A stretch of 64,000 nucleotides of DNA, taken from NCBI GenBank assembly GCA_000525025.1, contig JCKJ01000001.1:2356001-2420000 (forward strand), given 5' to 3'. Under the pieces are notes generated by a model, which saw only the letters and a program-made list of their open reading frames with translations, was not told the DNA's origin and did no database searches. A program made the translations under genes and the position numbers. The DNA comes from Methylophilaceae bacterium 11 (GTDB taxonomy: Bacteria; Pseudomonadota; Gammaproteobacteria; Burkholderiales; Methylophilaceae). Positions within the stretch are counted from its first letter, which is position 1, and the number at the start of each line of letters is the position of its first letter. Positions 1 through 64,000 of this stretch are shown here, piece by piece.

Positions 1-605
1 TTGACGCCTTTTTTCTGTGCCTCATGAATGATATGCCAATGGTGCAGATTGGTAGAGACTGAGTTGGATGCCCACACCACGATATATTTAGCATGGATAA
101 AACTTTCCGGATCTACACCGGCAGTGGGGCCAACTGTCAGCAACCAAGCGGTGCAAGAGCCCTCGCCACAGAAGGTACGCTCACACACCGTGGCACCCAT
201 GCGGTTAAAGAATGCATCGCCTCCATTGAGGCCATGCACCAAACCTTGGTTACCCAAATAACTGGCGGGCATGATGGCTTGCGGACCGTCTTTTGCAATG
301 ATGGCTTTCCATTTACTAGTGATTTCGTCTAAGGCTTCATCCCAGCTGATACGCTTAAACTGTTTGCTGCCTTTGGGGCCTGTGCGTTTGAGGGGATAGA
401 GTAAACGGTCTGGGTGGTAATGGCGCTTTTCGTAATCTTTGAGCTTGACGCACAAACCGCCGCGCGTCATTGGGTGCTCTTTGTTACCAGTCACCTTTAA
501 CAATTTACCGTCTTGCACATGGTATTCCATGCTACAAGTATCCGGGCAATCGTGCGGACAGCCGCCATGAAAGGTTTTAACGCCAGTGTCTGTCGGTGCA
601 TTCAT
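1..605 (-). CDS. Molybdopterin oxidoreductase, N-terminal part (runs off left edge)
   Basis: The minus-strand frame stays open from an ATG at 605 to the edge of the window, so only about 201 N-terminal residues are seen. Residues 16-24 read CPHDCPDTC and a fourth cysteine follows at residue 52 (GGLC). This C-x3-C-x3-C-x27-C set is the [4Fe-4S] ligand pattern of the DMSO-reductase (BisC/FdhF-like) family of bis-MGD molybdenum enzymes. An AGGGG ribosome-binding site (612-616, complement) lies 6 nt before ATG 605; an in-frame ATG at 611 sits too close to it. No twin-arginine signal is visible, suggesting a cytoplasmic enzyme. The substrate cannot be told from this part. It is divergent from roxA across about 117 bp. 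Confidence 0.85.
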   Translation of the reverse strand, partial: MNAPTDTGVKTFHGGCPHDCPDTCSMEYHVQDGKLLKVTGNKEHPMTRGGLCVKLKDYEKRHYHPDRLLYPLKRTGPKGSKQFKRISWDEALDEITSKWKAIIAKDGPQAIMPASYLGNQGLVHGLNGGDAFFNRMGATVCERTFCGEGSCTAWLLTVGPTAGVDPESFIHAKYIVVWASNSVSTNLHHWHIIHEAQKKGV

Positions 606-722
606 CTTCATCCCCTAACAATAATTTTTATGGTGCGATACGAATTAAAATGACTATATACCTACTTGTATAGCTGATGCAATTATTTTTATATTGCTGA
701 AAAAGACGATTAAAATAGCCCC

Positions 723-1880
723 ATGCAAATTCAACTTTCCCAACCGCTCACACTCCTAAACCAACTCACGCCTGAAGCTTTTCTGGCCGAGTACTGGCAA
801 AAAAAACCGCTGCTAATTCGCCAAGCTATACCGGGATTTACCGGCTTACTTGATCCCAACGATTTGGCTGGCTTGGCTTGCGAGGAAGAAGTGCAATCCA
901 GATTAGTACAATTTGCAAAGGGCCAGTGGCGAGTCACGCAAGGCCCCATGTCGGAAAAAACATTTAAGCACTTGCCTGATCACGACTGGACCTTGTTGGT
1001 GCAAGGCGTGAACCACTTCCTGCCAGAAGCTGCCGACTTACTGGCGCAATTTAATTTTATTCCACATGCGCGTTTGGATGATTTAATGGTGAGCTATGCG
1101 CCCGATGGCGGTGGCGTAGGCCCACATTTGGATAGCTATGATGTGTTTTTACTGCAAGGTAGCGGTAAACGGCATTGGAAAATTAGCCAGCAAACCGATT
1201 TCACTTTAATTGAAGATGCGCCACTACGTATCTTAAAACACTTTGAAACAGAGCAAGAATGGGTGTTGGAGGCAGGCGATATGCTTTATCTGCCGCCACA
1301 AATTGCTCATTGGGGTGTGGCGGTCGGTGAAGATTGCATGACCTACTCGATTGGATTCCGTGCGCCAAAAACGCAAGAGCTCGCGCATGAGTTTATGCAC
1401 TTCCTCCAAGACCATACGCAATTGGAAGGCATCTATCAGGATCCCGATCTCGCCGCACAAGCGCATCCGGCTGAAATTAGCCGCAATATGGTGAGCAAGG
1501 TCAACCATGCGCTACAAGCCATTGCATGGGATGACACATTGGTGGCTCGCTTTTTAGGGCAATACTTAACCGAACCTAAGCCGCATATTGTATTTGCACC
1601 ACCACGTAAGCTTTCACTCAAGTCATTACATCAACGTTTGTCACAGACAACACTCCATCTGGCATTGGCCTCACAAATGTTATTCTGGCAAGACACGTTT
1701 TTTCTCAATGGTGATGCAGTGACTGCACCAGCCATACTCACCCCAACCTTAACAACATTGGCAGACCAGCGTTATGTGGATTGCGGCACTTTAACGCCCG
1801 AGCAACTGTCTCTATTAGCAACGACACTATATGAGGCCTATTTAGCAGGCTATGTGCTGATGCGTGAGGATATGGAATGA
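723..1880 (+). CDS. roxA: 50S ribosomal protein L16 3-hydroxylase (JmjC/cupin)
   Basis: The 385-residue protein matches the YcfD/RoxA family, which hydroxylates an arginine of ribosomal protein L16 using 2-oxoglutarate, O2 and Fe(II). The iron triad is visible: H135-x-D137 in GPHLDSYDVFLLQ and H196 in PPQIAHWG, close to the H125/D127/H187 spacing of the E. coli enzyme. The N-terminal QKKPLLIRQA segment is also typical of the family, and length is normal. The C-terminal third corresponds to the dimerisation/winged-helix part. No clear Shine-Dalgarno precedes ATG 723. The stop overlaps the next gene by 4 bp (ATGA), so the two are probably co-translated. Confidence 0.9.
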   Translation: MQIQLSQPLTLLNQLTPEAFLAEYWQKKPLLIRQAIPGFTGLLDPNDLAGLACEEEVQSRLVQFAKGQWRVTQGPMSEKTFKHLPDHDWTLLVQGVNHFLPEAADLLAQFNFIPHARLDDLMVSYAPDGGGVGPHLDSYDVFLLQGSGKRHWKISQQTDFTLIEDAPLRILKHFETEQEWVLEAGDMLYLPPQIAHWGVAVGEDCMTYSIGFRAPKTQELAHEFMHFLQDHTQLEGIYQDPDLAAQAHPAEISRNMVSKVNHALQAIAWDDTLVARFLGQYLTEPKPHIVFAPPRKLSLKSLHQRLSQTTLHLALASQMLFWQDTFFLNGDAVTAPAILTPTLTTLADQRYVDCGTLTPEQLSLLATTLYEAYLAGYVLMREDME

Positions 1881-2383
1881 CCGATACCACCACGAATGAT
1901 CAACTCACTCCCAATACCATTTTAGTAGGTGAGGCATTGTATGCACACGCTATAAACCTAGTGATTGCACAAGCCACCACTAGCCTGCTTATCTTTGACC
2001 AAGACCTGTCACGTGGTGATTACAAAAGCACCTTACGCTACCAAGCGGTTCAACAGTTTTTGAGTCAATCGCCACAGAGCAAGCTCACCATTATTTTGCA
2101 TCAAGACGCATTTTTAACCACCCAATGCCCACGCCTGATGGAGCTGCTATTAACATACGGCCACAAAATGACGGTATACATTACCAATGACACGGCCAGA
2201 ATTGCCAAAGATTGCTTTGTTATTGCGGATGATGTGCATTACGTGAAACGCATTCATATTGAGCACGCACGATTCAAGTATGCATTGGACGATGCAGAGT
2301 CTTGTGCCGGGTTACGTATGCGATTCAGTGAACTATTAGAAGAAACTTCACACACGATTTCTGCTACGCAGTTGGGGCTTTGA
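1877..2383 (+). CDS. Conserved hypothetical protein coupled to roxA
   Basis: This 168-residue soluble protein overlaps the end of roxA by 4 bp. I do not recognise it firmly; it resembles the DUF7931 type of domain found near RoxA or acetyltransferase genes in other proteobacteria. The sequence alternates predicted strands and helices (SLLIFDQDLSRGDYKS, KLTIILHQDAF, KMTVYITND), reminiscent of a phospholipase-D-like fold, but no HKD motif is present. There is no signal peptide or membrane segment. Context suggests a cytoplasmic partner or bystander of the L16 hydroxylase. The function is unknown. Confidence 0.7.
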   Translation: MTDTTTNDQLTPNTILVGEALYAHAINLVIAQATTSLLIFDQDLSRGDYKSTLRYQAVQQFLSQSPQSKLTIILHQDAFLTTQCPRLMELLLTYGHKMTVYITNDTARIAKDCFVIADDVHYVKRIHIEHARFKYALDDAESCAGLRMRFSELLEETSHTISATQLGL

Positions 2384-2391
2384 GAATTTCC

Positions 2392-3195
2392 ATGAAAAAG
2401 TATTTGTGCATCATTTTATGCATTATCAGCTTTCAAGCGTTGGCACAAACCGAGCTAAGAGTGTTTACGCTACAGCACCGCTTTGCCCAAGATCTATATG
2501 CCGCCATTTCTCCATTGGTGGATGAAAGCGGCACAGTCACTGGTATGAATAATCAATTGATTGTGCGTGCCACCCCTGCACAACTGGCAGAGATAGAGGC
2601 TGTGATTGCGCAACTGGATGTCGCGCGCGTCAATCGCAGAATCACCGTGCAGTCACAGCAAAACCAGCAATCGACCATGGACAATACACAGATTTCTGGC
2701 AATGTGCGTAGAGGCAGAGTCATTATTGGCAACAACCCGAATGCAGCCCCCAATAGCGGACGTATTGATGTCACCCGCAATGAGCAACACACCACACAAA
2801 ATAGTCAGCAATTTTTACAAGTGGTGGATGGGGAGCGTGCCTATATTCGTGTAGGCACCCTAGTGCCCTTTACCCAAGAATGGATTACGTTGACAAGACG
2901 TTATGCGCAAGTGACTCGCAGCACCGATTGGGTAGAAGTGAGCACGGGGTTTGCAGTCCGTCCGCGTACGATTGGCAATCAAGTAGAACTGGAAATAACA
3001 CCACGTATTTCCAATGGCTACGGACAACAATCTATCGACTTTGAAACACTTTCTACCATCGTCCATGTTTCCTTGGGCGAATGGGTCGATATTGGACAAA
3101 CGATGCAGCAACGGGATGATGTCAGCCGTAAAATTTTGGGCTCACAAACTGGCACTTCTTATCAAAAAAGTGGCCTCAGTATCAAAGTAGATTAG
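2392..3195 (+). CDS. Orphan secretin-like periplasmic/outer-membrane protein
   Basis: From ATG 2392 the product is 267 residues with a signal peptide ending near FQALAQ-T. Residues about 22-75 (LRVFTLQHRFAQDLYAAISPLV...NQLIVRATPAQLAEIEAVIAQLD) form a secretin short N-domain as in type II/III secretion and NolW-like proteins. The rest resembles the first part of a secretin beta-domain (VSTGFAVRPRTIGNQVELEITPRIS). A full secretin has 500 or more residues and a C-terminal pore, so this is a short form. No other secretion or pilus gene is nearby. A TTG at 2380 would overlap the previous gene by 4 bp, but the ATG gives a better signal peptide. It may be a scaffold or pilotin-like relative; the role is unknown. 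Confidence 0.75.
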   Translation: MKKYLCIILCIISFQALAQTELRVFTLQHRFAQDLYAAISPLVDESGTVTGMNNQLIVRATPAQLAEIEAVIAQLDVARVNRRITVQSQQNQQSTMDNTQISGNVRRGRVIIGNNPNAAPNSGRIDVTRNEQHTTQNSQQFLQVVDGERAYIRVGTLVPFTQEWITLTRRYAQVTRSTDWVEVSTGFAVRPRTIGNQVELEITPRISNGYGQQSIDFETLSTIVHVSLGEWVDIGQTMQQRDDVSRKILGSQTGTSYQKSGLSIKVD

Positions 3196-3381
3196 GTTTT
3201 GATGAGGTTTTCACGCTAAATTGTTGCAATATAACAATATTTTTCTTTCAAATTCACAAAAATCCCACTAAATAGATTTTATTTTCAATAAATTTGCTGC
3301 TACAATTTAAGCACTCGGAAAGCTAGTCACTTAGTGAACCGTACCCGATTAAACATTAGCTCATATACTAAGGAATTTAAA

Positions 3382-3609
3382 ATGACACGTTCTGCTCTAT
3401 TAGCCGCATTATTAGCACTTGCTTTAACTGCTTGTGGCGAAAAACCTGCTGAAGAAGCGCCAGCTGCTGAAGCTCCTGCTGCTGAAGCTGCACCAGCTGA
3501 AGCTGCTCCTGCTGAAGCTGCACCAGCTGAAGCTGCTCCTGCTGAGGCTGCACCAGCTGAAGCTGCTCCTGCTGAAGCTGCTCCTGCTGAAGCTGCACCA
3601 GCAAACTAA
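3382..3609 (+). CDS. Small lipoprotein with PAEAA repeat tail
   Basis: The 75-residue product has a lipoprotein signal with lipobox LTAC (Cys18). The mature part is almost entirely Ala, Pro and Glu: after GEKPAEEAPAAEAPAAEAA come seven exact PAEAA units. Such acidic Pro/Ala tails are usually extended spacers in the periplasm or at the surface. ATG 3382 follows AAGGAATTTAAA. The gene is monocistronic, with about 186 bp of AT-rich DNA before it and a strong terminator after it. It has no recognisable catalytic domain. Confidence 0.75.
   Translation: MTRSALLAALLALALTACGEKPAEEAPAAEAPAAEAAPAEAAPAEAAPAEAAPAEAAPAEAAPAEAAPAEAAPAN
3493..3597 (+). repeat. 15-bp coding tandem repeat (seven PAEAA units)
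   Basis: Seven consecutive 15-bp units encode PAEAA. Units mostly alternate between a CCA...GCT form and a CCT...GCA form, so a 30-bp higher-order period is superimposed. One unit uses GAG in place of GAA, and the last two both begin with CCT. Confidence 0.9.
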
Positions 3610-3634
3610 TAGTTTAAAACTTTAGTTTACAAGC

Positions 3635-3664
3635 AAAAAAGCCGACGTAATGTCGGCTTTTTTT
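3635..3664. terminator. Bidirectional rho-independent terminator
   Basis: Stem GCCGAC/GTCGGC with loop GTAAT, flanked by six A on the left and seven T on the right. It ends the lipoprotein gene and can also stop the convergent hydrolase gene that finishes at 3697. Confidence 0.9.
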
Positions 3665-3696
3665 ATTTCGTCTAGCATAGAGTATTTTGGATAGCT

Positions 3697-4470
3697 TTAG
3701 AGACTACGCCAATGTAGCCCCAACGTCTGCTCAGCAATGGCAACCCAATCGGGAGCACAACCCAACACAGCACTCAGTGCTGTTTGCGCCAATATTGGCG
3801 TATTATTTTTTTCACTTAAATGTGCCGCTACAATATGCTTTAGCTTTGTGTTGTCTAATTGAGACAATAGCGTTGCCGCACTTTGATTATCCAAATGCCC
3901 TAAACGCCCACCCACTCTGTCTTTAAGTGGTTTTGCATATGGTCCTTTTGCCAGCATGGCAAGGTCATGGTTGCATTCCAGCATCAACGCATCACAGCCA
4001 GAGAGAACGCGTTCAATATGTGCAGTCGTACTGCCTACATCAGTCAATATGCCTAATTTGGCACGACCATCAGAAAAAGTAAATTGGGTTGGCTCACGCG
4101 CATCGTGAGGCACCGGGAAAGGTGATACGCAGATGGCATCTACCGTAAAATCAGTATGGCTATCAATCAGCTGGATTTGAAGGTCACTTATGTCTGACGG
4201 CAGATAGCGCTCACACATTTTATAAGTGCCATAACTTAGCCAAACTGGGATACGGTATTTTGCTGCCAGCTTGAAAGCACCGCGTGCATGGTCGTCGTGC
4301 TCGTGTGTGACCAAAATGCCACTGAGTTGCTCGGGCGTCAACTCCAATCGTGCTAGCCGCGCCAGCATCTCGCGCACACTAAACCCGCAATCCAACAATA
4401 GGCGTGTGCGCTCTACTTCAATCATCGTGGCGTTGCCAGCACTGCCACTTCCCAGCGAGGCAAAGCGCAT
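3697..4470 (-). CDS. Metallo-beta-lactamase-fold hydrolase (YycJ/WalJ-like)
   Basis: The 257-residue protein begins MRFASLGSGSAGNATMIE, typical of the YycJ/WalJ branch of MBL-fold hydrolases. The metal-binding motif THEHDDH is at residues about 54-60, with later metal-site residues in PVPHDA, LTDVGSTT and AAHLSEKNN. There is no signal peptide, so it is cytoplasmic. Members are proposed nucleases or phosphodiesterases; the substrate here is not shown. The start lies 3 bp downstream of the bamC stop, so it is in the dapA-bamC transcription unit. Confidence 0.85.
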   Translation of the reverse strand: MRFASLGSGSAGNATMIEVERTRLLLDCGFSVREMLARLARLELTPEQLSGILVTHEHDDHARGAFKLAAKYRIPVWLSYGTYKMCERYLPSDISDLQIQLIDSHTDFTVDAICVSPFPVPHDAREPTQFTFSDGRAKLGILTDVGSTTAHIERVLSGCDALMLECNHDLAMLAKGPYAKPLKDRVGGRLGHLDNQSAATLLSQLDNTKLKHIVAAHLSEKNNTPILAQTALSAVLGCAPDWVAIAEQTLGLHWRSL

Positions 4471-4473
4471 GAC

Positions 4474-5733
4474 TTATTTCAATTGTTCATACAGCAAGGA
4501 AATAATCCGGTTTGCTGTCGTAGAAGGGTTGCGTTTACCTTCAGTATCGACCACATTTACACTGGACGTGCCATCTTCTTGCTCGGTCACTTGGATACGA
4601 TATTGTTTGGACGGATCGGTTTTCTCATCCTTGCCTTTCCAAAACTTAAGCTTTTCTGCCAAAGATTTTTCATCTTTAGGTTTTGGATTATTCTTTTCTT
4701 CTTCGTCATCACCCCAGAATTTCAGCGTTTCCAACAGGCCTTTTTTCTTTTTGGGCGTGTCATCAATATCCACATCGGCATAACGTACAAAGAATAAACC
4801 TTTTGAGCGGTCCTTATCTTCAGTCACAAATCCAACGCGGTCTAATGCTAAACCGACACGACGCCAGCCACGATCGAACGAATCATTGATATGTAACGTC
4901 ACGCTACTATCTACCTCTTTGGCAACTGTTGCGCGCTGTGGGCTGACCGGATTGGCTGCAATTTGTTGTGCTTGTTTTTCAGCCACGCCCAGCTTCACCA
5001 TCAGGCGACGGAGTAACTCCACATCCAAATCGCTATCAAACTGTTCAGCCGTATTGATTTTTTTATCGGCATCTAAACGATAGCCTGTCTCAATTTTACC
5101 CAACTGCGTATTGACCACATTTTTACCATCATCCGGCGTGCCAGCCACGGTACGATGCGTCATATAGACTTCGGTCGTACCCTCTTTTTCACCACGCTCC
5201 AAACGCGTACGGAATTTACGACGATCTGCCAAGCCGGATAGCTTATCCATCCACGCATCAAATTTATCGCCTACATTGCGGTTGTCTTCTTTCAACTTGA
5301 TGGCATCTGCTTCTATCCACTCTGTTTCCATCACACCTGTTTCTGCATTTTCCACACGCACTGCAAACCCTTGATCCAGCCAAAATTCACGCACCACTGG
5401 CCAAATTTTCTCTGCTGGTGCTGTCACTACTAACCAGCGTTGAGCGCCTGCTTTTTCCATCCGTACACCATCTGCATTTGGTAACACTTGCTCTACGCCT
5501 GGCTCTTGCCCTTCTTGATCTTGATTATAAGTGGAGTAAGTGGCGCTGCCTGGCACTGCATATGCATCACTGCTTCTCACGGCCGTTAAATCGGGAGGCA
5601 CTTCTAAAGGCTTGGAACGCCCGGCACCTTTGTAATCAGAGGTGTTGTCGATAAAAGGAATTGAGTCGCACGCTGTTAGAGCAGATACCACAGCCAATAC
5701 GCCAACTGCTTTTAAAAATAATTGTTGATTCAT
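4474..5733 (-). CDS. bamC: Outer membrane protein assembly factor BamC (NlpB)
   Basis: The 419-residue lipoprotein has lipobox LTAC (Cys22) followed by the unstructured DYKGAGRSKPLEVPPDLT segment that in BamC packs on BamD. Two helix-grip domains follow: roughly residues 90-215 (WLVVTAPAEKIWPVVREFW...) and residues 275-415. A Lys/Asp/Glu-rich linker (DDTPKKKKGLLETLKFWGDDEEEKNNPKPKDEKS) is inserted in the second half and makes it longer than the E. coli protein of about 344 residues. BamC is an accessory subunit of the Bam beta-barrel insertion machine at the inner face of the outer membrane. It sits just after dapA, as in many proteobacteria. Confidence 0.9.
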   Translation of the reverse strand: MNQQLFLKAVGVLAVVSALTACDSIPFIDNTSDYKGAGRSKPLEVPPDLTAVRSSDAYAVPGSATYSTYNQDQEGQEPGVEQVLPNADGVRMEKAGAQRWLVVTAPAEKIWPVVREFWLDQGFAVRVENAETGVMETEWIEADAIKLKEDNRNVGDKFDAWMDKLSGLADRRKFRTRLERGEKEGTTEVYMTHRTVAGTPDDGKNVVNTQLGKIETGYRLDADKKINTAEQFDSDLDVELLRRLMVKLGVAEKQAQQIAANPVSPQRATVAKEVDSSVTLHINDSFDRGWRRVGLALDRVGFVTEDKDRSKGLFFVRYADVDIDDTPKKKKGLLETLKFWGDDEEEKNNPKPKDEKSLAEKLKFWKGKDEKTDPSKQYRIQVTEQEDGTSSVNVVDTEGKRNPSTTANRIISLLYEQLK

Positions 5734-5792
5734 TGTTTCACCATTCTCGTCGTTTGACCATTTTCGTGTGGGTCTAAGGAATAAAAACCAAA

Positions 5793-6668
5793 TTAAGCAA
5801 TACCGGCACGCGTCATCGCATCACGCAATATGGCATGATATTGCGGTGACAAGTTCACTAGTGGCAGGCGAATTCCAGTCTGAATATGCCCCATTTGTTG
5901 CAATACCCATTTCACTGGGATTGGATTTGCTTCTACAAATAATTTTTGATGCAATGCGAATAACTTCGCGTTGATTTGACGTGCTGCCGTCACATCCCCC
6001 GCCATTGCTTTCACACACATGTCATGCATCAATGCCGGCGCAACGTTGGCAGTCACAGAGATCACACCACGTGCCCCCAATAGCAAGAGCGATAAACTAG
6101 TGGCATCATCGCCGCTATACACCACAAAATCCGCGGGCACTTTTAATAGTAAGTCCGTACCACGTTCAATACCGCCTGTTGCATCTTTAATGCCGACAAT
6201 ATTCTGAATAGCAGACAATCTCACTACGGTATCGTTCTGAATATCACAGCCCGTACGTCCTGGCACGTTGTATAAGATTTGCGGGATATCGACGGCTTGG
6301 GCAACTGCTGCAAAGTGTTGATACAAACCTTCTTGCGATGGCTTGTTGTAATAAGGCGCAACTAGCAAACATGCATCAGCACCTAATGCTTTGGCTTTAC
6401 GGGTGAGCGCAATGGCCTCGCTAGTAGAATTTGCACCAGTACCGGCAATGACTGGAATACGCCCGGCTACATGCTCTACGGTGGTTTTAATCAACAGACA
6501 ATGTTCTTCCACATCGACGGTTGGTGATTCGCCCGTAGTGCCCACAATAACAATACCATCTGTGCCAGCATCCACATGAAAATCAATCAGCTTCTTCAGT
6601 GCAACTAGGTCCAAATCACCGTTTTCATGCATAGGCGTAACGATTGCAACTAAACTACCTGTAAACAT
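5793..6668 (-). CDS. dapA: 4-Hydroxy-tetrahydrodipicolinate synthase
   Basis: This 291-residue class I aldolase condenses pyruvate with aspartate semialdehyde, the committed step of lysine and diaminopimelate synthesis. Visible motifs are GTTGESPTV near residue 43, YNVPGRTG (Tyr133 region) and the Schiff-base lysine in GIKDATGG near residue 161. Length is normal. It is the first gene of a dapA-bamC-hydrolase unit and diverges from rnfA across about 206 bp. Confidence 0.96.
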
Positions 6669-6809
6669 ATTCCAACCACTTGTCCAAAAATTGCTTATAT
6701 TTTAACCGATTATGCCGCATTGCGCTAAAGGCTATTTAGCCCCATGTGGTAAATCCAGTAAGGTAAATAATATTGCATTGAAATTCAGCTCTTTAACTGT
6801 ATTTGGCGA

Positions 6810-6839
6810 TTCAACAAAACCACGGCAAACGAGTATAAT
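6810..6839 (+). promoter_or_regulatory. Candidate sigma-70 promoter of the rnf operon
   Basis: A perfect -10 hexamer TATAAT lies at 6834-6839, 35 bp before the rnfA start. TTCAAC at 6810-6815 with an 18-bp spacer is a weak -35. No other good -10 is seen in the dapA-rnfA gap. Confidence 0.5.
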
Positions 6840-6874
6840 TGAGGCTTAGCAGTTTATTCAAATGGTCAGGCGAG

Positions 6875-7459
6875 ATGTCACAAAGTTATATATTTATTTT
6901 AATTAGCACTGTGTTAGTGAACAACATTGTGTTGGTTAAAATTTTGGGACTTTGCCCGTTCATGGGCGTGTCCAAAAAACTGGAAGCCTCTGTTGGCATG
7001 GCAGCCGCCACGGCATTTGTGCTCACCTTGGGCTCTATGACCAGCTGGGCCATTAATCATTATCTGCTGGAGCCTAACCATGTGGAGTATTTGCGCACTT
7101 TATCCTTTATTGTAGTGATTGCTGGTGTGGTACAACTCACGGAAATGATCATGGAAAAAAGCTTTCCGTTACTGTATCAAATGCTAGGTATTTTTCTGCC
7201 GCTGATTACCACCAATTGCGCAGTACTCGGCATCCCTTTGCTTAACGCGCAAGCCAGTCATAACTTTGTGGAATCTGGCTTATATGGGTTCGGTGGTGCA
7301 CTTGGCTTTTCATTGGTATTGATTCTATTTGCGTCTATGCGTGAGCGCATGGAAGCCGCCGACGTGCCCGCACCCTTTAAAGGTTCTGCCATTGCCATGA
7401 TTACAGCGGCGCTCATGAGTTTAGCATTTATGGGTTTTGCTGGCTTAGATAGGTATTAG
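6875..7459 (+). CDS. rnfA: Ion-translocating oxidoreductase subunit RnfA
   Basis: From ATG 6875 (AGG 5 nt before it) the protein has 194 residues, matching RnfA/RsxA (about 193). It begins with the family signature [24 protein letters not shown] and has about six membrane helices. [12 protein letters not shown] and ITTNCAVLG hold the conserved cysteines thought to bind an intramembrane iron-sulfur cluster together with RnfE. It is an integral membrane subunit of the Rnf complex, which moves electrons between NADH and ferredoxin coupled to Na+/H+ transport or, as Rsx, reduces SoxR. First gene of rnfABCDGE. Confidence 0.95.
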
Positions 7460-7463
7460 CCAC

Positions 7464-8024
7464 ATGCTTATCGCACTCTATATCATGCTGGGCTTGGCCT
7501 TTGCGCTTGGTGTCTTACTCGGTTATTCCGCGCTCAAATTCAAAGTAGAGGGTGACCCGCTCATTGCCAGAATCGATGCCATATTACCGCAGACACAGTG
7601 CGGTCAATGCGGCTACCCTGGTTGCAAACCCTATGCAACCGCCATTGCCAAAGGCGAAGCTGATATCAACCAATGCCCGCCCGGTGGCGATGCTGGTGTG
7701 CATGCACTGGCCGATTTGCTGGGCGTTGAATACAAGCCGCTTAATGCAGAGCATGGTGAACCCAAACCAAAATCCGTTGCTTTTATTGATGAAAGCACGT
7801 GCATTGGTTGCACTTTGTGCATTCAGGCATGCCCGGTAGATGCAATTTTAGGTGCAGCCAAACATATGCACACCATCATCAGCAGTGAATGCACCGGCTG
7901 CGAACTCTGCCTTGCACCGTGCCCAGTGGATTGCATCAGCATGGAGCCGATTGCGGAAACTCCCGATAACTGGAAATGGAAATATCCAACCATTCCCATT
8001 AAGTCCATTGCATTAGAAAGTTAA
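7464..8024 (+). CDS. rnfB: Rnf complex subunit RnfB (ferredoxin-like)
   Basis: The 186-residue protein has an N-terminal membrane anchor (residues about 1-25), then a four-cysteine cluster motif CGQCGYPGC...C at residues about 47-70. Two ferredoxin [4Fe-4S] motifs, [14 protein letters not shown] and [14 protein letters not shown], follow. RnfB relays electrons from ferredoxin or to the membrane subunits. It starts 4 bp after rnfA. Length agrees with short proteobacterial RnfB. Confidence 0.95.
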
Positions 8025-8034
8025 CATTCACAGC

Positions 8035-9996
8035 ATGAATGCACTCGTCAATTTTGGAAAAATATTCAAGTTTAACGGAGGGGTTCACCCGCCGGAAAAC
8101 AAAGCACAATCGACCCAACGGCCGATTGGCCAATTGACGTTGCCCGAACGCTTAGTATTGCCGCTCAGACAACACGTAGGCAATATCCCAAAAGTTGCCG
8201 TGAGTGTAGGCGACCATGTACTCAAAGGTCAATTGCTTGCAGAAGCAGAGGGCATGGTATCCGCAGCGATTCACGCGCCAACATCCGGCACGATTACTGC
8301 AATTGCAGATGCCGTGATCCCCCACCCTTCCGGCCTGCCAGACCATTGCATTACACTCGCACCAGATGGTCAAGACACTTGGATTGCCCACCTACCCATC
8401 GACTGGCGTAACACTGACCGTAAAGCCTTGGTCGCCAGCTTACGTTTATCCGGCATTGTGGGCTTGGGAGGCGCAACTTTCCCCACCCAAGTGAAGCTGC
8501 GCGCAGATGGCAAATCGGTCGTACATACTTTAGTGATTAATGCTGCCGAATGCGAGCCATACATCACTTGCGACGACATGCTGATGCGTGAACGCGCTAC
8601 AGACATTGTGCAGGGCATTGCCATCGCGCAGCATTTACTTGGCGCAACCAAAGTGTTGATTGGCATTGAAGACAATAAGCCGGAAGCGATCCGTGCCATG
8701 CAGCAAGCGGTGACTGGTACCTCCATGGAAGTAGTAGTAGTGCCTACCTTATACCCCAGTGGGGATGCACGCAGATTGGTCCATTTGTTACTGGGCCAAG
8801 AAATTCCCTATAACAAGCGCTCAACAGAGGTTGGCATCCAAGTATTCAATGTGGCGACCGTGTTAGCGTTACACCGCTACTTCAACCACGGTGAACCAGC
8901 GATTAGTAGAATTGTGTCGATGACCGGCAATGTCGCACACCCTCAGAATTTTGAAGTGCTGTTTGGCACGCCACTCGCACATTTGATTCACGCTGCTGGC
9001 GGCGTAAAAGCAAATACCACGCATTTCATCATGGGCGGGCCGATGATGGGATTCAACCTACCGGATACCAACATCCCCATCACCAAAGCCGCTAACTGCA
9101 TTATTGCCGCAACGCCAGATTTGTTTGCACCACCGCCACCCGCCATGCCCTGCATACGCTGCGTACGTTGCGCAGATGCTTGCCCGGTAAGTTTGCAACC
9201 ACAAGAGCTCTACTGGTTTGCTAAATCGGACAATTTTGAAAAGGCGCGCGACTACAAACTATTTGACTGCATTGAGTGCGGCGCCTGCTCGTATGTGTGC
9301 CCAAGTGATATTCCACTTGTGCAATATTATCGCTATGCAAAGAGTGAGATCATTGCTGCCGACAAAGCGAAAGAAGCTGCCGATTTGGCACGTGAACGCA
9401 ATGAAGCAAGAATCGCACGTATAGAACGCGAAAAGCTAGAGCGCGCGCAAAAACATGCAGAACGCGCGCAGGGTGCAAAAACGGAGCCTAAGCAAGAAAC
9501 GGCAACACCAGCCTCAACATCTGCGGGCGCTGACGATGCGAAAAAAGCAGCGATTGCTGCCGCGATTGAACGTGCGAAACAACAAAAACTGCAAAATGCA
9601 CAAGCAACAGACACTGACACTAGTGAGCAGACAAAGCCTGCTGCGGACGACGCAAAAAAAGCGGCCATTGCCGCAGCCATAGAACGCGCCAAGGCACAAA
9701 AAGCAGCTGCCCAGCAAGCAGGTGAGACACCAAAAAATGTGGATTCCGTCAGCACAAAAGTGCAGCAAAAAATTGCTGAGATTGATGCAAGACGTCAGAC
9801 TGTAGGTCCTGCCCCTGAGCCCGTTGCAAAGGTACAAGGACCGCCACCAGTCGCTGACGATGCCAAGCAAGCGGCGATTGCCGCTGCCATTGCGCGTGCC
9901 AAAGCGCAAAAGGCGGCAGCAGAAGCTGCGAAATCTGAATCACCAATGAAGTCTGATGTAGACAATCAACTAAAATCGCAACCTAAAAAAGATTAG
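8035..9996 (+). CDS. rnfC: Rnf complex subunit RnfC with repetitive Ala/Lys tail
   Basis: The 653-residue protein holds the RnfC core in residues 1-450: an N-terminal barrel-sandwich region, the NADH/FMN-binding domain (GIVGLGGATFPTQVK, ECEPYITCDDMLM), SLBB-like region and two [4Fe-4S] motifs (CIRCVRCADACP, CIECGACSYVCPSDIP). From about residue 450 a charged Ala-rich helical tail carries three copies of DDAK[KQ]AAIAAAI[EA]RAK. Such a tail is known in RsxC/RnfC of other proteobacteria and varies in copy number. RnfC is the peripheral NADH-oxidising subunit on the cytoplasmic side. Confidence 0.95.
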   Translation: MNALVNFGKIFKFNGGVHPPENKAQSTQRPIGQLTLPERLVLPLRQHVGNIPKVAVSVGDHVLKGQLLAEAEGMVSAAIHAPTSGTITAIADAVIPHPSGLPDHCITLAPDGQDTWIAHLPIDWRNTDRKALVASLRLSGIVGLGGATFPTQVKLRADGKSVVHTLVINAAECEPYITCDDMLMRERATDIVQGIAIAQHLLGATKVLIGIEDNKPEAIRAMQQAVTGTSMEVVVVPTLYPSGDARRLVHLLLGQEIPYNKRSTEVGIQVFNVATVLALHRYFNHGEPAISRIVSMTGNVAHPQNFEVLFGTPLAHLIHAAGGVKANTTHFIMGGPMMGFNLPDTNIPITKAANCIIAATPDLFAPPPPAMPCIRCVRCADACPVSLQPQELYWFAKSDNFEKARDYKLFDCIECGACSYVCPSDIPLVQYYRYAKSEIIAADKAKEAADLARERNEARIARIEREKLERAQKHAERAQGAKTEPKQETATPASTSAGADDAKKAAIAAAIERAKQQKLQNAQATDTDTSEQTKPAADDAKKAAIAAAIERAKAQKAAAQQAGETPKNVDSVSTKVQQKIAEIDARRQTVGPAPEPVAKVQGPPPVADDAKQAAIAAAIARAKAQKAAAEAAKSESPMKSDVDNQLKSQPKKD

Positions 9997-10011
9997 CCAA
10001 AGAGGATTCAC

Positions 10012-11031
10012 TTGATACGCTCACCTTATATTTCAGATGCCCCCAGCGTCAGCACCATTATGCTGAAAGTGCTGATTGCACTAGTACCTGCCATTGCAGT
10101 GTATGTGTGGGTATTTGGCGGCGGCATTTTGGTCACGCTTACTTTGGCCACCATCACCGCACTTGGCACAGAAGCACTGATGCTGAAACTAAGACAGCGC
10201 CCGATCCAACCATTTCTCACCGACTATAGTGCCGTGATCACAGCATGGCTATTAGCTCTAGCAATTCCTCCGCTTACGCCGTGGTGGCTCATTGTGGTGG
10301 GTACCGCTTTTGCCATTATCATTGCTAAACAGCTCTATGGTGGGCTGGGCTACAATCCGTTTAATCCAGCCATGGTCGGCTATGCCGTACTGCTGATCTC
10401 ATTTCCAGTACTGATGACCAAGTGGCCAGCCGCCTTGCAACTGGCACACACGCCATTGAGTTTTGCCGATCAATTTCACTACATTATATTCGGCAAGTTA
10501 CCAGAAGGCGTGTTACTAGATGCGGTGACATCGGCCACACCACTGGACTATTTAAAAACGCAATTAAAGCTAGATCATGCCATGGCCACCATACAAAGTG
10601 CGCCTTTGTTTGGCACATTGGGCGGCAAAGGTAGCGAGTACATTACCATAGCCTATCTGCTTGGCGGCCTTTACTTATGGCAACAGAAAATTATTTCATG
10701 GCATTTGCCCGTTGCTTTTTTAGGCGTACTTACAGCCATTGCCTCTTTATTTTGGATGAGCGATAGTGCGCACTTTGCTTCACCGCTATTACATTTGTTT
10801 AGTGGCGCAAGTATGCTCGGCGCGTTCTTCATCTTAACGGACCCGGTCAGCGGCCCCACCACCCCACGTGGCAAACTATATTTCGCAGGGGGCGTCGCCA
10901 TCATCACTTACCTGATTCGTGTTTATGGCGGCTACCCGGACGGCATTGCGTTTGCCGTGATTTTTATGAATATTTGTGTACCTTTGATTGATGCGCATAC
11001 ACAACCACGCGTGTTTGGTCATGAGAAATAG
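10012..11031 (+). CDS. rnfD: Rnf complex subunit RnfD
   Basis: This 339-residue polytopic membrane protein belongs to the NqrB/RnfD family. The conserved SATPLDYLK segment carries the threonine that receives covalent FMN. Family motifs GGLGYNPFNPAMVGYA and DPVSGPTTPRGK are intact. The start is TTG 10012, supported by GAGG 7 nt upstream and by the canonical N-terminus RSPYISDAPSVSTIMLKVL. RnfD is part of the ion-translocating membrane core. Confidence 0.95.
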   Translation: MIRSPYISDAPSVSTIMLKVLIALVPAIAVYVWVFGGGILVTLTLATITALGTEALMLKLRQRPIQPFLTDYSAVITAWLLALAIPPLTPWWLIVVGTAFAIIIAKQLYGGLGYNPFNPAMVGYAVLLISFPVLMTKWPAALQLAHTPLSFADQFHYIIFGKLPEGVLLDAVTSATPLDYLKTQLKLDHAMATIQSAPLFGTLGGKGSEYITIAYLLGGLYLWQQKIISWHLPVAFLGVLTAIASLFWMSDSAHFASPLLHLFSGASMLGAFFILTDPVSGPTTPRGKLYFAGGVAIITYLIRVYGGYPDGIAFAVIFMNICVPLIDAHTQPRVFGHEK

Positions 11032-11033
11032 CG

Positions 11034-11690
11034 ATGTCTGAAACCATCATTAAACACGCAAGCAAAACCGCATTCACACTGATGGCGTTTGCCATTGTAT
11101 TTACGTCACTCATGGCCTATGTATACAGCGTGACCAAAATACCTATTGAGCAAAGTGAGGCAGCAGCGCGCATGAGCTTATTTAGACAAATCATGCCGGA
11201 GCATCTGCATGACAACGATTTACTCAAGGATACAGTGACGATTCCTCCTGACCCACTGCTTGGCAATACCCAGCCGACCATCGCTAATATTGCGCGCTTA
11301 CAGCACCAACCATCGGCCATTATTTTGGAAGCCATTGCGCATGATGGCTACAGTGGCGACATCAAATTATTACTGGCCATTCAAGCAGATGGCGTAGTGA
11401 GCGGCGTGCGCGTAATCACCCATAAAGAGACACCGGGGCTGGGTGATTATATTGATATTGCCAAGAACAATTGGATTAAACTTTTTGATGGCGAATCACT
11501 CAACACTGCATCAGCGCTTGATTGGCATGTTAAAAAAGACGGGGGGAAGTTTGATTACATGGTAGGTGCGACGATTACGCCACGTGCAGTAGTAGGCGCC
11601 GTACATAAAGCGCTACAATATGTCGATCTTAATAAACAAACCCTATTTGCGGCACACGATAGCAGTGACCAAACGCAGGAGAAACCGTGA
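11034..11690 (+). CDS. rnfG: Rnf complex subunit RnfG (covalent FMN)
   Basis: The 218-residue protein has one N-terminal membrane helix (residues about 12-32) and a periplasmic FMN-binding domain. KETPGLGDYID and the motif YMVGATITPRAVV near residue 180 are typical; the second Thr of GATIT is the expected flavin attachment site. It starts 2 bp after rnfD and its end overlaps rnfE by 4 bp. Confidence 0.95.
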   Translation: MSETIIKHASKTAFTLMAFAIVFTSLMAYVYSVTKIPIEQSEAAARMSLFRQIMPEHLHDNDLLKDTVTIPPDPLLGNTQPTIANIARLQHQPSAIILEAIAHDGYSGDIKLLLAIQADGVVSGVRVITHKETPGLGDYIDIAKNNWIKLFDGESLNTASALDWHVKKDGGKFDYMVGATITPRAVVGAVHKALQYVDLNKQTLFAAHDSSDQTQEKP

Positions 11691-12364
11691 GTCAATTTAA
11701 AGAAATTGCCCATAACGGGCTGTGGAAACAAAACCCAGGTGTAGTTCAGCTACTTGGTTTATGCCCTACACTGGCCGTCACCACCTCCGTGGTCAATGGT
11801 GTCAGCCTTGGCTTAGCCACTGCACTGGTCATGGCTGCCGCCAATGGCGCAGTGTCACCGGTACGTAGATTTGTACCGGATGAGATTCGCGTACCCGTGT
11901 TTATCTTGGTGATTGCTGCGTTGGTCACCATGATTGATTTAGCCATTCATGGGTTTGCAGAACCCTTGCACAAAGTACTCGGTATTTTTATTCCGTTAAT
12001 TGTTGTGAATTGCATCGTATTGGCGCGGGTTGAATCTTTTGCAGCCAAAAATGCGCCTGCACCGGCTATATTCGATGGCTTTATCATGGGTATCGGTCTC
12101 ACTATCGTGCTGGGATTATTGGGTGGCATCCGTGAAGTGGTCGGCAAGGGTACTTTATTTTCCGGGTTGGATTTGGCACTGGGGCCACAATTCAAATCGT
12201 ACATCCTGACGGTGATTCCGGATTATCATGGCTTTTTGCTTGCGATTTTACCGCCAGGCGCATTTTTAGGATTAGCGAGCCTGATTGCTTTACGCAACTG
12301 GGCAGAGATTCGCAAATCCAAGCCGCAAGCAGCAAGTACCAGTGCACTCAAACCTAGCCATTAA
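11687..12364 (+). CDS. rnfE: Rnf complex subunit RnfE
   Basis: The 225-residue integral membrane protein is homologous to RnfA and has about six helices. LWKQNPGVVQLLGLCPTLAVTTSVVNG and IVVNCIVLARVESFAAKN hold the paired conserved cysteine motifs. GTG 11687 overlaps the rnfG stop (GTGA), indicating translational coupling. It completes the A-B-C-D-G-E order usual for proteobacteria. Confidence 0.95.
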   Translation: MSQFKEIAHNGLWKQNPGVVQLLGLCPTLAVTTSVVNGVSLGLATALVMAAANGAVSPVRRFVPDEIRVPVFILVIAALVTMIDLAIHGFAEPLHKVLGIFIPLIVVNCIVLARVESFAAKNAPAPAIFDGFIMGIGLTIVLGLLGGIREVVGKGTLFSGLDLALGPQFKSYILTVIPDYHGFLLAILPPGAFLGLASLIALRNWAEIRKSKPQAASTSALKPSH

Positions 12365-12379
12365 ATCAGGTGGTGGGTC

Positions 12380-13072
12380 ATGAATGCCGAAAAAAGAGAA
12401 GCTATTTTTAATCGTTTACGCGCCGCTATTCCTAACCCGACCACTGAACTCGAATACACCACCACGTTTGAACTGCTAATCGCAGTAATTTTATCTGCAC
12501 AAGCCACAGACAAAGGCGTCAATATCGCCACGCGCAAATTATTCGCCGTTGCCAACACACCGCAAGCCATTGCTGCATTAAGCATAGAAGGTCTAGAGCC
12601 TTATATCAAAACCATCGGCTTATACCACGCCAAAGCCAAAAATGTGATCGCGTGCTGCGAACAGCTTGTTGCCTTGCATCAGGGAGCAGTACCAAACACG
12701 CGCGAAGCGCTGGAAGCACTGCCCGGTGTGGGTCGTAAAACTGCCAATGTCATTCTCAATACTGCGTTTGGCCAACCCACCATTGCGGTCGATACACATT
12801 TGTTTCGCTTGGGTAATCGCACCAAATTAGCGACTGGTAAAAACGTACTGCAAGTCGAGCAAAAGTATTTAAAAACCATCCCAAAGGCATTTTTGCAAGA
12901 TGCGCACCATCTGCTTATTTTGCATGGGCGCTATACCTGTACGGCACGCAACCCTAAATGCGGCGAGTGCTGTATTGTCGATTTATGCGAATATCCCGAC
13001 AAAACGATTCCTAAACCACATCTGATGGCGGGTGAAGGTGTGCCGATGCACAACACGCCTCTATCAGAGTAG
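12380..13072 (+). CDS. nth: Endonuclease III (DNA glycosylase/AP lyase)
   Basis: The 230-residue enzyme removes oxidised pyrimidines in base-excision repair. The helix-hairpin-helix LPGVGRKTANVIL contains catalytic Lys120, and VDTHLFRLGNR holds catalytic Asp138, the same positions as in E. coli. The C-terminal [4Fe-4S] ligands C-x6-C-x2-C-x5-C (CTARNPKCGECCIVDLC) are intact. A short extra tail follows. nth directly downstream of rnfE is a common arrangement in proteobacteria. Confidence 0.96.
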   Translation: MNAEKREAIFNRLRAAIPNPTTELEYTTTFELLIAVILSAQATDKGVNIATRKLFAVANTPQAIAALSIEGLEPYIKTIGLYHAKAKNVIACCEQLVALHQGAVPNTREALEALPGVGRKTANVILNTAFGQPTIAVDTHLFRLGNRTKLATGKNVLQVEQKYLKTIPKAFLQDAHHLLILHGRYTCTARNPKCGECCIVDLCEYPDKTIPKPHLMAGEGVPMHNTPLSE

Positions 13073-13079
13073 CACTAGC

Positions 13080-14204
13080 ATGACTGCTGCATCACTTCCG
13101 TTAAAAGTAGCCACTGGCTTAGCGCACGGCCCAAGTGCAGACCCGGAACTTGCAACGCAAGCGGTACAGGCTGCATTAGAAAAAGCAGGCATGACATCGG
13201 CGCAATGTGTGGTGCTATATCTCACCTCTGAGTTTGCACACGCGCCACAAGCGGCAATTCGTGCTGCGTCTAAAGCCGCCAATTGCACACAGGTCATTGG
13301 CTGCTCTGCGCTAGGCATCTTCACCGAGGAAGATTGGATATTGGATGGTGCGGCGGTAGCGGCGCTGGTACTTTCTCAAGATATTTTCTCTAGCCACCCA
13401 TTGCATGTAGAGGGCAGTCAACATTTACTGACACTTGCTGCGCCCAGTGCAATCAATGCCAGCTGGTTAGCAAGCACGCACACTCGGTTTGGCGGTATTT
13501 CCGGCGATGCTTCTGGCAGTGGCGCTTTCTCGGTATGGCAAGATGGCAAAGGCATCTCTCAAGGTTATTGTGCGTTGGCAATCCAGCACTGCGATGTCGC
13601 GATCGCGGCCAGTCATGGTCTTAAATGGTTGTCTAGCCCTAGAAAAGTCTCAACCAGCCTGCGCTTTGAGCTGCAGTCTATTGCCAACGTCACCGCATAC
13701 ACTAGCTTAAATATGGCCTATCAAACGCTTGATGTGGCCACCGAACCCCTGCCACTACATTTACTGAATGTGGCTTATGCACAGTCTTCCAAAGCGTTTG
13801 CGCAAAACCAATACGAGCTGGCCAGTATCATTATTGCAAATGAAGACACCCAAAGCCTGACGCTATCGCACCCAATACCTGAAGGCTACTGGATACGCTG
13901 GGCATTGCGCGATGCGGACAGTGCGCAAAGTGATTTACATAGCACGGCACAGCAACTTACACAAACATTACAAGGCGCACCAGCATTTGCCTGCATGTTT
14001 TCTTGTTTGGCGCGTGGCCCATATTATTATGGCGGCAATGATGAAGACTTACGCCTGCTGAAAGCCAGCTTCCCCAATATGCCGATTATTGGGTTTTACG
14101 GTAATGGGCAGATTGCACCCATGATGCAACAAAATACGCTATTGCAGCATTCCATCGTGCTCGCATTATTTGGCCAACAAAAGGAAGCGCATGAGTCTGT
14201 TTAA
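13080..14204 (+). CDS. FIST-domain sensory protein
   Basis: The 374-residue protein matches the FIST family (FIST_N then FIST_C), soluble domains thought to bind small ligands such as amino acids in signal transduction. N-terminal segments VIGCSALGIFTEEDW and FGGISGDASGSGAFSVW, and C-terminal ACMFSCLARGPYYYGG and PIIGFYGNGQIAP, are typical. No output domain is attached, so it is a stand-alone FIST protein. ATG 13080 begins 7 bp after the nth stop; a longer frame upstream would overlap nth. It overlaps the next gene by 14 bp. Confidence 0.85.
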   Translation: MTAASLPLKVATGLAHGPSADPELATQAVQAALEKAGMTSAQCVVLYLTSEFAHAPQAAIRAASKAANCTQVIGCSALGIFTEEDWILDGAAVAALVLSQDIFSSHPLHVEGSQHLLTLAAPSAINASWLASTHTRFGGISGDASGSGAFSVWQDGKGISQGYCALAIQHCDVAIAASHGLKWLSSPRKVSTSLRFELQSIANVTAYTSLNMAYQTLDVATEPLPLHLLNVAYAQSSKAFAQNQYELASIIIANEDTQSLTLSHPIPEGYWIRWALRDADSAQSDLHSTAQQLTQTLQGAPAFACMFSCLARGPYYYGGNDEDLRLLKASFPNMPIIGFYGNGQIAPMMQQNTLLQHSIVLALFGQQKEAHESV

Positions 14205-14634
14205 CCCTAGCCGCGATGAAGTCCGTGCATTTTTCTTTGATGCATGGGCAAAATTTAACACGCAGCAAACTCTGACAGATTTAGAAAAACTCGGGGTATC
14301 CATCATGCACATGCATCCGGAATACCATGGGATTTTAAATGACCCAGAACGCTATCAACACCAAACCTATTTTCCAGAAATGGGAGAAACCAACCCGTTT
14401 CTGCATATGAGTCTACACCTCTCCATTCTAGAGCAGCTCAGCATTAACCAACCCACTGGCATTGTCGCCATCTACGAGAAATTAAAAGTAAAGCATCAAG
14501 ATGAACATGAGGCACAGCACGATTTGTTAGAGTGCCTAGCCGAAACTATTTGGCTGGCACAACGTAACCAAACACCGCTGGATGCTGCGCATTATTTAGC
14601 GCTCATGCAACAAAAAAGTGGCGCTATTGCGTAA
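14191..14634 (+). CDS. DUF1841 family protein
   Basis: The 147-residue protein begins MSLFNPSRDEVRAFFFDAW and has the family HPEYH and NPFLHMSLHLSILEQL segments. It is rich in histidine and acidic residues, including HQDEHEAQHDLLECL, which could bind metal. DUF1841 proteins are common in betaproteobacteria and uncharacterised. The start overlaps the end of the FIST gene by 14 bp, so translation is likely coupled. It precedes the sigma-factor gene by less than 30 bp. Confidence 0.85.
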   Translation: MSLFNPSRDEVRAFFFDAWAKFNTQQTLTDLEKLGVSIMHMHPEYHGILNDPERYQHQTYFPEMGETNPFLHMSLHLSILEQLSINQPTGIVAIYEKLKVKHQDEHEAQHDLLECLAETIWLAQRNQTPLDAAHYLALMQQKSGAIA

Positions 14635-14662
14635 TCAGAATGAACATGATTGAATGCTTGCC

Positions 14663-15217
14663 ATGAAAACACCTAATGTGCATGACTGGCTCACAGAACA
14701 TAGCGATTACCTGTATCGTTTTGCACTCGCCAGATTGCGTGACCCACACCTTGCAGAAGATGTAGTACAAGAGACATTTATCGCCGCCATCAAAAGCCCC
14801 AGTTTTGCAGAACAGTCTGCACCGCGCACTTGGCTTACTGGCATCCTTAAACATAAAATCATTGATGTCATGCGTAAGAATATGCGTGAAGTGGTTGCAA
14901 CTGATTTGATGCATGAAGAAGATGCCAATATGGATGAGTTTTTTGACGAGACCGGCCACTGGGCTGAAAAACCCTTGGCTTGGGATATTCCCCACGATGC
15001 GCTTGAGCAAAAACAATTTTTAGTGATTTTGCAGCAATGCATGGATAAGTTACCTAGTAAATTAGCCGCACTTTTTCTGATGCGTGATATTCATGAAACC
15101 GACAATGAAGAAATTTGTAAGGAGTTGAGCATCACGTCGACCAATGCTTGGGTAATGTTGTACAGAGCCCGGATGGGCATCAGAAAGTGTTTAGAAATTC
15201 ATTGGTTACAGGCCTAA
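14663..15217 (+). CDS. ECF-type sigma-70 family sigma factor
   Basis: The 184-residue protein has sigma region 2 (LYRFALARLRDPHLAEDVVQETFIAAI...RTWLTGILKHKIIDVMRK) and region 4 (CMDKLPSKLAALFLMRDI...ICKELSITSTNAWVMLYRARMGIRKCL). It lacks regions 1 and 3, as ECF factors do, and resembles the TIGR02943-type group. ATG 14663 is chosen because family members begin only a few residues before the HDWL-like segment; ATG 14654 is possible. It sits directly before a zinc-finger anti-sigma gene and the hvfABC genes. The inferred role is to activate that operon on metal or oxidative stress. Confidence 0.88.
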   Translation: MKTPNVHDWLTEHSDYLYRFALARLRDPHLAEDVVQETFIAAIKSPSFAEQSAPRTWLTGILKHKIIDVMRKNMREVVATDLMHEEDANMDEFFDETGHWAEKPLAWDIPHDALEQKQFLVILQQCMDKLPSKLAALFLMRDIHETDNEEICKELSITSTNAWVMLYRARMGIRKCLEIHWLQA

Positions 15218-15242
15218 ATATTAAGAAAGGAAGCAGACAAAA

Positions 15243-15494
15243 ATGTTGAATTGTAAACAAACCAGTCAGCTTGTTTCTCAATCCTTAGACCGTCGTTTAA
15301 GTTTACGGGAACGAATTGCAGTACGCTTACATCTACTTATTTGTAAGTATTGCAAACGATTCAGCCAACAGTTGTTAGCTATACGCATCGGCTTACAACG
15401 CATGACAAAATCGATGGAAGAAGACACGCACCTGAATATGCCATCTGAAACCAAAGCACGTATCGCCAAGGCTTTAGAAGCTGAATCGAAGTAA
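15243..15494 (+). CDS. Zinc-finger (zf-HC2) anti-sigma factor
   Basis: The 83-residue soluble protein has H30-x3-C34-x2-C37 (HLLICKYC), the ZAS zinc motif of anti-sigma factors, with Cys4 as a possible further ligand. No membrane helix is present, so sensing would be cytoplasmic, as in RsrA/ChrR-like proteins. A good AAAGGAAG ribosome-binding site precedes ATG 15243. It lies 25 bp after the sigma gene. Pairing with that sigma factor is inferred from adjacency. Confidence 0.82.
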   Translation: MLNCKQTSQLVSQSLDRRLSLRERIAVRLHLLICKYCKRFSQQLLAIRIGLQRMTKSMEEDTHLNMPSETKARIAKALEAESK

Positions 15495-15545
15495 GCGTGT
15501 GACAACAACGTATTACTTATTTATTTAACTCATAAGGAAATAATC

Positions 15546-15866
15546 ATGAAATCAAATACATCTTTAGCATTGGCAATGACTGGCGCTATCGCACTGAGTT
15601 TAGGTGCAGCGAGTGTACAAGCAGGTGAAAATCCATTTGCGATTAAATCGCTATCTAGCGGCTACCAAGTGGCAGATCATCATGAAAAAGCCAAAGACGG
15701 CAAATGTGGCGAAGGCAAATGTAGTGCCGAAATGAAAGCCAAAGAAGGTAAATGTGGTGACAAAGCGAAAGACGGCAAATGTAGCGCTGAGAACAAAGCC
15801 AAAGACGGGAAATGCGGCGAAGGTAAATGCAGCGCTGAAATGAAGAAAGAAAAAGAAAGTAAATAA
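15546..15866 (+). CDS. hvfA: HvfA-type RiPP metallophore precursor (six [DE]GKC[GS] motifs)
   Basis: The 106-residue precursor has a Sec signal peptide (residues 1-26, ending SVQA). A spacer is followed by a Lys/Gly/Cys-rich core with Cys at 54, 59, 70, 79, 90 and 95. Each lies in a [DE]GKC[GS] motif, including one exact EGKCG (67-71); the 14-residue unit at 51-64 recurs exactly at 87-100. In the HvfA/bufferin family, Cys of EGKCG is converted by the MNIO enzyme into oxazolone-thioamide groups that bind copper. The modification here is inferred from the motif and the downstream hvfB/hvfC. AAGGAAAT precedes the ATG. Confidence 0.88.
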   Translation: MKSNTSLALAMTGAIALSLGAASVQAGENPFAIKSLSSGYQVADHHEKAKDGKCGEGKCSAEMKAKEGKCGDKAKDGKCSAENKAKDGKCGEGKCSAEMKKEKESK

Positions 15867-15880
15867 CTTCTGCCTGTTCC

Positions 15881-16786
15881 ATGTCTACATTGGCTGACAT
15901 TCAAGGTGCCGGGTTGGGGTTAAAGCGCGAGCTGATTCCCCAATTCCAGCAGTTTTACCAAGACCCTCATATTGCCAATATCCAATTTGTTGAAATCGCA
16001 CCTGAAAACTGGTTAGGCGTAGGTGGTAAAGCGCTGCATGATTTAACTTGGTTTGCAGAACGCTACCCCATGGTGTGTCATGGGCTTTGCTTATCACTCG
16101 GTGGGCCTGACCCACTGAATATTGATTTTTTAAAGCAGGTAAAGTCTTTTCTAAGCCATTATCAAATTCCGCTTTATACCGAGCATCTCAGCTATTGCAG
16201 TGATATTCAACATGGAGAAGCAGGCTACCTCTACGACTTACTGCCCATTCCATTTACAGAAGAAGCTGTGCATTACGTAGCACAACGCATACGCCAAACC
16301 CAAGATATTTTGGGACAACGCATTGCTGTTGAGAATACTTCGTTCTATGCAGCCTGCCCAATTTCCAGTATGGATGAGATCACCTTTTTGAATGCAGTGC
16401 TGACCGAAGCAGATTGCTGGTTGCATTTGGACATCAACAATATTTATGTGAATAGCGTGAATTTTGGCTTTGATGCGCACGCGTTCTTACAGCAGATTCC
16501 AGGTGAACGTATCGTCTACAGTCATATCGCCGGCCACTACCAAGAAACTCCCAACTTATTGATCGATACACATGGTAAAGATGTGATTGATCCGGTATGG
16601 GCATTATTAGATGAGGCTTACCGCTTATTTGGTACGTTCCCAACATTATTGGAACGTGACAGTAACATTCCACCGTTGCCGGATTTGGTGAAAGAGATCG
16701 ACACGATCGCAGCGTATCAAAATCGTTACGGTTTATTACCTATTGCCAAGGCAACACCGCTCCAAGCAACATTGGTTGCCGTGTAA
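15881..16786 (+). CDS. hvfB: MNIO (DUF692) peptide maturase, HvfB-type
   Basis: The 301-residue protein belongs to the multinuclear non-heme iron oxygenases, TIM-barrel enzymes related to HvfB, BufB and MbnB that modify cysteines in precursor peptides. Candidate iron ligands are all visible: E38/E42 (VEIAPEN), H67 (HGLCL), E101 (TEHLSY), E151 (VENTS), D184 (LDINN), H215 and H219 (SHIAGH), D229/H231 (DTHG) and E258 (LLERD). It begins 14 bp after hvfA and its stop overlaps the hvfC start by 1 bp. The expected substrate is the HvfA product. Confidence 0.9.
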   Translation: MSTLADIQGAGLGLKRELIPQFQQFYQDPHIANIQFVEIAPENWLGVGGKALHDLTWFAERYPMVCHGLCLSLGGPDPLNIDFLKQVKSFLSHYQIPLYTEHLSYCSDIQHGEAGYLYDLLPIPFTEEAVHYVAQRIRQTQDILGQRIAVENTSFYAACPISSMDEITFLNAVLTEADCWLHLDINNIYVNSVNFGFDAHAFLQQIPGERIVYSHIAGHYQETPNLLIDTHGKDVIDPVWALLDEAYRLFGTFPTLLERDSNIPPLPDLVKEIDTIAAYQNRYGLLPIAKATPLQATLVAV

Positions 16787-17538
16787 TGGCTGCACTACCG
16801 GCATTTCAGCAATACCAACTGGCGTTCACCGCGCATATTCGCGACCCTAAAGTACATGCCAAACCAGCGGGCGTAGCAAACCAACGCATGGCCGTGTACC
16901 GCCATGCTATTTTCAATAATTTTTTCAATATCGTGTCAGCTTGCTTCCCGGTATGCCAGCAGGTGTTGGGGGTACGCGCATGGAAAAAACTCATACGTCG
17001 CTATGTCGCAGCACATGCAGCCAAAACACCTGTGTTTAGAGAAATCCCCGAATCGTTTGTGGCATGCTTGGCCAGCATGGAAGATGTGCCCGCCAATATC
17101 AAAGCATTGGCACATTACGAATGGGTAGAGTTAGCAGTGAGTCACCTGCCGGCATCTAACTTGCCGCTGAGTGTGCAACACGATCTACTTGATGAAATAC
17201 CGCTGCTTGCACCCCACCAGCTACTGGCTTATGACTACGCTGTGCACAACATTTCACGCCAATTTATTCCGAGAGACATCACGCCTACGTACCTACTGGT
17301 ATTTCGAGATCCACACTTTGCGGTGCAGTTTATTGAACTGAATGCAGTCACGTTTCGATTATTAAGCATACTTAGCAAACAAACATTTACAGGAAGACAA
17401 GCGCTGACCATACTCGCAGAAGAGCTAGGGCAAACCGATGCGCAAGTCATCATTCAATTTGGCACAGGCATTTTGCATGATTTGCTGACACAGCAAGCAT
17501 TGCTAGGTTCCACGACTAGTAACGCCAACGCCACCTAG
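16786..17538 (+). CDS. hvfC: HvfC-type RiPP maturation partner (DUF2063)
   Basis: The 250-residue protein has the N-terminal DUF2063 domain (RMAVYRHAIFNNFFNIVSACFPV...GVRAWKKLIRRYV), formerly called putative DNA-binding. The C-terminal half contains a second, HvfC-like domain. In studied systems it forms a heterodimer with the MNIO enzyme and recruits the precursor. Its start overlaps the hvfB stop by 1 bp (TAATG). No DoxX-like hvfD follows; a terminator comes next. Confidence 0.88.
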   Translation: MAALPAFQQYQLAFTAHIRDPKVHAKPAGVANQRMAVYRHAIFNNFFNIVSACFPVCQQVLGVRAWKKLIRRYVAAHAAKTPVFREIPESFVACLASMEDVPANIKALAHYEWVELAVSHLPASNLPLSVQHDLLDEIPLLAPHQLLAYDYAVHNISRQFIPRDITPTYLLVFRDPHFAVQFIELNAVTFRLLSILSKQTFTGRQALTILAEELGQTDAQVIIQFGTGILHDLLTQQALLGSTTSNANAT

Positions 17539-17563
17539 ATCTAACCTTTAACGACCTCTATAC

Positions 17564-17591
17564 AAAAAAAAGCCAGCATACGCTGGCTTTT
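17564..17591. terminator. Bidirectional terminator after hvfC
   Basis: Stem AGCCAGC/GCTGGCT with loop ATAC, with a run of A before and T after. It lies between hvfC (plus) and the DUF1289 gene (minus, stop 17610) and can serve both. Confidence 0.85.
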
Positions 17592-17609
17592 CATACTGAT
17601 ATGGCTTAC

Positions 17610-17798
17610 TTAATCACCAAACAATGTGGATGCTCTATCATCTGCTTGGGCAATAATGCTTTGTTTACTCGCGTCGTCCATATCCCACCAAGCTTGAATC
17701 TCTTCTATGGTGCGGTAACAACCTAAACATAAACCACTTAAATCATCCATGCTGCATACACCAATACAAGGTGATGCTACCGTTTGCTCACTCATCAT
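17610..17798 (-). CDS. DUF1289 family protein
   Basis: The 62-residue protein contains SPCIGVCSMDDLSGLCLGCYRT, with four cysteines in C-x3-C-x8-C-x2-C, then a helical IEEIQAWWDMDD segment. This is the DUF1289 signature; a metal or iron-sulfur site is plausible but unproven. It starts 7 bp after the secA stop, so it is probably in the same transcript. ATG 17795 is an equally good start. Confidence 0.85.
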   Translation of the reverse strand: MMSEQTVASPCIGVCSMDDLSGLCLGCYRTIEEIQAWWDMDDASKQSIIAQADDRASTLFGD

Positions 17799-17805
17799 GC
17801 TGCCT

Positions 17806-20532
17806 TTAACTTAATACGCCGTGGCAGTTTTTATACTTTTTGCCAGACCCACAAGGGCAAGGGTCATTGCGGCCTACTTTAGCGCCATCACGTACAACGG
17901 GCTGACCACTCGCTAGCTGTGCTTCTTCATCTGCACTCGGATTCGCTAATGCCTCATCATAATCAGCATGTTGGTATTGCACGTTTTCTACTTGTGCTAC
18001 TGGTTCAACAGCCTCTACATCTTCTTGCGTACGCACCTGTACCAACATCGTAATACGTGTCACTTCACTTTTTACAGTATTCAGTAAGCCTTCAAACAAT
18101 TGGAAAGCCTCGCGCTTATATTCTTGTTTAGGATTTTTTTGCGCATAAGAGCGTAAGTGAATCCCCTGACGCAAATGATCCAAAGCGGCCAAGTGCTCAC
18201 GCCAGTGATTATCTAAACTTTGCAACATGACAGAACGCTCAAAGTTACGGATATTCTCAGGGCCTGCTAATACCTCTTTCTCGGCATAGGCTTTATCTGC
18301 GGCCTCAAAGATACGCTCACGCAAGGTTTCTTCATGCAGGTCTGGATTCTCTTCTAACCATGTTGCAATTGGCAAATCTAAACCGGCGTCTGCAAACAAA
18401 TTCTTTTCTAAGCTAGACACATCCCACTGCTCTTCTACACTGCCTGGCGGCACATAGGTTTCAAACACGCTGTTCAACACATCATGACGCATGGCCTGAA
18501 TCGTTGCGCCTACATCATGCGCTTCTAACAATTCATTGCGTTGCTCGTAAATCACTTTACGTTGATCATTGGCCACATCATCAAATTCCAACAACTGTTT
18601 ACGAATATCAAAGTTACGGCCTTCTACTTTACGTTGGGCATTCTCAATAGCACGCGTCACCATCGAATGCTCAATCGCTTCTCCTTCTGGCATATTCAAT
18701 CTGGCCATAATGGCAGACACACGCTCGCCGGAGAAAATACGTAATAATTGATCGTCTAACGATAAATAGAAACGGCTAGAACCAGGGTCACCTTGACGAC
18801 CGGCACGACCACGCAACTGGTTATCCACACGACGCGATTCATGACGCTCCGTACCGATAATATGCAAGCCACCTGAAGCCAGCACTGCATCATGACGTTG
18901 TTGCCACTCTGCTTTCAATTGCTCTGCTTTGGTTTGCTTTTGCGCTTCACTCAAGTCGGCATCTTGATTCACTGCGTGAATCGCCGCTTCCGGATTGCCA
19001 CCCAACACAATGTCTGTACCACGGCCCGCCATATTGGTCGCAATGGTAATCACGCCCGGACGGCCCGCTTCGGCCACAATATGCGCTTCACGCTCATGCT
19101 GTTTAGCGTTCAATACTTGGTGCTCTAGTTTGGCTTTGGTCAGTAAATTAGAAATTAACTCAGAGTTTTCAATGGAGGTAGTACCCACCAGCACTGGCTG
19201 ACCTTTTGCCTGACACTGTTTAATATCTTCAATGACCGCATTGTATTTTTCCATCGCTGTGCGATACACCTTGTCCATTGCATCTTTACGTTGCATCGGG
19301 CGATGTGTTGGCACTACCACGGTCTCTAAGTTATAAATTTGATTAAATTCATAAGCTTCAGTATCCGCCGTACCTGTCATGCCACTTAGTTTGGCATACA
19401 TGCGGAAATAATTTTGGAAGGTGATTGAAGCTAAGGTTTGATTCTCCTTTTGAATCGCAACGCCTTCTTTCGCCTCCACTGCTTGGTGTAAACCATCAGA
19501 CCAGCGACGTCCCGGCATCATACGGCCAGAGAACTCATCCACGATAATCACTTCATCATCACGTACCACATAGTGCTGATCTTTATTGAATAGGTTTTGC
19601 GCACGCAATGATGCGTACAAATGATGTACCAAGGTAATATTGGCAGCTTCGTATAAACTTGAGCCTTCTGGCAATAAACCTGAGCTAGTTAAGATTTGCT
19701 CAGCATGCTCGTGACCTGCTTCACTCATGGTCACTGTTTGGGCTTTTTCATCCACCCAATAGTCGCCTTCACCCTCTTCTTCTTTTTGCGCTGTCAGCTG
19801 TAATGCTACGGCGTTAATTTGGTGATACAAATCAATACTGTGTTCAGCTTGACCAGAAATAATCAATGGCGTACGCGCCTCATCAATTAAAATCGAGTCC
19901 ACTTCATCCACTAACGCATAACTTAACGTGCGCTGTACACGCTCTTCGCGACTAAACACCATATTGTCACGCAGGTAGTCAAAGCCAAACTCGTTATTGG
20001 TGCCGTAAGTGATGTCCGCAGCATACGCTTGTTGTTTCACATCATGCGGCATCTGCGATAAGTTAATGCCAACGGTTAAACCAAGGAAATTGTAGAGCTT
20101 ACCCATCCACTCCGCATCACGCTTGGCGAGGTAATCGTTGACGGTCACAACGTGTACGCCTTTACCAGTCAATGCATTCAAATACGTAGGCAATGTAGCG
20201 ACTAAGGTTTTACCTTCACCGGTACGCATCTCCGCAATTTTTCCTGCGTTCAGCACCATGCCGCCAATCAACTGCACATCAAAATGACGCATACCTAAAG
20301 CACGACGACTGCCTTCGCGCACAACGGCAAACGCCTCTGGCAACAATTGCTCTAGCGTTTCGCCTTGTTGATAACGTTGTTTAAACTCTTCTGTTTTTGC
20401 ACGTAATGCATCATCTGATAATGCTTCGATAGTAGGCTCTAAGGCATTAATGTCTTTAACTGCTTGGCTGTATTGTTTAATCAGCCTCTCATTACGACTA
20501 CCGAAAAATTTTTTGAACAACGTGGATAACAT
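17806..20532 (-). CDS. secA: Preprotein translocase ATPase SecA
   Basis: The 908-residue motor drives Sec-dependent export. Walker A (MRTGEGKTL near residue 102) and the Walker B region [20 protein letters not shown] are clear. [20 protein letters not shown] belongs to the second nucleotide-binding domain. The C-terminal zinc motif [14 protein letters not shown] binds SecB and phospholipid. Length is normal. No clear Shine-Dalgarno precedes the ATG, and no secM-like gene lies upstream. It is followed by the DUF1289 gene. Confidence 0.97.
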
Positions 20533-20546
20533 GAAGAGGCACCAAC

Positions 20547-20564
20547 TTTCCGTAAGGACGGAAA
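20547..20564 (-). promoter_or_regulatory. Small hairpin in the secA leader
   Basis: Perfect 7-bp arms TTTCCGT/ACGGAAA around a 4-base loop, ending 15 bp upstream of the secA start codon. No T-run follows, so it is not a terminator. A role in secA translation is only a guess. Confidence 0.4.
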
Positions 20565-20655
20565 CCTAAAAAATAGTGTTAAATTAAAATATTGATATAC
20601 AGATGGGGATTAAATTAATAATTTCAAATTCATTGCGTTTTTCTCATTACGCTGA

Positions 20656-21558
20656 TTAGCCTGCGCTTCTGTTTAAGTATTGGCGCGGGTCTAAAGCATT
20701 ACCGTTTAAACGTATTTCATAATGCAAATGTGGGCCGGTAGATCGGCCAGTATTGCCCACTAGCGCAACTTGCTGACCTTTGACCACGCGATCCCCCACT
20801 TTCACTATAATTTTGGAGGCATGGGCATAGCGTGTTTCTAATCCTGAACCATGCTGAATCTTTACAATATTACCATAATCCGGCGTTTGCTCTGCGGCTG
20901 TCACAATTCCGTCAGCTGCGGCCAGAATCGGCGTGCCAGTATCCGCCGGAAAATCCAAGCCTTCATGAAACGCTTTGTGTCCGTTAAATGGATCGATACG
21001 CCAACCATAGCTGGAAGAGTTGTAGCCAGCGCGCACTGGGCTACTGTTAGGCAACATGTCTTTCAACACACTCTGCTGCAAGATTTTTGCTTCAATCACG
21101 CTTTGGTATTCATCCCGGGCATCTACGGTATTCATCAATTCTTCAATCGCCGCGATCAAGTCTGACTCAGACATAGGTTTTTCATGTATTAACGGACCAC
21201 CACGGTTCGGGTCCAACACTTGAGGCGTCTGTTCAGTTTGTGGTGTTTGTTGAGGCTTCTCACCGGCCAGTTTCGCTAGGCGTTGGTTCTGTGCATCCAA
21301 ACGCATAATGCGCGCTTGTAACTCGCCGATTTGTTTGGCATACGCATCCAAATGGCTTTGTGATGAAAGGATAGTCCCCTTTAAATGCGGGGGCAACATG
21401 GCTTTAACGCCTTGCTCTTTAATGGTTTGCTTGGGGGTCAGAAATAGTAAAATCATCAACACTGGTAATAACACCAGTGCAGCCACCAAACTCCCTGCTT
21501 GCCATGCATTTAAGCTCTTGGCTTTTGCCATTTTGTTTGAAACTAAGATAATATTCAT
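20656..21558 (-). CDS. M23 family peptidase (LytM-type endopeptidase)
   Basis: The 300-residue protein has one N-terminal membrane helix (residues about 22-42), a coiled-coil region (about 65-100) and a C-terminal peptidase_M23 domain. Metal and catalytic residues are present: HEGLDFP (H-x3-D), RYAHASKI and GPHLHYEIRL (H-x-H). This predicts an active zinc D,D-endopeptidase anchored in the inner membrane and acting on peptidoglycan. The start at 21558 has AGGT upstream; ATG 21531 lacks one. It lies upstream of secA, divergent from the DUF721 gene with only 25 bp between starts. Confidence 0.9.
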   Translation of the reverse strand: MNIILVSNKMAKAKSLNAWQAGSLVAALVLLPVLMILLFLTPKQTIKEQGVKAMLPPHLKGTILSSQSHLDAYAKQIGELQARIMRLDAQNQRLAKLAGEKPQQTPQTEQTPQVLDPNRGGPLIHEKPMSESDLIAAIEELMNTVDARDEYQSVIEAKILQQSVLKDMLPNSSPVRAGYNSSSYGWRIDPFNGHKAFHEGLDFPADTGTPILAAADGIVTAAEQTPDYGNIVKIQHGSGLETRYAHASKIIVKVGDRVVKGQQVALVGNTGRSTGPHLHYEIRLNGNALDPRQYLNRSAG

Positions 21559-21583
21559 TGCTACCTATTGCCTCTGTAACGTT

Positions 21584-22030
21584 ATGCATAAATTGAATGC
21601 GATTTTTGGTCAACACAACCAACTGAATCAACTCACGCAACAAGCGGGAGAGAAGGCGCTCATCAATGCGTTTTGGCTAACGTCTGTGCCCGATTTTTTA
21701 GCGGATCACAGTACTGCCAATATACTCAATGATGGCGTGCTAACCGTCTTTGCGACCAATGCCAGCGTTGCAAGTAAAATCAAACTTATGCAAGCTAGCC
21801 TATTGAAAGCATTGGAAAATTCCCAAAAAACAATTGGCCAATTCAAGCATTGTAAAGTTACTGTAATTAAGGTGAAAGTGCAAGTAAAATCTACCCCTAA
21901 ACCACGCACCAAACGCGCAATCAAACTCAGTTCATCTGGCGCGCAACATTTGAATCGCTATGCCAATACGATTGCAGGCACCCCGCTTGGTGACATCCTG
22001 AAAAAACTGGCCGCCAAAAGCAGCGAGTAA
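21584..22030 (+). CDS. DUF721 (DciA-like) protein
   Basis: From ATG 21584 the protein has 148 residues. The N-terminal half has the DUF721 fold (LTQQAGEKALINAFWLTSVPDFLADHS...LTVFATNASVASKIKLMQASLLKAL); the C-terminal half is basic. DciA proteins of this family assist loading of replicative helicase DnaB in bacteria lacking DnaC, so a DNA-replication role is possible. A basic segment (KVKVQVKSTPKPRTKRAIKL) may touch nucleic acid. Divergence from an M23 peptidase next to secA is a recurrent betaproteobacterial arrangement. Confidence 0.75.
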   Translation: MHKLNAIFGQHNQLNQLTQQAGEKALINAFWLTSVPDFLADHSTANILNDGVLTVFATNASVASKIKLMQASLLKALENSQKTIGQFKHCKVTVIKVKVQVKSTPKPRTKRAIKLSSSGAQHLNRYANTIAGTPLGDILKKLAAKSSE

Positions 22031-22156
22031 CGCTCACCCTGCTGCAGATGCGGACCAGTCCAAATACTCACCAACACTCGTATTCTTCTTGCAATTTGTA
22101 TCCAAAAATCCGTTGGTTGTCGCGCTAGTTGTTTAGTGCCATAATGAAATCGGTTG

Positions 22157-22182
22157 TTACATAATTCTTACAATTTCTTACA
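22157..22182 (+). promoter_or_regulatory. Three helically phased TTACA direct repeats upstream of hppA
   Basis: TTACA occurs at 22157-22161, 22168-22172 and 22178-22182, spaced 11 and 10 bp, about 70-90 bp before the hppA start. Two copies read CTTACA. Direct repeats on an 11-bp period are how OmpR/PhoB-type regulators bind. Regulation of hppA from here is inferred. Confidence 0.4.
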
Positions 22183-22249
22183 ACTGGTTAGCAATTAATT
22201 AAGCATTTCAATTACGTTTCAAATTTACAACGATAAATTAGGAGAAGTC

Positions 22250-24283
22250 ATGTCAGTCGCTTTAATGATTGCCATTGCTGCAGCTGTATTAGCAGTACTG
22301 TATGGCGTAGTAATGAGTAAATGGATTTCGGGGTTACCAGCAGGCAATGCGCGCATGCAAGAAATTGCAGGCGCGATTCAACAAGGAGCAGCCGCCTATT
22401 TAGCACGTCAATATAAGACAATTGCTATTGTGGGCGTGGTACTGGCTGTGTTGATTGCAATATTTTTAAATGTGAATACCGCAATTGGTTTTGTCGTCGG
22501 CGCCATTCTTTCCGGCGCTTGTGGCTTTATTGGTATGAATGTCTCTGTGAAAGCCAATGTGCGCACCGCACAGGCAGCCACCAATGGCATTGGGCCTGCA
22601 TTAGATGTAGCCTTTAAAGGTGGTGCCATCACTGGCATGTTAGTAGTAGGCTTAGGCTTACTAGGCGTAGCCGGTTTTTATATGTATCTGGGCGCAGAAA
22701 ATGCAACCGATCTTAACCCATTGATTGGATTGGCCTTTGGCTCATCATTAATTTCAATCTTTGCGCGTTTAGGTGGCGGTATATTTACCAAGGGTGCAGA
22801 CGTGGGTGCAGACTTAGTGGGCAAAGTGGAAGCGGGGATTCCGGAAGATGACCCACGCAACCCTGCAGTGATTGCCGATAACGTCGGTGACAACGTGGGC
22901 GACTGTGCCGGGATGGCCGCCGACTTGTTTGAAACGTATGCGGTGACCTTAATTGCGACGATGGTACTCGGTGGCTTAATGGCGGCAGAAGCAGGTGCCA
23001 ACGCCGTGATCTATCCACTGCTATTGGGCGCGGTATCGATTGTCGCCTCTATCATCGGCTGCTTCTTTGTGAAAGCCTCACCAGGCATGAAAAACGTGAT
23101 GCCTGCACTTTATAAAGGCTTAGCCGTTGCAGGCGTGTTGTCACTGATCGCCTTCTACTTTGTCACACAGCACCTATTTCCCGAAGGCATCACGTATGGA
23201 GACAAAATAGTTACTAGCCAAGCATTATTTGGCGCTTGTGCCGTAGGTTTAATCTTAACAGCCGCATTGGTATGGATTACGGAGTACTACACCGGTACTG
23301 ATTACGCACCGGTGAAGCACGTAGCCCAAGCATCTACCACTGGTCACGCAACCAACATTATTGCAGGCATTGGTGTGTCCATGAAATCTACGGCATGGCC
23401 TGTATTGGCAGTGTGTCTCGCCATTTACACCTCTTACCATTTGGGTGGTTTATATGGTATTGCTATTGCCGCTACTGCAATGTTGAGCATGGCTGGTATT
23501 GTGGTGGCACTAGATGCCTATGGCCCCATTACCGATAACGCTGGCGGTATTGCTGAAATGGCAGAACTCCCAAGTAGCGTGCGTGATGTGACAGACCCGT
23601 TGGATGCAGTAGGCAATACCACTAAGGCTGTGACGAAAGGGTATGCGATTGGCTCTGCTGGCTTAGCCGCGTTGGTATTGTTTGCCGATTACACGCATAA
23701 ACTACAAGGCGCAGGTATTGATGTGAAGTTTGACTTGAGCGATCCGATGGTCATCATTGGTTTATTCATCGGCGGTTTGATTCCATTCTTATTTGCTGCG
23801 ATGGCGATGGAAGCTGTTGGCCGTGCTGCTGGCGCAGTGGTGGAAGAAGTGCGCCGTCAGTTCCGCGATATCAAAGGCATCATGGAAGGCACGGCCAAAC
23901 CAGAGTACGGCAAAGCCGTGGATATGCTGACGACCGCTGCCATCAAAGAAATGATGATCCCTTCATTATTGCCGGTAGTAGCGCCAATTGCTGTAGGGTT
24001 ATTGCTTGGCCCTGTAGCATTGGGCGGCTTACTAATGGGTACCATCGTCACTGGTTTATTTGTCGCCATCTCCATGTGTACTGGTGGTGGTGCTTGGGAT
24101 AACGCCAAGAAATATATCGAAGATGGTCATCATGGCGGTAAAGGTTCTGATGCGCATAAAGCAGCGGTAACTGGCGATACAGTGGGTGACCCCTACAAGG
24201 ATACTGCGGGTCCAGCAGTGAATCCACTAATTAAAATTATTAACATTGTGGCGCTACTGATCGTGCCGCTGTTGCATGTGTAG
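22250..24283 (+). CDS. hppA: K+-independent H+-translocating pyrophosphatase
   Basis: The 677-residue integral membrane protein (about 16 helices) hydrolyses pyrophosphate and pumps protons out of the cytoplasm. The catalytic loop [19 protein letters not shown] is intact, as are [11 protein letters not shown] and the C-terminal [34 protein letters not shown] has Lys at residue 459, where K+-dependent enzymes have Ala, so K+-independent proton pumping is predicted. AGGAGAAG precedes the ATG. It faces the soluble pyrophosphatase gene across a shared terminator. Confidence 0.96.
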
Positions 24284-24297
24284 TCTATTTTTCTCGT

Positions 24298-24331
24298 AAT
24301 AAAAAAGGCAGCTTAAGCTGCCTTTTTTATT
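24298..24331. terminator. Perfectly symmetric bidirectional terminator between hppA and ppa
   Basis: A 34-bp palindrome with stem core GGCAGC/GCTGCC, loop TTAA, a run of six A on the left and six T on the right. It terminates hppA and the convergent ppa. Confidence 0.95.
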
Positions 24332-24359
24332 GCTGTATCTTCAGATGAAGTACACAGGA

Positions 24360-24908
24360 TTAGAACGCTGGTTTTACTTCCGCTGTGTTGTAGCGTGCAA
24401 CGCCATCCATAATTTCTTTATGCGCCTCTTCAATGCCTTCCCAGCCTTCAATTTTCACCCATTTGCCTTTATCCAAATCTTTGTAATGTTCAAAGAAATG
24501 AGAGATCATTTCCAAACGCCATGGTGAAACATCTTTATAGGTTTTTTGATAAGCATATAGACCACAGACTTTTTCCACAGGCACTGCGAGCAATTTTGCA
24601 TCGCCACCAGCTTCATCCGTCATGTTCAACATACCCAATGCACGGCAACGCACTACTACACCTGGTAACAAAGGCACAGGCGTAATCACCAATACATCTA
24701 CCGGGTCTCCATCATCTGCTAAAGTGTGAGGGATATAACCGTAGTTACATGGGTATTGCATAGAAGTACCCATAAAGCGATCCACAAAAATCGCACCACT
24801 CTCTTTATCGACTTCGTATTTTACAGGGTCACCCTGCATAGGAATTTCGATAATAACGTTAAAATCATTAGGAAGATCTTTGCCAGACGGCACTAAATTG
24901 AGCGACAT
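24360..24908 (-). CDS. ppa: Soluble inorganic pyrophosphatase (family I)
   Basis: The 182-residue enzyme hydrolyses pyrophosphate released by biosynthesis. Family I motifs include [23 protein letters not shown], with the D-x-D-P-x-D metal-binding signature, and the later [13 protein letters not shown]. Length is typical. Convergent with hppA, so the two pyrophosphate-consuming enzymes are neighbours but not co-transcribed. The nearest gene upstream on this strand is the DedA gene, with an 82-bp gap. Confidence 0.96.
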
Positions 24909-24990
24909 GTTAAATAGAACCCGTGATTGAGAAAAATAAAAGCGGAATTATAGGCGAAATTTGTTGCTAGATTATTGCCAATCTTCATCT

Positions 24991-25629
24991 TTACTGGGCT
25001 TTATTGGATTTTATCCAAACATCCCAGCCTTTTTTAAGCAAAACAGCCATTACTAAGCATGCTAAGCCCAGCAATGTAATCAAGCCTAGGTGGTGTTGAA
25101 TGATACCAAGGTGCCCAAAATAATAACCGGCTAACACGCACACTAGCACCCACACTAAGGAACCGATGACGCTTGAATAGAAAAATCGATGCAATTGCAT
25201 ATGAGATACGCCCGCAAGAAATGGCGCAAGCGTACGAATGACCGGTAGAAACAAAGAGAAAATAAAGCTTTTTTCACCATGTCGCTCAAAAAATTGACGC
25301 GTTTTTTTCAGCGCAGATTCATTCGGCCATGCTAGATACCGTGTGAATAATGCATGACCAACCGTGTTTCCCAGATAGTATCCCAATAGACTGCCTAGTA
25401 CGGCAGCTGATACTAGGACAACCAATAGTAGAATTAGGCTAAGTTGTGAGGCTGCCCACACTGCGCCGCATACAAATACAAAAGGATTGCCAGGTAAGAA
25501 AAATAACGGCAGCACGCCCACTTCCAAAAAAACAACTGAGAAGACAATCAAATAAATCCAACCGGAATACATGCCTACCAAGGCCGGCAGATGTGCATCA
25601 AAGTTGGTGATCAGCTGCCAGAGTTGCAC
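24991..25629 (-). CDS. DedA family membrane protein
   Basis: The 212-residue polytopic protein has the DedA/SNARE-associated signature: FLPGNPFVFVCG, GSLLGYYLGNTVGHALF, FFERHGEKSFIFSLFLPVIRTLAPFLAGVSHM. The conserved E and R-x3-P residues of undecaprenyl/phospholipid transporters are present. These proteins are inner-membrane lipid scramblases or flippases. The start is GTG 25629, one base after the ykvA-like stop, so the two genes are co-transcribed. Confidence 0.88.
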   Translation of the reverse strand: MQLWQLITNFDAHLPALVGMYSGWIYLIVFSVVFLEVGVLPLFFLPGNPFVFVCGAVWAASQLSLILLLVVLVSAAVLGSLLGYYLGNTVGHALFTRYLAWPNESALKKTRQFFERHGEKSFIFSLFLPVIRTLAPFLAGVSHMQLHRFFYSSVIGSLVWVLVCVLAGYYFGHLGIIQHHLGLITLLGLACLVMAVLLKKGWDVWIKSNKAQ

Positions 25630-25630
25630 G

Positions 25631-25900
25631 CTATGTGACCGCTCTACATTCCGCCAATACAGCCTCTGGCGTAAGTTTGACCGCGCAATAGATTAACAGT
25701 GGAATAATGATGACTTCATCTAACTGACCAATCACAGGCAGAAAATCTGGAATCAAATCAAACGGTAACAGCAAATAACCAATGGCCAACCACAATAACG
25801 CTTTTGCTAATGCAGGCGTTTGTGGATGCTGTTGTAAGCGCCGATAGAAATCAAACTCAGCCTTGAGTTTACCTGCGATTTCTTTTAGGCGCTGTAGCAT
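25631..25900 (-). CDS. YkvA-like DUF1232 membrane protein
   Basis: The 89-residue protein has the DUF1232 core LAKALLWLAIGYLLLPFDLIPDFLPVIGQLDEVIIIPLLIYCAVKLTP. The PFDLIPDF-x3-G-x-LDD-like motif is diagnostic, here with LDE. Two short hydrophobic segments suggest membrane association. It lies between purC (6 bp upstream) and the DedA gene. Function is unknown. Confidence 0.85.
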   Translation of the reverse strand: MLQRLKEIAGKLKAEFDFYRRLQQHPQTPALAKALLWLAIGYLLLPFDLIPDFLPVIGQLDEVIIIPLLIYCAVKLTPEAVLAECRAVT

Positions 25901-25906
25901 GAATAA

Positions 25907-26806
25907 TTAAGCAGGTAGCGGCTGACCGGTAAGTTTTTCAAACGCTTCCAGATATTTATCAGAAGTACGTTTGGCAACATCGTCAGGCAACGCTGGGGCT
26001 GGTGGGGATTTGTTCCAGCCCATGCTTTCTAACCAATCACGTACATATTGTTTATCGTAACTGGGTGGGTTACTACCCACTTGATAACTTTCCAGTGGCC
26101 AGAAACGTGATGAATCGGGTGTCAGCACTTCATCCATCACATGCAGGACGCCCTTCTCATCAAGCCCAAATTCAAATTTGGTATCGGCGATGATAATGCC
26201 CTTGGTCAGCGCATACGCGGCGGCTTCTGAATACAATTGAATAGCGACTTTAGCCACTTCTGCCGCACGTTCAGCACCAATCAAATCAGCACATTGCGCC
26301 AACGTAATATTCTCATCATGCTCACCTACTGCCGCTTTGCTTGAAGGTGTAAACAAGGGTGTCGGCAATTGTGAAGCCTCTTGCAAGCCTGTAGGCAATG
26401 CAATGCCGCACACTGTACCTTTGGCTTTATATTCTTTCCAGCCACTGCCTACTAAATAGCCACGTACAATCGCTTCAATCGGCAAAGGTTTAAGCTTTTT
26501 TACCACCACGGCCCTGCTACCTAATTGCGCTTTATCTTCTGGTGTCGACACCACATCATCAGGGTCAATACCGGTTAAGTGATTAGGTACAACATGTGCC
26601 AGCTTTTTAAACCAGAAGTTAGCCATTTGCGTCAACATGGCCCCTTTGTTCTGAATCCCGGTCGGTAAAATCACATCAAATGCAGACAAGCGGTCTGTAC
26701 TAATTAGCAACATGGTGTTTGCGTCTATATCGTAAATATCACGCACTTTGCCTTGATGAATGCGTTTAAGACTGCTGAGACTGGTATTCAGTAATGGTGA
26801 TGTCAT
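25907..26806 (-). CDS. purC: SAICAR synthase
   Basis: The 299-residue enzyme joins aspartate to CAIR in purine synthesis using ATP. Visible motifs: GKVRDIYDID (ATP loop), STDRLSAFDVILPTGIQNKG, EAIVRGYLVGSGWKEY, and IADTKFEFGLDEKGVLHVMDEVLTPDSSRFWP. It is of the long form (near 300 residues) common in betaproteobacteria and yeast-like enzymes. It is the first gene of purC-DUF1232-dedA and follows pyk by 62 bp. Confidence 0.96.
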   Translation of the reverse strand: MTSPLLNTSLSSLKRIHQGKVRDIYDIDANTMLLISTDRLSAFDVILPTGIQNKGAMLTQMANFWFKKLAHVVPNHLTGIDPDDVVSTPEDKAQLGSRAVVVKKLKPLPIEAIVRGYLVGSGWKEYKAKGTVCGIALPTGLQEASQLPTPLFTPSSKAAVGEHDENITLAQCADLIGAERAAEVAKVAIQLYSEAAAYALTKGIIIADTKFEFGLDEKGVLHVMDEVLTPDSSRFWPLESYQVGSNPPSYDKQYVRDWLESMGWNKSPPAPALPDDVAKRTSDKYLEAFEKLTGQPLPA

Positions 26807-26868
26807 GATGAGTGATTTAGCAAGAAAGAACGTTATTATAAATTGCGCATGGCTTTGAAGCTATTTTT

Positions 26869-28314
26869 TTACAGTGCTGATGTGTTCACTTGTGGCGCGC
26901 CAATCTGAATCACCTTAAGCGAGTTTGTCCCACCCAAGGTGCCAAAGGGCTCACCATAGGTCACCAACACTTCATCTCCTGTATGTACCAGTTGCGCTGC
27001 TGTCAGCACAGACTCGATATCCGAGAATATTTCATCTCGACTGCGGTCTTGCTGGCAAATCGCAAATGGGAACACATTTCGGTGCAATGTCAGCTTACGA
27101 CGCGCGTGTAAATCGGGCGACATGGCGTAAATAGGTACGGCACAATCTGCACGCGATAACCACTGTGCAGAGTTGCCAGAGACGGTAAGCGCTACAATCG
27201 CTTTGACGCGATAGTTACGCGCAGTAAACACAGCAGCGGCGGCAATCGCTTCATCCACGCGGTGATGCTCATGCGCTCTTCGCTCAATATGATGCATACT
27301 TTCGTATTCTTTTTCGGCTTCCAAGCAAACGCGGTCCATCGCCTCTACCGTTTCCACAGGGTAATTACCACTAGCTGTTTCAGCAGACAACATCACAGCA
27401 TCGGTGCCATCCAGCACAGCATTGGCGACATCTGACACTTCTGCACGGGTAGGAATTGGATTGTGGATCATGGATTCCATCATTTGTGTGGCCGTAATCA
27501 CCAACTTATTACGGGCTCGTGCTAAGCGAATAATGCGTTTTTGCAAGCCAGGCACTGCGGCATCTCCAACCTCAACACCCAAATCTCCGCGTGCCACCAT
27601 CACCACTTCAGAAGCATCGATAATGGATTCCAAGTGCTCAATCGCCTCGGCCCTTTCAATTTTAGCCACCAAACTGGCATGCCCACCGGCTTTTTGTATG
27701 AGCGTGCGTGCACGCGCCATGTCTGCTGCGTTTTTAGGGAAAGAAATAGCAATGTAATCCGCATCGAGCGCAACGGCCGTTTGAATATCCGCAATGTCTT
27801 TGGCCGTGAGCGCCTCAGCCGCCAAACCGCCACCTTGCAGGTTAATGCCTTTGTTGTTAGAAAGCTCGCCGCCGGCCAGCACCACGCAGTAAATTTGATT
27901 GCCGCGTACGCGATTCACTTCCAGCGTGATGCGTCCATCGTCTAGCAACAAAACAGTGCCTTCTTTCACCTCACGTGGCAGGTTTTGATAGTCCAATCCG
28001 ACACGTTGCTGATCTCCCTGCGCACAGTCGGCATCCAGCACAAACAAGTCGCCACTTTTGAGCGTGACGCTTTGATGCTCAAATTTACCGATGCGTACTT
28101 TAGGCCCTTGCAGATCACACAGCACGCCCACATGCAGCTGCATTTTCTCTGCAATAGCCCGCACCAGCGCGGCACGTTCCATGTGCGACTCAGCAGTACC
28201 GTGGGAAAAATTGAGTCGCACCACATTGACGCCAGCACGTAATAAACGGGCTATCTTTTCCTCGGAAGCACTTGCCGGCCCCAAGGTTGCTACAATTTTT
28301 GTTTTTCGTTGCAT
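26869..28314 (-). CDS. pyk: Pyruvate kinase
   Basis: From ATG 28314 the enzyme has 481 residues, converting phosphoenolpyruvate and ADP to pyruvate and ATP. MQRKTKIVATLGPASASEEKI is the normal N-terminus; a longer frame to 28380 has no ribosome-binding site. The signature LVAKIERAEAIEHLESIIDASEVVMVARGDLGVEV contains the catalytic Lys and metal-binding Glu/Asp. ATQMMESMIHNPIPTRAEVSDVANAV is intact. It ends the gap-pgk-gap-pyk series, with about 150 bp after the gap stop. Confidence 0.96.
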   Translation of the reverse strand: MQRKTKIVATLGPASASEEKIARLLRAGVNVVRLNFSHGTAESHMERAALVRAIAEKMQLHVGVLCDLQGPKVRIGKFEHQSVTLKSGDLFVLDADCAQGDQQRVGLDYQNLPREVKEGTVLLLDDGRITLEVNRVRGNQIYCVVLAGGELSNNKGINLQGGGLAAEALTAKDIADIQTAVALDADYIAISFPKNAADMARARTLIQKAGGHASLVAKIERAEAIEHLESIIDASEVVMVARGDLGVEVGDAAVPGLQKRIIRLARARNKLVITATQMMESMIHNPIPTRAEVSDVANAVLDGTDAVMLSAETASGNYPVETVEAMDRVCLEAEKEYESMHHIERRAHEHHRVDEAIAAAAVFTARNYRVKAIVALTVSGNSAQWLSRADCAVPIYAMSPDLHARRKLTLHRNVFPFAICQQDRSRDEIFSDIESVLTAAQLVHTGDEVLVTYGEPFGTLGGTNSLKVIQIGAPQVNTSAL

Positions 28315-28467
28315 AGTCGTATTCCCAAAAGCCAAAAGGGAAGTAACATGACTTCCCTTATTTGACCAGTATCTTTGCATTTAGATTCGCTACATTTGAC
28401 GCATGTGCTCTTTATGTTGCTTTAGCATCAAACACACGCTTCAATGACAGGCACCTAGATAGATGCG

Positions 28468-29577
<1,110 letters not shown>

Positions 29578-29591
29578 TTAATGCTAGATTC

Positions 29592-29620
29592 AAAAAAAAT
29601 AGCCTCTATTGAGGCTATTT
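29592..29620 (-). terminator. Terminator after pgk
   Basis: Stem AAATAGCCTC/GAGGCTATTT with loop TATT, followed on the minus strand by eight T. It lies between pgk and gap copy 1, so the two need not share a full transcript. Confidence 0.85.
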
Positions 29621-29696
29621 CAATATCAGGATTGTAAATTGCGTGAATGACACTCTAATGAATGAGTGCAAAAATTGAAGTAAGTTCGCAACAATT

Positions 29697-30899
29697 TTAT
29701 ACTGATGACTGGCTACGCTGCTCTAAAATTTCTACCGCGGGCAGTTTTTTACCTTCTAAAAACTCCAAAAATGCCCCTCCTGCGGTAGAGATATAACTGA
29801 CTTTATCGTACATATCGTACTTCTGGATCGCAGCAATGGTATCGCCACCACCCGCAAGGGTAAAGGCTTTGGTGGTTGCAATGGCATTGGCAATGGTTTT
29901 GGTGCCAGCGCCAAATTGGTCAAATTCAAACACCCCTACCGGGCCATTCCACACCACAGTACCGGCGTTCATAATAATGTCCGCCAGCGCTTGTGCAGAC
30001 TTTGGTCCAATGTCAAAAATCATGTCATCGGCTGCAACATCGGCTGCATTTTTTAATACAGCAGGTTCATTGGCATCAAACTTTTTACCACAGACGACGT
30101 CCTCAGCAATCGGAATTGTTGCACCACGATTGGACATTTTTTCCATTAATGCCTTAGCAATGGGCACTAACTCATCTTCATTCAGTGATTTTCCGATTTG
30201 TTTTCCAGAGGCTTTTAAGAACGTGTTGGCAATGCCGCCACCCACCACCAATTGATCTACTTTTTCGGACAGGCTTTCTAGTACCGTGAGTTTGGTAGAC
30301 ACTTTACTGCCGCCAACAATCGCTACCATTGGACGTGCTGGACTCAGTAGTGCTTTGGTCAGCGCTTCCAACTCTTCTGTCAGCAGAATACCCGCGCAGG
30401 CTACCGGGGCAAACTTGGCAATGCCATGGGTAGAGGCTTCTGCACGGTGCGCAGTACCAAATGCATCCATGACAAACACATCACACAAGGCCGCATATTT
30501 CTTAGCCAGCTCATCATTATTTTTCTTTTCACCTACATTAAAGCGACAGTTCTCGAGCAGAATGAGTTGCCCATTTTCAACCGTCAAGCTATCTTCAGGG
30601 GCGTTGGGCGCGAGCCAATTTTTGACTAAACGCACTGGTTTCCCCAATTTGGCAGCCATCACATCCGCCACTGGCTGCAAGGAGTTCTCTTCAGAGTACA
30701 CACCTTCTTCCGGACGACCTAAGTGCGAAGTCACCATGACTTTGGCCCCGGCTTTCAACGCAAACTCAATGGTCGGCATCGATGCAGCAATACGCGCATC
30801 CGATGTGACTTTACCATCGGCCACGGGGACATTTAAGTCGGCACGGATAAAGACGCGCTTACCTTTTAAGTCTAAATCCGTCATTTTGATGAACTGCAT
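29697..30899 (-). CDS. pgk: Phosphoglycerate kinase
   Basis: The 400-residue enzyme transfers phosphate between 1,3-bisphosphoglycerate and [27 protein letters not shown] and [24 protein letters not shown] hold the substrate-binding Arg, Asp and His. [17 protein letters not shown] and [19 protein letters not shown] bind nucleotide, and the C-terminal [22 protein letters not shown] is intact. An AGGAG site lies 6 nt before ATG 30899. It sits between two GAPDH genes in the same direction. Confidence 0.97.
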
Positions 30900-30936
30900 G
30901 ATGTACTCCTAACATGTGAAGCAACGCATTTGCCGC

Positions 30937-30989
30937 TGCGAGATAGTCGATGAAGCAAGAAAGATGCGAGATACCGTGAGGCATCTCGC
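30937..30989 (-). repeat. Repeated and inverted GCGAGAT elements between gap copy 2 and pgk
   Basis: TGCGAGAT occurs at 30937-30944 and 30965-30972, and the inverted ATCTCGC at 30983-30989. The inverted copy can pair with either direct copy, giving two mutually exclusive hairpins. No long T-run follows on the minus strand. Confidence 0.55.
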
Positions 30990-30997
30990 TTTTACCG

Positions 30998-32298
<1,301 letters not shown>

Positions 32299-32328
32299 TG
32301 AAAAAAGGCGTATGCCATATACGCCTTT
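32299..32328 (-). terminator. Terminator after pepN
   Basis: Stem AAAGGCGTAT/ATACGCCTTT with loop GCCAT and six A on the plus strand (T on the minus transcript), 22 bp after the pepN stop. Confidence 0.85.
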
Positions 32329-32349
32329 CTCTCTTAGCAGTTGAATGAA

Positions 32350-34956
32350 TTAACCTTTCAAGCTCTTGCTGACGATCTCAAATACATCATTCGACAAGTC
32401 TGGGGTATCTAGCACCGCTTGCAGTGCGGCTTGCATGTGCGACTGCAACGCTGGGGTATAGCGTTTCCATTCACGTAATGGCGTGACCATGCGCGCAGCG
32501 ATCTGCGGATTAATCGCATTCAATTCAATAATCGCATCACGCAAGAAGGTGTAGCCTTTGCCGCTAGGGTCATGGAATTTAACCGGATTGTTAATAGCAA
32601 ACGCGGTATATAAGGAGCGCACTCGGTTTGGATTCTTAAGGTTAAAGTCAGCATGGTTACGCAGCATGGTTAGGTCATCAAAAATCTGCGCACGATTGGC
32701 AATAGCCTGCAACGAGAACCACTTATCCACCACCAAAGGGTAATGTTTAAAACGCGCATAAAAGTCAGCCAAGGCTTCGGCACGTTGTGGCTGACTACTA
32801 TCGGCTAGGCAAGCCAAAGCAGTCACGCGATCCGTCATATTATCTGCGGCATCGTAATGCGCTTTGGCAAGCGCCGCACAACCGGTACCGTTAGTAGAAG
32901 TAATTATCTCCAGCACAGCACTTTGCAAGGCACGGCGGCCCATGGCTTCTGGGGTAATCAAGAACTGGCCGGGATTACCATTGGCGTCATAAAGCGCTTT
33001 CAATGCCACTTTATGCGCACGTTTAATCTGATGAATAATCGCAGTACGCGCCGCATCAATGGCAGCAGGATCAATCACAGCCTGATGCTGACCTATTACG
33101 CCTATCATTGGTAAAGTCAACGCACGTGCTAGCAAGGCTTTGTCGCCCTTGCCTTCTAGCCCTTGCGCAACCAATGCACCAACGTCAGCCACATATTGCG
33201 AAATATCCGCATCTGGGTTGGCCATCACACGTTCAATCGTGCGCAACGCCAATGTTTGCCCGGCTTCCCATTTGTTAAAGCCATCAGTGTCGTGCACTTG
33301 TAATAGGCGCAAATCATCGTCACTTAAATCTGTCACCAACTTCACGGGTGCCGAGAACCTACGCAAGATAGAAGGCACAGGCTTAGCGGCAATGCCATCG
33401 AAAGTGAATGCTTGCTCACGCTCGGTGACTTCCAGCACGCGGGTGGGCAGAATTTCTTTTCCGGCTGCATCTAGCAGGCCTACGGCTACCGGAATATGCA
33501 GCGGTTGTTTATTGGTCTGCTCCGGCGTATCTGGCTGTGATTGCTGAAAGGTCAGCGTATAAAGTTGCTGTGCAGCATCGTAATCGCTGCTGACTTGTAG
33601 CGTTGGCGTACCCGCCTGCTTATACCAGCGGAAGAATTGCGACATGTCGCGGCCAGAAGCATCGGCCATGCATTGCACAAAATCATCGCAGGTGACTGCG
33701 TGGCCGTCATAGTGGTCAAAATACAAATCAGTCGCCTTGCGGAACGTCTCGGCACCCAGCAAAGTATGCTGCATGCGGATCAGCTCAGCGCCTTTTTCGT
33801 AAATGGTTTTAGTGTAAAAGTTGCTGATTTCTATAAATTGATCCGGCTGCACCGAGTGTGCCAACGGGCTGCCATCCTCTGGGAACTGCAAGCGACGTAA
33901 GCCGTTCACATCATCAATCCGCTGCACCGCGCGCGAATTCAAATCCGCACTGAACTCCTGATCACGGAACACGGTAAACCCTTCTTTCAAAGATAGCTGA
34001 AACCAGTCACGACAAGTCACGCGATTACCAGTCCAGTTGTGAAAGTATTCATGACCAATCACGCCTTCCACACTCATAAAATCGCTGTCGGTCGCAGTTT
34101 CTTGATGCGCCAACACCAGCGCCGTATTGAAAATATTGAGCGAGGTGTTTTCCATCGCACCCATATTAAAATCGCTCACCGCGACAATATTGAACAAATC
34201 AAGCTGGTACTCGCGGCCATACACATCTTCATCCCATTTCATGGATTTTTTCAGTGACGCCATCGCGTGGTCGCACTGCTTTTCATCGCCCGCACGCACA
34301 TAAATATGCAAATCCACCTTGCGGCCCGTCATGGTCGTAAACGTATCCGCCACACGCTCCAAATCACCCGCCACCAACGCAAACAAATAGCAAGGCTTGG
34401 GGAAAGGGTCATGCCAGACCGTGTAATGCCGACCATCCGGCAAGCTACCAGCATCCTGCAAATTACCGTTTGAGAGCAACACCGGATACAACTTGGCATC
34501 CGCCTCAATGCGCACGGTAAACACACTCAATACATCCGGGCGGTCTTGATAATACGTAATGCGCCTAAACCCTTCCGCCTCACACTGCGTGCAATAGTTA
34601 CCTTGCGATTGATACAACCCTTCCAGCGCCGTATTCGCCGCCGGATCAATCTCACTGACAATAGTTAGCGTAAATTCATTGCCTGGGTTCGCTATCGTCA
34701 TCTGTCCATCAGCCACGGTATAGCCATCAAATAGTTGACCATTCATAGAGACCGAAACGATTGTTTGGTCATCACCATCCAACATCAGATTATTTGAAAC
34801 ACCAGCCGGATTCTTTACGTACTTCACTTCAGACGTGACAATAGTTTTACCTGGCAACAGGTTAAAACTCAAATTGACCTGCGTAGCTAAATATGGCGCA
34901 GGTGTGTAGTCTTTAAGGTAAATGGTTTTGGGTGCAACAGCGTTTTCGGTTCGCAT
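32350..34956 (-). CDS. pepN: Aminopeptidase N (M1 family)
   Basis: The 868-residue zinc exopeptidase removes N-terminal residues from peptides in the cytoplasm. The M1 exopeptidase motif GAMEN is in FNMGAMENTSLNIF, and the zinc motif H-E-x2-H in GVIGHEYFHNWTGNRVTCRDWF is followed by the third ligand in LSLKEGFTVFRDQEF. Length matches E. coli PepN (870). The C-terminal half is the helical domain. It is monocistronic, ending in a terminator; upstream lies the AT-rich AAA ATPase gene in the opposite direction. Confidence 0.96.
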   Translation of the reverse strand: MRTENAVAPKTIYLKDYTPAPYLATQVNLSFNLLPGKTIVTSEVKYVKNPAGVSNNLMLDGDDQTIVSVSMNGQLFDGYTVADGQMTIANPGNEFTLTIVSEIDPAANTALEGLYQSQGNYCTQCEAEGFRRITYYQDRPDVLSVFTVRIEADAKLYPVLLSNGNLQDAGSLPDGRHYTVWHDPFPKPCYLFALVAGDLERVADTFTTMTGRKVDLHIYVRAGDEKQCDHAMASLKKSMKWDEDVYGREYQLDLFNIVAVSDFNMGAMENTSLNIFNTALVLAHQETATDSDFMSVEGVIGHEYFHNWTGNRVTCRDWFQLSLKEGFTVFRDQEFSADLNSRAVQRIDDVNGLRRLQFPEDGSPLAHSVQPDQFIEISNFYTKTIYEKGAELIRMQHTLLGAETFRKATDLYFDHYDGHAVTCDDFVQCMADASGRDMSQFFRWYKQAGTPTLQVSSDYDAAQQLYTLTFQQSQPDTPEQTNKQPLHIPVAVGLLDAAGKEILPTRVLEVTEREQAFTFDGIAAKPVPSILRRFSAPVKLVTDLSDDDLRLLQVHDTDGFNKWEAGQTLALRTIERVMANPDADISQYVADVGALVAQGLEGKGDKALLARALTLPMIGVIGQHQAVIDPAAIDAARTAIIHQIKRAHKVALKALYDANGNPGQFLITPEAMGRRALQSAVLEIITSTNGTGCAALAKAHYDAADNMTDRVTALACLADSSQPQRAEALADFYARFKHYPLVVDKWFSLQAIANRAQIFDDLTMLRNHADFNLKNPNRVRSLYTAFAINNPVKFHDPSGKGYTFLRDAIIELNAINPQIAARMVTPLREWKRYTPALQSHMQAALQAVLDTPDLSNDVFEIVSKSLKG

Positions 34957-35202
34957 AAGAATGACCTGAAAGAAATATAGTTGAATATTATAGGTGAGAG
35001 CAAGTATAGATGAATTGGTTTATTGCTTATTCCTTGAACAATTTATACTTAAGTTCGCTGTGCAGCTATTTCAAAGATTTTTGACAATTACATAATTTGA
35101 TTTACAAAAAGCTGCTTGCTAACATGAATAAACTCAGCCATTCAAAACTATAACGCTCTAATAAATATTAGAACTTAGAAGTGATTTTCAAAGGGGAAAG
35201 TT

Positions 35203-36657
35203 GTGTATATAAAAGAACTGGGAATATCAAATTTCAAAAGCTTTGACTCTGCTCTATCCACTATTGTCTTTAATGTACCTGATGGCCAAACACTAGGAAG
35301 TGGTTTAAATATTTTAGTGGGAGAAAACAACACTGGTAAATCTACTGTATTTGAAGCAGTAGACTTTGTACGTAATAGCACTAGGAAAAGTATTGAAGCG
35401 ATAAGAAATACTAACAACCCAAACTCAAATGTTTACGTAGACGTAACATTCACTGGTGACATTGAGCAAACTATAGAAGGATTTTCTCAAGACAATAAAA
35501 AAGCCATTTTTAGAAGTTATATTTATCAAAATCAGAATCAAGAGAACCTATTTAAGATTTGCAGAGACTCATCAGATATAAGTAAGCTAAAACTCTGGAA
35601 TAACAACAATGGACAGTTTGCAAATGAATCAGGAATTGATGCACCCTTAAAAAAACTTTTTGAAACAAATTTTATTTGGGCAGATACAAACCCTAATGAC
35701 GAAGTTGCATTTGGCGCCACTACGATTTGCGGGAATCTATTAAAAGAAATTGCAAACGGATTTACTCAAACCGCCGATTATGCAAATTATCAAGTGGCAT
35801 TCAATCAGGCCTTTAACGATCCTAATTCCGGCTTAAGAGGGCAACTACAAGTAATTGAACAGCGTGTTCAGCAAATATTCACTCAGCAATTCGGGAGTGC
35901 ATCAATAAGCTTTCATTTCGACGAGCTAAAAATAGATTCTTTTTTCAAAAATACGACAATTGTTGTGAATGATGGTGTTGAAACACCTATGCAAGAAAAA
36001 GGTAACGGGATGCAAAGAGCTGTCGCGCTTGCATTGATTCAGGTGTATGCCGAAGAATTAATCAGACATCCCGATAATGCTGCCCTTGAAAAGCCTTTTT
36101 TCTTGTTTATTGATGAGCCAGAAATATGCCAACACCCCAAAGCACAAGAAAAGCTATTAAGTGCTCTTTTAGAGATATCTAAAACTAAGCAAGTTTTTGT
36201 TACTACGCATTCGCCATATTTCTTATCAACTCCGTATTTAAAAAATTGTGGCTTACATATATTTAGCAAAATTGAGAATAGCTCAGTTGCTACATCAGCT
36301 AATTTGAATCCTATTCTGCCTTGGAGTCCAACTTGGGGAGAAATTAATTTCAAAGCTTATAAACTACCTACAATTGAGTTTCACAATGAGCTTTATGGGC
36401 ATCTTCAAGAAAAGAATAATGCTTACACTGAAATTAATTTTGAAGAATGGATAATTAACAAAGGTGTTTTACAAAATAAAATATGGACACAAGAAAGAAA
36501 TGGTATTGCTCAGGCTACTAGAAATGTGAGTTTACAAACTTTCGTCAGAAACAAAATTCATCATCCTGAAAATGTCACTATGCAAGCACATATCTATACA
36601 AGTGCAGAACTACAGCAGTCTATAGAAGAGATGATAAATCTAATTTTAGCTCCCTAG
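35203..36657 (+). CDS. AAA/ABC-type ATPase with HEPN-like C-terminal motif (candidate defence gene)
   Basis: The 484-residue protein starts YIKELGISNFKSF, typical of SMC/OLD-like ATPases. Walker A is GENNTGKST (40-48), Walker B FLFIDEPEICQHP (about 299-311), the H-loop VTTHSPYFLS (about 332-341), and a signature-like EKGNGMQRAVALAL precedes Walker B. No TOPRIM domain is evident. The last 100 residues contain R449-N-K-I-H-H454-PEN, which fits the R-x4-H motif of HEPN ribonucleases with Asn after Arg. The gene is visibly more AT-rich than its neighbours, uses AGA and AAT heavily, and sits alone between pepN and tkt. Transfer and phage defence are inferred. GTG 35203 is the start. Confidence 0.75.
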   Translation: MYIKELGISNFKSFDSALSTIVFNVPDGQTLGSGLNILVGENNTGKSTVFEAVDFVRNSTRKSIEAIRNTNNPNSNVYVDVTFTGDIEQTIEGFSQDNKKAIFRSYIYQNQNQENLFKICRDSSDISKLKLWNNNNGQFANESGIDAPLKKLFETNFIWADTNPNDEVAFGATTICGNLLKEIANGFTQTADYANYQVAFNQAFNDPNSGLRGQLQVIEQRVQQIFTQQFGSASISFHFDELKIDSFFKNTTIVVNDGVETPMQEKGNGMQRAVALALIQVYAEELIRHPDNAALEKPFFLFIDEPEICQHPKAQEKLLSALLEISKTKQVFVTTHSPYFLSTPYLKNCGLHIFSKIENSSVATSANLNPILPWSPTWGEINFKAYKLPTIEFHNELYGHLQEKNNAYTEINFEEWIINKGVLQNKIWTQERNGIAQATRNVSLQTFVRNKIHHPENVTMQAHIYTSAELQQSIEEMINLILAP

Positions 36658-36702
36658 TTTTGCATGGCACGCTTAACTTGAGAGTTTGAAATTTTTAACC
36701 AT

Positions 36703-36734
36703 AAAAAAACCGCTTCACAAGGAAGCGGTTTTTT
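36703..36734. terminator. Bidirectional terminator between the AAA gene and tkt
   Basis: Stem ACCGCTTC/GAAGCGGT with loop ACAAG, A-run on the left and T-run on the right. It serves both the plus-strand ATPase gene and minus-strand tkt. Confidence 0.92.
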
Positions 36735-36755
36735 ATTTACAGCTACCGTTCTAAA

Positions 36756-38741
36756 TTACAGAACAGATTTAACTGTTGCTACAACATTTTCAACTGTGAA
36801 GCCGAAGTGTTTGAACAGTGCGCCGCCTGGAGCAGATTCGCCGAAGGTATCGATACCAACTACTGCACCTTCCAAACCTACATATTTACGCCAGAAGTCT
36901 GGGTGAGCAGCTTCAACAGCCACGCGTACAACGCCTGGCGTTAATACGCTGTCTTTGTAAGCTTGGTCTTGACGGTCATATACGTTTGTAGATGGCATAG
37001 AAACCACACGTACTTTAGTACCGGCAGCATTCAATTCAGCAGCCGCTTTCACAGCCAAATCTAACTCTGAACCGTTAGCAATGATGATCACGTCTGCTTT
37101 ACCTGCAACGTCAGAGAACACATAGCCACCTTTGCGGATTGCAGCAAAGTCTTTAGCATCGTGTTTAACGCCTGGCAAGTTTTGACGTGAAAGCACCAAG
37201 CTGGTTGGGCCTTCTGCACGTTCAACTGCTGCAACCCATGCAATGGTTGTTTCTGTCGCATCAGCTGGACGCCATACATCCATACGTGGGATGTAACGTA
37301 AGCCAGATGTGTTTTCTACTGGTTGGTGCGTAGGACCGTCTTCACCTTGGCCGATAGAGTCATGTGTCAATACGTAGATGACGCGTTGATGCATCAATGC
37401 AGACATACGCATGCCGTTTTTCATGTAATCAGAGAACATGTGGAAGGTACCGCCGAATGGTAATAAACCACCGTGCAATGCAACACCGTTCATGATGGCT
37501 GCCATACCGAACTCACGTACGCCGTAAGAGATATAGTTACCTGGCTCTTTACCACTGACGTGTTTGAAGCTAGCCGCCGCTGTTAAGTTAGAACCTGTTA
37601 AGTCAGCAGAACCACCTAAGAACTCTGGCAATAATGGGGCTAATGCAGTAATTGCATTTTGTGATGCTTTACGTGAAGCAACACCTTCAGCTTTTTCGTT
37701 GATAGCAGCGATGATTTTGTCTGTTTCTGCTTTCCAGTTAGCTGGCAGCTCATTGCTCATACGGCGTTTGAACTCTGCAGCTTCTGCTGGGAATGCTTTA
37801 GCGTAAGCGTCAAACTTAGCGTTCCAATCAGATTCGCGTTTAGCGCCTTTGTCTTTTTGGTTCCAACCAGCGTATACATCTTCTGGAATCACGAATGGCT
37901 CTGCACTCCAGCCAATTTCAGCACGTGTAGCTGCAACTTCGGCTTCGCCTAATGCAGAACCGTGGCAATCGTGTGAACCGGATTTGTTTGGAGAACCTTT
38001 ACCAATAATTGTTTTACAGCAAATCAATGATGGTTTGTCTGTTACTTTTTTAGCTGCTTCGATGGCTTTTTGAATTGCATCTGCATCGTGACCATCTACA
38101 GACTGAACGTGCCAGCCGTAAGCAGTGAAACGACCTGCGGTGTCATCGGTGTACCAGCCTTCGATATGACCGTCGATAGAAATACCGTTGTCATCCCAGA
38201 ATGCAACCAATTTACCTAAGCCCCATGTACCTGCCAATGCGCAAGCCTCATGAGAAACGCCTTCCATCATACAACCGTCGCCCAAGAACACATATGTGTA
38301 GTGGTCAACAATGTCGTGGCCTGGTTTGTTGAATTGGCTAGCCAATAATTTCTCAGCCATTGCAAAACCAACACCGTTTGCAATCCCTTGGCCTAATGGA
38401 CCAGTCGTTGTTTCAATGCCTTCTGCATAACCGTATTCTGGGTGACCAGCACATTGTGAGTGCAATTGACGGAATGTTTTGATTTGTTCCATTGGCAGGT
38501 TGTAGCCTGTCAAATGCAACAATGAGTAAATCAACATAGAGCCATGGCCGTTAGACAACACGAAGCGGTCACGATTTGCCCATTTTGGGTTGTTTGGGTT
38601 GTGGCTCAAATTGTGGTTCCACAACACTTCTGCAATTTCTGCCATGCCCATAGGCGCGCCTGGGTGGCCGGAATTTGCTTTTTGTACTGCATCCATTGAT
38701 AACGCACGGATGGCGTTGGCTAGATCGTTACGCGTTGCCAT
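36756..38741 (-). CDS. tkt: Transketolase
   Basis: The 661-residue thiamine-diphosphate enzyme moves two-carbon units between sugar phosphates. [18 protein letters not shown], the ThDP motif [33 protein letters not shown], and the substrate loop [17 protein letters not shown] are all intact. Length is normal. In methylotrophs of the RuMP type it regenerates pentose phosphate for formaldehyde fixation; that role is inferred. The gene was probably next to pepN-gap-pgk before the ATPase insertion. Codon use is clearly biased and uniform, as in highly expressed genes. Confidence 0.97.
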
Positions 38742-38945
38742 TGTAGTCTCCCGAAAAATTAGTAACTTGAGGTCTTATAGTTAATGCAATAAAACCTTGC
38801 TTGAATTCTTAAAAAAGCGGTGATGAATAACCACTTTTTTGCAAAGGCTAAATTATTGCTTAGATAGGCAATTTGGGCAAGCAGAACATCAGTGATTGAC
38901 GTAGAAGAATTGCTCCCAAAGACGCATATTGCTGTACACCAATGC

Positions 38946-38979
38946 ATTACTCCCGCCATAGATATGGTCGGGAGCTAAT
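38946..38979 (-). promoter_or_regulatory. Stem-loop upstream of tkt
   Basis: ATTA-CTCCCG-CCAT pairs with ATGG-CGGGAG-TAAT around an AGAT loop, with two single-base bulges. It sits in the 259-bp gap between the SDR stop and tkt start. No T-run follows in either direction. The role is unknown; a leader or processing element is possible. Confidence 0.45.
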
Positions 38980-39000
38980 GTAAATTTTAATAATATGCGC

Positions 39001-39789
39001 TTATGTTCTATTTATGGATAAACCACCATCTACTAATGATGCTGTGCCGGTCACAAATGAGGCGTCATCGGAAGCCAGATAGAGTACTGATTGCGCAATC
39101 TCTTCTGGCTTGCCCACGCGTTTAAGTGCGTGCATACCAGTTAAAAATGCCTGTGCTTCTGCGGTATTGTTTTTCTCGCGATACATATCAGTATCTACAG
39201 CACCTGGCAACACTGCATTCACTCTTACTCCTTTAGGGCCATACTCGGTTGCCAACGCCTGTGTTAGCCCAATCAAGCCTGCTTTGCTCGCAGCGTAAGC
39301 TGCAAACTCAGGGAAAGCAGCGCTATAGCCCACAAACGTAGAGGTGAAAATGATAGAGCCGCCACCTTGTTTAACCATTTCTGGTATTTGATATTTAGCC
39401 CCTAAAAATGCACTGGTTAAGTTGATTGCCAATGTCTCGTTCCAGCCTTGCTGTGAAACTTCATGTGTGGCACCGATCTCACCCAATGTGCCTGCATTAT
39501 TAAAAGCAATATCTAGCTTGCCAAAACTTTGAACCGTGAGCGCTACCAGCGATTTGGCAAACGCTTCTGATTGCACATCTCCCGCAAATGCGATGGCCTC
39601 ACCGCCATCTGCCACGATTTCTGCCACCAGCGCAGCCAACTCTGCCTCACGCCGTGCAGCTACCACTACTTTTGCGCCATGGCTGGCAAATAATTTTGCA
39701 GTGGTACGGCCAATTCCTGAACTTGCGCCGGTCACAATGGCGACTTTACCTGCAAGACGTTGATAAGTGTTATTTGTAGCGTTTGTCAT
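39001..39789 (-). CDS. SDR family oxidoreductase
   Basis: The 262-residue classical short-chain dehydrogenase has the cofactor motif VTGASSGIGRTTAK (residues about 18-31), NNAG (NNAGTLGEIG), and the catalytic Y-x3-K in YAASKAGLIG. VVVAARRE after strand 2 suggests NADP(H) binding. LASDDASFVTGTASLVDGG is a typical C-terminus. The substrate cannot be told. It diverges from an LysR regulator that probably controls it, across a 135-bp gap with a palindrome. Confidence 0.9.
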   Translation of the reverse strand: MTNATNNTYQRLAGKVAIVTGASSGIGRTTAKLFASHGAKVVVAARREAELAALVAEIVADGGEAIAFAGDVQSEAFAKSLVALTVQSFGKLDIAFNNAGTLGEIGATHEVSQQGWNETLAINLTSAFLGAKYQIPEMVKQGGGSIIFTSTFVGYSAAFPEFAAYAASKAGLIGLTQALATEYGPKGVRVNAVLPGAVDTDMYREKNNTAEAQAFLTGMHALKRVGKPEEIAQSVLYLASDDASFVTGTASLVDGGLSINRT

Positions 39790-39887
39790 GATGAACTCCT
39801 TAAATTAAATGAATGATGTATTGCAACGACGAGTTCAGTATGCATGTTTGATTTCACTAAAAATAGCCACTAATAATTACAAATACT

Positions 39888-39904
39888 TTATACTAAAAGT
39901 ATAA
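39888..39904. promoter_or_regulatory. Palindromic operator between the SDR and LysR genes
   Basis: TTATACTAAAAGTATAA is a perfect inverted repeat with 7-bp arms and a 3-bp centre, and contains the T-N11-A pattern of LysR-type sites. It lies 20 bp before the LysR start and overlaps the likely -10 region. Confidence 0.6.
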
Positions 39905-39924
39905 GATTGATTGGGCTATCCGCC

Positions 39925-40866
39925 ATGGAAACATTAAGTAGCATTGAGTCATTTGTACGCAGCGCCGAGCTTGGAAGCTTTTCTGCCGCAGCACGCAGAT
40001 TGAGTCTTACCCCAGGTGGCGTGAGTAAAAATGTAGCTAAGCTAGAGGCAGATTTAGGCGTCAGGTTATTTCACCGTAGCACCCGTAGCTTGACGCTCAC
40101 CGAAGCTGGGGAGCAATTTCTAGCACAAGTGGCGAGTGGATTGGATGCCATTCAATCAGCCATTGCTAGTACGAGCACTGTGGCTGGGCAGCCTGCGGGC
40201 ACGTTAAAAGTGGGGATGGCAATGGCTTTTGGACGCGACCATATTTTGCCTTTACTCGGGCAGTTTTTGGAGCGCTACCCAGCCATCAAACCTGATTGGC
40301 GCTTTGATAATCGTCAGGTCGATTTAATTGGCGAAGGCTTTGATGCGGCGATTGGCGGCGGGATCGATATTGCCCCCGGCGTTGTAGTCAGGGAGCTGGC
40401 TAAAATTCACTTAATACTCGTCGCCTCACCACAATATCTCGCGCGTAAGTTCACCCCGAAATCACCTGCTGATTTACAGCAGCTTGATGCACTGATCCGA
40501 TACTCTCAAACAACCAATCGCACTACGCCCTGGCATCTTAAATCAACGTCAGGTGAGCAAGTAAGCATAGAGCTTCCGCCACGTATTACATTGAATGATC
40601 CCGAAATGTTATGCAACAGCGCAATCGCCGGACTAGGTATTGCGCATGTCCCGATGCCACATGCATTACGACACTTGGAAAATGGCGCTTTGGTGCGAGT
40701 CTTGCCCGAGTGGTATACAGAAGCAGGCGCTATTTGTTTATATTTTGCAGCAAAAAAACTCATGCCAGCCAAAACCAGAGTATTTGTAGATTTTATTGTA
40801 GAGATGTTTCGGTCTCAACAGCTTGCTGAAAAGTGGTCAGCTATCCGCACTCAGCCGTCACTGTAG
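39925..40866 (+). CDS. LysR family transcriptional regulator
   Basis: From ATG 39925 the protein has 313 residues. Residues 1-60 form the winged HTH (METLSSIESFVRSAELGSFSAAARRLSLTPGGVSKNVAKLEADLGVRLFHRSTRSLTLTEAG in short pieces typical of the family). Residues about 90-300 form the periplasmic-binding-like effector domain. It resembles the DsdC/AaeR-like LysR group that often sits beside SDR or reductase genes. The target is inferred to be the divergent SDR gene and itself. Confidence 0.92.
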   Translation: METLSSIESFVRSAELGSFSAAARRLSLTPGGVSKNVAKLEADLGVRLFHRSTRSLTLTEAGEQFLAQVASGLDAIQSAIASTSTVAGQPAGTLKVGMAMAFGRDHILPLLGQFLERYPAIKPDWRFDNRQVDLIGEGFDAAIGGGIDIAPGVVVRELAKIHLILVASPQYLARKFTPKSPADLQQLDALIRYSQTTNRTTPWHLKSTSGEQVSIELPPRITLNDPEMLCNSAIAGLGIAHVPMPHALRHLENGALVRVLPEWYTEAGAICLYFAAKKLMPAKTRVFVDFIVEMFRSQQLAEKWSAIRTQPSL

Positions 40867-40990
40867 TCCAACGTCAGTCAATTCTTACGGCAATATCAGC
40901 CATTTTCTTATTCTGCATACCGTTCTATCGCCGTACATTGGCACTGTGTTTTACACACTATCTTTTTGAACCGTTAGAAAAGGAACTATC

Positions 40991-41299
40991 ATGAAATTAA
41001 ATTTGAAAAAACTTTTGATTGCGAGTGTTTTAACCATGCCTTTGATTGCTTTAGCTGCGGATGGCGATCCTGTCTCAACCAAGTTAAGTGATTCTGTGAT
41101 TACAGCAAAAGTAAAAGCAGAGTTTGCAAAAGATAAAACCGTGAGTGCAACAGACATTAAAGTTGAAACAGATAGCAAAGGCTTAGTACAACTTTCCGGT
41201 ACAGCTAAATCACAAGTTGAAGCCGATCAAGCAGTGAAAATTGCTAAAAACACCAAAGGTGTGACTGCAGTTAAAAACGATATTGTTGTGCTCCAATAG
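40991..41299 (+). CDS. BON-domain periplasmic protein (OsmY-like)
   Basis: The 102-residue protein has a signal peptide ending IALA-AD near residue 22, then one BON domain (DSVITAKVKAEFAKDKTVSATDIKVETDSKGLVQLSGTAKSQVEADQAVKIAKNTKGVTAVKND in outline). BON domains bind membranes or periplasmic partners and are often stress-induced, as OsmY is. A GGAAC sequence precedes ATG 40991 and a terminator follows. It is monocistronic. Confidence 0.9.
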   Translation: MKLNLKKLLIASVLTMPLIALAADGDPVSTKLSDSVITAKVKAEFAKDKTVSATDIKVETDSKGLVQLSGTAKSQVEADQAVKIAKNTKGVTAVKNDIVVLQ

Positions 41300-41344
41300 T
41301 TACTATTGGATGGGTATTGTATTACGGAGAGGGTGAAACCACTT

Positions 41345-41370
41345 ACGGGGCCATGTGCCCCGTCTTTTTT
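41345..41370 (+). terminator. Terminator after the BON gene
   Basis: Stem ACGGGGC/GCCCCGT with loop CATGT followed by C and six T. Confidence 0.9.
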
Positions 41371-41386
41371 ACGTAGCTACAGAGTT

Positions 41387-42418
41387 TTATGCACCTAATG
41401 CGGCCAATACCATTTCAATGGCACGGCAATTGCCTTTGGCATCATCAAACGTAAGTAAGGGCGCGCGCTTATTCAACACGCAATCGCTAAAGTGCTCAAT
41501 TTCCAAATTAAAGTGATTGGCTTTGGGTAGTACTAGCGTTTCCGTCTTACCGCCGGCTTCCCAGCTCACTATGGGATCATCCGTTGGGTAAGCCCACATA
41601 TTGTGGCATTTGACCCAACCTTTATCCCCAATGATTTCGTATTCCGCTTTGCGTCCGCGCTCAAAACTCACATCAAAATGACCATAACGTGCGCGGCCTT
41701 GTGTATCCGCGCCAAAATCCAAAATGCCACTCGCCACTACATCAGCACCGTGCTCGTTAAGTTTGCCGTAAGCCACGACTTTTTTCGGCTCAGCAGGTAC
41801 ACCGTTTTGGGCGCTATTGTTCAAACCCATCGCCCAGCGTAAAGCATGAATCGCATAAGGTCCAATATCCCACATCGCACCGCCACCATCCACCATGCTT
41901 CTAGTGATACGGTACATACGTGCTGGTTGCATTAGAAAGGAGAAACTGGCGCGGCAAGAGAGCACATCGCCAATTACCCCACTGTCAATCAACGCTTTGA
42001 TCTTGGCATGCTGCGGATGAAAGCGATACATAAAGCCCTCCATCACTGTCACGCCCATGGCTCTAGCCGCTGCTTCAATCGCACCAATATCTGCCAATTG
42101 GGTGGTCATCGGCTTTTCAATCAGCACATGCTTGCCCGCTTGAATGGCCCTGAACGCCCACTCGGCATGCTCCTCATTCGACATCGGGCAATAGATGGCT
42201 TCCACATTGCTATCGGCAATTAAACTATCTAAATCGTCATAACAAGTCACACCATCTGTGCCCGGCTTATATTTTTCCAGCGCGGCTTTGGCGGCACCTG
42301 CACGTCTGCTTGCAATCGCCACCAATTGCGAATTGGATGCTTCTACGATAGCGGGAAGTAAGCGCTCATTAACACGTGCAGCCCCGAGAATACCCCATTT
42401 AACTTTTTGGTTATCCAT
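41387..42418 (-). CDS. Gfo/Idh/MocA family oxidoreductase
   Basis: The 343-residue NAD(P)-dependent dehydrogenase has an N-terminal Rossmann fold (KWGILGAARVNERLLPAI), the family EKP motif (HVLIEKPMTTQL near residue 97) and a C-terminal alpha/beta domain (MEGFMYRFHPQHAKIKALI, GGAMWDIGPYAIHALRWAMG). It resembles the group that includes D-xylose and trans-dihydrodiol dehydrogenases. The substrate is probably a sugar or polyol but is not shown by context. It is a single gene with a hairpin before it. Confidence 0.9.
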   Translation of the reverse strand: MDNQKVKWGILGAARVNERLLPAIVEASNSQLVAIASRRAGAAKAALEKYKPGTDGVTCYDDLDSLIADSNVEAIYCPMSNEEHAEWAFRAIQAGKHVLIEKPMTTQLADIGAIEAAARAMGVTVMEGFMYRFHPQHAKIKALIDSGVIGDVLSCRASFSFLMQPARMYRITRSMVDGGGAMWDIGPYAIHALRWAMGLNNSAQNGVPAEPKKVVAYGKLNEHGADVVASGILDFGADTQGRARYGHFDVSFERGRKAEYEIIGDKGWVKCHNMWAYPTDDPIVSWEAGGKTETLVLPKANHFNLEIEHFSDCVLNKRAPLLTFDDAKGNCRAIEMVLAALGA

Positions 42419-42482
42419 GACAACTCTCCATAAAACTTCCCCATCTCAAGAAAAACCAGTCTGCATGTCTCAAAAACTTCAA

Positions 42483-42509
42483 ATGGAGTCAAACGTTACT
42501 TGACTCCAT
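42483..42509 (-). terminator. Hairpin downstream of the lipoprotein gene, possible terminator
   Basis: Perfect 10-bp arms ATGGAGTCAA/TTGACTCCAT with a 7-base loop. On the minus strand a T-rich but interrupted stretch follows, so termination of the 42560-43558 gene is plausible but not certain. Confidence 0.5.
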
Positions 42510-42510
42510 A

Positions 42511-42544
42511 GAATTAAGACTTAAGAATTAAGACTTAAGACTTA
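42511..42544. repeat. Short AT-rich tandem repeat
   Basis: Unit GAATTAAGACTTAA occurs twice (42511-42524, 42525-42538), then a partial GACTTA. It is non-coding and lies between the lipoprotein gene and the hairpin. Confidence 0.7.
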
Positions 42545-42559
42545 CATACACACGCCGCC

Positions 42560-43558
42560 CTACAAGTACAACGCTAAAATCTCTTTAGTCCAATTTGCTT
42601 CTTTATCAGTACGATTTTGTATCAATGCCCACTGATCTTGCAAATAAGCGCGGGTTTCAGCTGTATCGATATCTCCCAATGCTTTTAGTGCCATTGCACG
42701 ATCCTGCCATAGGCCTGCTTTTGATGCATAGAGCTTTTTAAGAAAATCAACTTGATCAGACGCTTTTAAGATACCAAGAGATGAAATTGCAGCCAGGCGC
42801 ACATATTCGTTTGAGTGCACACTATATTTCACCAACTCCGGAATTGCGAGCGCATTGTTACCAAAACCAAGTTGGTAGACATCCAGATAAGCGCCACCTT
42901 CATCAGCACCGCTGCTTTGATTGATCTTTTGTACTAAACTTTGCACTTGATCATCGCTGATTGCACTGTTAAACAACTGCTGGTTAAGCTTGGCTGCAAA
43001 CTCCTTTGTTAACAAACCAAGTGGGGCGTTATATGTTGGATCAATGATTTCATCGAAACTCCAGACTGGCACTTTGCCACGCTTGATATAAGCGGTTACC
43101 CGTCGTGGGCCTTGTGGTGTTTCCACCTCAGCACGTAACGATGTAAATGTTACAAAAGGAGAAAAGCCATTAGACCGATAATTTTCGATATGCAGTCGTT
43201 TAATCAATATACTAGTAGCCGCTGTCGGCTCAGTAGCCAATGTCACCGGCAACCCTCTAGCTGCCATTTCTTTTACAGTATGTTGCGCAATCCACGGTAT
43301 CGCATCAAATGGTTTGTTATCGTAAACCATTTGCATAGGAATGGTACCGCCCAGAAGCTTTGCTTTATCAGATGCGGCCTGGTCGTCTTTAAAGAAAAGT
43401 GCTGTTTGTTTAACTGCTTCAACCTGATGTGAAGCATTAGATGGTGAAGGATCTTTGATGGGCACCTTCATATTGAGAGCACAGCCTGACAATAAAAGTA
43501 GCGACATCATGGTAAGCATCAAAGAGCTGAATTTGTAGACTTTTTTAAACGCATGCAT
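42560..43558 (-). CDS. Lipoprotein with C-terminal HEAT-like repeats
   Basis: From ATG 43558 the protein has 332 residues with a signal peptide and lipobox LLSGC near residue 25. The middle region (about 40-210) is mixed alpha/beta. Residues about 235-325 form HEAT-type helical repeats (IPELVKYSVHSNEYVRLAAISSLGILKA; DRAMALKALGDIDTAETRAYL), suggesting protein binding in the periplasm. I do not recognise the family. Neighbours give no functional hint; the gene seems to stand alone. Confidence 0.78.
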   Translation of the reverse strand: MHAFKKVYKFSSLMLTMMSLLLLSGCALNMKVPIKDPSPSNASHQVEAVKQTALFFKDDQAASDKAKLLGGTIPMQMVYDNKPFDAIPWIAQHTVKEMAARGLPVTLATEPTAATSILIKRLHIENYRSNGFSPFVTFTSLRAEVETPQGPRRVTAYIKRGKVPVWSFDEIIDPTYNAPLGLLTKEFAAKLNQQLFNSAISDDQVQSLVQKINQSSGADEGGAYLDVYQLGFGNNALAIPELVKYSVHSNEYVRLAAISSLGILKASDQVDFLKKLYASKAGLWQDRAMALKALGDIDTAETRAYLQDQWALIQNRTDKEANWTKEILALYL

Positions 43559-43784
43559 AGTTGGGTCCTTTAGTATTTTTATTAAGTGTTTAAGCAATCG
43601 CCGCTTAGCCTCCTTACGACTGCGCTCACATTATAGGGACTGCAATGCAAACAATCTACCAACCTAACAGTGCGACAGTTACAGCATGTGCACTTCTGAG
43701 CTTGGCACATCCACATGCCAATTATCCCAGTAGGTAAACTAAAAACTTAAACAATACTGCTAGGTATTCCCTGAGAAAATTATG

Positions 43785-44336
43785 CTAAATTTTCCACTTA
43801 ATGCTACAGCCTATACTCGCAATTTGTTCTTTTGGCCCTTGTCCAGTTTCTGCTATCAACTTCATCGCTTTGAATAGATCGCGCGTACTCTCAGGCGCGG
43901 TTTCTTTGCGGCTTTCGTCAAAGCGACCACGATATTGCAGCGCAAATTGGTTGTTAAAGCCAAAAAAATCTGGGGTACAGACTGCGTCATAGTTTTTAGC
44001 GATTTGCTGCGTTTCGTCCAACAAATAGGGGAAAGGAAATACCATTTCTTTAGCAATTGTCTGCATATGTTCAAAGCTATCTTCGGGATAATCGGTGGGA
44101 TCGTTAGACATAATGGCTACCGTGTTCACACCCAAAACTTGCAGCTCCCTAACATCTGCAATCAGGCGCGGTAGTATGGCTTTAACATAAGGGCAATGAT
44201 TACAGATAAACATGACGAGCAGCCCATGTTTACCCATGACGTCATCGCGTGAAACCGATTTCCCATCCACATTCAACAGCCTAAAGTCAGGCGCTTGCCA
44301 GCCAAATTCACATACCGGTGGGTTGATACTTGCCAT
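43785..44336 (-). CDS. Thioredoxin-fold protein (AhpC/TSA-like)
   Basis: The 183-residue protein has an AhpC/TSA-like thioredoxin fold with GKHGLLVMFICNHCPYVKAILPRL; C-N-H-C is a C-x2-C redox pair near residue 47. FPYLLDETQQIAKNYDAVCTPDFFGF is the usual cis-Pro region. It belongs to a widespread family of cytosolic thioredoxin-like proteins of unknown substrate; peroxide reduction is possible but not shown. The adjoining gap toward rsmE holds strong inverted repeats. Confidence 0.87.
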   Translation of the reverse strand: MASINPPVCEFGWQAPDFRLLNVDGKSVSRDDVMGKHGLLVMFICNHCPYVKAILPRLIADVRELQVLGVNTVAIMSNDPTDYPEDSFEHMQTIAKEMVFPFPYLLDETQQIAKNYDAVCTPDFFGFNNQFALQYRGRFDESRKETAPESTRDLFKAMKLIAETGQGPKEQIASIGCSIKWKI

Positions 44337-44396
44337 ACTCTACTCCAATCAATCGAGACCTATGCACGCATGTCTGCACTTGTGAATACATTGTTA

Positions 44397-44490
44397 AAAA
44401 ATAGCGAAAAATCCTCATTTACCACTTGTAAACTCCGGTTTTTGCTATTTTTCGCCTCGTCTTCACTGCGTTCGCCTATGCTTGCATAGG
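44397..44490. repeat. Two inverted repeats in the thioredoxin-like/rsmE divergent gap
   Basis: The first has 9-bp arms AAAAATAGC (44397-44405) and GCTATTTTT (44444-44452), with further AAAAA.CC/GG.TTTTT pairing inside. The second is CCTATGC-TT-GCATAGG (44475-44490). Both fall in the 201-bp gap that must hold both promoters. Confidence 0.65.
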
Positions 44491-44537
44491 TCTCTCAAAC
44501 TATAATCTGCATGTTACCATTTTTCACTTTATGCCAC

Positions 44538-45272
44538 ATGTCACAACACCGTTTTTACTGTCCAGACGAACTTGCTGCAGATGTGGCCGTATCGCTACCA
44601 GAAACCGCTGCCGCACATGCAGCACGCGTACTGCGCATGCAAGTAGGCGATACTGCGATTTTATTTAACGGTGATGGTTTTGATTACAATTGCCAGTTCA
44701 CAGCCGTTCAAAAAAACTCCGTCACCGCCAAGGTTACTTCTAGCGTAGCAATCACCAACGAATCACCGCTTGATATTCTGCTACTACAAGGCATCTCCAG
44801 TGGCGACCGCATGGATTACACCATTCAAAAGGCAGTGGAACTGGGTGTGCGTGCGATTCAACCGATTGCTACTGAACGTAGCGTAGTCAAACTAAATCAA
44901 GAACGCGCTGAAAAACGCGTGGCGCATTGGCAACAGATTGTCATTTCTGCCTGTGAGCAATCTGGCCGTGCATATGTGCCAGAAGTTTATTCACCACTGT
45001 CGCTGAGCCAGTGGCTAGCGCAACATCCGCAGCAGACCACATGTCGCATTTTACTTAATCCATTAGGCGCAAAACAGCTAGCTAAACTACCCAAGCCTGC
45101 TAGCCAGATTCAGCTCTTGATTGGTGCCGAGGGTGGATTAAGTGCCAATGAAATTGAAACAGCGGTCGCGCATGGATTTCAATCTATTTTACTTGGCCCG
45201 CGTGTATTACGGACAGAAACAGCCGCACTCGCAGCGATTGCCAGCATGCACACGCTGTGGGGAGATTTTTAG
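44538..45272 (+). CDS. rsmE: 16S rRNA m3U1498 methyltransferase
   Basis: From ATG 44538 the protein has 244 residues, the family length. It starts MSQHRFYCPDEL, with an N-terminal PUA-like domain and a C-terminal SPOUT (knotted) methyltransferase domain. Motifs: GDRMDYTIQKAVELGVRAIQP, SEQSGR-like CEQSGRAYVPEV, and the SAM-binding knot LLIGAEGGLSANEIETA...LGPRVLRTETAALAA. It methylates N3 of U1498 in 16S rRNA using SAM. No Shine-Dalgarno is evident. Confidence 0.95.
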   Translation: MSQHRFYCPDELAADVAVSLPETAAAHAARVLRMQVGDTAILFNGDGFDYNCQFTAVQKNSVTAKVTSSVAITNESPLDILLLQGISSGDRMDYTIQKAVELGVRAIQPIATERSVVKLNQERAEKRVAHWQQIVISACEQSGRAYVPEVYSPLSLSQWLAQHPQQTTCRILLNPLGAKQLAKLPKPASQIQLLIGAEGGLSANEIETAVAHGFQSILLGPRVLRTETAALAAIASMHTLWGDF

Positions 45273-45298
45273 CTGCATTTTTTGCTTCCCATTGAAAT

Positions 45299-45349
45299 AA
45301 TTTGTATTAATTACAAATTTTATATAAAATAATTGTATTTATTACAAAT
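45299..45349 (+). promoter_or_regulatory. argA promoter with two tandem TTGTA-N5-TACAA operators
   Basis: Operator 1 (45299-45319) has perfect 8-bp arms AATTTGTA/TACAAATT around TTAAT. Operator 2 (45331-45349) has TTGTA/TACAA around TTTAT. The two cores are 31 bp apart, about three helical turns. TTGTAT (45302-45307) and TAAAAT (45325-45330), spaced 17 bp, make a plausible promoter; operator 1 then covers -35 and operator 2 the transcription start. AGG lies 7 nt before ATG 45361. Confidence 0.7.
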
Positions 45350-45360
45350 TAGGTTGAGCG

Positions 45361-47878
<2,518 letters not shown>

Positions 47879-47912
47879 CTTTCTAACGCGCATTATTTGC
47901 GGATACTTTGTT

Positions 47913-47998
47913 GGCTGCCTCAGAACCTCCTTGCCGTAGTATATCTACTGGCTGCGTCAGTTGTTCGTTGTCGCTTGGCCTCAGCTACATACTGAGGC
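47913..47998 (+). repeat. Composite hairpin element between argB and the HAD gene
   Basis: GGCTGC[CG]TCAG occurs at 47913-47923 and 47950-47960. Hairpin one pairs GCCGTAG (47933-47939) with CTAC-T-GGC (47945-47952); hairpin two pairs GCCTCAG (47978-47984) with CTGAGGC (47992-47998). The 3-prime arm of hairpin two contains GAGG, the only good ribosome-binding site for ATG 48005. It looks like a dispersed intergenic element. Confidence 0.55.
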
Positions 47999-48004
47999 TA
48001 AACC

Positions 48005-48637
48005 ATGCCATCTAAAGTCTATATTTTTGATTTAGACGACACACTCCACAACGCCAGCGCGCACATCTTTCCGGTCATGAATCGCGCCATGACGCAGTAC
48101 ATCATGGCTGAATTAAGTATGGACGAGGCTGCCGCACATGCACTGCGGCAGCATTACTGGCAGGTGTACGGCGCCACCCTCAAAGGCTTAATTCGGCATC
48201 ATGGTGTGAATGCACATCACTTCCTCAAAGAAACGCATGCCTTTGCAGATTTATCCAACATGGTGATTCAGGTAAAACGATTGAGGCACTTGTTAAAAAA
48301 GCTCAAAGGACGTAAGTGTGTGTTCACTAACGCACCACGAGAATATGCGATACGCGTGCTACAACTGCTAGGCATCGACGATTGTTTTGAATTAGTATTC
48401 AGCGTTGAGTCTACCCGCTTTCATGCAAAGCCTAGTGTGCGCGGCTTTCAAATGCTATTGAACACCTTGAATGTCAATGCACGTGATTGCGTGATGTTGG
48501 AAGACAGTTTACCGGCACTGATGACCGCCAAACGTTTGGGCATGCGTACCATTTGGGTGAGCCGTACCTTGAATAAACCAAATTTTGTGAATTATAGAAT
48601 TAACTCAGTGTTAGCACTTACTGACCTTAGGCTATAA
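48005..48637 (+). CDS. HAD-family pyrimidine 5'-nucleotidase
   Basis: The 210-residue protein starts YIFDLDDTLHNASAHIFPVMNRAMTQYI, with HAD motif I DLDDT. Motif II is FTNAP, motif III the Lys in HAKPSVRGFQMLL, and motif IV MLEDSLPALMTAKRLGM. A helical cap follows motif I. It belongs to the SDT1/YjjG-like group that dephosphorylates pyrimidine nucleotides. It lies upstream of slmA by 64 bp. Exact substrate is inferred from family. Confidence 0.88.
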   Translation: MPSKVYIFDLDDTLHNASAHIFPVMNRAMTQYIMAELSMDEAAAHALRQHYWQVYGATLKGLIRHHGVNAHHFLKETHAFADLSNMVIQVKRLRHLLKKLKGRKCVFTNAPREYAIRVLQLLGIDDCFELVFSVESTRFHAKPSVRGFQMLLNTLNVNARDCVMLEDSLPALMTAKRLGMRTIWVSRTLNKPNFVNYRINSVLALTDLRL

Positions 48638-48701
48638 TTGGCAACTAGACAAGATCATGTTCAGTACATTCACTGACAACAATAATAAGTAAGGATAATT
48701 T

Positions 48702-49280
48702 ATGGCTTCTGATCGTAAACAGCAAATTCTAGAAACACTGGCCCAGATGCTGGAAACTCCCAAGCGCGAAAAAATCACCACGGCCGCGTTAGCTGCGCGA
48801 CTGGATGTTTCAGAAGCGGCTTTATACCGTCACTTTGCCAATAAGGCGCAAATGTTTGAAGGGTTGATTGAGTTTATCGAGAATTCTATTTTCGGCGTGA
48901 TTAACAAAATTACCAGCGACGAAATGGACGGCACCAAGCAAGTACAATTAATTGTCAGCATGTTGCTGCGCTTTGCAGAAAAAAATCCGGGCATGACGCG
49001 CGTACTGATTGGCGATGCACTAGTCAATGAAGATGATGCATTGCAGTTGCGTATTAATCAATTGTACGACCGCATTGAAACCAGCATTAGACAATCGCTT
49101 AAAATTGCCATTGCACAAGGCGAGAACAAGCAAGACCCAACAGCATTAGCAAACTTGATGGTGTGTTATGTCACCGGGCGTTGGCAGCAATATGCCAAAA
49201 GTGGCTTTAAACGCAAACCTTTAGAGTTTTCTACAGAACAGATTGCATTGATGCAACGTTTGATTCACTTTGTAAACTAA
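48702..49280 (+). CDS. slmA: Nucleoid occlusion factor SlmA (TetR family)
   Basis: The 192-residue TetR-type protein has its HTH at residues about 24-50 (ITTAALAARLDVSEAALYRHFANKAQMFEGLIEFIE), the SlmA-specific form. SlmA binds specific chromosomal sites and blocks FtsZ assembly over the nucleoid. FMTRVL-like segment MTRVLIGDALVNEDDALQLRINQL and the YVTGRWQQYAKSGFKRKP tail fit the family. AAGGATAATTT precedes the ATG. Confidence 0.9.
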   Translation: MASDRKQQILETLAQMLETPKREKITTAALAARLDVSEAALYRHFANKAQMFEGLIEFIENSIFGVINKITSDEMDGTKQVQLIVSMLLRFAEKNPGMTRVLIGDALVNEDDALQLRINQLYDRIETSIRQSLKIAIAQGENKQDPTALANLMVCYVTGRWQQYAKSGFKRKPLEFSTEQIALMQRLIHFVN

Positions 49281-49323
49281 ATACTTCAACCTTAAAACAA
49301 CTCAATTTATACACTTAGCAGCT

Positions 49324-49548
49324 ATGGACAATACGGTTTTTGGCTTTAACGAAGCACAGATCACGGAGTTTGGACTCACTTACGGCGTAGGCGGCCTCAT
49401 GCTGTTGATGTTGTTCATTGTGGGGCATCTTGCATGGAAATGTAAGGCTGGCAAAACCGGTACCTTTATTTTGTTTTTAGCACTGACGTTTGGCTTATTA
49501 GGGTTTATTGCTAAATTCGCAATCCAGCATTACCTCAATATTCACTAA
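49324..49548 (+). CDS. DUF2788 small membrane protein
   Basis: The 74-residue protein has two membrane helices (about 19-40 and 47-68) joined by a basic loop WKCKAGKTG. EAQITEFGLTYGVGGLMLLMLFI is the DUF2788 signature. The function is unknown. Its stop overlaps the convergent cca stop by 4 bp. Confidence 0.85.
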   Translation: MDNTVFGFNEAQITEFGLTYGVGGLMLLMLFIVGHLAWKCKAGKTGTFILFLALTFGLLGFIAKFAIQHYLNIH

Positions 49549-50753
49549 ATAGCGTTTTCAATCGCGCTTAATCTGGCATTAAACACAGCCTGTTTGATCT
49601 CTTCAGGCTGTGTAAACTGTTTGGCAATCGCCCCTGCATCCACTTGCAGTGCAGCTACCAAGGTTTTATCAAGTAACTCCGCTTCATGAAGGGCGCAGTT
49701 TTCCAAGCCCGTTCTGCCGCGCGAGTCTGCTTCACAGGCTTGTAGAAATGATTGAAACCGTTGCGGTTGGCGTATGGCATCCAGCTCCATTAAAAAACTC
49801 AGCCGCGTAGTCGGTTTCATTTGCGTGACTGCATGTAGTTTGCCATGAAATTGCGCCACCATTACTGCCAAATCGCGGCAATCATTCGGCACACGTAGCC
49901 TTGTCACCACATCTTTCAGTAGAGAAACACTACGCTGCTCATGCCCAATATGGCGCGGCAGCATATCTTGCGGTGTCGTTCCTTTGCCCAAATCATGTGT
50001 CAGCGCAGCAAAGCGCACCGGCAAGCTAAACTGTTGCTTAGCAGCATAATCCACCACCATCATGACATGCACGCCGGTATCGATTTCCGGGTGGTGTTTT
50101 TCTGGCTGCGGGACACCCCACAGGCGCGCTAACTCTGGGAAAATGCGTTCAAGCGCGCCGCACGCACGTAGCACTTCAAACATGCGGCTAGGCTTAGCTT
50201 CCATCAAACCTTTTGCCAGTTCTTGCCATACGCGCTCTGGCACCAATGCATCCACCTCGCCAGCCACCACCATGTCACGCATTAACTGCATGGTTTCCGC
50301 GGCCACAGTAAACTCTACAAACCGTGCAGCAAAACGTGCAAGGCGCAAAATACGTACAGGGTCCTCCACAAAGGCTAGACTTACATGCCGCAGCACTTTG
50401 GCTTGGATATCTTGTTGTCCGGAGAATGGGTCGATCAATGTGCCATCGGTAGCTTTTGCAATGGCATTGATGGTCAAGTCCCGTCGTGCTAAATCCTCTT
50501 CCAAAGTGACATCAGGCGCGGCATGTACTGCAAAACCCTTGTAGCCTTTGGCGGTTTTGCGTTCCGTTCTGGCCAGTGCATATTCTTCATGCGTTTTGGG
50601 GTGGAGAAATACCGGGAAATCTTTACCGACTGCCTTATATCCGGCCTTGATCATGGCTTCCGGCGTGGACCCTACCACCACATAATCGCGGTCTTGGATC
50701 GGTAGTCCAAGCAGCTCATCGCGTATCGCACCCCCTACGCAGTAGATATCCAT
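49545..50753 (-). CDS. cca: CCA-adding tRNA nucleotidyltransferase (HD type)
   Basis: The 402-residue enzyme adds or repairs the CCA end of tRNA. The N-terminal nucleotidyltransferase has CVGGAIRDELLGLPIQDRDYVV with the catalytic D-x-D (DRDYVV) and RRDLTINAIA. RLARFAARFVEF is the neck region. The C-terminal HD domain has FAALTHDLGKGTTP (residues about 250), predicting additional phosphatase/phosphodiesterase activity as in E. coli. Length is close to the 412 of the bacterial class II enzyme. Confidence 0.95.
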   Translation of the reverse strand: MDIYCVGGAIRDELLGLPIQDRDYVVVGSTPEAMIKAGYKAVGKDFPVFLHPKTHEEYALARTERKTAKGYKGFAVHAAPDVTLEEDLARRDLTINAIAKATDGTLIDPFSGQQDIQAKVLRHVSLAFVEDPVRILRLARFAARFVEFTVAAETMQLMRDMVVAGEVDALVPERVWQELAKGLMEAKPSRMFEVLRACGALERIFPELARLWGVPQPEKHHPEIDTGVHVMMVVDYAAKQQFSLPVRFAALTHDLGKGTTPQDMLPRHIGHEQRSVSLLKDVVTRLRVPNDCRDLAVMVAQFHGKLHAVTQMKPTTRLSFLMELDAIRQPQRFQSFLQACEADSRGRTGLENCALHEAELLDKTLVAALQVDAGAIAKQFTQPEEIKQAVFNARLSAIENAI

Positions 50754-50777
50754 CTTGGTCAGCGTAATTAAAAACGA

Positions 50778-51737
50778 CTAGCGTTTAGCATTAATTGCAC
50801 GCCCAGCAGCACTGCGAAAACCATCGTATGCGCCACGCGGGGTTGCATTGGTTAGGTACTCAGGCACAACGGCTTCTAATGGCATCAGCGATACGCCCAA
50901 CTCTGATGGCAACGTTTGCAAAGTCACGCTATCCACACGCATGGAGCGCACATTATCGCGACTCATGAGTTTGACTGGCATAAACTCCATCGCGAAGCCT
51001 TGCAAATAGGAAAGCTTATCGCTGAGCCCAATAATAGGGCGCGAAATACCCAACATTGTCATGACTTTTTGAATCAACTCACGGAAGCTATACACTTGCG
51101 GCCCACCCAATTCATAAGTCTTGCCATAGGTATCCGTATTTTCTAGCGCATTGACCATGCAACTGGTCACGTCTTCCACCCAAATTGGCTGGAATCTAGC
51201 ATCTGGTTTTGCCAATACAATGACTGGCAACAGCTTCACTAGGCTTGCAAACAAGTTAAAAAAGCTATCGTGGCGGCCAAAGATAATCGAAGGTTTAAAA
51301 ATAGTAATGTTCAGTTTTTTGCTGAATTCACCTACTGCGGATTCTCCCGCCGCTTTGCTACGTAGATACTGACTTGGCGCAGACTTGCTCGCTTGCAATG
51401 CACTCATATGAATCAAGCGCTCAATGACTAACTCGCCACATACTTGCGCCAGTCTTCTTGGTAATTGATGATGGACTTGCTCAAAACTTGCACGCCCGGA
51501 TTCATGCAGAATGCCTACCAGATTGATTACTGCATAACTGCCTTCCAGCATGCTTTTCAGTTTTTGCTGCTCAAAGATATCACACTGCACCACCTGTACA
51601 TTAGGTAGCAATATCAGATGCTTAGCCGATTCTCGACGACGGGAGATGACAGTCACCTGATAGCCTGCCGCGTCTAACTTTGCTACTAGGCTGCTACCCA
51701 CAAACCCTGATCCGCCTAATACCGTGATTTTTTTCAT
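50778..51737 (-). CDS. NDUFA9-like atypical SDR (NAD(P)-binding) protein
   Basis: The 319-residue protein has an extended Rossmann fold with ITVLGGSGFVGSSLVAKLDAAGYQVTVISRR at its start and INLVGILHESGRASFEQVHHQLPRRLAQVC. RLIHMSALQAS replaces the usual active-site Tyr-x3-Lys region. It matches the complex I NDUFA9-like/YbjT-type group of proteobacteria, which may bind NADPH and quinone but rarely have proven activity. It lies between cca (24 bp) and slt (8 bp), likely one operon. Confidence 0.87.
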   Translation of the reverse strand: MKKITVLGGSGFVGSSLVAKLDAAGYQVTVISRRRESAKHLILLPNVQVVQCDIFEQQKLKSMLEGSYAVINLVGILHESGRASFEQVHHQLPRRLAQVCGELVIERLIHMSALQASKSAPSQYLRSKAAGESAVGEFSKKLNITIFKPSIIFGRHDSFFNLFASLVKLLPVIVLAKPDARFQPIWVEDVTSCMVNALENTDTYGKTYELGGPQVYSFRELIQKVMTMLGISRPIIGLSDKLSYLQGFAMEFMPVKLMSRDNVRSMRVDSVTLQTLPSELGVSLMPLEAVVPEYLTNATPRGAYDGFRSAAGRAINAKR

Positions 51738-51745
51738 ATGATGAC

Positions 51746-53707
51746 CTACTCGTTCGAATTTAAATTAGAGTCTAGCTCACTGCTGTTCTTTGCAGGAATC
51801 ACGCCTAAACGTTTTTTCAATGGAATACTGACCAAACCTAAGCGTTGGGTATACATATGCGCATTCGCCATGACTTTTTTAACGTAATTGCGTGTCTCAC
51901 TAAACGGGATGGTCTCTGCATATATCGCACCCTCAAGCGGAATATTCCCCATCCATTTTTTTGCACGGCTTGGCCCTGCATTATAAGCCGCCGTAGCCAT
52001 CGTTTCTTGGCCATTAAACTGATCTGCGGTATAGCGCATGTAATAGGTACCCAAAGAAATATTAGTATCTAAATCGTGCAGCATGCCGTGATTGTAATCG
52101 CTCCAGCCCACTTTATTGGCTACCCATTTGGCAGTAGCCGGCATTATTTGCATTAAGCCAGAGGCACCCACCCCAGATTTTGCATAGTGCATAAAGCGGC
52201 TTTCTTGGCGAATGATGCCATAAACCCAGGCCTCATCTACGTTCTGCTCACTGGCAGCATCTTTCATTAAGTCCCGATACGGCGTAGGGTAGCGCAAATT
52301 AAAATTATGCACCTCTTTGGTTTGGTCTGCCGTGATCACAGCTAGGTCATACCATTTATTTCTGGCTGCGTACTCAGCAGCCACAATCAACTGTTCGTCA
52401 CTCAGGTTATCGGTCGCTACAGTCCATTCCAGCTTAGCTTCCCAACGAAATGCCAATCGCTGCAAGGCTTCTGCGCGTAATACTGGCGCTAATTTTGCAA
52501 AGGCATTCACCGCAATATCATCCGGCACATACTCTATTGGCTGCGCACGCATACTGGCTTCTAGCTCCTCTTGCGCAAGCCAGCCATAAAAATGACGCTC
52601 AATAGATAATGCTGCAAATAAGCCATTGGCTTCTAGCATCTGATTCTGCACTTTGAGCGCGCGGGCTTTCCAATAGCGCCACGTAGCCTCATCTGACTGC
52701 TCGGTTGGCATCATGGCTACCACTTCCAGCAAGCCATCCCAATTGGTTTGGCGCAATGCGGCACGCGCATACCAATCGAGCTGATCTCGCGTGAGCGCAG
52801 TATTCTCTGCCAATCGAAACCATTGATACGCCTCTGGTTCATGGCGTTGTGCGGCCAGCAAAGCTAAGCGTCCATAGAAATAGCTTTTTTGCTCTGCATT
52901 GAACAAGCCTTCTATCTTTTTGAATGCACTCAATGCCTGCGCAGAGTCAGTACGCGCCAATTGATTAAGTGCGTATAAATAAAGCTCTTTTCCGTACGCA
53001 GTTTTTTGATTGGCTGTTTTCTTCGCTATCGTTTTGGATGGGCTGGCATTAACTGCGTCAATCTGTTTTTGCAGCGCGGCATCGCCTGCCGGGCTTCTTT
53101 TAGCGATGCCTTTTGCTAATGCCACGCGGTTTTCCGCCAACGCCATGCGAAAGCGCGCCTCCAAATCTTCTTCTGTAATGACATTGGCCGCCTGCATTTT
53201 ATCAAACAGCACATTACAGTTAGTAGGCTGCTCTTTGGCTTGAAACCATAAGACCTTCGCCGACTCTAGCGTTTTGCCATCATTCACAGCAGCGTTAGCT
53301 TCTGCGGCATAACAAGTGATGGCAGGGTCTTGTAACTGGTACTGCGGATAGATGTCTAAAAAGGCCGCCCAATTTTGCTGCTTAGCCAGTTTTTTGAGCC
53401 ATTCACCCCTAAACCTATCAGCAAACGGGTAGCCATCGTAGCGTGTTAAAAACTCGGAGACATTGGCCTGGCTCACATCATCCAGACTTAATAGCATGAG
53501 CCAATACTCGGCATAAGGCGCTAGTACATGCTGCATGTCCTTGAGTCTATTGACGCTATCGGCGAGTGCAAAGCTATTTTTTTTATCGTAAGCAGCGCGT
53601 GCCAGCAGCACTTCGTCATCGCCAGTATCGGCGTAGACAGACATCGCATGTGATGCGAACAGCAACGTACAAAGGAGGGAGCAATAAAGAAAGTGGCGGC
53701 GTAACAT
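51746..53707 (-). CDS. slt: Soluble lytic murein transglycosylase
   Basis: The 653-residue periplasmic enzyme has a signal peptide (about residues 1-26), a long superhelical U/L domain and a C-terminal SLT domain. The catalytic Glu is in VYGIIRQESRFMHYAKSGVGASGLMQIMPATAKWVA; MATAAYNAGPSRAKKWMG and ETRNYVKKVMAN complete the domain. It cleaves MurNAc-GlcNAc bonds to form 1,6-anhydro ends. Length agrees with Slt70. It is transcribed ahead of the NDUFA9-like and cca genes. Confidence 0.94.
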   Translation of the reverse strand: MLRRHFLYCSLLCTLLFASHAMSVYADTGDDEVLLARAAYDKKNSFALADSVNRLKDMQHVLAPYAEYWLMLLSLDDVSQANVSEFLTRYDGYPFADRFRGEWLKKLAKQQNWAAFLDIYPQYQLQDPAITCYAAEANAAVNDGKTLESAKVLWFQAKEQPTNCNVLFDKMQAANVITEEDLEARFRMALAENRVALAKGIAKRSPAGDAALQKQIDAVNASPSKTIAKKTANQKTAYGKELYLYALNQLARTDSAQALSAFKKIEGLFNAEQKSYFYGRLALLAAQRHEPEAYQWFRLAENTALTRDQLDWYARAALRQTNWDGLLEVVAMMPTEQSDEATWRYWKARALKVQNQMLEANGLFAALSIERHFYGWLAQEELEASMRAQPIEYVPDDIAVNAFAKLAPVLRAEALQRLAFRWEAKLEWTVATDNLSDEQLIVAAEYAARNKWYDLAVITADQTKEVHNFNLRYPTPYRDLMKDAASEQNVDEAWVYGIIRQESRFMHYAKSGVGASGLMQIMPATAKWVANKVGWSDYNHGMLHDLDTNISLGTYYMRYTADQFNGQETMATAAYNAGPSRAKKWMGNIPLEGAIYAETIPFSETRNYVKKVMANAHMYTQRLGLVSIPLKKRLGVIPAKNSSELDSNLNSNE

Positions 53708-53724
53708 ATCAGGGGCATCTCATC

Positions 53725-53907
53725 TTAAATACGCAACACGCGGCTCACAAAAAACAATAACATCACAAACAATAAGAACCAACCTGCCAATTGTGCAAGC
53801 CGTTTGAGTATGTGCAAGTATTTTTTATCTTGGCTATAGACATATAGCCCTAATAAAATAAATGCAGCAATAATCAGTACAATGACCGTTAGTCTAATCA
53901 CAATCAT
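53725..53907 (-). CDS. Small two-helix membrane protein, hypothetical
   Basis: The 60-residue protein has two hydrophobic helices (about 3-24 and 38-57) joined by a basic SQDKKYLHILKR loop. It starts 42 bp after the lpxC stop and ends 17 bp before slt. The composition and spacing support a real gene, but no family is recognised. Confidence 0.6.
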   Translation of the reverse strand: MIVIRLTVIVLIIAAFILLGLYVYSQDKKYLHILKRLAQLAGWFLLFVMLLFFVSRVLRI

Positions 53908-53949
53908 GTGTACACCTCTTGTGAAATCGACTCAAAACTCATACAAGCG

Positions 53950-54891
53950 TTACCCGCTAAAATGCGGCATCAGTGCAGGTGTAAAATATTGACGCTGCTC
54001 GACAAAACCAGCAGGCGCATCTTCAAGATGTTCAAACACTGCAAACTCCCACGCATCCGCATCTGCCAGCAAGGCGCGTAATAGCTGATTATTCATGGCG
54101 TGGCCTGATTTAAAGGCAGTAAACGCACCTAAAATTGGGTGCCCCAGCATGTACAAATCGCCAATCGCATCTAGCACTTTATGCTTGGCAAATTCGTCCT
54201 CATAACGCAATCCATCGGCGTTCAATACACGATATTCATCCAGCACAATGGCATTATCCAAGCTACCACCACGCGCTAATCCATTGGCCCGCAAGTACTC
54301 TACCTCGTGCATAAAGCCAAAAGTACGCGCACGGCTAATTTCTTTGATATAGGAATTATCGGCGAAATCAATGCTGACAGTCTTGCCGGAGTGGTCAAAC
54401 ACAGGGTGTGCAAAATCAATGGTGAATTCCATTTTAAAGCCATGATAGGGCTCAAACTTCACCCATTTATCAGCTTCTTTCACTTCTACCGTTTTTTTAA
54501 TTCTAATAAACTTCTTCGGCGCATTCTGTTCCACAATCCCGGCGGATTGCAGTAAATAAATGAATGGGCCAGAACTGCCATCCATGATTGGAATTTCAGA
54601 GGCTGTTACTTCAATACGAATATTATCTACCCCCAAACCTGCAAGGGCAGACATTAAGTGCTCAACGGTGGCTACACGCGCGTCACCATGCTCTAGGGCA
54701 GAGCACAGACGCGTGTCTTTCACTGCGTCAGGGGTTGCTTGAATCTCTGGCGCACCGGGCAAATCGGCGCGACAAAAGACAATCCCCGAGTCAATGGGCG
54801 CAGGTTTCAGCGTCATGATGACTTTCTCACCATTATGCAGGCCGACGCCTGTAGCACTCACTGTTTTTTTCAGTGTTCTTTGTTTTAGCAC
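53950..54891 (-). CDS. lpxC: UDP-3-O-acyl-N-acetylglucosamine deacetylase
   Basis: The 313-residue zinc enzyme catalyses the committed step of lipid A synthesis. [31 protein letters not shown] is the canonical start. [14 protein letters not shown] gives one zinc His, and [14 protein letters not shown] gives His and Asp ligands; SFFDG-like [13 protein letters not shown] holds the active-site Glu/Asp region. GTG 54891 with AGGA upstream is the start. It follows ftsZ as in many Gram-negative dcw clusters. Confidence 0.96.
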
Positions 54892-55003
54892 TTAATGTTC
54901 CTACAACAATATGTTTTCTATGATGATACCTACTATACACAAGTAGTTTAACACCATCTACATTGCAGTTTCACCCGCTATTGCTACGCAAAAATTGAGC
55001 GGA

Positions 55004-56170
55004 TTAATCTGCTTGCTTACGTAAAAATGCTGGGATGTCATATTCTTCCACACCAGACATTTTCATGGCCTCTACTTGTGCACGACGGTTGTTGCTTGTA
55101 AATACAGCCGGCGCTTCTTCCTCAGTTTCCATGCCTACATAGATAGGTTGGTTAGTGGTGCCGTCGCGTACGGTGGTCATCACTTTTAACTCAGGTTTTT
55201 GCTGACGACGCGCAACCGCACCATTCAAACCAGTCGCTACCATGGTCACACGTAATTTGTCGCCCATGTTTTCATCCATCACATTGCCCACAATCACGGT
55301 GGCATCTTCTGCGGTGAATGCTTTAATGGTGTTCATGACATCGTAGTACTCTTTCATTTTAAAGTTAGTACTTGCGCTGATGTTCACCAATACGCCGCGT
55401 GCATTCGCCAAGTTAACATCTTCCAACAATGGGCTTGCTACTGCTTGTTCTGCAGCAATACGCGCACGATCCGGACCACTCGCTTCCGCAGAACCCATCA
55501 TTGCCATGCCCATTTCAGACATCACGGTACGTACATCGGCAAAGTCGACGTTGACCAAGCCCGGGCAATTAATGATCTCTGCAATACCTGAGACAGCATT
55601 ATGGAGTACATCGTTCGCAGCACGGAACGCTTCTAAGAACGGTACATCCTCGCCCAATACTTCCATCAATTTCTCGTTTGGAATCACAATCAGTGAGTCA
55701 ACGTGTTGAGAAAGCTCTTCTAAACCGTCTGCCGCTACTTTGGTACGCTTGCCTTCAAACGCAAATGGCTTGGTCACTACAGCTACCGTCAAAATACCCA
55801 TTTCTTTGGCGACTTCTGCAATAATCGGCGCTGCACCCGTACCAGTACCACCACCCATACCGGCAGTGATAAATAACATGTCTGCGCCATCGATAATTTC
55901 AGCAATACGATCACGGTCTTCTAATGCAGCTTCACGACCAATCTCTGGTTTTGCCCCTGCACCCAAGCCTTTAGTGATGTCTTGACCAATTTGCAATACC
56001 GTTTTTGCATGGCTTTTCTTCAAGGCCTGCATATCTGTGTTGGCGCAAATAAACTCTACACCGCTTACGTTTTTGGTCATCATGTGTTCTACAGCGTTAC
56101 CACCGCAACCACCCACACCAATCACCTTGATTACCGCTTCTTGTGAATCTCTTTCCATAATTTCAAACAT
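55004..56170 (-). CDS. ftsZ: Cell division GTPase FtsZ
   Basis: The 388-residue tubulin homologue forms the Z ring. The GTP signature ITAGMGGGTGTGAAPII, the N-terminal VGVGG-like IKVIGVGGCGGNAVEHM and the T7-loop NVDFADVRTVM are intact. The C-terminal peptide EYDIPAFLRKQAD binds FtsA/ZipA and also SlmA. A strong AAGGAGGT site precedes the ATG. It follows ftsA by 98 bp, space enough for an internal promoter. Confidence 0.98.
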   Translation of the reverse strand: MFEIMERDSQEAVIKVIGVGGCGGNAVEHMMTKNVSGVEFICANTDMQALKKSHAKTVLQIGQDITKGLGAGAKPEIGREAALEDRDRIAEIIDGADMLFITAGMGGGTGTGAAPIIAEVAKEMGILTVAVVTKPFAFEGKRTKVAADGLEELSQHVDSLIVIPNEKLMEVLGEDVPFLEAFRAANDVLHNAVSGIAEIINCPGLVNVDFADVRTVMSEMGMAMMGSAEASGPDRARIAAEQAVASPLLEDVNLANARGVLVNISASTNFKMKEYYDVMNTIKAFTAEDATVIVGNVMDENMGDKLRVTMVATGLNGAVARRQQKPELKVMTTVRDGTTNQPIYVGMETEEEAPAVFTSNNRRAQVEAMKMSGVEEYDIPAFLRKQAD

Positions 56171-56268
56171 CTTGAACCTCCTTTTGCCTTTTGTTTTTAG
56201 GTCAATTGAATGGATATTCGCTTAACCCAGCCCTAAATCAAACTTCTCACTACCAAACCTACTACTTA

Positions 56269-57507
56269 CTAAAAATTACCTTGAAACCAACTCTTCATTT
56301 TTTCAAAAATCCTGCCTATGGAGCTCGATTGCATTTGTCCCATCAATTGACGTTCTAATTGCTGTTTACCCATGAGTACCAAGCCCACGCCGGTGGCGTA
56401 CCTTGGATTGCTAATCACTTCCGATAAGCCCGCCACATAACGTGGCATGCCTAAACGCACTGGCGTGTGGAAGATTTCTTCGCCCAACTCCATCATGCCT
56501 CGCATGGCTGCCGAACCGCCGGTAATGACAATGCCGGAAGCAATCATCTCTTCCATGCCACTGCGTCTGAGTTCTTGCTGCACAAATTCATACAGTTCCA
56601 CTACACGCGGCTCAATCACTTCTGCCAACGTTTGAATAGAAAGTTGACGTGGCTCACGCCCATCTACGCCTGGTACTTCCACCACCTCACGAGCATCGGC
56701 AAGCTGTCTAAGCGCGCAACCGTATTTCACTTTAATCTCTTCAGCCGATTGCGTAGGGGTACGGAAAGCCACTGCAATATCGTTGGTCATTTGGTCGCCC
56801 GCAATGGGGATGACTGCGGTATGGCGGATCGCACCGTTTTTAAACACAGCAATATCCGTAGTACCACCGCCGATATCGACCAAGCACACGCCTAGTTCTT
56901 TTTCGTCTTCCGTCAGCACCGCCACGCTAGATGCCAATGGTTGTAGAATCAAATCACTCACCTCTAATCCGCAACGCTTGATGCACTTGACGATATTTTG
57001 TGCGGCAGCCACTGCACCGGTCACAATGTGCACTTTCACTTCTAACTTCATGCCGCTCATGCCAAGCGGTTCACGCACATCTTCTTGGCCATCAATAATG
57101 AATTCTTGCGTGAGGATATGTAAGATTTGCTGATCCGCCGGCAAAGCAATCGCACGTGCAGTTTCCACCACGCGGTCTACATCCATCTGCGATACTTCTG
57201 CATCTTTAATTTTGACCATGCCGTGTGAATTCAAACTTTTGACATGGCTACCTGCAATCCCAGTGAACACCGTGTTAATTTTGCAATCAGCCATCAACTC
57301 GGCTTCTTCAATCGCACGCTGTATCGCCTGCATGGTGGAGTCGATATTGACCACCACCCCTTTTTTCAGGCCTCTGGAAATGTGCTGCCCCAGCCCGATG
57401 ACTTTCAAGGAGCCTTCCGGCAATAGCTCAGCCACAATCGCGACAATTTTGGATGTCCCAATGTCGAGCCCAACAATTAAATTTTTATCTTCCCGTACTT
57501 TACTCAT
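56269..57507 (-). CDS. ftsA: Cell division protein FtsA
   Basis: The 412-residue actin-like ATPase links FtsZ to the membrane. GLDIGTSKIVAIVAE is the phosphate 1 loop; VDIGGGTTDIAVFKNGAI the phosphate 2 loop; GIVITGGSAAMRGMMELGEEIF the adenosine motif. The 1C domain lies at residues about 85-165. The C-terminal amphipathic helix GRIFEKMKSWFQGNF is the membrane anchor. It begins 30 bp after the ftsQ stop. Confidence 0.97.
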   Translation of the reverse strand: MSKVREDKNLIVGLDIGTSKIVAIVAELLPEGSLKVIGLGQHISRGLKKGVVVNIDSTMQAIQRAIEEAELMADCKINTVFTGIAGSHVKSLNSHGMVKIKDAEVSQMDVDRVVETARAIALPADQQILHILTQEFIIDGQEDVREPLGMSGMKLEVKVHIVTGAVAAAQNIVKCIKRCGLEVSDLILQPLASSVAVLTEDEKELGVCLVDIGGGTTDIAVFKNGAIRHTAVIPIAGDQMTNDIAVAFRTPTQSAEEIKVKYGCALRQLADAREVVEVPGVDGREPRQLSIQTLAEVIEPRVVELYEFVQQELRRSGMEEMIASGIVITGGSAAMRGMMELGEEIFHTPVRLGMPRYVAGLSEVISNPRYATGVGLVLMGKQQLERQLMGQMQSSSIGRIFEKMKSWFQGNF

Positions 57508-57537
57508 GTGTGTTCCCCGCCTTTATTCTTTCGCCGC

Positions 57538-58278
57538 TCATGCTGATGGTTTAGGTGCTACCTTTTGCGTCATATGTGCTGGCTTACGTACCGCAAATCC
57601 GTTGGGATACCGCAAATCCGCATAAGTCACTTTGACATTGAGCTGACTGAGCGTACTGAGGTACCCTTTGGTAAATTTTTCTAAACGACTCGCCATGTCT
57701 ACACGCCCAATGGCAATCTGCATTCCATCTTGCGTTTTAATTTCCCAGGCACGCCTTGGTGACAACTTCACCTGCGCAATCGTTAAATTCGCTTTCTGTA
57801 AAATGGGGTAATAAGTGGCATAGCCTTTCGTCACCTCCAACACACCATCGCCAGGCCCGTAAAAAATGGGCAGTGTGGCATCAGATGCCGCATGAAAAAT
57901 CTCACCATGCGTATTCACCAGCGCCAAGTTACCCCAGCGCGCTAATGCTTGATGCTCTTCTACGCTCACTACAATCTGATCTGGCCAGCGTCTTCTGACA
58001 CTAACGCTACGCGCCCACGGCAACTTTTCAAACGCATCACGCGTGCGCTCAAGGTTCAATGTAAAAAAGTTACCCTTCAAATGTTTGGCCACAATTAACT
58101 TAATCTGCTCTCTGTTCACGTGCGTTAACTTGCCTTCTACGCGCACCTCGCGCAGTGGAAAAATCGGTAGATGCACCACAATAAACAGCAGGCCGTACAA
58201 CATCATCACGATCGATATCGCGAACAGGAAATTGGCAATCCAATTTAATAGTTGTGGTTTATTCCACACGCGGCGCAT
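57538..58278 (-). CDS. ftsQ: Cell division protein FtsQ
   Basis: The 246-residue bitopic protein has one membrane helix (about 14-36), a POTRA domain ([49 protein letters not shown] in outline) and a beta domain. The FSVRR-like [24 protein letters not shown] is typical. It scaffolds FtsB/FtsL in the divisome. ATG 58278 overlaps ddl by 20 bp, but AAAGG directly abuts it. GTG 58269, which gives the common WNKPQLL start, fits the ribosome-binding site better and may be the true start. Confidence 0.93.
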
Positions 58279-59212
58279 CCTTTAATGTCATGGCCAAAAT
58301 ACGTAACACCAATGCCTCAAAACTCAACCCTGCTACCTTTGCCGCCATCGGCACCAAACTATGGTCCGTCATACCCGGGCTGGTATTCACTTCCAAAAAG
58401 TAGTGATTGCCTGCCTCATCCATCAAGAAATCCACACGTCCCCAACCACTGCAGCCCAGCACATTAAAAGCTTGTATTGCCTCTTGCTGAATCTGCGCTT
58501 CTTTTGCTGCAGCCAAGCCAGATGGGCAGTGATATTCAGTGTCATCACGCAAATACTTGGCTTCGTAATCGTAGTATTCGTTTTTCGGCACAATGCGGAT
58601 GATGGGCAACGCGACACCTCCTAAGATGCCTACGGTAAACTCGCCACCCCCTACAAACGCTTCTGCAATCACTAGCGGATCAGCTTTGGCAGCCACGGCA
58701 TACGCCTCTGCCAACTCGCTGGCTTGCTTGACTTTACTGATACCGATGCTGGAACCTTCATTGGCTGGCTTCACAAACAAAGGCAAGCCCAAACGCGCCA
58801 CTACTTGTGCAAAGTCGGTGTGAGCATCCAACAGTTCAAACGCTGGCGTTACTACACCACTGGCACCCCACAATAACTTGGTGCGCCATTTATCCATGCC
58901 CACTGCAGAGGCCATAACACCACTCCCGGTATAGGGAATGCCCATCAACTCCAATGCGCCCTGAATCGTGCCGTCTTCGCCAAATCGTCCGTGCAACGCA
59001 ATAAAGGCACGGTCGTAATCCGCCAACTCACTTAGGCTGCGCTCAGCCGGGTCAAAGGCATGTGCATCTACACCTTGGCTCACTAATGCCGCCAGCACGG
59101 CCTTACCACTCTTCAGTGATACTTCGCGCTCGCCCGATTTGCCGCCCAACAACACTGCGACTTTTCCAAATTGTTTTACATCCACTTGTTTTACCTCTAC
59201 TGCGCTATGCAT
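58259..59212 (-). CDS. ddl: D-alanine--D-alanine ligase
   Basis: From ATG 59212 the enzyme has 317 residues. It joins two D-Ala for peptidoglycan. [70 protein letters not shown] and [20 protein letters not shown] are the ATP-grasp signatures. A TTG three codons upstream opens the frame at 59221, but the ATG is preferred. It overlaps both murB and ftsQ, indicating tight coupling. Fits the DdlB type found in dcw clusters. Confidence 0.96.
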
Positions 59213-60092
59213 ACTCACCAATCACTCTCACCTCTTGATGCAACGCTATTCCGCGTTGCGCCAATACGGTTTCTTTTACATGTTTAATCAATAACTCAAT
59301 ATCCAAGGCCGTCGCATTGCCTAAGTTCACAATAAAATTGGCATGCTTTTCAGATACTTGCGCGCCGCCCATCGTGTAGCCTTTTAACCCGCATTCTTCG
59401 ATCAATTTGGCAGCGAATGTCCCTTCAGGGTTTCTGAAAGTAGAGCCGGCACTGGGCATATTCAGTGGCTGGCTGGCCAAACGGGTCGCCAATAACTGCT
59501 TAATCTTTTGTGTCGATTCTTTTGCATCACCTTCTGCCAGCGCAAACCAAGCGCCCAAAAACCACTCGCCATCTGCTGGAAATTGCACGTGACGGTAGGT
59601 CGGCACATATTCGCTTTTGCTACGAATATGCACATGGCCGCCCATATCAATCGTTTTCACCTGATGCACAATTTCCCAAGTTTCTGTGCCATAACAACCC
59701 GCGTTCATCGCCAATGCGCCGCCCACGGTACCGGGGATGCCCGCCATAAACTCAGCCCCTTGCTTGGCTTGGTTCGCGCAAAAACGCGCCAACTTACCAC
59801 AAGTGACCCCGGCATCGGCGTATATCCATTCGCCCTCTACAGCTAGCTCGCTCAAGGCTTGATGCATCACAACCACCGTGCCACGCACGCCACCATCACG
59901 CACCAGTAAATTACTACCCAAGCCAATAAAATGTACTGGTTCGTTTTTAGGCAAACTGGCCAAAAATACTTGCAATTCCTCTACACTGTCTGCAATAAAC
60001 AACTGGTCGGCATTGCCGCCCACGCGCCAACTGGTATAGCGTGCCAAGGGCTCATGCTTAAGCAGTAGCGAACCTGTTTTGGCTTGTGCCAT
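59205..60092 (-). CDS. murB: UDP-N-acetylenolpyruvoylglucosamine reductase
   Basis: The 295-residue FAD enzyme reduces UDP-GlcNAc-enolpyruvate to UDP-MurNAc. [38 protein letters not shown] and [18 protein letters not shown] bind [27 protein letters not shown] contains the catalytic Ser-region. The short form lacking the extra type I loop is seen, as usual in this lineage. ATG 60092 overlaps the murC stop by 1 bp (TGATG). Confidence 0.96.
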
Positions 60093-61486
60093 CACTGTGC
60101 TAACTCCTTAGTTTTAGCTGCTACCTGACCTATGCTGCCTGCACCCATCACAATCACCACATCATCGGCTTGGGCAATATTCAAAATCGCTTCTGGCAGC
60201 GCATCAGTGGTTTCCACAAATATCGGCTCGTTCTTGCCTATGACACGGATGGCGCGGATCAAACTACGCGTATCCGCGGCCACAATCGGTGCTTCGCCGG
60301 CTGAGTACACCTCTGTCAGCAACGCCACATCAGTGGTAGATAGCACGCCTACAAAATCCTCAAAGCAATCACGCGTACGCGTGTAACGATGCGGTTGAAA
60401 CGCCATCACTAAGCGGCGATTGGGGAAGGCACCACGTGCTGCGGCAATCACCGCTTGCATTTCTACTGGGTGGTGACCGTAGTCATCAACCAAGGTAAAC
60501 GTACCGCCCGTTTTAGCCGCAATTTCACCATAGCGCTCAAAGCGACGGCCAACGCCTTTGAATTCTTTGAGTGCTTTGATCATGGCTGCATCTGGCACAT
60601 TCAACTCACTGGCTACGGCGATGGCCGCTAATGCATTCAACACATAGTGATGGCCGGGCAAATTCAATGTCACATCAAAAGTAGTCGTCACACCGTTAAT
60701 ACGCTCTACTGTAAAGTGCATCTTGCCGTTATCTGCAACGATGTTTTTGGCACGGATACGTGCATCATCCGTTGTGCCATAGGTCATCACCGGACGCGTC
60801 ACGCGGGGCAATATCTCACGGATGTTGGCATCATCGGTACAAAGCACCGCCATGCCCCAAAATGGGATCTGTTGCAAGAACTCAACGAATGCACTTTTTA
60901 ACTTTTCAAAACTGTGTTCATAGGTGCCCATATGGTCGTGATCGATATTGGTCACCACAGCCAGAATTGGACTCAAGTGCAGGAACGACGCATCAGACTC
61001 ATCCGCTTCCACCACAATATAGTCCCCAGTACCCAAGCGCGCATTGGTGCTGGCTGCTTCTAACTTGCCACCAATCACAAAAGTGGGGTCCATACCGGCC
61101 TCAGCCAAAATGCTGGCGATCAAACTAGTGGTCGTTGTTTTGCCATGCGTACCAGCTACTGCAATGCCTTGCTTGAAGCGCATCAACTCCGCCAACATTA
61201 ATGCACGTGGAATCACTGGAATATTTTTCTCGCGCGCAGCAATAATTTCTGGGTTCTGTTCATTCACCGCGCTGGAGACCACCACCACATCCGCATCTTG
61301 CAAGTGTTCTTTAGCATGCCCTTGATACACGGTTGCGCCGTATGAAACCAAACGTTTGGTCGTCGCATTGCTGGCCAAGTCAGAACCGCTGACGTTGAAA
61401 TCCAAGTTAACCAACACCTCGGCAATACCGCTCATGCCGGAGCCACCGATGCCAATAAAATGAATGTTTTTTACTTTATGTTTCAT
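60092..61486 (-). CDS. murC: UDP-N-acetylmuramate--L-alanine ligase
   Basis: The 464-residue enzyme adds L-Ala to UDP-MurNAc. [28 protein letters not shown] binds UDP; the ATP loop is [13 protein letters not shown] (residues about 108-120); [14 protein letters not shown] and the C-terminal [24 protein letters not shown] are typical. Length is normal. It starts 18 bp after the murG stop. Confidence 0.97.
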
Positions 61487-61504
61487 ATGTAAGTCCTAGT
61501 ATGC

Positions 61505-62608
61505 TTAAGCACCGGCGAAGGCGCACTCCATACAAATTTTTGCAACCGTCACGGTCGCATCTGGCTGTGCCAATTGCTTAGCGCGCATGGCCATGTCCAA
61601 ACATTTTTCACGGGTTAACCCACGTAAAATTTCGGTCGCTTTTGTTACATCAAAGGCTGATTGCTGCACCAAAATGGCCGCGCCATTTTCTGCCAAATAC
61701 TGCGCATTGGTGGTTTGGTGGTCATCCACTGCAAACGGGAATGGCACCAACACGCTGGCAATTCCCACACAAGCTATTTCTGCTACTGTAAGTGCACCGG
61801 CACGGCAAATCACTAAATCCGCCCAATTGTAAGCAGCCGCCATGTCATGAATAAATGCTTTTGCATCCGCCTTTACACCCGCTTGCTGATAATTGCGCTT
61901 CAGCACTTCAATATGTCTTTCACCCGCCTGATGCACGACTTCAGGTCTCACATCCTCTGGAAATGTAGCGAGCGCCTTGGGTAGCACATCGTTCAACGCG
62001 GCTGCACCTAAGCTGCCACCCACAACCAATAGCTTTAACTTGCCCTGCTGCATGGCAAACCGTTTTTCAGGCGGTGCTAACTCTGTGAGATCCTGACGCA
62101 CAGGATTACCCACTAACTGCGCCCGCTCACTCAATACATTGGGGAACGCCACCAGCACACGGTTGGCAATTGCACTTAATACTTTATTGGTGAGTCCAGC
62201 GATGGAATTCTGCTCATGTACAATCAAAGGCTTACCCATTAGCTTAGCCATCAACCCACCAGGAAACGCAGCAAAACCACCCATGCCGAGTACCACATTC
62301 GGCTGGTGCTGCTGAATTGCTCGTCTTGCCTGCATCAATGCCTTTGTCAATTTCACCGGTAATAACAGCCAGCCTTTTAGGCCTTTTCCTCGCACACCCT
62401 GCATGGTCATCATGGCTTTGGCGTAACCCTTGCCTTCAATCAGGCGGTTTTCCATACCGCCTTCTGTGGCTAGCCACACCACTTGCCAGCCATGCGCTTT
62501 CAAATAGTCAGCCACTGCCATAGCCGGATAGACATGACCACCCGTACCACCCGCCATCACGAGAATGGTGTGTTTATCGAAACGGGTCACGGCGTTATCA
62601 AGCATCAT
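61505..62608 (-). CDS. murG: UDP-GlcNAc:lipid-pyrophosphoryl-MurNAc transferase (MurG)
   Basis: The 367-residue glycosyltransferase makes lipid II from lipid I at the inner face of the membrane. [23 protein letters not shown] is the first glycine loop; [50 protein letters not shown] and [36 protein letters not shown] follow. ATG 62608 overlaps the ftsW stop by 4 bp; a second ATG follows at once. Confidence 0.97.
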
Positions 62609-63771
62609 GCTGGCAACCCCTTCTGTAACCTGCGGTTCTCAAAATCTATACGCAGCAAAATAGCCATGGCAATGCAATTAGCTAAGATGCCGCTGCCACC
62701 AAACGAGAGCAACGGAAGCGTCAACCCCTTAGTAGGCAGCACACCCATATTGACGCCAATATTGATAATGCCTTGCACTCCCATCCACACACCGATGCCT
62801 TGTGACAACAGCGCAGCAAAGTAGCGCTCATTCGCCACGGCTTCTTTACCAATGCCAAAGGCGCGAATCACAATCCACACAAATAGACCCAGCACCGTCA
62901 CCACACCCACAAATCCGAGTTCTTCTGCAATCACCGCCAATAAAAAGTCTGTATGCGCCTCTGGCAGATACAGTAATTTTTCTACACTTGCGCCCAAGCC
63001 CACGCCAAACCACTCGCCACGACCAAACGCAATCAGTGCATGTGACAACTGGTAGCCCTTGCCATACGGGTCAGCCCATGGGTCCATAAAGCCAATCACG
63101 CGCTGCATACGGTAAGGCGAGCTTTTAATCAGGACAACAATGGCCACTGGCAGCAGGGCAATCAAGCCTGCGAAGATTTTTCCGTTAATGCCACCCAACC
63201 ATAAAATGGAGATAGAGATTGCGGCAATCACAGCAAATGCGCCAAAATCAGGCTCACGCAGTAACAGAAACCCTACAATCACCATCACCGCCACCATCGG
63301 CAAAAACCCTTTGGTAATGCTATCCATTTGCTCCGCTTTTCTCACGGCATAATCTGCTACATACATGGCGGAAAAGAGCTTCACAAACTCCGAAGGCTGC
63401 ACATTAATCACAAATAACGGCAACCAACGCTGACTACCGTTCACATTGCGACCAATGCCGGGCACTAGTACCAGCACCAGCAAGCCCAAGCCACCCAAAA
63501 ATAAATAGGGTGCCATTTTTTGCCAAAGTGCCACAGGCACTTGAAATGCAACAGCACCTGCACACAGGCCAATCAAAATAAACATGGACTGCCGGACCAA
63601 GTAGTAAGTGGTTTTATGGCCGGTGTCGATATCCGCCTCAGCAATCGCAATCGAAGCCGAGTACACCATCACCAAGCCTAAGCCCAGCAGAATCAGCGTG
63701 ACCCATAACAACATTTGGTCGTAGTTAGGTGAGCTCATACGCTCACGTGTCAACATCACGGGCGCTAGCAT
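62605..63771 (-). CDS. ftsW: SEDS family peptidoglycan glycosyltransferase FtsW
   Basis: The 388-residue polytopic protein has about ten helices. It is the septal glycan polymerase partner of PBP3. [52 protein letters not shown]-like [22 protein letters not shown], and [20 protein letters not shown] are SEDS signatures. The Asp before YLPEAH-TDF is the usual catalytic region. Its start overlaps the murD stop by 7 bp. Confidence 0.95.
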
Positions 63772-64000
63772 GTGGCTACCTCTAACGCTTTGACCGCATC
63801 AATAAATACCTCGGCACGGTGCACATAATTTCTGAACATATCAAAACTTGCGCAAGCGGGAGACAGCAATACAGCATCGCCCGGTGAGGCTACTTTGTGT
63901 GCAATGGCAACGGCTTCTTTTAAATCAATCGCATCGTAAATCGGCAATTCAGAGGCCAGCAATACAGCTTCGATTAACGGCGCATCACGCCCAAAGAGTA
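63765..64000 (-). CDS. murD: UDP-N-acetylmuramoyl-L-alanine--D-glutamate ligase, C-terminal part
   Basis: Only the last 78 or so residues lie in the window; the frame is open to the right edge ([19 protein letters not shown]...). The segment [26 protein letters not shown] is the MurD C-terminal signature. The enzyme adds D-Glu to UDP-MurNAc-L-Ala. Its place directly before ftsW fits the dcw order. Confidence 0.93.

Follow-up and report, generated by a model that had tools for sequence, protein, structure and literature searches.

In a bacterial order that includes the methylotrophic Methylophilaceae, a single stretch of DNA is likely to serve an ECF sigma factor twice, as the coding sequence of its promoter-binding domain and as a promoter that the same factor recognizes. 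Protein and target would then both constrain that stretch, and the arrangement would hard-wire feedback through the anti-sigma factor and output of the metallophore while leaving the sigma gene out of autoinduction. The case comes from a 64,000-nt stretch of the genome of Methylophilaceae bacterium 11 (hereafter the window; contig JCKJ01000001.1, positions 2,356,001 to 2,420,000) and from comparison of its sigma factor locus with those of relatives.

Gene content and conservation of the locus

The locus consists of five consecutive genes on the forward strand (14663-17538 of the window). The first (14663-15217) encodes an ECF sigma factor of the TIGR02943 family, recognized with Pfam and NCBIfam models (Sigma70_r2, 9.5e-16; Sigma70_r4_2, 2.4e-11; TIGR02943 above its cut-off); the protein, of about 180 aa, has regions 2 and 4 only, as is typical of ECF sigma factors. 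The second (15243-15494) encodes an 83-aa soluble zinc-binding (ZAS) anti-sigma factor that matches zf-HC2 in Pfam and NF052368 (75 bits; cut-off 50), with residues C4-x25-H30-x3-C34-x2-C37 that fit the ZAS pattern C/H-x23-26-H-x3-C-x2-C, and without a hydrophobic segment (the 19-residue Kyte-Doolittle mean peaks at 0.68). The third (15546-15866) encodes a 106-aa HvfA-type RiPP precursor, identified from motifs and NF050137 (44 bits; cut-off 19.5) and scoring below the cut-off of the full-length equivalog model NF050188 (33.6; cut-off 95). It carries six [DE]GKC[GS] cysteines, which place it among EGKCG-cluster precursors, and a putative Sec signal peptide that, read by eye, ends near residue 26. 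The next gene (15881-16786) encodes HvfB, an MNIO (DUF692) RiPP-modifying enzyme (NF003818, 399 bits; cut-off 360) that aligns along its whole length to 3BWW, candidate MNIO ligand motifs being present as judged from the alignment. The last (16786-17538) encodes HvfC, an RRE-containing partner with DUF2063 and NGO1945_C domains (NF050145, 240 bits; cut-off 142). A terminator-like hairpin (17567-17592, no strand assigned), recognized by pattern match only, separates the hvf operon from the DUF1289-secA operon that converges on it.

A sequence-only reading of the same DNA had described a sigma/anti-sigma-controlled hvfABC metallophore locus with a soluble anti-sigma factor, an MNIO enzyme with iron ligands and a terminator at its end. 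The family models and gene order agree with that description, each of the five genes being found where it had been placed, and the ligand motifs and hairpin are present as the candidates just described.

Nearly all of the approximately 60 family genomes with the sigma gene retain the gene order (nth)-(FIST)-DUF1841-sigma-ZAS-hvfA-hvfB-hvfC, and in an even sample of 120 genomes of the family, 67 had a match to the sigma factor. Because this order is conserved across the family, the locus is far beyond chance; judged from these comparisons, it is an old family trait and not an island. It is also of a known kind, with Neisseria sigmaE/MseR and Haemophilus RpoE2/HrsE as characterised relatives. 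Three genomes (L158, L182 and L189) retain the sigma-ZAS pair with hvf genes absent nearby.

On the upstream side, family models and gene order place the conserved neighbour DUF1841 (14194-14634, forward strand) outside the system, and a gene for a FIST-domain protein (13032-14204) sits between nth and DUF1841 in many relatives. Just 5' of the sigma start (14634-14663), the window and its relatives also have a conserved short element (e.g. TATGCTTCAATAGCC.CATG) and no clear ribosome-binding site; this is possibly a weak housekeeping -10 that would give a near-leaderless transcript.

A putative promoter inside the sigma gene

Within the codons for sigma region 4.2, approximately 100 nt 5' of the anti-sigma gene, is a putative ECF promoter, GTAAG-N16-CGACCAA (15117-15144, forward strand), with the -35 region GTAAG at 15117-15121 and the -10 region CGACCAA at 15138-15144; the general form of the element is GTAAG-N16-CGAC(T/C)AA. 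Its identification draws on conservation, synonymous constraint and the occurrence of the same element elsewhere. It is exact in 63 of 64 family orthologues, which are relatives, so that the counts are not independent, and it is found in none of four full-length sigma-ZAS paralogues. When 168 codon columns were ranked by synonymous constraint, codons 159, 153, 160 and 152 took the first four places, all of them inside the element, and synonymous codon shuffling within each gene yielded the element in about 9% of cases (0.086 per gene). Codon 159 is xCG in 63 of the 64 orthologues while the residue it encodes varies between A, T, P and S. The one loss is in L160, where this codon is AAG and the CG of the -10 region is gone; hvfABC is still kept there.

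The element extends beyond the family. Of 20 orthologues outside the family but within the order, approximately 45-52% identical, 17 keep GT(A/C)AG-N16-CGAC in a count made from their sequences, and it is also retained in Cupriavidus plantarum and a Burkholderia strain. Where lysine has given way to glutamine, the codon is CAG and the -35 region reads GTCAG, a sequence that the Neisseria -35 consensus GTMAG also covers. The gene that follows, approximately 90-100 nt on, is in most cases the anti-sigma gene. GTAAG-N16-CGAC was absent both upstream of the sigma gene and directly upstream of hvfA, in the window and in relatives, and a promoter of this type 5' of either gene was rejected for that reason. 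The best reading of these sequences is that the intragenic element would be a promoter for the anti-sigma gene and hvfABC, excluding the sigma gene itself. In a search of the open literature, no precedent turned up for an ECF sigma gene with a promoter embedded in it.

The predicted regulon and its probable sigma factor

The same element was found approximately 60 nt before msrP in 25 of the 30 genomes that have this gene, and a further genome, G027, has a one-base variant of it. A scan of the whole assembly of the window's genome, with one mismatch allowed, returned matches before msrP, immediately before hvfX, before a BufA2 operon and before a DUF1223 gene, as well as the intragenic site at 15117 of the window. 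These predicted promoters have what marks a set of ECF promoters: a conserved -35/-10 pair, fixed spacing and several target genes in common. Three matches (genome positions 59317, 248285 and 2343308) fall within genes on the opposite strand and were attributed to chance or coding homology, one at 1482873 was set aside with no convincing gene after it, and the other scan sites followed up were mostly antisense within genes. In 16 sigma-bearing genomes, exact matches recur before msrP, hvfX, DUF1223, msrA and bufA2-like/Cys-Lys precursor genes; five sigma-lacking genomes gave two matches in all, none before msrP, hvfX, DUF1223, msrA or bufA2-like genes. The 16-genome scan is noisy, with 73 matches versus 34 for the reversed control, and the argument is therefore based on position and recurrence, not on counts. 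In two genomes of the same genus (L246 and L249), the element precedes an msrA gene, as in the msrAB link of Neisseria and Haemophilus.

The BufA2 operon (G000:C1:2655772-2657891 in the coordinates of the window's genome; L149:3273-5392) is a second MNIO operon, encoding a BufA2 precursor (NF050166), BufB (NF050167) and a DUF2063 partner. The BufA2-type precursor has Cys-Lys and the lipobox LAGC, and no DoxX gene adjoins the operon; the DUF1223 gene converges on it and carries its own copy of the element. The first MNIO locus has no adjoining DoxX gene either, as the sequence-only reading had noted, but a search of the genome found an HvfX-family gene (G000:C1:1363232-1363753; NF050144, 127 bits; cut-off 80) beside msrPQ, 1.0 Mb from the locus. 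It is the third gene of an msrP-msrQ-hvfX operon (G000:C1:1361562-1363753; L070:2563-4754) with two predicted ECF-type promoters, one 5' of msrP and the other 5' of hvfX. The cluster's HvfX/DoxX member is thus present outside the locus, loss of DoxX from the genome was rejected, and "no DoxX" holds for the locus, not for the system. In relatives, hvfX is mostly found beside hvfC or beside msrPQ, the msrPQ-hvfX linkage recurring in many; DoxX lies directly 3' of hvfC in several (e.g. L039, L041, L042 and L067). The earlier account had the core system and missed both the promoter in the sigma gene and the wider regulon of methionine sulfoxide reductases, second MNIO operon and DUF1223.

Two other readings of the element were weighed. 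It is quite improbable that the locus is an ordinary sigma-ZAS-hvfABC operon with its promoter 5' of the sigma gene, and that the intragenic string is constrained by protein, mRNA structure or translation. Relatives do have a conserved -10-like element just 5' of the sigma start (e.g. TATGCTTCAATAG), and the string sits among conserved residues of the sigma recognition helix; however, the constraint falls on third codon positions and outlasts amino-acid change (xCG with A/T/P/S; AAG to CAG), the paralogues lack the string, and it is the element before msrP, hvfX and bufA2 base for base, with the same 16-nt spacing. We consider it very improbable that a different ECF sigma factor of the genome reads the GTAAG-N16-CGAC promoters, including the intragenic one, while the sigma factor of the window has other targets. 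About a dozen ECF-type sigma genes are present in the genome, and ECF16-type SigF/BcrS factors read the similar GTAAC-N16/17-CGAA, but most of the others lie beside FecR- or RseA-like genes, and inspection of ECF genes revealed no neighbour of the NrsF type, for which reason an NrsF-type ECF factor was rejected as the regulator. Also against another sigma factor is the co-occurrence of the msrP element with the sigma gene of the window: in 29 genomes with msrP, G018 being left out, the element precedes msrP in 24 of 25 sigma-positive and none of four sigma-negative genomes (Fisher p = 2e-4, uncorrected for phylogeny). G018, which is 80% complete, has the msrP element with no sigma gene found, and scoring it as sigma-negative gives p = 9e-4. 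In G003, of the same genus, the sigma gene and hvf locus have been lost, and the element before msrP is also absent. Control by the sigma factor of the window, through an element inside its own gene, remains the preferred reading.

Proposed circuit and comparison with known systems

What the DNA shows directly is the set of genes, the conserved element and where that element lies. We have good confidence in the explanation that joins them, in which a copper-binding peptide locus, an intragenic promoter and an envelope regulon read by the sigma factor belong together. The locus would make an exported, copper-binding peptide, with the repeated HvfA cysteines probably converted to 5-thiooxazoles by HvfB with HvfC. 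The oxazolone-thioamide chemistry given in the sequence-only reading is outdated, as the modification has been reassigned and oxazolin and its relatives carry 5-thiooxazoles (PMC13097082; PMC13419390); 5-thiooxazoles and copper binding are known for the oxazolin, fontiphorin and gonophorin products (PMC13097082). It seems unlikely that the hvfABC product serves zinc or general thiol/oxidant defence and not copper handling: co-regulation with methionine sulfoxide reductases in relatives does point to oxidant stress, and what EGKCG products do physiologically is not settled, but the closest characterised products bind copper (PMC13419390).

In the proposed circuit, the cytoplasmic ZAS anti-sigma factor would hold the sigma factor, probably via zinc and Cys4, until oxidative or thiol-reactive stress releases it; the analogous MseR and HrsE make sensing in the cytoplasm plausible. 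The oxidative signal is in doubt because oxidative stimuli left Neisseria sigmaE expression unchanged (PMC2893595); in Haemophilus they raised rpoE2 expression (PMC7907618). Free sigma factor would then bind GTAAG-N16-CGAC(T/C)AA promoters. Since one of these predicted promoters lies inside the sigma gene, in the region 4.2 codons, active sigma factor would raise its inhibitor and hvfABC without raising itself, a single promoter giving both negative feedback and output. The other copies would drive msrPQ, the distant hvfX, the BufA2 MNIO operon and the DUF1223 gene, and this envelope regulon may couple methionine-sulfoxide repair to copper buffering.

Co-regulation of MNIO peptides and methionine-sulfoxide repair is a known theme, given the cases of Neisseria, Haemophilus and Caulobacter. 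In Neisseria, sigmaE, with MseR as its ZAS partner, governs hvf-like genes, doxX and msrAB (PMC2893595; PMC3240639), and the promoter is GTMAGBWTT-N12/13-CGTCTAAH (PMC2893595). The rpoE operon of Neisseria meningitidis (NMB2140-2145), with the gonococcal ngo/gonophorin genes as its counterpart, resembles the locus in its ECF sigma factor, its cytoplasmic ZAS anti-sigma factor needing Cys4, its MNIO, DUF2063 and DoxX genes and its co-regulated methionine sulfoxide reductase. There, however, the sigma gene is fifth, after doxX and the hvf-like genes, behind one upstream promoter, whereas here it is first, with the predicted promoter inside it and hvfX remote beside msrPQ. Haemophilus RpoE2-HrsE controls msrAB, mtsZ and a DoxX/hvf cluster (PMC7907618); H. 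influenzae likewise has a soluble ZAS anti-sigma factor (67 aa), and its hvfABCX product, oxazolin, is a copper-binding 5-thiooxazole peptide (PMC13419390), a chemistry that the present locus probably shares, but sigma and hvf are separate loci, with rpoE2 in the msrAB region.

Caulobacter sigmaF controls YedY (MsrP), bufferin operons and DoxX via GTAACC-N16-CGAA (PMC3511200), a similar ECF control of MNIO RiPP operons, DoxX and MsrP/YedY; it differs in that NrsF is a membrane anti-sigma factor, the bufferins are DUF2282 proteins and the promoters lie upstream of, not inside, the sigma gene. The ECF16 system of Brucella, BcrS-AbcS (bcrXQP), is likewise an ECF/anti-sigma pair governing MsrP/MsrQ homologues, via GTAAC-N17-CGAA; it has an adjacent methionine-rich peptide, and the text consulted on it names no MNIO genes. 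The locus is a member of this theme, and is distinct in its gene order, its remote hvfX and above all its embedded promoter.

If the proposed reading is true, these bacteria have a compact circuit built on an ECF sigma gene whose coding sequence contains a promoter that the sigma factor itself targets; searches limited to DNA upstream of sigma genes would overlook such a layout. It would also define from sequence a regulon that, in methylotrophs, harmless bacteria of the laboratory, unites the HvfA and BufA2 MNIO copper-binding peptides, HvfX and periplasmic methionine-sulfoxide repair, and what MNIO peptides protect against would become directly testable.
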